Virus record (IMG/VR): IMGVR_UViG_3300009104_000098
Span: 1-27,750 of that record
DNA from: a virus
Length of the DNA stretch: 27,750 nucleotides
Strand: one strand, 5' to 3'
Shown: piece after piece, positions 1-27,750 of the stretch
Position numbering within the stretch: the first letter of the stretch is position 1
Layout: every line of letters starts with the position of its first letter
Notes under the pieces: generated by a model
Seen by the model: only the letters and a program-made list of their open reading frames with translations
Databases searched by the model: none
What the model was told of the DNA's origin: nothing
Program-made: the position numbers and the translations under genes

Positions 1-1311
1 TTTAGAATTCTAAATGCTACTAATGATCAAAATGTAAACTGTACAATAACTAATTCTGGAACAGGCACAGGAAGTCATACTCTATTTGATTTAACAACAG
101 CAGCTGGTGCAGGTGATCCAAAAATAAGATGGTCAATAGCAGGAAATGAAAATTATGAGATGGGGATTGATAATTCAGATGGTGATAAGTTAAAAATTTC
201 ACAAGGATCAGCACTAGGAACTACAGATAGAATGGTTTTTTCTGGTGGAAAAGTCGGAATCGGCACCACGAGTCCTGATGGCATTTTGCATTTAGACGAA
301 GGTGCTGCCGATGATTGTACGCTGATTTGTGAAACCCATGCTGGCGGTGATTCTATGATTAGATTCACTCAAGGTTCATCAGACCCAGCTTGGTCAATCG
401 GATTAGATTCGTCTGCATCAGATGGCTTATCTATTGCTTATAAAAGTGATGGCTACCCATCTTTGACAACGAATAATTTAGTGTCGGTATCTACTGGTGG
501 AAATGTTGGAATTGGAACTGCTAGTCCTAGTGCTTTGCTAGATGTAGGCGGCGGCTCAGTAGCAGACCCAACAATACTTATAGATTCTGCAAGTGGTGGC
601 GATCCACAACTTCATTTTGATACGAGTGCGGCTAACAGGTCAGCAATTATTGGTTTTTACGATCAGGGTACAAAATCTGGTGGAATAAGCTATGAACACA
701 ATGGAGATTATTTAAAATTTATAGTTGCGTCAGCTACAACTGAGGTTATGAGAGTAGACTCAAATGGTCGATTAGGTCTCAATACCACTTCGGCAGCTGG
801 ACTCATTGATTGCAATGGAACTTCTTATTTCCGAAATAGGATGCACATCGCAGGAAGCGGAGACATTCAGTGGGAGGGAGGCATTTATTTTACTATTATA
901 GAAAGTGGCAATGATCTGCTCTTAAAAAGAGGCGATACTTTAGCTACGATTGGTACATGGGATAGTTCTGGTACATATACAGCATCTGACGAGAGACACA
1001 AAGAGAATATAGCTACAATTACAGGAGCTACCGATAAAGTAAAACAACTAAGGGGAGTAACGCATACTTGGAAAGAAGCTATGCAAGATCCTGATGATGC
1101 AGATAGAGTTATGTATGGTCTTATAGCACAAGAGGTAGAAACAGTTATTCCAGAATTAGTGCATACAGCAAAAGTAACAGACACAGAGCCTAATGGATGG
1201 AAATCAGTAGCTTACGAAAAAGTTGTACCATTATTAATTGAATCTATTAAAGAACTCTCAGCAGAAGTTGAGCAATTAAAACAACAAGCACATGAAAAGT
1301 GCGATAACTAA
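1..1311 (+). CDS. Tail fibre/appendage protein with C-terminal S74 intramolecular chaperone (5' partial)
   Basis: The reading frame is open from the first base, so the gene starts before the window; 436 residues are visible. The N-terminal part has repeated beta-structured segments of the type GGKVGIGTTSP, GGNVGIGTASP and NGRLGLNTTS, typical of phage fibres and bacterial adhesins. The last ~109 residues (from about residue 328) are a Peptidase_S74 domain: SDERHKENI, then YGLIAQEVE, then YEKVVPLLIESIKEL running into a coiled coil. In known members this domain helps the fibre trimerise and then cuts itself off just before the Ser of the SDER motif; that mechanism is family knowledge. The protein is probably the host-recognition fibre. 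An internal ATG at 160 is not the true start because coding sequence continues upstream of it. Confidence 0.9.
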   Translation, partial: FRILNATNDQNVNCTITNSGTGTGSHTLFDLTTAAGAGDPKIRWSIAGNENYEMGIDNSDGDKLKISQGSALGTTDRMVFSGGKVGIGTTSPDGILHLDEGAADDCTLICETHAGGDSMIRFTQGSSDPAWSIGLDSSASDGLSIAYKSDGYPSLTTNNLVSVSTGGNVGIGTASPSALLDVGGGSVADPTILIDSASGGDPQLHFDTSAANRSAIIGFYDQGTKSGGISYEHNGDYLKFIVASATTEVMRVDSNGRLGLNTTSAAGLIDCNGTSYFRNRMHIAGSGDIQWEGGIYFTIIESGNDLLLKRGDTLATIGTWDSSGTYTASDERHKENIATITGATDKVKQLRGVTHTWKEAMQDPDDADRVMYGLIAQEVETVIPELVHTAKVTDTEPNGWKSVAYEKVVPLLIESIKELSAEVEQLKQQAHEKCDN

Positions 1312-1325
1312 AAGAGGAAAATTAA

Positions 1326-1673
1326 ATGGCAAATACTTACGCATGGGACACAAAAACAGTTGACGTATATCCCACTTACGAATCTGAAAGCGATGTAGTC
1401 TACAATGTTCACTGGCGTTTAACAGCGACAAGCGATCAAGACGATGCTGAAGGCAATCCGTATACTGCAAGTGTCTATGGCACTCAAACTGTATCACTAG
1501 AAGATATAAGCACTGACTTTATCCCTTTCGCTGATTTGACTGAATCTGACACGCAAGGCTGGACTGAAACAGCAATCGGTGAAGATGAAGTGCAATTACT
1601 GAAAGATGGATTAGATGCTAATATCACTGAGCAGATCACGCCGACATCAGAGACTAAAACGATAGGCGAATAA
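1326..1673 (+). CDS. Small fibre-associated protein, DUF7936-like
   Basis: 115 residues, started by an ATG with a good upstream AGAGGAAA site, 14 bases after the fibre gene. The core NVHWRLTATSDQDD, PFADLTESDTQGW and the C-terminal stretch LLKDGLDANITEQITP match, from memory, a family (DUF7936) that commonly sits directly after S74 fibre genes in phages. No catalytic motif, signal peptide or membrane segment is seen. Its position argues for a fibre chaperone, adaptor or small virion protein, but the function is unknown. Confidence 0.8.
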   Translation: MANTYAWDTKTVDVYPTYESESDVVYNVHWRLTATSDQDDAEGNPYTASVYGTQTVSLEDISTDFIPFADLTESDTQGWTETAIGEDEVQLLKDGLDANITEQITPTSETKTIGE

Positions 1674-1674
1674 T

Positions 1675-3183
1675 ATGGCGTTGATGCCTATAACACCTAA
1701 AGCTGGAGTCTTTACCAATGGAACTGACTATCAAAACAAAGGTCGTTGGATAACCAGCAATCTCATTCGCTTTCAAGATGGCGTTCTAGTTCCAATAAAA
1801 GGTTGGGACTTGCTTCGTAGCACAGCGCTGACTGGTATTCCTATTGCCATTTACTCATACAACAAAAATGACGGAGATCAAATTCTAGTCGTAGGAACTG
1901 ACGAAAAAGTTTACACGCTTTATAACTTTGTATGGAGAGATATTACTCCATCTGGCTTTGTAACCCCAGACAGCACTTCTCCGCTTGGCTACGGCGCATA
2001 CAATTACAACGTAGAAGATTATGGCGATGCTCGTTCACAATCAGGCTTAGGCTTCAACGCTCATAGCTATTCATTCGACAACTGGGGCGAACACTTAGTA
2101 TTTACTTGTTCATCAGACGGAAAGTTATATCAATGGCGACCAGACGCAGGAAGCGGAACACCTGACGCAACTGCAACTGTAATCACTAATGCACCAACAG
2201 GCTGTCAATCTCTCGTAGTCAGCAATGAAAGGCATTTAGTCGCTATTGGTGCTAATAATGATCCGCGTAAAGTGTCATGGTCATCAAGAGAAGCAAACAC
2301 CACATGGACAGCGGCTTCTACAAACACAGCAGGCGATCTTCAAATTCCAACAGGTGGTCGTGCATTATCAGCAATTAAATGGCAAACAGACATCTTAATC
2401 TGGACAGACACAGGTCTAGCTCGTCTCTACTACACAGGATCGCCTTTCATCTATGGCATCTCAGACGCAGGAACAAACTGCAAAGCAATATCACCAAGAG
2501 CGATAACAAGTGCGGGAAATTTCATCGCATGGCTCGGTGAGAAATCAGTCTTTGTATATGATGGCTCAGTTCGAGAAATACAAAGCCCTGTCAGCTCGTA
2601 TATTTTTGACAACATCAATTATTTATATCGCAAAGCAACAACAGCAGGACACAACAGCTCAAACAATGAGATTTGGTTCTTTTTCCCTAGTGGCGAAAGT
2701 AAAACGCCTGACAAATACGTTTTATGGAACTACATCGACAACACTTGGGCAATCGGCGAGCTTAGTCGTGGTTGTTATCATGACGAGGGCGTTTTTGATT
2801 ACCCAATCGCTGGCGATGAAAATGGCTTCATCTACTATCAAGAAAAAGGCAATCTTTTCAACAGCAAAGATCTAGGCACAGCTAAACCAACAGCAACGTC
2901 AGGCGCAATACAACTAGCAAACGGAGACAACTACATACACGCAACGCAAGTGATACCTGATTCTGAAGCAAACACATTGCCAGGCGTGACTCTAAGTTTC
3001 AAAGGTCGCTTCACACCACTAGGCGCTCAAACAGACTTCGGAAGCGTGACTTTTGATAATGACGGCTACTCTGACTGTCGCATAAGCGCGAGAGAAATAT
3101 CTTTAATAATAGAAGGCGACACGAATCAAGACTTCTCACTAGGCAACATAAGACTCGATCTAAAAAATGGAGGACGCAGATAA
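1675..3183 (+). CDS. Large beta-rich structural protein (possible tail hub/stabilisation protein)
   Basis: 502 residues starting one base after the previous stop. The protein is rich in Trp, Tyr, Gly and Asn, with repeated short strand-turn units such as DQILVVGTDEKVYTLYN, DNWGEHLVFTCSSDGKLYQW and NFIAWLGEKSVFVYDG. These look like blades of a beta-propeller. There are no membrane segments. It lies between the fibre and the ejection proteins, where P22-like phages have tail accessory genes; P22 gp10, a packaged-DNA stabilisation and tail-hub protein, is the closest functional idea. I do not claim sequence homology to gp10. A virion role is likely from context, and the exact function is inference. 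Confidence 0.8.
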   Translation: MALMPITPKAGVFTNGTDYQNKGRWITSNLIRFQDGVLVPIKGWDLLRSTALTGIPIAIYSYNKNDGDQILVVGTDEKVYTLYNFVWRDITPSGFVTPDSTSPLGYGAYNYNVEDYGDARSQSGLGFNAHSYSFDNWGEHLVFTCSSDGKLYQWRPDAGSGTPDATATVITNAPTGCQSLVVSNERHLVAIGANNDPRKVSWSSREANTTWTAASTNTAGDLQIPTGGRALSAIKWQTDILIWTDTGLARLYYTGSPFIYGISDAGTNCKAISPRAITSAGNFIAWLGEKSVFVYDGSVREIQSPVSSYIFDNINYLYRKATTAGHNSSNNEIWFFFPSGESKTPDKYVLWNYIDNTWAIGELSRGCYHDEGVFDYPIAGDENGFIYYQEKGNLFNSKDLGTAKPTATSGAIQLANGDNYIHATQVIPDSEANTLPGVTLSFKGRFTPLGAQTDFGSVTFDNDGYSDCRISAREISLIIEGDTNQDFSLGNIRLDLKNGGRR

Positions 3184-3407
3184 TGAGACAAGCATTGACA
3201 CGACCAAAAAACGAATACGATGAAAAATATATGAATTATCTTGTCTCTGAAGTCGAACAACGAGACGGCTTAGCCTTTAAAAAAGGCGAGCGCATAGAAG
3301 CAAATGGTGGCGATCAAACAGAAATTGTTTTAGTGTCGCCAAACGGAACAAAATACAAACTACAAGTAAGCGATGCAGGCACACTCTCTACAACAACGAC
3401 AGTCTAA
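3183..3407 (+). CDS. Hypothetical small phage protein
   Basis: 74 residues. The start overlaps the previous stop by one base (TAATG), so translation is probably coupled. The N-terminal half is charged (RPKNEYDEKYMNYLVSEVEQRDG) and the C-terminal half looks beta-rich (EIVLVSPNGTKYKLQVSDAGTLSTTTTV), resembling a small decoration or adaptor protein. I do not recognise a family. Position inside the tail block suggests a structural or assembly role. Confidence 0.7.
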   Translation: MRQALTRPKNEYDEKYMNYLVSEVEQRDGLAFKKGERIEANGGDQTEIVLVSPNGTKYKLQVSDAGTLSTTTTV

Positions 3408-3774
3408 TAAAGTCGCTGATAGCGTTTGGAATTGGTGCGAACCATTAATTTCTAAATGTATTCAATATCAAGATATGTATAATATTAGCAACGTGCGAGA
3501 ATTTATCGAAACTGGGCGTTTTCAGTTATTTCCGCATCATAATCAGCAATCCTGTTTTGTGACAGAACTGGTTATATACCCTCAATCAAAGGCTTTAAAC
3601 TTGATCTTCTGCGCAGGTCGTTTTGAAGATTTAGAAGAAATGCTACCTAGCATTGAAAGTTTCGCAAAGCATTTCGGCGCAACAAAGCTCTATGGTGGCG
3701 GAAGAAAAGGCTGGATCAGATCAACAAAAAGACTCGGATTCGAGCCTGAATTTATAATAAGTAAAGAAATATAG
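3373..3774 (+). CDS. GNAT-like phage protein
   Basis: 133 residues, overlapping the preceding gene by 35 bases, so the start may be later than this ATG. The C-terminal half (FVTELVIYP, then FEDLEEMLPSIESFAKHFGATKLYGGGRKGWIRSTKRLGFEPE) has the order of a degenerate GNAT N-acetyltransferase fold: central strand, helix, a G-R-x-G-W loop, then a strand. Similar short proteins are common in the tail or ejection region of phages. The acetyl-CoA loop (Q/R-x-x-G-x-G/A) is not clearly conserved, so it may be a structural relative rather than an enzyme. Confidence 0.75.
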   Translation: MQAHSLQQRQSNKVADSVWNWCEPLISKCIQYQDMYNISNVREFIETGRFQLFPHHNQQSCFVTELVIYPQSKALNLIFCAGRFEDLEEMLPSIESFAKHFGATKLYGGGRKGWIRSTKRLGFEPEFIISKEI

Positions 3775-3784
3775 GTAATCATTC

Positions 3785-4582
3785 ATGTCAAAAGGTACTT
3801 CGACAACTTCAACAGAAATCAACCCTGAACTGCTTTCTATGTATAAAACTGTGTTTTCGGGTGCAGAAAGCGCGGCTAAACTACCCTTCCAGCCTTACAC
3901 TGATCCAAAAGTTGCTGGATTTAATCCTGACGACATTACTGCATTTGACGCAACAAGAGGCATGTTTGGCGATGCAATGGGATATAACCCTAGAGCTGAA
4001 CTAGCAAACATGGGAACAGCGTCACTTGATATATCACCTTATATGAACCCTTATCAGACAGAAGTGATTGATCGCGCAATTTCAGATCTTGATAGAGCAA
4101 GACAAATACAAATTGCAGACAGTCAAGACAGAGCCATAGGTGCTGGCGCTTTTGGCGGATCTCGCTCAGCAATACTAGAAAAAGACGCAGATCGTGGTTA
4201 TTTCGATGCTGTAGGTCGCACAGTTTCAGATCTCAGAAAATCAGGCTTCGATACAGCCGCACAACTTGGGCTTGATGATCGTGCATACAGAACAGGAATC
4301 CAAAGCGGTCTTTTGTCAGACCAATATCAAACGCTTGGCTTGTTAGGCGGAGTAGGAGCCATGGAAAGAGCAATGCAACAGCAAGGTCTTGACGCAAACT
4401 ATGAAGAGTTCTTGAGATCGATTGGGTACCCTGATACTCAACTTGATCGTCTAAAGTCTGGCGTCAGCTTTTTACCATCTTCTACAAATGCAACAACAAG
4501 ACAAAAAACAGGCGCAGGAGATATTTTAGGCGCTCTCAGTGGTTTATTTGGAACAGCTCTACAAGGAGGTTATTTTAAATGA
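3785..4582 (+). CDS. Internal virion / DNA ejection protein
   Basis: 265 residues, alanine, glycine and glutamine rich, mostly predicted helical. The sequence PYMNPYQ (85-91) followed by a helix with SDLDRARQIQ and then GAGAFGGSR (119-127) is a pattern I associate with ejection or internal-virion proteins of uncultured marine podophages. The tail (GDILGALSGLFGTALQGGYFK) is a glycine-rich hydrophobic segment that could insert in a membrane. It is followed by two further proteins of similar character with overlapping or close ends, like the gp7-gp20-gp16 set of P22 or gp14-15-16 of T7. The role is inferred from composition and order. Confidence 0.75.
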   Translation: MSKGTSTTSTEINPELLSMYKTVFSGAESAAKLPFQPYTDPKVAGFNPDDITAFDATRGMFGDAMGYNPRAELANMGTASLDISPYMNPYQTEVIDRAISDLDRARQIQIADSQDRAIGAGAFGGSRSAILEKDADRGYFDAVGRTVSDLRKSGFDTAAQLGLDDRAYRTGIQSGLLSDQYQTLGLLGGVGAMERAMQQQGLDANYEEFLRSIGYPDTQLDRLKSGVSFLPSSTNATTRQKTGAGDILGALSGLFGTALQGGYFK

Positions 4583-5910
4583 CGCCTGAATACATAAGAT
4601 ATTTAGAGCAAATGCAACAGCTTGCTCAACAACAAGCTCAACAGCAACAACAAGCTCAACAGCAACAACAAGCTCAACAGCAACAGTTTGCTGTTCAACA
4701 ACCAAGACGAGCGAGTAGCTTTTTTGCAAGAGGTGGCGGATTTCGACCTAACGAAGCTCAACAGCAAGCATTACAGCAAGGCTTCTTTAATACACAAGCA
4801 GAAGCAGACGCTTATCAACAACAACAAAGACAAGCTCGCAACACAGGGCTAGGAAACATGCTCATGTCTCTCAGTGACGCATTTGCAGGAAGAAACATAG
4901 GCGCTGAAGCTCAACAAAGACAAGCGAACATGCTTGCTATGCAACAAGCTCAAGAAGCAGCCAATGAGAGAGCTAGACAAGAGCAACAGAGAGTCAGTCT
5001 TAATCAGCAAATAGATCAACTTGTCTTGTCAGGTAAAATGACAGAAGCAATGGGTGAATACGCAAAATCTGATCCTTCTATTTTAGGTGAGATTTATAAA
5101 CAAGAAATGACACCAGTAAAGGGTCCATCTTCATGGGAAGAATACATAAGAACTGACACTTCTCCTACTAGCACTGAATATGATCAATTTTTAGCAGACA
5201 AACAAACTAGAAGCGCGACTCAAAACATACTTAAACTGCCAAACGAAGCTGAGTGGAAATATAAAGAAATTGACTACACTGAAGGAAGAAAAGAAATAGC
5301 TGAAGATAAGAAAATACTTCAAACAAACAGCGCTTTAGTTCCTAAATTTAGACAAGCACAAATAATATTGAATCAAGAAGATTTCGACACAGGTATTTTG
5401 CAAAAAGCAACATTAGGCCCTAGACAACTATATGCTGAAATTACAGGCATTGATGATCCTAACGTCACAAATCAACTTGTTTTTGAAGCGATAGCAAGTT
5501 ACGCAACACCAAGAATGAGACCACCCGGCTCTGGTGCTTCATCAGATTTTGAGCAAATGATGTTTGCGAGAGCAACAGTAGGGCTTGGTAAAAGCAAAGA
5601 AGCCAACAGAGTTATTGTTGCGACTGCAATTCAACAAGCAGAGCGAGATCGAAAACTGTTGCAACTCAAAGAGCAATATTTTGCAAGAGAAAGAGATACG
5701 CTCGGTTTTGACGCTTATATGAGCGATAACCCTGATTTAATGCCGCTTGTTTATCAAAAAATAGACGCTCAAGCAGTCAATGAAAATAACGAAAGCATAA
5801 TAGGAAACATGGCAGACACAAACGCAATTAAAGAAGGTGAAGCATATATTGATACGAGTGATCCTGATAATCCTGTTTTAAGAATATTCAGCAAAGAAAA
5901 TTTTGAGTAA
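4579..5910 (+). CDS. Glutamine-rich internal virion / DNA ejection protein
   Basis: 443 residues. A strong AAGGAGGT site sits eight bases before the ATG, which overlaps the previous stop (ATGA). Residues about 10-40 are almost pure Gln/Ala, encoded by a tandem 18-bp repeat. The middle is helical and charged (residues about 80-170), and the rest is mixed with no recognised enzyme motif. It sits between two proteins of similar type, so it is probably ejected with the DNA or forms part of an internal core. The family is not recognised beyond this context. Confidence 0.75.
   Translation: MTPEYIRYLEQMQQLAQQQAQQQQQAQQQQQAQQQQFAVQQPRRASSFFARGGGFRPNEAQQQALQQGFFNTQAEADAYQQQQRQARNTGLGNMLMSLSDAFAGRNIGAEAQQRQANMLAMQQAQEAANERARQEQQRVSLNQQIDQLVLSGKMTEAMGEYAKSDPSILGEIYKQEMTPVKGPSSWEEYIRTDTSPTSTEYDQFLADKQTRSATQNILKLPNEAEWKYKEIDYTEGRKEIAEDKKILQTNSALVPKFRQAQIILNQEDFDTGILQKATLGPRQLYAEITGIDDPNVTNQLVFEAIASYATPRMRPPGSGASSDFEQMMFARATVGLGKSKEANRVIVATAIQQAERDRKLLQLKEQYFARERDTLGFDAYMSDNPDLMPLVYQKIDAQAVNENNESIIGNMADTNAIKEGEAYIDTSDPDNPVLRIFSKENFE
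4631..4684 (+). repeat. Three perfect tandem 18-bp units encoding Gln/Ala
   Basis: The unit AACAAGCTCAACAGCAAC occurs three times in a row without a mismatch, with partial copies on both sides. It lies in frame inside the ejection gene, so copy number can change by six residues without breaking the frame. Confidence 0.9.
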
Positions 5911-5912
5911 AC

Positions 5913-7484
5913 ATGAGCGAATTAAAAAACAAAAGATATAATCCTCAAAAACGCGCTGAAGAAGAAAGATCGTCAACGAATTTCAAAAACATCATTAGAT
6001 CAGCGCTCGGACAAGGCTTAGCTCTAGGCTTCGGTGACGAAGTTGAAGCGTTTGCAAGATCATTAGCAAGCAACAAAGATTATGATGATATTGTCAAAGA
6101 AGTAAGACAAGAAATCGATCAATTCAGAGTTGATAATCCAGCTCTTGCATATTCAACAGAAATTGGTGGCGCTCTAATACCTTCACTTGCTATGGGCGCA
6201 GTTACAGGTGGCACAGGAACAGGCGCTAATCTCACAGCTACAGGAGCAAGAGTTGCGGGCGCTGGAAGAAGAATTAATCAAGCGAAAAATATTGCTAAAC
6301 AAACAGCACCGCAAGTTGGATTGGGAGCCACTTATGGTGCAGGTGTTTCAGAAGGCGACATTGTTGATAGAGCAAAAAGCGCAGGCGTTTCAGGCGGTAT
6401 CACAGCAGTTGCGTCTCCTGTTGCTGGCGCTGTTTTGCCTAAAGTTTCAGAAGCCGCTAAAAAGTTAATGAAAAAAGGAACGCAACTAACGCCCGGTCAA
6501 GCAACACAAGGAACAGTTGTCGGAGACACGCTAAAAAAATTAGAAGAAACAGTCAGCTCATTGCCATTAATAGGAACTGAAAAAGCATTACAACGATCAA
6601 CACAAACTTTCAACAGATCTGTCATCAACGATGTTTTGAAAAAAATTAACAAACAACTACCAAGCGTTGTTGACGATGCAGGCTTATATTTAGACAGACA
6701 AGTGAGAAACGCGCTTGACAGAAGCGTGAAAAATTTGAAAGTAAATGATATTAATAAATTAAAAGCAAAAATTGACAATACTTTGAATAACTCTTTATTA
6801 AAGCCAAGCGAAATAAAAGACATCAATATCAGACTAAATAAGTTACTTTATGGAAAAGCAACTGACAACCAACTAACAGGAAAATCTTTGCAAAAAGCAG
6901 ACTCATGGTTAAGGCGACAGATTAACAGATATAAAACGTCAGGAGACGCTGTTCAAAGAGAAATGGGCGATGTATATGATGAAGTTTACAGAGCGCTTGA
7001 CGATACACTTCAAACTGACAACTCAGCAGGCTTGATTAAATCATATAATAACGCAAAAAGCGCTTACGGAGATCTGCTTGTAATTTCAAAAGCTGGAACT
7101 GCATCAGCAAATCAAGGAAATATTTTTACACCAGCTCAGTTGCGACAAGCTGGAAAAGCCGCCGACAAATCGTCAGGAAAAACAAAAACATTTCGTGGCG
7201 AAAGTAAAATGCAAGATATGGCAGAACTTGGGCAAAACATGATCGGACAAACGCTATCAGACTCAGGAACAACAGCAAGAACACTAACTGCTGGCGGTAT
7301 TTTGGGTGGTGGCGCTGTTGTTGACCCTGTTTCAGCGCTATCAACTACAGGAGTTCTTTCAGCATATCAAAACCCTGCGACACAAAGACTTTTACTAGAA
7401 TTGCTAAGAGCTAGTGGACAAGTAGGAAGAACTTCAGTGCCAGTTATATCAGGAAGAGTTGGTCGAGACGTAACGCAAAACTAA
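5913..7484 (+). CDS. Large internal virion / ejection-like protein
   Basis: 523 residues, last gene of the rightward late block. After a charged N-terminus (MSELKNKRYNPQKRAEEE) comes ALGQGLALGFGDEVEAF and two glycine/alanine hydrophobic stretches (about residues 85-125 and 145-175) that could cross or enter a membrane. A long, lysine-rich helical region follows (about 220-370), and another Gly/Ala-rich stretch near 450-480. This composition is common among podovirus proteins injected with the genome. There is no lysozyme or protease motif that I can identify. The name is by analogy and gene order. Confidence 0.75.
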   Translation: MSELKNKRYNPQKRAEEERSSTNFKNIIRSALGQGLALGFGDEVEAFARSLASNKDYDDIVKEVRQEIDQFRVDNPALAYSTEIGGALIPSLAMGAVTGGTGTGANLTATGARVAGAGRRINQAKNIAKQTAPQVGLGATYGAGVSEGDIVDRAKSAGVSGGITAVASPVAGAVLPKVSEAAKKLMKKGTQLTPGQATQGTVVGDTLKKLEETVSSLPLIGTEKALQRSTQTFNRSVINDVLKKINKQLPSVVDDAGLYLDRQVRNALDRSVKNLKVNDINKLKAKIDNTLNNSLLKPSEIKDINIRLNKLLYGKATDNQLTGKSLQKADSWLRRQINRYKTSGDAVQREMGDVYDEVYRALDDTLQTDNSAGLIKSYNNAKSAYGDLLVISKAGTASANQGNIFTPAQLRQAGKAADKSSGKTKTFRGESKMQDMAELGQNMIGQTLSDSGTTARTLTAGGILGGGAVVDPVSALSTTGVLSAYQNPATQRLLLELLRASGQVGRTSVPVISGRVGRDVTQN

Positions 7485-7603
7485 ACAAGAACTAACATAA
7501 TCGTCTGAATTAAAAGACCTGCCCAGCATACTCTGAACATAAATCGATAACGATTTATTTCGTCTATTAGATTGTCTCGCTCTTTTTGACTCACGATTAA
7601 CAT
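7481..7603 (-). CDS. Possible 40-aa single-pass membrane protein
   Basis: This reverse reading frame encodes MLIVSQKERDNLIDEINRYR followed by a hydrophobic stretch FMFRVCWAGLLIQTIMLVLV that reaches the stop. It would be a short N-in membrane peptide. It meets the end of the ejection gene tail to tail with a 4-base overlap and would be the last gene of the leftward operon. No good ribosome site is visible, so it is only moderately supported. An 8-bp palindrome at 7539-7558 lies within it. Confidence 0.4.
   Translation of the reverse strand: MLIVSQKERDNLIDEINRYRFMFRVCWAGLLIQTIMLVLV
7539..7558. terminator. Perfect 8-bp inverted repeat between convergent operons
   Basis: ATAAATCG and CGATTTAT are separated by ATAA. 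The hairpin lies just past the end of the rightward late operon and could slow or stop transcription from either side. It is AT-rich and lacks a proper T-run on the right, so a terminator role is tentative. Confidence 0.3.
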
Positions 7604-7666
7604 AGATTTAAGTGAAAGTGGGATTAATTACAATTATAACGACTCATTTTTTTTATTCAAATAAGA

Positions 7667-7936
7667 TCATGTTTTATCTCTGTCAAACTCGTTTAGTATC
7701 TCGATAATTTTTAAATATCCTTGAATATCTTGTTGAGTATCTCTGTTGTCAGGATCATTAAACAATCGATTCACTTTAAACTTTAGCATGACACAACACG
7801 CTTGCTGTGGCGAGATGTGCATATCGAACATCCCTGACAGATCTTTTGCGAACTGTCTAAAAAATCTGCGCGGATGTCCGTATTGTTTGCCTTTTTCGTG
7901 TATTAGCTCGTCAACTTGAAATTCGCTATCAATCAT
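7667..7936 (-). CDS. DUF6378-like all-alpha protein (MazG-type fold candidate)
   Basis: About 89 residues from the ATG at 7936, which overlaps the upstream stop by 8 bases; a longer version from 7963 would overlap by 35 and is less likely. The order EKGKQYGHPRRFFRQFA, then ISPQQACCVMLKFKVNRLFNDPDNRDTQQDIQGYLKIIEIL, matches a phage family I know as DUF6378 (K-Q-Y-G-D/H-P, then helix, then K-x-x-R-L, then D-x-x-D-I-x-G-Y). Its helices resemble nucleotide pyrophosphohydrolases of the MazG group. Catalytic acidic residues are not obvious, so an enzymatic role in nucleotide pools is only a possibility. Confidence 0.7.
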   Translation of the reverse strand: MIDSEFQVDELIHEKGKQYGHPRRFFRQFAKDLSGMFDMHISPQQACCVMLKFKVNRLFNDPDNRDTQQDIQGYLKIIEILNEFDRDKT

Positions 7937-8189
7937 CTTTGACTTTTTTCGTCTCAGTGACAATGCTTATATCTTTGACAGGCTTAATATTTTGCTCGTC
8001 AAGTAAACCTTTAAAGCGCTCAGACATCGTTTCGAGCGCAACATTCGTCTTGCTTAACTGATACGATTGCTCGTTTGCTTCATTTTGCATTTTTAGCAAT
8101 ATATTAAAATTTTGAACTGTTTGCTCGCTCAAGTCTGCGACATTATATGTTTCGTTATCAAATGTAATCGTTTGCTCTTTTTCAGTCAT
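7929..8189 (-). CDS. Small coiled-coil protein, DUF6447-like
   Basis: 86 residues with AAGGAAA upstream of the ATG. The N-terminal ITFDNETYNVADLSEQTVQNF followed by a heptad-like helix (NEANEQSYQLSKTNVALETMSERFKGLL) resembles the phage family DUF6447, whose function is unknown. It starts 11 bases after the integrase stop and overlaps the next gene, so it is part of the leftward operon. Confidence 0.7.
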   Translation of the reverse strand: MTEKEQTITFDNETYNVADLSEQTVQNFNILLKMQNEANEQSYQLSKTNVALETMSERFKGLLDEQNIKPVKDISIVTETKKVKDD

Positions 8190-8200
8190 AGTTTTTCCTT

Positions 8201-9295
8201 TTATTTATTGATTAAATTTAAAAGCTCAGTCGATACAGCATTTGAACTAGCTAAGTTTGAATCGAGCGATCTTGTTAAATAGCGTTGTGTTGATTTAGCG
8301 TCTTTGTGACCAACTAGATCTTGCATTTCATCAAATGATATTGTGCGTGTATTAATACCAAATGAAATGTATGTGTGTCTCAAGTCGTGTAGTCTCACAT
8401 CTTCGATGTTTGCTTCTTTTCTGATTGAATCCCACAAATGACGAGGACTTTTAATACCAACGACTTTAGCGCTTTCGTGTGTGCGTTCTAAGCGATTTAT
8501 GATCGATAACGTGTAATCGTTTAAGTAGATAATTTTGTCGTTTCCTAGATGATCTGTCTTGTGCTGAGAGAGTCTAACGATGCGATCTTTAATGTCACAA
8601 AAGCGCATGTTTGCAATCTCTGAGACTCTTGCGCCTGTAAAGATTAAGAGCTTAATAAACGCAACGCTTTGATGATTGCGACTGTTCTTTTCTTTCTCTT
8701 TTAAGGCATCAAAAACTCGCTTTAATTCTGCGCTCGATAAAATTCTATTGCGCGTGACTTCTTCATTCTTGTCGATTCGCGAACAAGGATTCTTCTCAAC
8801 AAGATCGCTTTCAATCGCAAAGTTAAACGCAGAGCGTATATACGTCAAAACAGAATTAGCAATAAAAGGCGCTCGCTTGCTAATCTCTCTTTTCAACTTA
8901 ACAATGTCAGCTTTTTCGATTGCACTGATTTTTTTGTTTCCTAGCTTTTGTTTGATGTTTTTGTCGTAAAGTTGCTTAATCTTATCGTGAGATCTCTTGT
9001 TGTTTATATCATCTAAATAATCTGTGAATAAATCATCAAAAGATATTTCGCTCTGAACACGCTTAGCTTTTCGTCTCTCAAGCAAAGGATCATAATTAGG
9101 ATCAATATTCATCATTCTTTCAAAGTCACTAGCAAGCTGTCTGACTGCTTCGATTTTTGCGCCATGACTTGCTATTTTCATCAATCGAGATTTGTTGTTT
9201 TTAAAGTAATAGAGATAATATGATTTGTCTCCATTACTTAGAGTTTTGATCTTGATTCTTTTGTTTTCAGTGTCAGCTATTATTTGATTGTTCAT
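8201..9295 (-). CDS. int: Tyrosine recombinase / phage integrase
   Basis: 364 residues, normal length for a phage integrase. An N-terminal arm-binding region (about 1-70) is followed by a core-binding SAM-like domain (about 85-165, SFDDLFTDYLDDINNKRSHDK ... AFNFAIESDLVEKNPC) and the catalytic domain. All expected active-site residues are present: R223 in FTGARVSEIANM, K246 in QHKTDHLG, H303 and R306 in LHDLRHTY, H330 in LVGHKDAKSTQRY and the nucleophile Y339. An AGGAGAAAAG site precedes the ATG. The protein would integrate and, with an excisionase, excise the phage, which makes the phage temperate. No tRNA-like attP sequence was found next to it. Confidence 0.96.
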   Translation of the reverse strand: MNNQIIADTENKRIKIKTLSNGDKSYYLYYFKNNKSRLMKIASHGAKIEAVRQLASDFERMMNIDPNYDPLLERRKAKRVQSEISFDDLFTDYLDDINNKRSHDKIKQLYDKNIKQKLGNKKISAIEKADIVKLKREISKRAPFIANSVLTYIRSAFNFAIESDLVEKNPCSRIDKNEEVTRNRILSSAELKRVFDALKEKEKNSRNHQSVAFIKLLIFTGARVSEIANMRFCDIKDRIVRLSQHKTDHLGNDKIIYLNDYTLSIINRLERTHESAKVVGIKSPRHLWDSIRKEANIEDVRLHDLRHTYISFGINTRTISFDEMQDLVGHKDAKSTQRYLTRSLDSNLASSNAVSTELLNLINK

Positions 9296-9320
9296 CTTTT
9301 CTCCTAATTATTGCTAGAAC

Positions 9321-9347
9321 TAGGGGCAATATAAAATTAAACCCCTA
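9321..9347 (-). promoter_or_regulatory. Inverted repeat upstream of integrase
   Basis: TAGGGG and CCCCTA face each other across a 15-base AT-rich loop, 26 bases before the integrase start. In an otherwise AT-rich gap it could be a leader hairpin controlling integrase expression or an integrase binding site. The sequence alone cannot decide. Confidence 0.35.
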
Positions 9348-9405
9348 ATTCTCAAATGAGTCATTCCTAAACGCGCAAACATTTTCTTCTTGACTCATGT
9401 TGTTT

Positions 9406-9477
9406 ATTTCTTTCTCTCTCTTCAGTAGAAGAAAACAGAATTAAAAACAATAATTTAATGAGTTTCAGCATTTTCAT
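9406..9477 (-). CDS. Possible 23-aa hydrophobic peptide
   Basis: The ATG overlaps the stop of the upstream coiled-coil gene (ATGA), and the reading frame MKMLKLIKLLFLILFSSTEERKK is a basic residue/hydrophobic/charged pattern like a tiny membrane protein or toxin-like peptide. It is very short and could be chance. The remaining gap 9296-9405 holds only the hairpin at 9321 and a 17-codon frame of no evident meaning. Confidence 0.2.
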
Positions 9478-9662
9478 TTATTCTTTGCGTATCTGTTTTT
9501 TAAAAACTCAACTTGATCTTCTAACTCTTTAACTCTGCGTCTGAGCGATCTTGCCATTTGTGACCAATATTGTATTTGTGAGTCTTTTGAAGCATCACTA
9601 GACTGCTTGCTTCTACCCCAGGCTTTGAGCGTATCGTAAGGCTCTTTTTTCCAATCAATCAT
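9474..9662 (-). CDS. Small basic coiled-coil protein, unknown
   Basis: 62 residues, overlapping the methyltransferase stop by four bases (ATGA), so it is translated with it. The first half is polar (MIDWKKEPYDTLKAWGRSKQ) and the last 25 residues (SLRRRVKELEDQVEFLKNRY) form a clear basic leucine-zipper-like heptad helix. It may be a small DNA-binding or partner protein of the methyltransferase, but that is inference from coupling only. Confidence 0.65.
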   Translation of the reverse strand: MIDWKKEPYDTLKAWGRSKQSSDASKDSQIQYWSQMARSLRRRVKELEDQVEFLKNRYAKNK

Positions 9663-10642
9663 TCAAACAAACCCTCTTGCACATTCTTCTGCACAGCTTC
9701 CAATCTGGCGCTAGCAATATCAAAATACTCTCGCTCCATTTCAATTCCTATAAACCTAAACCCTTCCAGTAATGCACCTTTGCCTGTGCTGCCACTACCC
9801 ATAAAAGGATCAAGAATGACGCCAGCCTTCGGTGTGACTAGGCGACACAGATACTGCATTAATTTTGTTGGCTTGACTGTTGGGTGTATGTTTTGAAACT
9901 TGTTTAATCCCTCATGTCTATCTTTTTTACCTGCTTTCGCACAATAGAAGTAGCGAGATTTATCACCGAATACATCTTGCACCACATCAGAACCATCGTG
10001 CATGACATTGGCTGGAAATCTGCCTTGTTCATCACCAACCCGACAACTATCTATGTTTATCCCACCAGTACCATGTTCTAAGACATTCTCTGCCACACTA
10101 CCGTTGAATGGTTTCCTAGCCATAACAATCGGCTCATGTGCTGGTTTGAGTGCTGTACCCCAACCTTCGTATTCTGATGTGCCTTTTGTTTCTGTATTAT
10201 TGCCTCTGTATGCTCCATAAATATGATCATTTTTTCCAGTTCGTTTTACAACACGAACCACCTCTCTCTCATTCCCTTGCAATTTATCCACCGCCTTCCC
10301 TATGTTGTGCGACTTGGGAAAGCCACTGCCATAAAGCCACATCAACTGATCTCGTATCTCAAACCCAGCATCTTCGATGGGGATAACCCCACGATGATAA
10401 GTGCGTGAGCCAAAAAATGATAGAAGATGCCCGCCTTGCTTAATGGATTGATATACCTTTTCCCACAACTCTTTCTGTGGCACATCATAATCCCATTGCT
10501 TACTCATGAACGACAATCCATAAGGCGGATCGGTTATTACTGCATCGACATCATTGATTGCTGACAGTAATTCATTGCTATCACCACAATAAAGAGTTGC
10601 ATAACCGATAGTTCTTGAATGTTTTTGTAGATCAATCATCAT
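9659..10642 (-). CDS. Beta-class DNA methyltransferase (amino-methyltransferase)
   Basis: 327 residues from the first of two adjacent ATGs (10642 or 10639); a longer TTG-started frame to 10726 would overlap the upstream gene heavily and is rejected. Motif IV DPPYG is at residues 38-42 and motif I DPFMGSGSTG at about 278-287, so the order is IV before I, the beta class, which makes N6-methyladenine or N4-methylcytosine. A target-recognition region of about 170 residues lies between, including GSGFPKSHNIGKAVDKL, a stretch shared by many orphan phage methyltransferases. No restriction partner lies beside it. Likely roles are protection from host restriction or marking of phage DNA. The target site cannot be read from the sequence. 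Confidence 0.92.
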   Translation of the reverse strand: MMIDLQKHSRTIGYATLYCGDSNELLSAINDVDAVITDPPYGLSFMSKQWDYDVPQKELWEKVYQSIKQGGHLLSFFGSRTYHRGVIPIEDAGFEIRDQLMWLYGSGFPKSHNIGKAVDKLQGNEREVVRVVKRTGKNDHIYGAYRGNNTETKGTSEYEGWGTALKPAHEPIVMARKPFNGSVAENVLEHGTGGINIDSCRVGDEQGRFPANVMHDGSDVVQDVFGDKSRYFYCAKAGKKDRHEGLNKFQNIHPTVKPTKLMQYLCRLVTPKAGVILDPFMGSGSTGKGALLEGFRFIGIEMEREYFDIASARLEAVQKNVQEGLFE

Positions 10643-10883
10643 CGTTATAAAGCACAATTTGTCCGTTCTTTTCGTCTTTATCAACAAGATCGCAATGAGC
10701 GAAAAGATGCTGAAGTCTTTTATCAACTGCGCCTAGACCTATGCTCATGTGATTTGCTAGTTGAACGCGAGTTGGTGTGTGACCATTCTCTGCGGCAAAC
10801 GCTTTGATCGCTTCATAAGTTTCTGTCATGTTTTTCTGTCTGTTGTATGCAACTTTTCCGACATATTTTTTAGTCAAGTCCAT
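10632..10883 (-). CDS. Winged-helix DNA-binding protein (LexA N-terminal-like)
   Basis: 83 residues with GAGAGGAAA before the ATG. TETYEAIKAFAAENGHTPTRVQLANHMSIGLGAVDKRLQHLFAHCDLVD follows the helix, turn, helix and wing order of the LexA DNA-binding domain, with no protease domain attached. It overlaps the exonuclease gene before it by 14 bases and the methyltransferase after it. It could be a phage regulator, for example a Cro- or repressor-like factor for the lysogeny arm. Confidence 0.75.
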   Translation of the reverse strand: MDLTKKYVGKVAYNRQKNMTETYEAIKAFAAENGHTPTRVQLANHMSIGLGAVDKRLQHLFAHCDLVDKDEKNGQIVLYNDDD

Positions 10884-11829
10884 GTGTTTCCTCTCTAATT
10901 AAAAGTGTTTTTGATCGAACTGTATAAGCATCTTTAGCAGGCACAAGTTTTTCAGGTTGTGCTTTGTAAGTGCGACTGCCCCATGTTGCTCTGTGTGTGC
11001 CGCATAAAGCGTGTTTACTGTTTTGCATTTGAGATTTTATGACTGCTTCGTGTTCTTGAATTGTTTGTTGTGCGTTCTTGATAAGACTCTTTGCATGTAA
11101 GATCTCTGAGAAATGATGCTCAAGATCATCTTCAAGCTCAACAGTGTCGTCTCGATCTTCAGGATAAACAATATTAAAATCTAATGAATTTTCAGCATCG
11201 TAATAGTCTTTCTCTTCAATGCGTCTATTGAAGTCGTTAATCGCAAACTCAAAGTCTTTAACCCAGTTCTCGTCTCTTTCAAACACAAAGATTTTAAGAT
11301 GCACACTTTGATAAAGAACGACTACAGCGCCCCATGTTAGATTTGCACACTCCATGTTTGCGAGAACTTGATCTTTGCCACGCCATGCTGGCAATACATC
11401 TTCAGGAAATGCGCTCGTAACTTTGCACTCTAAGATGCCATCTCCTTTTAGATGTAAGACTTCATCGTTAACTGTATAAATACACTTGTCGTAATCTGTT
11501 CTCACTGTAAGCGCTTTTTCAATGCCTGCACATGCAATTCCGTCAGGGCTTCCTTGTATTTGTAGTCGCGAATGAATTAAAGGTTTGTCAATATTCAATC
11601 TAATGTTTGTCAGATTAAGTCTTAGACACGCTTCGTCAAGCACTGTATTTTCAAGCACATCACCCATTCTCATAATTGAAGGTTGTTCATCAAGTCTGAT
11701 ATTTTCACCAGCACACGCTCTAATTTTTTCATCGAGAATCTCGTTTCTCGTTTTGTATGGGTGTTTGCCTAATATCGCGGGAACACCACTAGATGATGGT
11801 TTCTTGTCGTCTGTTACTTTACCGACCAT
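10870..11829 (-). CDS. YqaJ-type PD-(D/E)XK exonuclease
   Basis: 319 residues from the ATG at 11829, which has a GGAG site seven to eight bases upstream; the ATG at 11850 lacks one. The fold of the lambda-exonuclease/YqaJ family is shown by an early acidic helix (MGDVLENTVLDEA, E60), IQGSPDGI (D96), GILECKVTSA (E134, K136) and KDQVLANMECA (Q154 in the usual Q-x-x-x-x-x-M place). The C-terminal third is a coiled coil (HFSEILHAKSLIKNAQQTIQEHEAVIKSQM). Such enzymes degrade 5' ends of double-stranded DNA to start single-strand annealing recombination. I see no RecT/Erf annealing partner in the window. Confidence 0.85.
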   Translation of the reverse strand: MVGKVTDDKKPSSSGVPAILGKHPYKTRNEILDEKIRACAGENIRLDEQPSIMRMGDVLENTVLDEACLRLNLTNIRLNIDKPLIHSRLQIQGSPDGIACAGIEKALTVRTDYDKCIYTVNDEVLHLKGDGILECKVTSAFPEDVLPAWRGKDQVLANMECANLTWGAVVVLYQSVHLKIFVFERDENWVKDFEFAINDFNRRIEEKDYYDAENSLDFNIVYPEDRDDTVELEDDLEHHFSEILHAKSLIKNAQQTIQEHEAVIKSQMQNSKHALCGTHRATWGSRTYKAQPEKLVPAKDAYTVRSKTLLIREETHGLD

Positions 11830-12064
11830 TTCTAATTCTCCAACCTGCATGTCGCGTAAGCATTTTCTGTATCTCGTAAGGTGTCACAGTGACTTTAAAA
11901 ACGCCTTGTGTTGTTTCTATCTTTGATGCTGAATCTGAGCGATCTGCATAATAAGAATAGATACTGTCTTTTCTGACAGTGACTGTGTTTCCTTCTATGT
12001 GTTCGTTTTCGTCTGCAAAAAGATTGAACGTGACGTATTCGTTAGATCGTTGATTATACTGCAT
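11819..12064 (-). CDS. Hypothetical small beta-rich protein
   Basis: 81 residues with one of the best ribosome sites here (AAAAGGAGA). The body (NEYVTFNLFADENEHIEGNTVTVRKDSIYSYYAD and TTQGVFKVTVTPYEIQKML) looks like a small beta barrel followed by a helix, vaguely like the FlbD type. No function can be assigned. It overlaps the exonuclease start by 11 bases. Confidence 0.7.
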   Translation of the reverse strand: MQYNQRSNEYVTFNLFADENEHIEGNTVTVRKDSIYSYYADRSDSASKIETTQGVFKVTVTPYEIQKMLTRHAGWRIRNGR

Positions 12065-12378
12065 GATACTCTCCTTTTTTTTGAGAGCGATTGCAGAAAT
12101 ACTAATAATAAACGTCTGCTTGCTGAGTCATTAAGAATCTCAAAACGCTTAGAGCGCTTTGAGACTTCAGATGAAGCAAACATACTATATATTATACGCA
12201 TAAGTCTTAATGATAAATAAGAGCTTGTTTCTCTGCTTTCGCTTTTGTTTTTGTTGCTTTTAGTTGATTTTTTCAAAATCAGAACTGATTGTTGAAACTT
12301 GTTATTTGTAGACTTGCAGTTATCAATCGCATTGTATTCTTCTGTTATCAAACGTCTGATTTTTGAACTCACAAGCAT
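11995..12378 (-). CDS. Doubtful open frame, 127 aa, basic and Ser-rich
   Basis: The frame starts two bases after the previous stop (ATG at 12378; an upstream ATG at 12471 would overlap by 91 bases). The product is Ser-, Lys- and Arg-rich with little hydrophobic core: TKSNKNKSESRETSSYLSLRLMR, SKRSKRF, SLSKKRRVS. Its last 70 bases overlap a gene with a very strong ribosome site, which is unusual. A near-perfect hairpin lies inside it at 12139-12163. Either it is a real basic protein or the 310-base stretch is non-coding and regulatory. I cannot decide from the sequence. Confidence 0.35.
   Translation of the reverse strand: MLVSSKIRRLITEEYNAIDNCKSTNNKFQQSVLILKKSTKSNKNKSESRETSSYLSLRLMRIIYSMFASSEVSKRSKRFEILNDSASRRLLLVFLQSLSKKRRVSCSIINDLTNTSRSIFLQTKTNT
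12139..12163. promoter_or_regulatory. Strong hairpin in poorly coding stretch
   Basis: CTCAAAACGCT and AGCGCTTTGAG form an 11-bp stem with one A-C mismatch and a 3-base loop TAG. It lies ahead of the strong ribosome site at 12066-12075. No T-run follows on either strand, so it could be an RNA processing site, operator, or structured RNA rather than an intrinsic terminator. Confidence 0.45.
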
Positions 12379-12380
12379 TT

Positions 12381-12644
12381 CTATTTTTTCTCTTGATCTC
12401 GATTGTGTCTCAGATCTTTGTGCATGTCTGTTCCTGCTGTCATGATGTTTTGAGCGTGTGTGACGAGCCATGACTCGTCTTGTTTTGTGTTTAGCTGTGT
12501 TTCTATTTGATCTTTCATTGTTGTTAGCGTTATCAATAAATCTTCAACATCTTCTCGTCTCACTAATCTAGGCTCAAATCGTCTTGTTTTGACTCCCATG
12601 TATTTATATACATTGATAATATTTTGTTCACTGTCGCTCTTCAT
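12381..12644 (-). CDS. Hypothetical protein
   Basis: 87 residues, polar and mostly helical: RREDVEDLLITLTTMKDQIETQLNTKQDESWLVTHAQNIMTAGTDMHKDLRHNRDQEKK. No family is recognised. The 61 bases before it (12645-12705) are very AT-rich and contain the direct repeat ATTTATCAAA twice, which may hold a promoter on the minus strand. Confidence 0.55.
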   Translation of the reverse strand: MKSDSEQNIINVYKYMGVKTRRFEPRLVRREDVEDLLITLTTMKDQIETQLNTKQDESWLVTHAQNIMTAGTDMHKDLRHNRDQEKK

Positions 12645-12705
12645 CGCTTATTATTATTTATCAAAATTTATCAAAAAAGATTTTATTATTAATTTAAAAA
12701 TCAAG

Positions 12706-13449
12706 TCAAGAGTTTTTTTTATTTTCTTTAATTTCTTTAATGCTTTTCAGCAAATTACTTACTGTTGACGCGTGCCAGCTAGACTTATCAGGACTATATC
12801 GCGTCTCAATCTCGCGCATATTAAGCGCTTTCGCGATTTCTGTGAGCGATGTTGCACCATAGCGCTGTATCTCTTCAACAACAGGTCGCATCTTCACAGC
12901 AAATTCTAATCGTTTAAGCGTGTGCGATTTGACTGCGTACTCAGTTAGTTTTTTGATGTCTTTTGAGCCGAGTTTTATGCCCTTCTCTTTTAGCTTTGCA
13001 AGCGCGTATTTTGTGTTGCGAGACACTTCTGCTCGATGTTCATTGCTGATTGCAACAAGCACACTTGCGTCAATCGCTCGCACACTTTGATAACACACAT
13101 AGAACTTAACTGAATGATTCTCGCTCGCGTCATAAACGAGATCGATAAACTTGAGATTCTTCATGCGTGTACCGATACGATTAAGAACGATGTCTGCTTT
13201 GTTGCGTATTGCGTGTTTAATCGCTTTCTCAAACTCAGGCATCTTATAAGGGTTACTATGATGCAACTCAACGTAATGTTTCTTTTTCATGTGCATGTGT
13301 GAACCGACACCTAAATAATCTTCGATCTCTGCGCGTTGCTTTTTAATGAGCTTTCTTCGCTCAGTTAATGAAAGTTCGCTCTCATGCTTATTCAGACGAA
13401 TGAGTGTGACAATTTTGCCATGCGTTTGTGAACGCTTTTTGCGTTTCAT
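12706..13449 (-). CDS. Serine-recombinase-family protein lacking the catalytic serine
   Basis: 247 residues, led by AGGAGAACGAAATG. The protein follows the resolvase/invertase family end to end: an N-terminal nucleotide-fold strand (GKIVTLIRLN), a Q/R-rich helix, IVLNRIGTRMKNLKFIDLV, AIDASVLVAISNEHRAEVSRNTKYALAKLKEKGIKLG, then a C-terminal helix-turn-helix ATSLTEIAKALNMREIETRYSPDKSSWHASTVSNLLKSI. In active enzymes the first strand ends Y-x-R-V-S-T-x-x-Q, with Ser as nucleophile. Here it reads IRLNKHES, with Asn20 at the Ser position. It is therefore probably inactive as a recombinase and may bind DNA as a regulator or recombination directionality factor. A different nucleophile such as Ser24 cannot be excluded. 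Confidence 0.8.
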   Translation of the reverse strand: MKRKKRSQTHGKIVTLIRLNKHESELSLTERRKLIKKQRAEIEDYLGVGSHMHMKKKHYVELHHSNPYKMPEFEKAIKHAIRNKADIVLNRIGTRMKNLKFIDLVYDASENHSVKFYVCYQSVRAIDASVLVAISNEHRAEVSRNTKYALAKLKEKGIKLGSKDIKKLTEYAVKSHTLKRLEFAVKMRPVVEEIQRYGATSLTEIAKALNMREIETRYSPDKSSWHASTVSNLLKSIKEIKENKKNS

Positions 13450-13462
13450 TTCGTTCTCCTGA

Positions 13463-13762
13463 TTAATGTTTAATTTCTAGCCTAAGCTCTCTTGGAGTAA
13501 TTATTTGATTTGTCTTTGCTGAATGAAGCAAATCTCCAAAAAAGACGTAAGGATTACCACGCTTAACATAAAAGGAATCAGTAGCTTGCAAATCTTCTAT
13601 TGGAACTTCCCAAAGTTCAGGATTGTTGCAACTCCTTTCATCTTCAAACATCAGCACAGTAGCATATACCCTCTTAACTTCTAAGATTTTGCATGGCACA
13701 TTTACCACTATCTTTGAGTCAGGTTCGTTGTAAAAGGCATAGTCATTTTCTTCTATTTTCAT
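13463..13762 (-). CDS. Hypothetical protein
   Basis: 99 residues with the strong site AAAGGAGAATAAA before the ATG, one base after the stop of the zinc-ribbon gene. The predicted structure is beta-rich in the first half (KIVVNVPCKILEVKRVYATVLMFEDE), like a small SH3-type barrel, then mixed. Two cysteines are present but no zinc motif. No function is recognised. It is co-transcribed with its neighbours. Confidence 0.7.
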   Translation of the reverse strand: MKIEENDYAFYNEPDSKIVVNVPCKILEVKRVYATVLMFEDERSCNNPELWEVPIEDLQATDSFYVKRGNPYVFFGDLLHSAKTNQIITPRELRLEIKH

Positions 13763-13763
13763 T

Positions 13764-14246
13764 TTATTCTCCTTTATTTTGGTATTTTTTCATTAATTTT
13801 CCTTGTTGAGTTAGCTTAGATTGATACTCAACAGCTACTTGTTTCAACGCTCTGAAAGCGTCTTTTGTTGAATTACCTTGATCGTCTTGTGGGTAACGCT
13901 GAAAGGTTTTGTTTTTGCTAACTTGATGCGTCATATATTTAGTACTAATGAGCAATTCATCTTTGCTTTGTTCTTTAATCTCAACAATTTTTGTCCAATA
14001 ATATGTTGAACTATGATCGTAAGGATTATAATTTTCTTGCCAGATAGAATCACCGACTTTTAAATCAGAGCTTTTAGTTTCTAGTAAACTGTTAAAATAA
14101 TCGTTTGCCGCTTTGCCTTTTTTTGTGAGCTTAGTGCCTTTTCCGCCACACCCAAAGCAAACTGTTCCATCTTTTGGGTTATAACTATAATGCCCGCTTC
14201 CGCCACATCTGCCGCAATTTTTTCGTTCAAACTGATACTCGCTCAT
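13764..14246 (-). CDS. DnaJ-type zinc-ribbon protein
   Basis: 160 residues and first gene of the leftward operon, with AGGAGAACGAAATG as ribosome site. Residues 11-37 contain CGRCGGSG and CFGCGGKG, that is two C-x-x-C-G-G-x-G knuckles like those of the DnaJ central domain and of zinc-ribbon proteins, likely binding one zinc ion. The rest (KVGDSIWQENYNPYDHSSTYYWTKIVEI) is a beta-rich region with no known domain, and the C-terminal end is a charged helix. There is no J domain, so it is not a full DnaJ. It may be an adaptor or nucleic-acid-binding protein. Confidence 0.7.
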   Translation of the reverse strand: MSEYQFERKNCGRCGGSGHYSYNPKDGTVCFGCGGKGTKLTKKGKAANDYFNSLLETKSSDLKVGDSIWQENYNPYDHSSTYYWTKIVEIKEQSKDELLISTKYMTHQVSKNKTFQRYPQDDQGNSTKDAFRALKQVAVEYQSKLTQQGKLMKKYQNKGE

Positions 14247-14283
14247 TTCGTTCTCCTGTTAAAAATTAATATATCTACTATTA

Positions 14284-14311
14284 ATAATACACGACTGTTA
14301 TCTGTATACAA
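14284..14311 (-). promoter_or_regulatory. Leftward promoter of the lysogeny/recombination operon
   Basis: On the minus strand TTGTAT and TATTAT are separated by 16 bases, close to a sigma-70 promoter, and point at the zinc-ribbon gene starting at 14246, giving a leader of about 30 bases. Strength cannot be measured from sequence. Confidence 0.5.
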
Positions 14312-14320
14312 CTATTATTT

Positions 14321-14342
14321 ATCTCTTTATCATCTCTTTATC
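14321..14342. repeat. Tandem 11-bp repeat in divergent control region
   Basis: ATCTCTTTATC occurs twice back to back, followed by a partial third copy (ATCTAT). It lies just upstream of the leftward promoter and could be an operator bound by one of the nearby regulators. Confidence 0.55.
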
Positions 14343-14379
14343 ATCTATATTCAAATTGCAATATATATAAAAATATATT

Positions 14380-14419
14380 TAATATTGACACATTACTAAT
14401 ATTAAACGTCTGTTTATAT
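14380..14419 (+). promoter_or_regulatory. Possible rightward promoter with repeated TAATATT operator
   Basis: TAATATT occurs at 14380-14386 and 14397-14403, flanking a TTGACA box at 14385-14390. A possible extended -10 (TG-T-TTATAT) ends at 14419, but its distance from TTGACA (23 bases) is too long for a standard promoter. The paired short AT-rich elements suit a ribbon-helix-helix operator. Confidence 0.35.
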
Positions 14420-14450
14420 GTTTAAGTTCTTGAAGAAAAATAGGAGACAA

Positions 14451-14612
14451 ATGCCAACAAAAGAAAAGAAAAAAGCATTGTGGGTCGATCAAGAATTACA
14501 CAGCGAAATAACTGCTCTAGCTGATTTCAAGCAAATGAAAATCAAAGACTTAGTGAGCAACATTTTAAAAAAAGCAGTTAGAGAAGAAATAGAACGTGGC
14601 GAGTTCAAGTAG
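14451..14612 (+). CDS. Ribbon-helix-helix regulator
   Basis: 53 residues from the ATG at 14451, preceded by TAGGAG; an ATG at 14418 gives 64 residues but has no ribosome site and would overlap a possible -10 box. KKKALWVDQELHSEITALADFKQMKIKDLVSNILKKAVREEIERG has the strand, helix, turn, helix order of Arc/MetJ/CopG proteins. It sits first in the rightward arm directly next to AT-rich repeats, so autoregulation and control of the divergent promoters is likely. It may be the switch factor, as no CI-like repressor is visible. Confidence 0.7.
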   Translation: MPTKEKKKALWVDQELHSEITALADFKQMKIKDLVSNILKKAVREEIERGEFK

Positions 14613-15036
14613 AACAAAAGGACATTCTTTCGAGAGATCAATCGTCAAATCGATTAATCAAGCGCTCGGTAGAGCTGATCTACAATATTGTGTATCTCGT
14701 AATCTCGATCAAACAAGAGATGGCGGTTCAGACATAAAAGGTCTTGAAAACTTCCAAATAGAATGTAAGCGATACAAGAGAAACAATAGTGATATTCCAC
14801 GCAAAGATTGGTGGCGTCAAGTTCTCGATGCTTGTAAAGCGAATAATGATATTCCGATCTTAATATATAAATACGACTATCAAGATGTGCAAGCACAGTT
14901 TCCTGTGATGTTGTTTAACTTCGTTTTTGATGAAGTTGATTCTTACGATGAAATGTTTAGCGAATATCCTGCTCGCATGAACTTTGACGAATTTCTCTAT
15001 CTGTTAATTGTTTATTTGAAAGCGATACAACAATGA
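14596..15036 (+). CDS. PD-(D/E)XK nuclease (Holliday-junction-resolvase-like or restriction-like)
   Basis: 146 residues from a GTG that overlaps the regulator by 17 bases. The nuclease signature is complete: E13 in GHSFERSIVKSINQ, D46 in RDGGSDIKG, E56 and K58 in FQIECKRYKR, and Q75 in DWWRQVLDAC. This spacing fits the archaeal-type Holliday junction resolvase (Hjc) or VRR-NUC/Mrr-like group. The acidic C-terminus is not part of the fold. The stop overlaps the start of a 59-aa gene that in turn overlaps a methyltransferase, so it may act in replication/recombination or as the cutting part of a restriction pair. The family level is well supported and the role is open. Confidence 0.75.
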   Translation: MASSSRTKGHSFERSIVKSINQALGRADLQYCVSRNLDQTRDGGSDIKGLENFQIECKRYKRNNSDIPRKDWWRQVLDACKANNDIPILIYKYDYQDVQAQFPVMLFNFVFDEVDSYDEMFSEYPARMNFDEFLYLLIVYLKAIQQ

Positions 15037-15212
15037 GCAAACAAGAAAAGAAAAAATCGTTTAATGACTTTCTCGATTTCGTGAAGTGGATGCACGAAAA
15101 CTACAAGAATCATTGCGAAGCAAACAAGAAGAAAGCGCTCAGTTATGACGAATATATCAACGAGCGTTTTCAACAACTCTGTGACGAGTTCAACGATAGG
15201 GTGATTCACTAA
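15033..15212 (+). CDS. Small charged protein between nuclease and methyltransferase
   Basis: 59 residues: MSKQEKKKSFNDFLDFVKWM and then a charged helical stretch to RFQQLCDEFNDRVIH. Its start overlaps the nuclease stop (ATGA) and its stop overlaps the methyltransferase start (TAATG), so all three are translationally coupled. No family is recognised. Confidence 0.7.
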   Translation: MSKQEKKKSFNDFLDFVKWMHENYKNHCEANKKKALSYDEYINERFQQLCDEFNDRVIH

Positions 15213-16342
15213 TGAACGAGAACGCAACAGAGAGCAGAGAAATGTTTTTGTTTGACGAGATCATCAAGCGAGAGACAAAGATTGATACTAAAGATATTGA
15301 GATTGCTCCTGACTTTCCTGTTATTAGATGCAAAGAGAATGACGCGATTGCAGACTTTCATCGTTTAAAAACAAACTCATTTGTTGATCTCATACAAAAA
15401 GGCGAATGGCAAAGCAGAAGCGAAATTGATGAGCAATATGTTTCAGAATATCTCATTAAGAGAAATCTGATCGGACTAAGATCTTCAGACTTTCATCACT
15501 GGCAAGCAAGAATGTCTTGCGAAGCTGATCGTTTTTCAAGCCCTGTAAGAAGTTGGTACGACAATAAAATAAGAAAGACAATCGAAACATCAGGTTTCTG
15601 GGAAGAAAACAAACGCTCTGCTCTAGCAATGAGAAAGTATATTGCGAGTCAGTTTCGACCTAGCTCTGCGAAAGCGTTATACGAGCTGTTCGATGCAAAA
15701 CGTATTTATGACCCTTGCGGTGGTTGGGGCGACAGAATGACAGCCGCAATGGCGAGCGACATAGAGTTCTACTATTGCAGAGATGTTAACCCACTCGTCT
15801 TTGCAGGCTACACTCTGCAACAACAATACTATCAAACAGACGTTGAAATCGCATACGAGTTTAAAGGCAGTGAGATTGATTGTCCTAATGAAGATTTTTT
15901 CGACTTAGTTTTTACTTCACCGCCTTATTATAAAGTTGAGCGCTATCAGTCATCTAACAGCGACACTATGCAATCACACGATAAGTTTGACGAGTTTAAC
16001 GACTGGCTTCAAGGCTATCTCTTTCAAATGATAACTCACGCTTATCGCTCATTAAAAGAAGGCGGTTATCTAGCAATCAACATAAGCGATTGTTATGCAA
16101 ATTCTGTGAGCAACAAGATTGTTATGCCTATGATTGAGTTTATACAAGAGAGCTTCGATGATGCTCACTTCGTAGCAGTCATCGGCTACGAAATGGCATC
16201 TCGCGTCAACAAACACAATGATGATATTTCTGCTGAGCCGATCACTATATTTAGAAAAGCAAAGAGTAAAGACTTTGCTGAATTAATACCACGAGACAGA
16301 CAAGTGAGCTTGTTTGATGATTACGAAGAAGAACATTTATAA
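15212..16342 (+). CDS. DNA methyltransferase with SPPY motif
   Basis: 376 residues. Motif I-like DPCGGWGDRM is at 167-176, a DVNP acidic loop at 191-194, and motif IV TSPPYY at 235-240. A following segment (LKEGGYLAINISDCYANS) is the usual motif V-VI strand. SPPY is most frequent in N4-cytosine methyltransferases, while some N6-adenine enzymes also use it. The first ~160 residues are a distinct N-terminal region that could hold target recognition (motif I precedes motif IV, unlike the other methyltransferase of this phage). The neighbouring nuclease suggests a restriction-type pair, or an independent epigenetic mark. Confidence 0.88.
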   Translation: MNENATESREMFLFDEIIKRETKIDTKDIEIAPDFPVIRCKENDAIADFHRLKTNSFVDLIQKGEWQSRSEIDEQYVSEYLIKRNLIGLRSSDFHHWQARMSCEADRFSSPVRSWYDNKIRKTIETSGFWEENKRSALAMRKYIASQFRPSSAKALYELFDAKRIYDPCGGWGDRMTAAMASDIEFYYCRDVNPLVFAGYTLQQQYYQTDVEIAYEFKGSEIDCPNEDFFDLVFTSPPYYKVERYQSSNSDTMQSHDKFDEFNDWLQGYLFQMITHAYRSLKEGGYLAINISDCYANSVSNKIVMPMIEFIQESFDDAHFVAVIGYEMASRVNKHNDDISAEPITIFRKAKSKDFAELIPRDRQVSLFDDYEEEHL

Positions 16343-16343
16343 A

Positions 16344-16433
16344 ATGTATTACAACAACAACGAATTTGAAAAAGCTGTAGCGCTCTTTGTAGTCGCTATA
16401 GCGTTTTTAATAATAATTAATATTCACTATTAA
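16344..16433 (+). CDS. Possible 29-aa membrane peptide
   Basis: MYYNNNEFEKAVALFVVAIAFLIIINIHY is a short polar start followed by one membrane-spanning stretch, beginning one base after the methyltransferase stop. No clear ribosome site is seen. Tiny membrane proteins are common in phages, but this one rests only on its sequence. Confidence 0.35.
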   Translation: MYYNNNEFEKAVALFVVAIAFLIIINIHY

Positions 16434-16449
16434 CAAGGAGGAAAACATC

Positions 16450-17046
16450 ATGAGTGATTTATTAGGACTAGAAGATAGCATGGACAACAAACGCTTTATT
16501 CGCTTTTTAGCAAGCGTCAACGGCTGGCACGCTGGCGATGAAGAAGTTAATTTGACTAAGTTTTTGCTTGATCCAACATCAGTCAAAAGTGGTTGGGGCA
16601 GGCTAAAATCAGAAACAGCGCCACACTGGAAGTGGGACGAAAAACTCGGAGTCAGAGGAACAGTCCCAAAAGAACGAGACAACAAAAAGCTAACAGAAGA
16701 AGAAAGACTCGAATACAAAAGAGGTTTCTCAGTCGATCTATACTCAAAAGAATTAGGCGTAAGAACATGGTCATCAACAAGTGCAGGCGCAACTAAAGGC
16801 TTTCTAAAGCTATACACAGATCTACATGAGCAGTTATCAGCAAACGAAAACAAAGTTGCTGTCATCGAATATCTAGGCTCAGACGCAATAGCAATAGGCA
16901 AAGGCAACTCACGAATCCCAAACTTTAAGATACTTGGTTGGCGAACAGACGATGCGTTTGAACTGTCTGCTGAAGCAGAGTTTGACGATGTGCCATTAGA
17001 GCTGAACGGATCAGCAACAGAGACAGAAGAAGAAATTCCTTTTTAG
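16450..17046 (+). CDS. Probable single-stranded DNA-binding protein
   Basis: 198 residues led by a strong AAGGAGG site. The N-terminal 150 residues are mixed alpha/beta with conserved-looking GWGRLKSETAPHWKWDE and RGFSVDLYSKELGVRTWSSTSAGATKGF. The end is an acidic tail closing with ETEEEIPF, the same kind of tip by which bacterial SSB (DDDIPF) docks partner proteins. It is directly upstream of the primase/helicase. No OB-fold can be proven by eye, so the SSB role is inference from the tail and context. Confidence 0.6.
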   Translation: MSDLLGLEDSMDNKRFIRFLASVNGWHAGDEEVNLTKFLLDPTSVKSGWGRLKSETAPHWKWDEKLGVRGTVPKERDNKKLTEEERLEYKRGFSVDLYSKELGVRTWSSTSAGATKGFLKLYTDLHEQLSANENKVAVIEYLGSDAIAIGKGNSRIPNFKILGWRTDDAFELSAEAEFDDVPLELNGSATETEEEIPF

Positions 17047-17051
17047 CAATT

Positions 17052-17077
17052 AACCCCAAAGTGGTGCAGGGGTTTTA
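17052..17077 (+). terminator. Intrinsic terminator or attenuator after SSB-like gene
   Basis: AACCCC pairs with GGGGTT across an 11-base loop, followed by a short T-tract (TTTTAAAT). It sits six bases after the stop and before the replication gene, so it may reduce transcription into it. Confidence 0.6.
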
Positions 17078-17121
17078 AATTCTCCTATTTGTCCTCTGCA
17101 TCCAATTTATTTTGAGAGACT

Positions 17122-18921
17122 ATGATTGACATAGCGATACATGCTGAAACTATTGCGAAAGCGTTGCTCGGCTCGCCTAACGAGCGACTCAGTAACGATA
17201 AAGAACTGCGCTTCGGAAAAAAAGGATCACTCTCAATAGATCTATCAAAAGGCACGTTCTACGATCACGAAAATCAAGAAGGTGGCGGCATGTTGTCGCT
17301 AATCAAGCGTGAGCGTGGCGACACAAACATTACAGACTTTCTAACGTCACTAGGTATTGCTGAACAGAAGTTGCCGCCTGTTAGAAACAGCGATTCACAG
17401 ATTAAAGATAAAGAATACAGCTCTGAGCAAATGCGAGCGTTAGCAGAGAAAGCAGAAATAGTCTCTCGATTTAGCGATGACTTTTGCACAATGCGATTTG
17501 AAGGCAAGATTTATCGACCTTTCAGTCGTGTTGCAGAGCATCGCTGGGTTATGAAGCGCCCTACTTCGCTGTTGCCTTTGCTTTTAAGCGATGGAGATTC
17601 TGCGAAGCCTGTCATCGTAGTTGAAGGTGAAAAAGCATACTTAGGCGCAAAACAACTCGCAAAAGAAAACATCATCTGTGCATGGCACGGCGGAGTCTCA
17701 GCATTAGAGCAAAGCAACTGGACACAGCTCAAAGAGTTTAATGAAGTGATTATTTTCCCTGACAATGACGATGCAGGCTTCGATTGTGCAATTAAGTTAA
17801 AAGACAAGCTCGAATCGCTGAGCATTAAAACAAGCATTGCAAAACCGCCAACGCATTGGAGCGACAAAGACGACTTATTCGATGCTTACGAGCGACAAGA
17901 ATACTTCGATGTCGTCAAGTATGCGAGAGACAACGAATATCACAAAGAAGCGTCACACACTGTCATCTATCACGATTATAAAGCGTTTAAAGACATTGAG
18001 TATCCACCAAAAGTATGGCTTATCGAAAACTTAATAGCGAGATCAAATCTTTTCATGATTCATGGCGCACCAGGTCATTGTAAGAGTCTAAGTACGTCTG
18101 TTATGTCAATCGCGCTCGCATCAGGCTACGACTTCGGTCATTACAAAATACCAAACGCTGTCAAAGTCGTTTATATCGATGCTGAGATGCCGCCAAACGC
18201 GATGCAAGAACGTCTAAATCAGCAATTGAACATGTTCAGCGCTGAGTCTTTCGAGAGACAAAAAGAGCTTATACAGCGCGTTGAGAAGAACTTGTTTATC
18301 GTGTCGCATCACGATCAAGAGCATGGATTGTTACCGCTCAATACAGAAGAAGGTAAAACATGGTTCTGGGACATGATAGAGAAGATAGATCCTGACGTGG
18401 TGGTTCTTGATAATCTTCTAACTCTTACAAGCATGACCGACTCAAATCAAGCTGACGAATGGATATCAGACGTGCAACCGATATTACTCAAACTGCGTCA
18501 ACAAGATCGCTGTGCATGGTTCGTTCATCATTCATCAAAAGCAGGCACTCAGCTGGGAAGTATGTCCAAGACAGTCGTGCTAGATAGCGTAATAAAGACA
18601 GAGCTGACAAACAATGACGCAGACACGCTTCTTGATATTGATGCTGAGACATACGAAACATCGTTTAAGTGGACATTCGAGAAAACGCGACACTTCTACG
18701 GAAAAGACGCTCTACCAATAGCGTGGCTCTACTCAAACGGAATCATGACAAAAGACAAAGACGATCTCGAAATGAGACGAGAAATAGTCGCGCAAATGAT
18801 TAATGAAGGCGCTGACAAAGATGCAATCTCAAGCAAAACAGGCGTGTCAGTAAGAACAATTGAGCGTGATATTGCTTATGCAAAGAGTAATAACATGCTT
18901 GATGATGAGCCACCTTTTTAA
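17122..18921 (+). CDS. Toprim primase / RepA-like AAA helicase fusion
   Basis: 599 residues. The N-terminal region (FYDHENQEGGGMLSLI, about 46-62) resembles the part following the zinc finger in phage primases, but the CHC2 zinc cysteines are absent. A Toprim domain follows: VVEGEKAYLG (167-175) and IIFPDNDDAG (210-219). A RecA-like ATPase has Walker A HGAPGHCKS (314-322), DAEMP (353-357), and Walker B VVVLDNLL (426-433), then HHSSKAGTQLGS (469-480). The C-terminus has a helix-turn-helix (ADKDAISSKTGVSVRTIERDI, 564-584), ending in DDEPPF. It should prime and unwind DNA at the phage origin. The iterons downstream fit that. Confidence 0.9.
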   Translation: MIDIAIHAETIAKALLGSPNERLSNDKELRFGKKGSLSIDLSKGTFYDHENQEGGGMLSLIKRERGDTNITDFLTSLGIAEQKLPPVRNSDSQIKDKEYSSEQMRALAEKAEIVSRFSDDFCTMRFEGKIYRPFSRVAEHRWVMKRPTSLLPLLLSDGDSAKPVIVVEGEKAYLGAKQLAKENIICAWHGGVSALEQSNWTQLKEFNEVIIFPDNDDAGFDCAIKLKDKLESLSIKTSIAKPPTHWSDKDDLFDAYERQEYFDVVKYARDNEYHKEASHTVIYHDYKAFKDIEYPPKVWLIENLIARSNLFMIHGAPGHCKSLSTSVMSIALASGYDFGHYKIPNAVKVVYIDAEMPPNAMQERLNQQLNMFSAESFERQKELIQRVEKNLFIVSHHDQEHGLLPLNTEEGKTWFWDMIEKIDPDVVVLDNLLTLTSMTDSNQADEWISDVQPILLKLRQQDRCAWFVHHSSKAGTQLGSMSKTVVLDSVIKTELTNNDADTLLDIDAETYETSFKWTFEKTRHFYGKDALPIAWLYSNGIMTKDKDDLEMRREIVAQMINEGADKDAISSKTGVSVRTIERDIAYAKSNNMLDDEPPF

Positions 18922-18922
18922 T

Positions 18923-19366
18923 ATGAAAACAGGAGTCATTGCAGGAGCTTTCGATGTCATGCACATAGGCTATATTCGCGCTCTAAGAGAGTGTAAATAT
19001 CATTGCGAGTATTTGATTGTTTATTTGCATGAAGATCCTTCTATTGAGAGAGCTGAGAAGATGAAGCCTATTCTTTCTGTTACAGAGCGAATTGAGACGC
19101 TCTCTGCGATTAGATATGTCGATCAAATCATTACATATCGACTCGAATCTGATCTATTAGAACTGCTTAAATCGCGTCAAATCGACATCAGATTTCTAGG
19201 CGATGACTACAAAAACAAAGATTTTACAGCAAAAGAACTTGATATTGATGTTCATTTTATTGATCGATCACACAATTATTCAGCGACAAAGTACAAACAA
19301 ATGATCGCTGATTCAGTTAATGAGAGAGCAAATGTTGTCCGAAAACAACAAAACAGAGCAAAATAG
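18923..19366 (+). CDS. Cytidylyltransferase-fold nucleotidyltransferase
   Basis: 147 residues from the ATG one base after the previous stop; a longer frame from 18860 lies inside the primase gene and is rejected. GAFDVMHIGY (8-17) is the nucleotide-binding loop of the TagD/glycerol-3-phosphate cytidylyltransferase group, with Tyr where the second His of HxGH is usual; from memory, marine phage relatives also have HPGY. VTERIETLSAIRYVDQIITY, FLGDDYKNKDF and the final SHNYSATKYK take the places of the other conserved blocks. It would join a nucleotide to a phosphorylated sugar or polyol, perhaps feeding surface or DNA modification. Substrate unknown. Confidence 0.85.
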   Translation: MKTGVIAGAFDVMHIGYIRALRECKYHCEYLIVYLHEDPSIERAEKMKPILSVTERIETLSAIRYVDQIITYRLESDLLELLKSRQIDIRFLGDDYKNKDFTAKELDIDVHFIDRSHNYSATKYKQMIADSVNERANVVRKQQNRAK

Positions 19367-19377
19367 TGTCAAAAGCG

Positions 19378-19544
19378 TGTCGCAAAACGCGTTTTTTTCA
19401 GAGCAATTTGAAAATGCTTGCGACACGACTTGCGACATGAGTTGCGACATCATAAGAAATTAGAATGTTAATAATATCAACAACTTATAAAATCTGCGAC
19501 ATGACTTGCGACACGACTTGCGACATCGTGCGACACTTGCGACA
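19378..19544. other. Probable replication origin: TGCGACA iterons flanking AT-rich DNA
   Basis: TGCGACA occurs eight times on the plus strand at 19419, 19431, 19443, 19495, 19507, 19519, 19529 and 19538, and once inverted at 19378. Most copies are spaced 12 bases apart, about one helical turn, with wider matching sequence YTTGCGACAYGA. Between the two clusters (19450-19494) the DNA is nearly all A/T. Such iterons next to an AT-rich element, just after a primase/helicase gene, are typical of origins. The array also passes through a 43-codon frame (19332-19463) that I do not count as a gene. Confidence 0.75.
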
Positions 19545-19600
19545 CTACGACAGACTCTATAAGAGTCGTAGTCGGTGTCGTGTCAATTTGTCAGTATTTT
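19544..19600 (+). terminator. Hairpin with distant T-run at the right edge of the iteron array
   Basis: ACTACGAC (19544-19551) and GTCGTAGT (19565-19572) are perfectly complementary; an alternative stem uses ACTCT/AGAGT inside. A T-rich stretch begins about 23 bases later (19596-19603). It could stop transcription through the origin or be part of it. Confidence 0.45.
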
Positions 19601-19627
19601 TTTGTTTATTCTTTTTGAGTCTTGATT

Positions 19628-20194
19628 ATGCGTAATAGAGAACTATTTAAGAAAGTTGATAGCGCTTTAAAAGAGAAGTCTGAGATCGCTTATACAAATC
19701 AACTGAAAAAGAAAATCGAAGTCGACAGAGAATGGGGCTTAGAAAGACTAATCGAAATACAAACGCCTGAAGAACGATCTAAGATGAAGCGATTAAGACA
19801 GCTTTTAGAGTTAGCTCGATCAAGATTCGATGACGAGAAGATATTGCTTTATAGCGAAAGCATGATTCGCGGACTCGATAAGTTTATCGAATACGCAGAG
19901 TTCAGAGGGTTTAAAAAGCTGAATCCAAGCATTTGGGTTGTTCAGCACCCGCACAGCAAAGCTCAAATAATATTAGTTCAAAATGCTGACGAGCTTCCTA
20001 CTGCTTGTGCAATGGCTAACAAAGAAAAGCCTAGCTTTTATTTTACAGTTAGAGAGTTGCTTGCTGTTGTACCTGAAGATGTGTTTGACATTAAGAAAAA
20101 ATTTAGCGAGTTTGGTAACGTAGAAATTGAAACAAGAAAGCCTGTGAAGCAGAAAGACATCGATGCTGTAGCTTTACATGACGAAATAATATAG
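19628..20194 (+). CDS. Hypothetical protein
   Basis: 188 residues from the ATG at 19628 (a TTG at 19622 is in frame). The first 90 residues are highly charged and helical (LFKKVDSALKEKSEIAYTNQLKKKIEVDREW). The second half is more globular (PSIWVVQHPHSKAQIILVQNADELPTACAMANK). Its stop overlaps the GTG start of the next nuclease gene. No family is recognised. Position after the origin suggests a replication or recombination role. Confidence 0.7.
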   Translation: MRNRELFKKVDSALKEKSEIAYTNQLKKKIEVDREWGLERLIEIQTPEERSKMKRLRQLLELARSRFDDEKILLYSESMIRGLDKFIEYAEFRGFKKLNPSIWVVQHPHSKAQIILVQNADELPTACAMANKEKPSFYFTVRELLAVVPEDVFDIKKKFSEFGNVEIETRKPVKQKDIDAVALHDEII

Positions 20195-20613
20195 TGGCTC
20201 ATTACAAAAACCAAAGAGGAAGCGCAGGAGAAAAGCTAGTCGAGATTTACTTTCTAAAAAAAGGAATCAACTGCTTTGCTCCGAGTGCTGTGAACAGCAA
20301 CAGAGATCTTGTTATTGAGATCGACAAAAACTTTTATGGCGTGCAAGTTAAGTCAGCGTCAAAAGCAAACAAAGACACTGATAGACAAGCAAGAAGATAC
20401 AAGTTTAACTGGCGAAACAAAGGAAAAGTCAGATACAAACAAGATAGCTGTCAAATCTTTGCTTGCGTCTGCTTAAAGACTGACTTTATTTATTTCATGA
20501 AAAACACAGGTCAAACAGTCACAAACATAAGAACAGATCAGTATTCGCATGAGTTTCAAGAAGATTCTTTTGAAAAATTATTGAAAGATTTACAAATAAC
20601 AAAGGGTATATAA
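20194..20613 (+). CDS. Small PD-(D/E)XK endonuclease (PDDEXK_5-like)
   Basis: 139 residues from a GTG overlapping the previous stop by one base (TAGTG). GSAGEKLVEIYFLKKGINCFAP gives E13, NSNRDLVIEID gives D38, and YGVQVKSASK gives Q51 and K53, so the metal-binding core is E...D...QxK, as in the PF11645 group of small endonucleases related to group I intron nucleases. The C-terminus is basic and includes a region that may hold DNA. It could act as a Holliday junction or repair nuclease. Confidence 0.75.
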   Translation: MAHYKNQRGSAGEKLVEIYFLKKGINCFAPSAVNSNRDLVIEIDKNFYGVQVKSASKANKDTDRQARRYKFNWRNKGKVRYKQDSCQIFACVCLKTDFIYFMKNTGQTVTNIRTDQYSHEFQEDSFEKLLKDLQITKGI

Positions 20614-20615
20614 TT

Positions 20616-20792
20616 ATGAACGAAGAACAAGATCAAGAAAAACAAGAGCAAGAGTTAAACATTGAGTATGTAGCTCATTACTGGAAGCATCGTGGATTTG
20701 TTGGTAGTGAGTTAGCAAGACGCATACAAGAAACATTAGAGCGTGGCGAGATAGTTGACAATTACAATGATGCTTGTCGTGTTTGTGAGTAA
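20616..20792 (+). CDS. Small acidic hypothetical protein
   Basis: 58 residues, starting with a Glu/Gln run (MNEEQDQEKQEQELNIEY) and then a helical part HRGFVGSELARRIQETLERGEIVDNYNDACRVCE. It lies two bases after the nuclease and four bases before the small terminase. No family is recognised. Confidence 0.6.
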   Translation: MNEEQDQEKQEQELNIEYVAHYWKHRGFVGSELARRIQETLERGEIVDNYNDACRVCE

Positions 20793-20796
20793 TTAA

Positions 20797-21315
20797 ATGG
20801 CAGAAAAGACTAAAAAGAACCCAAAAGGCGCAGGAAGAAAGCGAATAAAATTCAATGACGAAGAATTAAAAGAAGTTTCGCGAATGGCAGGTCTTGGCAT
20901 TTCAGAGTCTAAGATCGCTGAATCCTTTGGGATTTCGCTTTCTACTATAGCTAGACGAAAGCGTGATTCTAAGAAATTTGACACAGCATTAAAGAAAGGC
21001 AAGACAAAAGCGATAGATGAAGTCGCTTCTGCTCTCTTCGATTCTGCGACAGGTAGAGCTGGCAAAGATCCTAACGTGACTGCTCAAGTGTTTTTCTTGA
21101 AAAACCGAGACCATGAGAACTGGAAAGACAGAGTTCATGAAACTGTCGAGCATGAGATCAGCTTGAACAAAGTTTTACAGAACGCACAAAAACGCATTAT
21201 TAATTTAGACTCTGCTTCGACTGATAGAGTTGAGATCGCTCGAAACACTAATAAACAAAGCAATAGTCAACTTCTCTCTAAGAAGCTGACAGAAAAAGAT
21301 GTTGATAATTCATAG
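20797..21315 (+). CDS. terS: Terminase small subunit
   Basis: 172 residues. A basic N-terminus is followed by a helix-turn-helix (ELKEVSRMAGLGISESKIAESFGISLSTIARRKR), then a helical oligomerisation region ending NVTAQVFFLKNRDHENWKDR, a motif widespread among small terminases. It binds the packaging site and hands DNA to the large subunit. The large subunit is separated from it by a glycosyltransferase gene, which is unusual. Confidence 0.82.
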   Translation: MAEKTKKNPKGAGRKRIKFNDEELKEVSRMAGLGISESKIAESFGISLSTIARRKRDSKKFDTALKKGKTKAIDEVASALFDSATGRAGKDPNVTAQVFFLKNRDHENWKDRVHETVEHEISLNKVLQNAQKRIINLDSASTDRVEIARNTNKQSNSQLLSKKLTEKDVDNS

Positions 21316-21369
21316 CAAAAACAGCAAATGCACCCCCCGTCAACGCGAGCGCGGGTGCGTTGCTTTTGC
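21315..21369. terminator. Long interrupted hairpin after terS
   Basis: Starting at the terS stop codon, GCAAAA, GCAA and GCACCC on the left pair in order with GGGTGC, TTGC and TTTTGC on the right, giving 16 paired bases broken by ACA, AT and G bulges around a 17-base loop with GC-rich content. It stands out in AT-rich DNA. It could be an intrinsic terminator isolating the next gene, or part of a packaging site. Confidence 0.55.
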
Positions 21370-21399
21370 AAACGTAGAACTAAAATTTTGGAGTTTTTT

Positions 21400-22377
21400 A
21401 TGAAAATATTTCTCTCAATAGCGTCATACCAAGACCCGATACTTAAATACACGATAGAGTCAGCGTATGAAAACGCAAAATATAAAAGCAATCTAGTTCT
21501 AGGCGTGTTCGATCAAGCGCTTGAAAAGCTCGATTTTAGTCATTCGTACATGAATATTCGTTATAAGACTTGCGAGCCGAAAGACTCGAAAGGTGTCTGC
21601 TGGGCAAGAAGCAAGATACAAACAGACTTGTTTGACGATGAAGATATTTTCATGCAAATAGATTCTCACACAATGTTTGAAAAGAATTGGGACGAGTATC
21701 TCTTGCAACAATACGATGACGCAAATCAGTGGCTAAATAATCCTATTATTTCTGCTTATCCGAGAGCTTTTGAAGTGTTAGTCAACAACGATCAATACTT
21801 GAACAATAGTGACGAATATATCTTTAAAAAAGCACATGACTACAAAGACAAAGGCACAATCATCATGCTTGCGAAGATTCCTTTTCAGCTTGATAAGTTC
21901 ATCACAGCAGAAGGTCGTATTCATCACCCCCCTAAACAATATAGAGGTTTCTTCATGAGCGCTAATTTTCTTTTCACATCAGGTCAATTTGTTCATGATG
22001 TGCCTTATGATCCTAATATTTATTTTCTAGGCGAAGAAACAACTCTAGCTCTCAGAGCGTTCACGCATGGCTACGACATTGTGCATGTGCCTGATATTCC
22101 GCTATATCACTGGTACAACATGGAACAAAATCAGCTAAAACGAGAAATACACTATGACGGCGACACAACAATGACAAAGCAAGAAAAAGACGCAGGTTTC
22201 GCTAGAGCGATGCAAGTCTTAGAGTGTCAAGACTTCAGTAAATACGGGCTAGGCAAAAAACGCACAGTTGAAGAATACAAAGAGTTTAGTGGTGTCGATT
22301 ACAAGAATAAAGCGATTGAGCCTAATAAAGCGATGACGTATGCAGAACATATCAACAAAGGCGTCACAAGAAAATGA
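21400..22377 (+). CDS. GlcNAc-type glycosyltransferase (PF11397-like)
   Basis: 325 residues from the ATG at 21400, which has GGAG seven bases upstream; a longer frame would run through the hairpin. IFLSIASYQDPILKYTIESAYENAK, then GVCWARSKIQTDLF (65-78) and MQIDSHTMFEKNWDEYL (85-101) match the fold of the [Skp1-protein]-hydroxyproline N-acetylglucosaminyltransferase-like family. D88-S-H90 stands in the metal/UDP-sugar binding position. The enzyme should move a sugar from a nucleotide-sugar donor to an unknown acceptor, such as host surface glycan, virion protein or modified DNA. It sits between terS and terL, overlapping terL by four bases. Confidence 0.85.
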   Translation: MKIFLSIASYQDPILKYTIESAYENAKYKSNLVLGVFDQALEKLDFSHSYMNIRYKTCEPKDSKGVCWARSKIQTDLFDDEDIFMQIDSHTMFEKNWDEYLLQQYDDANQWLNNPIISAYPRAFEVLVNNDQYLNNSDEYIFKKAHDYKDKGTIIMLAKIPFQLDKFITAEGRIHHPPKQYRGFFMSANFLFTSGQFVHDVPYDPNIYFLGEETTLALRAFTHGYDIVHVPDIPLYHWYNMEQNQLKREIHYDGDTTMTKQEKDAGFARAMQVLECQDFSKYGLGKKRTVEEYKEFSGVDYKNKAIEPNKAMTYAEHINKGVTRK

Positions 22378-23906
22378 AATACACAGCAAAACAAGAAGAA
22401 CAGCTCATGACGCAGATCTGGTCATTGACGATTAAAGATGATCCTTTGAACTTTGTTAGATATGTGTTTCCGTGGGGGCAAGAAAACACCCCCCTTGCTG
22501 ATTTTAAAGGTCCGCGTAAGTGGCAAGAAAAAATTTTACGAGATATAGCAGTTCACATACAGAGAAATCAGAGCATAGATTTACCTGAAATGATGCGTCT
22601 CGCAGTCGCGTCAGGTCGTGGCATAGGCAAATCAGCTCTAGTCGCATGGATTATTCTCTGGTTTCTATCAACAAGATTAGGCGGCACAGTCATCGTCTCT
22701 GCGAACACAGAAGCACAGCTTCGCACAAGAACATGGGCAGAACTAGGCAAATGGCATACGCTTTCAATCGTAAATCATTGGTTTCATAAAACTGCAACAG
22801 CATTAAAGCCACAACAATGGTTTGAAGAACTGCTCATTCGTGATCTCAAAGTCGATACAGGTTACTACTACGCAATGGCATCACTCTGGTCAGAAGAGAA
22901 CCCCGATGCTTATGCTGGAATCCACAGCTCACATGGAATCACTCTAATTTTTGATGAAGCATCAGGAATCCCTAGCTCTATATATTCAGTAGCAGAAGGC
23001 TTTTTTACTGAGCCGACAGAAAATCGTTTCTGGTTCGCGTTTTCAAATCCGCGTAGAAATCAAGGTCCGTTTTACGACTCATTTCATGCAAATAAACAGT
23101 TCTGGCAAACAGAACAAATCGACTCGCGAGACGTTGAAGATACAGATCAAAAACTTTTTAATCGTATGCTCGAACAATACGGCGAAGATTCAACTGTCGC
23201 AAGAGTCGAAGTGCTTGGTCAATTTCCTAGCGCTGACGATGATACAGTTATACCGATTGAGCTTGCTCGTTCAGCAGTCGACAGAGAAGTTACATTGACT
23301 GCAAGCGAACCCATTATCTGGGGCTTAGACGTAGCGCGTTTCGGAGCAGACAATTCAGCGCTCTGCATAAGACAAGGAAACACAGTATTTGAAATAAAAA
23401 CATTCAAATCAATGGATCTCATGCAACTCTGTGGCGCAGTCAAAAATCTTTATGACGATGCGACTGCGATGAATCGACCACAAGAAATTTTAGTCGATGT
23501 CATCGGTCTAGGAAGTGGCGTAGTAGATCGATTAGCAGAGCAAAATCTTCCAGTGCGTGGGATTAATGTCGCAGAATCTCCTTCAACGAGAAAAAATTAT
23601 TTGAATCTTCGCGCAGAATTATGGTTCAAAATAAAAGACTGGCTCTCTGCTCGCGATTGTAGGTTGCCGAATGATGACGAGCTGATTGCAGAATTAGTTA
23701 GTCCATCTTATACTTACACAAGCGCAGGCAAAATTAAGCTAGAAAGCAAAGAGCAACTCAAAAAGCGAGGTATCAAATCTCCAGACAAAGCAGACTCACT
23801 TGCGCTAACAATGGCTAGCTCAGCGGCGAGCTTTTCTTCAAACTTTAATCAAATGGGATATAACTGGAAAAAGCCATTGAAATCAAAAATTATACGAGTG
23901 GGATAA
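22374..23906 (+). CDS. terL: Terminase large subunit
   Basis: 510 residues, full length. The ATPase domain has Walker A SGRGIGKSA (80-88) and Walker B LIFDEAS (191-197, catalytic E195), with the coupling motif FSNPRRNQG (223-231). The RNase H-like nuclease has the three acidic positions in GLDVARFGADNS (D319), EILVDVIGLGSG (D375) and SPDKADSLAL (D471/D474). It cuts concatemeric DNA and drives it into the capsid through the portal encoded next. The start overlaps the glycosyltransferase stop (ATGA). Confidence 0.97.
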   Translation: MKYTAKQEEQLMTQIWSLTIKDDPLNFVRYVFPWGQENTPLADFKGPRKWQEKILRDIAVHIQRNQSIDLPEMMRLAVASGRGIGKSALVAWIILWFLSTRLGGTVIVSANTEAQLRTRTWAELGKWHTLSIVNHWFHKTATALKPQQWFEELLIRDLKVDTGYYYAMASLWSEENPDAYAGIHSSHGITLIFDEASGIPSSIYSVAEGFFTEPTENRFWFAFSNPRRNQGPFYDSFHANKQFWQTEQIDSRDVEDTDQKLFNRMLEQYGEDSTVARVEVLGQFPSADDDTVIPIELARSAVDREVTLTASEPIIWGLDVARFGADNSALCIRQGNTVFEIKTFKSMDLMQLCGAVKNLYDDATAMNRPQEILVDVIGLGSGVVDRLAEQNLPVRGINVAESPSTRKNYLNLRAELWFKIKDWLSARDCRLPNDDELIAELVSPSYTYTSAGKIKLESKEQLKKRGIKSPDKADSLALTMASSAASFSSNFNQMGYNWKKPLKSKIIRVG

Positions 23907-23912
23907 ACATAA

Positions 23913-26081
23913 ATGGCATATACAAATAACAAACGTCTATCTGAAGAAACAGAGATAGATGTCGAAGATGAAGATGTTGTTTCTGAAGAAGAAACAGATT
24001 TAGAAGAGCTTAAAAGCGCATTGAAATCAGAGCTAGATGATGCGTCTGATTTTATCGATCAAATAGGCGAAGATCGAGCAGAAGCAACAAACTACTATCT
24101 CGGCAAAAAACCAAACGCAACATCGTCTTTGCAATCAGAGTTTGTCTCAACTGACTTGCGAGATAGCGTGTTGTTTTTAATGCCTTCAATTATGCGCACG
24201 TTTTTTGGCTCAAAAAAAGTAGTCGAGTTTGTGCCTAATAGCGTTGAAGATATTGATCTAGCAAAACAGCAAACAGATTTTGTTAATTACACGATTCAAA
24301 AATCAAATGGTTTCAAAGTTCTCTACGATGCGTTTAAAGATGCTTTAGTCAGAAAGACGGGCTTCGTAAAGGCGTATTATGACGACAGCATCAGCTCGAC
24401 AACGCATGAGTTTACTGATTTGTCACAAGAAGAATACACAGCGTTGCTTATAGATCAAAACGTAGAAGTTGTTAAAGAGTCTGTGACAACGCAAAGCACA
24501 ACAGTCGTTGACGAAATGACAGGTGAAGAATTTATTGATGAAACGCCTGTTTCTTATGATGTCACGATTCGCAGAGTTAAAGCTAAAAATCAAGTTATGA
24601 TTGAGAGTATACCGCCTGAAGAGGTGTTGCTTGCTCGAAACTCAAGAGATATTCAAACAGCTAATTATGTTGCACATCGCACAATTAAAACTGTCAGCGA
24701 TCTCGTAGCAATGGGTTATGATCGCGAAGAAATAGAGCAATATTCAGGCTCAGGTTCATCATTCGATGCAGAAACATACGAAGAAGAAGAAGCGAGAAGC
24801 CCGCTTGACAGCTCTGTTTATCCTGACGCTGATAACACAAGTGATAAATCAGTGCTGTATATTGAGCATTACATTTTCTGGGATTTAGACAATGACGGAA
24901 TCGCAGAGCGAGTTCGCGTCTGCACATGCGGAAATGGTCTAAACATCGTTCACTATAGCGCATGGGATGATCTTCCTATCGTTATGTTTTCAATGGATCC
25001 AGAGCCACATGAAGCAATCGGTTCTTGTGTCTCAGACTATTTAATTCCTATTCAGACTGCTAAATCACAAATCATGAGAGACACGCTCGACTCTCTCGGA
25101 CACGCAATTTTCCCCCGCATGGGAGTCGTAGAAGGTCAAGTAAATATTGACGATGTGCTTAATACGGATATAGGTCAACCTATTCGTATGAGAGCGCCGG
25201 GCATGGTTCAGCCATTTGCAGTTCCTTTCGTTGGCAAAGAGGCGTTTCCAGTTCTTGCTTATCTTGATGAAAGCAAAGAAAACCGGACGGGCGTTTCTAA
25301 AGCATCAGCAGGTCTAAACGCAGACGCGCTACAATCTTCAACAAAAGCGGCTGTTTCAGCAACAATGTCAGGTGCCCAAGGTCGTGTCGAGCTAATCTGT
25401 AGACACTTCGCAGAAGGCGGTCTCACAGACTTGTTCAAGCTCGTCAATAATTTAGTGATTAAGAACGCTGATAGAGAAGAAATTGTCAGATTGAACAATG
25501 AGTTTGTCGCTATTGACCCGCGATATTGGGATATAGACAAGGATTTAATCGTAAACGTAGCGATCAGTAAAAGTAGCGATGAAGAGAAGATGCAAATACT
25601 TTCAACATTCTTGATCGAGCAAAAAGACATCTTAAAAACGCTTGGTCCGAACAATCCTTTAGTGACGCTGAATCAATACGCGAATACGTTAGCAAAAGTT
25701 ATCGAGTTAGCTGGCTTCAAAGATGTCAATGCGTTTATTAATACGAATATTCCTCCTATACCGGCACAGCAACAAGAAGAGAAGGCTGATCCTGCTGAAA
25801 TGTTAGCTCAAGCTGAAATTCACAAAGCGAATGTGCAAGCTGAGAAAGCAGTTATTGACGCTGAGAACGACAGACTGAAAATCATCATGGACGATGATCG
25901 CCAACGAGACGAAGCAGAAGCAGATATTCGACTGAAAGCGGCTGAGTTGAACGCTAGATATGGCGCTCAAATAAATGTAGCAGAAATCAACGCTCTAATG
26001 GAGCGTGATCGCGAAACAATAAGACAAGTTGCGAAAGCACAAGCACAAGGATTATTCAATGGATCAGGAACAAGCGGATAA
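23913..26081 (+). CDS. Portal protein, P22 gp1-like
   Basis: 722 residues, as long as P22-type portals. After an acidic N-terminal tail (ETEIDVEDEDVVSEEET), the body contains DASDFIDQIGEDRAEATNYYLG, SEFVSTDLRDSVLFLMPSIMRTFFGS, and PIVMFSMDPEPHEAIGSCVSDYLIPIQTAKSQIMRD, the conserved core of marine and P22-like portals. The C-terminal 150 residues form a long helical barrel region (AEIHKANVQAEKAVIDAENDRL onward). It makes the dodecameric ring for DNA passage and tail attachment. Next downstream would be scaffold and coat genes, but they are not immediately next. Confidence 0.93.
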   Translation: MAYTNNKRLSEETEIDVEDEDVVSEEETDLEELKSALKSELDDASDFIDQIGEDRAEATNYYLGKKPNATSSLQSEFVSTDLRDSVLFLMPSIMRTFFGSKKVVEFVPNSVEDIDLAKQQTDFVNYTIQKSNGFKVLYDAFKDALVRKTGFVKAYYDDSISSTTHEFTDLSQEEYTALLIDQNVEVVKESVTTQSTTVVDEMTGEEFIDETPVSYDVTIRRVKAKNQVMIESIPPEEVLLARNSRDIQTANYVAHRTIKTVSDLVAMGYDREEIEQYSGSGSSFDAETYEEEEARSPLDSSVYPDADNTSDKSVLYIEHYIFWDLDNDGIAERVRVCTCGNGLNIVHYSAWDDLPIVMFSMDPEPHEAIGSCVSDYLIPIQTAKSQIMRDTLDSLGHAIFPRMGVVEGQVNIDDVLNTDIGQPIRMRAPGMVQPFAVPFVGKEAFPVLAYLDESKENRTGVSKASAGLNADALQSSTKAAVSATMSGAQGRVELICRHFAEGGLTDLFKLVNNLVIKNADREEIVRLNNEFVAIDPRYWDIDKDLIVNVAISKSSDEEKMQILSTFLIEQKDILKTLGPNNPLVTLNQYANTLAKVIELAGFKDVNAFINTNIPPIPAQQQEEKADPAEMLAQAEIHKANVQAEKAVIDAENDRLKIIMDDDRQRDEAEADIRLKAAELNARYGAQINVAEINALMERDRETIRQVAKAQAQGLFNGSGTSG

Positions 26082-26244
26082 ATATTTTTCTCTCGAATTT
26101 CTCGAAGGCGATATGGTCTATTCTGCTGAAGGCGTAAAAGCGAAAGACTTAGATCATGCGAAAGAGTTAGTGGTGTGCTTTCTTTCAGACGTAATCAATG
26201 AAGATTCAGAACTGATTTTTCATGAAGAAATAACGATACATTGA
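26059..26244 (+). CDS. Small acidic hypothetical protein
   Basis: 61 residues from the ATG at 26059, with AAGGAT nearby, overlapping the portal end by 23 bases. MDQEQADKYFSLEFLEGDMVYSAEGVKAKDLDHAKELVVCFLSDVINEDSELIFHEEITIH is acidic and predicted alpha/beta. No family is recognised. Confidence 0.65.
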   Translation: MDQEQADKYFSLEFLEGDMVYSAEGVKAKDLDHAKELVVCFLSDVINEDSELIFHEEITIH

Positions 26245-26369
26245 TGCCAATTAAAAAAGTAAAAGGCGGTTATAAATGGGGTAAGTCAGGCAAGACTTAC
26301 AAAACAAAAGCGAAAGCGAAGCGACAAGCAAAAGCGATATATGCAAGTGGCTATAAGAAGAAAAAATGA
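26244..26369 (+). CDS. Very basic small protein (KKVKGGYKWG family)
   Basis: 41 residues, start overlapping the previous stop by one base (TGATG) and stop overlapping the holin start. MPIKKVKGGYKWGKSGKTYK followed by a Lys/Arg/Ala helix and SGYKKKK resembles a small protein often found next to lysis or portal genes of marine phages. The positive charge suggests nucleic-acid binding. Function unknown. Confidence 0.75.
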   Translation: MPIKKVKGGYKWGKSGKTYKTKAKAKRQAKAIYASGYKKKK

Positions 26370-26746
26370 TTAAAGATTTAATAAAACCTGTGTCTAAGAT
26401 TTTAGACAAGTTTGTTGCTGATAAAGATTTAAAAACAAAACTAGAACATGAAATACAACTTGAAATACAAAAAGCAAACCTCGCACAAATTGAAGTCAAC
26501 AAAGCAGAAGCACAGCATCGATCTGTTTTCGTGGCTGGTTGGCGACCTTTTATCGCGTGGAATTGTGGTATTGCGATTTCGTATCACTTCTTGTTGCAAC
26601 CAATTATTATTTTTGTGTTGTCAGCCAATGGTATTACCTACGATCTGCCAGAGTTTGATATGGGTTCGCTCATGACTGTCATATTAGGAATCCTAGGTCT
26701 TGGCGGCATGAGAAGCTATGAGAAAACAAAAGGACTAACAAAATAA
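26366..26746 (+). CDS. Holin of the GTA 3-TM type
   Basis: 126 residues. A helical, charged N-terminal half (DKFVADKDLKTKLEHEIQLEIQKANLAQIEVNKAEAQH) leads to WRPFIAWNCGIAISYHFLLQPIIIFVL and LMTVILGILGLGGMRSYEKTKG, the order and the R-P-x-x-x-W and GLGGMRSYEK marks of the GTA-holin family (PF11351). It would form membrane holes that start lysis. No endolysin is in the window. Confidence 0.88.
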   Translation: MIKDLIKPVSKILDKFVADKDLKTKLEHEIQLEIQKANLAQIEVNKAEAQHRSVFVAGWRPFIAWNCGIAISYHFLLQPIIIFVLSANGITYDLPEFDMGSLMTVILGILGLGGMRSYEKTKGLTK

Positions 26747-26747
26747 A

Positions 26748-26990
26748 ATGGAAGTAAACAGCTTAATTTTTTGGAATGTCGTACTCAGCTTAGTGTACGC
26801 ACCTCTTATTTATGGAATCAGAGCTAACTTACAAGAAATCAAAAGAATTGATATTTTGCTTTCAAAAACAAGAGAAGAAATACCAAGAACTTATGTGACA
26901 AAAGCCGATCTCAGAAATGACATGGATAAGATTTTTTCAAGATTGGACAAGATAGAGGACAAGATTGACAAAATAGTAGAAAACAATTAA
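26748..26990 (+). CDS. Membrane-anchored coiled-coil lysis-region protein
   Basis: 80 residues. One N-terminal membrane segment (SLIFWNVVLSLVYAPLIYGI) is followed by a charged helix with heptad repeats (LRNDMDKIFSRLDKIEDKIDKIVENN). This form is common beside GTA-type holins and resembles an inner-membrane spanin or antiholin in layout, without proof of either function. Confidence 0.75.
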   Translation: MEVNSLIFWNVVLSLVYAPLIYGIRANLQEIKRIDILLSKTREEIPRTYVTKADLRNDMDKIFSRLDKIEDKIDKIVENN

Positions 26991-27002
26991 CGAGGAACAA
27001 AA

Positions 27003-27158
27003 ATGGACTCAACAATAATAAATATATTTGTATGGACAGTATCAATAGCATCATTGATCGCGGCAATAACGCCACCACAAAAAAACCCAAAGAAACAAAG
27101 AATACTAGATATTATTCATGTCTTGTCTTTGAATGTCGGTCACGCTAAGAAAGATTGA
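27003..27158 (+). CDS. Small single-pass membrane protein
   Basis: 51 residues with ACGAGGAA upstream. IINIFVWTVSIASLIAAITPPQ is a membrane segment, followed by KNPKKQRILDIIHVLSLNVGHAKKD, a short amphipathic tail with the N-V-G-x-A-K ending of a family often seen in phage lysis regions. Its stop overlaps the next start (TGATG). Confidence 0.75.
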   Translation: MDSTIINIFVWTVSIASLIAAITPPQKNPKKQRILDIIHVLSLNVGHAKKD

Positions 27159-27750
27159 TGTCTGATTTATCGTTAAACCCTGATTCTGCAAGAGAGAGCG
27201 CTTTTACTCAAATCTATTTGGGAAATATGTGGCAATCTCAAGAGAGCAAATCAGGCACAGGCTCAGAGCTTGTGTCAACAGAAAACGTATTGAAAGAGCT
27301 TCCGAGTTTAATAAAAAAATTTAATATAAAAACTGTATTTGATGCAGGGTGCGGAGACTGGAATTGGTTCAAAGAGATTGATATTGATTTCGATTATCTA
27401 GGTGGCGACATCGTGAAGCCGCTTATTGAAGAATTGCAAAAAAAACACGAAAAGAAAAACATTAAATTTGTAAACACAGATGTTGTTAGAGACAAGATTA
27501 ATAAGTTTGATTTAGTGATTTGCAGAAATGTTCTGTTTCACTTGCCAGAAAAAGATATTTTTAAGTTTTTGTCGAACTTTGTAAATTCAGGGTCTAGTTA
27601 TTTGCTAACAACGCATAGTGGCGATTATTTGAACAAAGACATAGAAGCTGGAAGTTGGAGATGTTTGAACTTATTGTCTGAGCCATATAATTTTTCAGCG
27701 CCGCTATCTAGCATTGAAGATTGTAAAGGAGAAACCCTAGGACTTTGGAG
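27158..27750 (+). CDS. Class I SAM-dependent methyltransferase (3' partial)
   Basis: 197 residues are visible before the window ends. TVFDAGCGDWNWFKEI is motif I for SAM binding, LGGDIVKPLIEEL the acidic second strand, and FDLVICRNVLFHLPEKDIFKFLSNF the usual post-motif II segment. It lacks DPPY or DNA-target motifs, so a small molecule, lipid, sugar or protein substrate is more likely than DNA. It sits right after the lysis genes, like an accessory metabolic gene. The acceptor is unknown. Confidence 0.85.
   Translation, partial: MSDLSLNPDSARESAFTQIYLGNMWQSQESKSGTGSELVSTENVLKELPSLIKKFNIKTVFDAGCGDWNWFKEIDIDFDYLGGDIVKPLIEELQKKHEKKNIKFVNTDVVRDKINKFDLVICRNVLFHLPEKDIFKFLSNFVNSGSSYLLTTHSGDYLNKDIEAGSWRCLNLLSEPYNFSAPLSSIEDCKGETLGLW

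Follow-up and report, generated by a model that had tools for sequence, protein, structure and literature searches.

The gene at 12706–13449 encodes a protein that is, by descent as read from its sequence, a very divergent small serine recombinase; the best explanation, to which a probability of roughly 55% is given, is that this catalysis-free recombinase has been kept as a sequence-specific DNA-binding protein, most likely one that controls transcription of the early/recombination operon or of neighbouring genes. The protein is probably a dimeric, non-catalytic DNA-binding regulator or architectural protein, with transcription control ranked first and integrase architecture second. The window analysed, a linear virus record of 27,750 bases, holds genes for tail fibre and internal virion proteins, a leftward block (14246–7667), a rightward block that starts at 14451 and carries replication genes, and then terminase and portal. 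The portal protein matches those of Sinorhizobium phage phiM5 (40%) and Pelagibacter phage HTVC106P (34%), both of which have their capsid genes after the portal, whereas none were identified in the 27,750-base window; the record is therefore taken as an incomplete phage genome, from which a missing repressor cannot be inferred. The phages are probably marine, as read from the similarity to HTVC106P and from the sample numbers. The features discussed are collected in Table 1.

Table 1. Positions of the dead recombinase gene, its altered and retained parts, and associated features in the 27,750-base window.
Feature	Position	Strand	Basis
Dead small serine recombinase (by homology), 247 aa (P0001)	12706..13449	-	ORF translation, homology, AF2 fold
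Codon 18 (Arg), R8, sole active-site residue kept	13396..13398	-	Alignment, relatives
Codon 20, AAT (Asn), at the catalytic Ser10 position	13390..13392	-	Alignment, relatives
Codon 70 (Met), replacing R45	13240..13242	-	Alignment
Codons 93–97, GTRMK replacing DRLSR (D67, R68, R71)	13159..13173	-	Alignment
E-helix, residues 128–155, with H138 (for E124) and N145 (for SxRT Arg)	12985..13068	-	Alignment, AF2
C-terminal helix-turn-helix region, residues 198–236, retained	12742..12858	-	Alignment, AF2
Tyrosine integrase, PF00589	8201..9295	-	R-K-H-R-H-Y catalytic residues present by sequence reading
LexA-like wHTH protein	10632..10883	-	Weak PF01726, weak phrog_3502; 82–87% conserved in relatives
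RecE-like exonuclease	10870..11850	-	phrog_434
Divergent intergenic region	14247..14450	.	Strongly conserved; candidate control region
Ribbon-helix-helix (Arc-like) protein	14451..14612	+	Corrected start

The open reading frame (13449–12706, minus strand) is real and translates to the 247 aa described in the original prediction, and its assignment there as a serine-recombinase homologue is unambiguous in comparison with real relatives: hhalign against intact relatives gives a probability of 99.6 and an E-value of 1.5e-23 over residues 10–240, and the nearest intact relative by BLASTP is L140 from Pseudoxanthomonas, at 29% identity and E 1.5e-25. Standard libraries nearly miss the protein; PF00239 (Resolvase) gives no match at E <= 10, PF07508 reaches E 0.0054 at the C-terminus, which is below the Pfam cut-off, and PHROG 125 ‘DNA invertase’ is matched at E 1.4e-5. 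Relatives were therefore fetched for comparison, the search probe being a constructed consensus and the retrieved relatives real sequences; the set comprises 163 active-site-intact relatives, of which 160 are of the type resembling the C-terminus and three are phage proteins. PF00239 is matched by 87 of the 92 sequences in the folding alignment, and the intact relatives there also number 87; as P0001 itself has no match, the five members of the window clade are not among these 87. PDB sequence searches with the 247-aa protein returned noise only, tblastn in phage records gave nothing useful, and genome contigs scanned with patterns of the close family gave no match. Searches of 398 genomes from one phylum gave no relative at E <= 1e-25, and 385 genomes from one class gave no relative of the integrase at E <= 1e-40. 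The phAPEC8-like Escherichia phages encode a related small serine recombinase (L031:1483-2154) that has the catalytic Ser and is in most cases listed as a hypothetical protein.

Alignment supports the loss of the whole cutting centre and the retention of the DNA-binding end. The profile alignment sets R18-L-N20-K on R8-V-S10-T of the resolvase relatives and so places Asn20 at the nucleophile, as had been claimed. Besides the serine (S10 to N20), six positions that are invariant or almost invariant in relatives are lost: R45 to M70, D67 to G93, R68 to T94, R71 to K97, E124 to H138 and the SxRT Arg to N145. Ser is present at the nucleophile column in all intact relatives covering that column, a value of 100% that is partly due to selection because N-terminal motif patterns were used in fetching some of them; further viral relatives, fetched by other patterns, agree on Ser except for L210, the start of which is out of register. 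Among 210 relatives, 27 columns reach 95% invariance or more; of these the protein keeps 3 of the 20 that lie up to residue 135 and all 7 of those from residue 146 onward, where the end of the E-helix, the linker and the helix-turn-helix (HTH) lie (hypergeometric probability about 1e-4); likewise, the HTH region is 33–53% identical to nine near intact relatives, and the catalytic part 19–28%. The family order and C-terminal HTH noted originally are both found, with residues 10–240 aligned, the HTH retained and the predicted fold in agreement.

Structure modelling, proposed as a check on the original prediction, gives a resolvase-type order of strands and helices when AlphaFold2 is supplied with 92 diverse sequences (pLDDT 83.6); a model from five near-identical sequences had a pLDDT of 40 and was discarded. 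The retained model features an unbroken E-helix (128–155) and a C-terminal HTH, and Asn20 directly follows strand 1. Serine integrases, Sin resolvase and viral serine recombinases appear near the top of structure searches, at low TM-scores and, for PDB, weak E-values. The best viral Foldseek match is BFVD A0A516KVC1, a 238 aa viral protein (37% identity over 244 columns, E 1.4e-18) which is closer to the window protein than are the intact relatives compared.

The gene is carried by six IMG/VR contigs at 82–94% identity, one copy being truncated; every close contig spanning this locus has it, and its early-operon location is conserved. In the search for the same change in related phages, AAT was the Asn codon of the window and of each relative that covers this position, five in all (L001, L002, L003, L004 and L006; the proteins of L002 and L003 do not differ, and L005 starts downstream of the codon), which removes sequencing error as the source of Asn20. 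The open frame has the same length in every relative with a complete gene. Between the window and three relatives the dN/dS of the recombinase gene is 0.07–0.11, compared with 0.07–0.09 for the helicase, about 0.10 for terminase and portal, and 0.14–0.15 for the tyrosine integrase; both halves of the gene are constrained, and among pairs of relatives the ratio is 0.12–0.26, highest for the closest pair. A dN/dS of 0.07–0.11 argues against a decaying gene, and the data, which come from one clade of six contigs plus the window, support maintenance under purifying selection without catalysis, the catalytic loss being judged by homology.

The genomic setting differs in part from that first described. 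The recombinase gene does not head the leftward operon but is its third gene, behind 13764–14246 and 13463–13762; and although no CI-like repressor was said to be visible, a LexA-like wHTH gene is present. The tyrosine integrase looks normal, as stated, with its PF00589 match and the catalytic residues read in its sequence. The interpretation drawn at the time, a domesticated DNA-binding protein, stands as to lost catalysis (by homology), retained DNA-binding part and selection, and fails as to position at the operon head. The most likely start of the ribbon-helix-helix protein is 14451 rather than 14418, as there it matches its relatives. Flanking genes on both sides vary between contigs while the recombinase gene persists. 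The two genes before it (13463–14246) occupy a variable slot beside a highly conserved gene; tblastn gave no counterpart of either in the contigs of the relatives, where other ORFs take their place. Two relatives have an ORF that overlaps the dead recombinase gene at its end (L019:3859-4410, minus strand; L027:4646-5326, plus strand); neither ORF matches Pfam or PHROG, and both are missing from the window and from the L001 contig. Two N6/N4-type DNA methyltransferase genes (9659–10726 and 15212–16342) are absent from the contigs of close relatives, and the putative small terminase (20797–21315) matches the resolvase helix-turn-helix family HTH_7 of Pfam at E 4e-6.

The window clade is fully supported on a stem branch of 3.4–4.3 changes per site with very short branches within, a shape that points to much change followed by conservation; because the stem is so long, DNA binding itself could also have changed. 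The data would allow the clade to group with the phage recombinases L204-L237 and L060 (AU p 0.53). The L204-L237 group has S10, R45, D67, R68 and R71 intact, which the window protein lacks, while both have N at the SxRT arginine; the HTH region of these intact recombinases (L204-L237/L060) is up to 53% identical to that of the window protein, and a search of the contigs that carry them found no tyrosine integrase. In the four contigs inspected (L208, L240, L216 and L060) the intact recombinase lies ahead of ERF-like and LexA-like proteins, with family scans, run for L208 and L060 only, giving ERF and phrog_3502. The order in the window is comparable: recombinase, RecE-like nuclease and the weak phrog_3502 match at 10632–10883. 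The intact recombinases occupy an early-operon slot similar to that in the window, together with a recombination protein and a LexA-like protein.

As a regulator, the protein would form the family dimer, or possibly a tetramer, through its catalytic fold and E-helix; the C-terminal HTH, by analogy with Tn3 resolvase, would bind a DNA element resembling a recombination site with two half-sites. Once bound, the protein would occupy or bend the DNA without cutting it, most likely so as to govern transcription of the early/recombination operon or of genes nearby, much as Tn3 resolvase does at res. The divergent region 14247–14450, which is likely the main early control region of the phage, has a mean column identity of 84% across five contigs and contains the short repeats ATCATC and CGWCTGTT; no clear palindrome was found within it, and a promoter scan gave no more matches than chance. 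In the relatives, as in the window, other ORFs separate the recombinase gene from this region. The motif ACGWCTGTTW, chosen post hoc, has 18 matches against 7 expected (1 of 100 shuffles), scattered across the window. No palindrome or operator shared for the recombinase was found in the regions compared, namely the divergent region and that before the integrase. A CI-like lysogeny repressor gene would be expected to head a transcript that faces the lytic promoter and to have operators, whereas this gene is third in the leftward block and operators were not found.

A possible but clearly less favoured explanation is that the protein acts as an architectural or directionality factor for the tyrosine integrase, binding near the attachment site and bending or bridging DNA so as to steer integration or excision. 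The window and the five contigs of relatives that span both genes carry dead recombinase and tyrosine integrase together; the integrase is found in 0 of the 14 nearest intact-recombinase contigs, in 7 of 32 others and in both dead-recombinase contigs searched likewise. This co-occurrence is a hint only, since it concerns one lineage and many of the contigs are fragments. An architectural precedent exists in Tn3 resolvase, in the dimers that it forms at accessory sites II and III (PMC9943657). Against a steering role, the recombinase gene is more conserved than the integrase gene, and the stretch ahead of the integrase shows neither conservation nor a shared repeat. An inverted repeat, AGAACTAGGGG-N15-CCCCTAATTCT, lies directly ahead of the integrase gene (9316–9352) and was not found in the aligned relatives. 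The narrower proposal that the dead recombinase is a dedicated non-catalytic partner of the integrase, the job of the recombinase’s active ancestor having passed to the tyrosine enzyme, is considered somewhat less likely again; if true, a dead partner shaping DNA for a tyrosine integrase would represent functional coupling of two unrelated recombinase superfamilies.

It is improbable that the protein inhibits an active serine recombinase, be it from the host or from a competing element, by joining it in mixed oligomers. The fold and the end of the E-helix, by which the family assembles, are kept; however, identity to any of the intact relatives compared is only 20–30%, the stem branch is very long, and no partner gene was found in the window. 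Continued activity as a recombinase or nuclease through another residue is considered very improbable: Ser24 lies four residues after Asn20, and LNRIGTR locally resembles LDRLSR, so that a shifted alignment would supply Arg91 and Arg95, but gapless profile alignments give G93, T94 and K97, strand 3 of the model ends at residue 89 in keeping with the gapless register, and R45 and E124 are lost in both registers; the shift was rejected on the profile alignment and AF2 model. A decaying pseudogene, which would account for the lost active site and the very long stem branch, is scarcely credible given the same-length open frame, the Asn codon in all five covering relatives and the dN/dS of 0.07–0.11 against the window.

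Serine recombinases are known as enzymes and sometimes also as regulators; a lineage that has lost its active site yet is conserved as tightly as the replicative helicase would be a case in which nature has separated DNA binding from cutting. It would also show that environmental phages carry pseudo-recombinases unseen by Pfam-based annotation. A limited search of open-access literature found no described case of a comparable dead-recombinase lineage; a BREX paper checked for its wording concerns other proteins.

Among known systems, the closest in architecture are the small ‘recombinase family protein’ or DNA-invertase-type serine recombinases with a C-terminal HTH, found mostly in proteobacteria and phages (PHROG 125; PF00239 plus part of PF07508 or PF20552). 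The window protein shares their domain order, E-helix, linker and HTH and can be aligned with them over its full length; unlike them, it has only R8 of the catalytic residues, a 7-residue insertion after the first motif and no PF00239 match. For function, the precedent of a serine recombinase that regulates transcription, with architectural dimers that do not cut, is the Tn3/gamma-delta resolvase TnpR at res: bound there, Tn3 resolvase autoregulates tnpR and tnpA (PMC7157771), and it forms the architectural dimers at the accessory sites mentioned above (PMC9943657). TnpR is an active enzyme, whereas for the window protein we only infer regulation.
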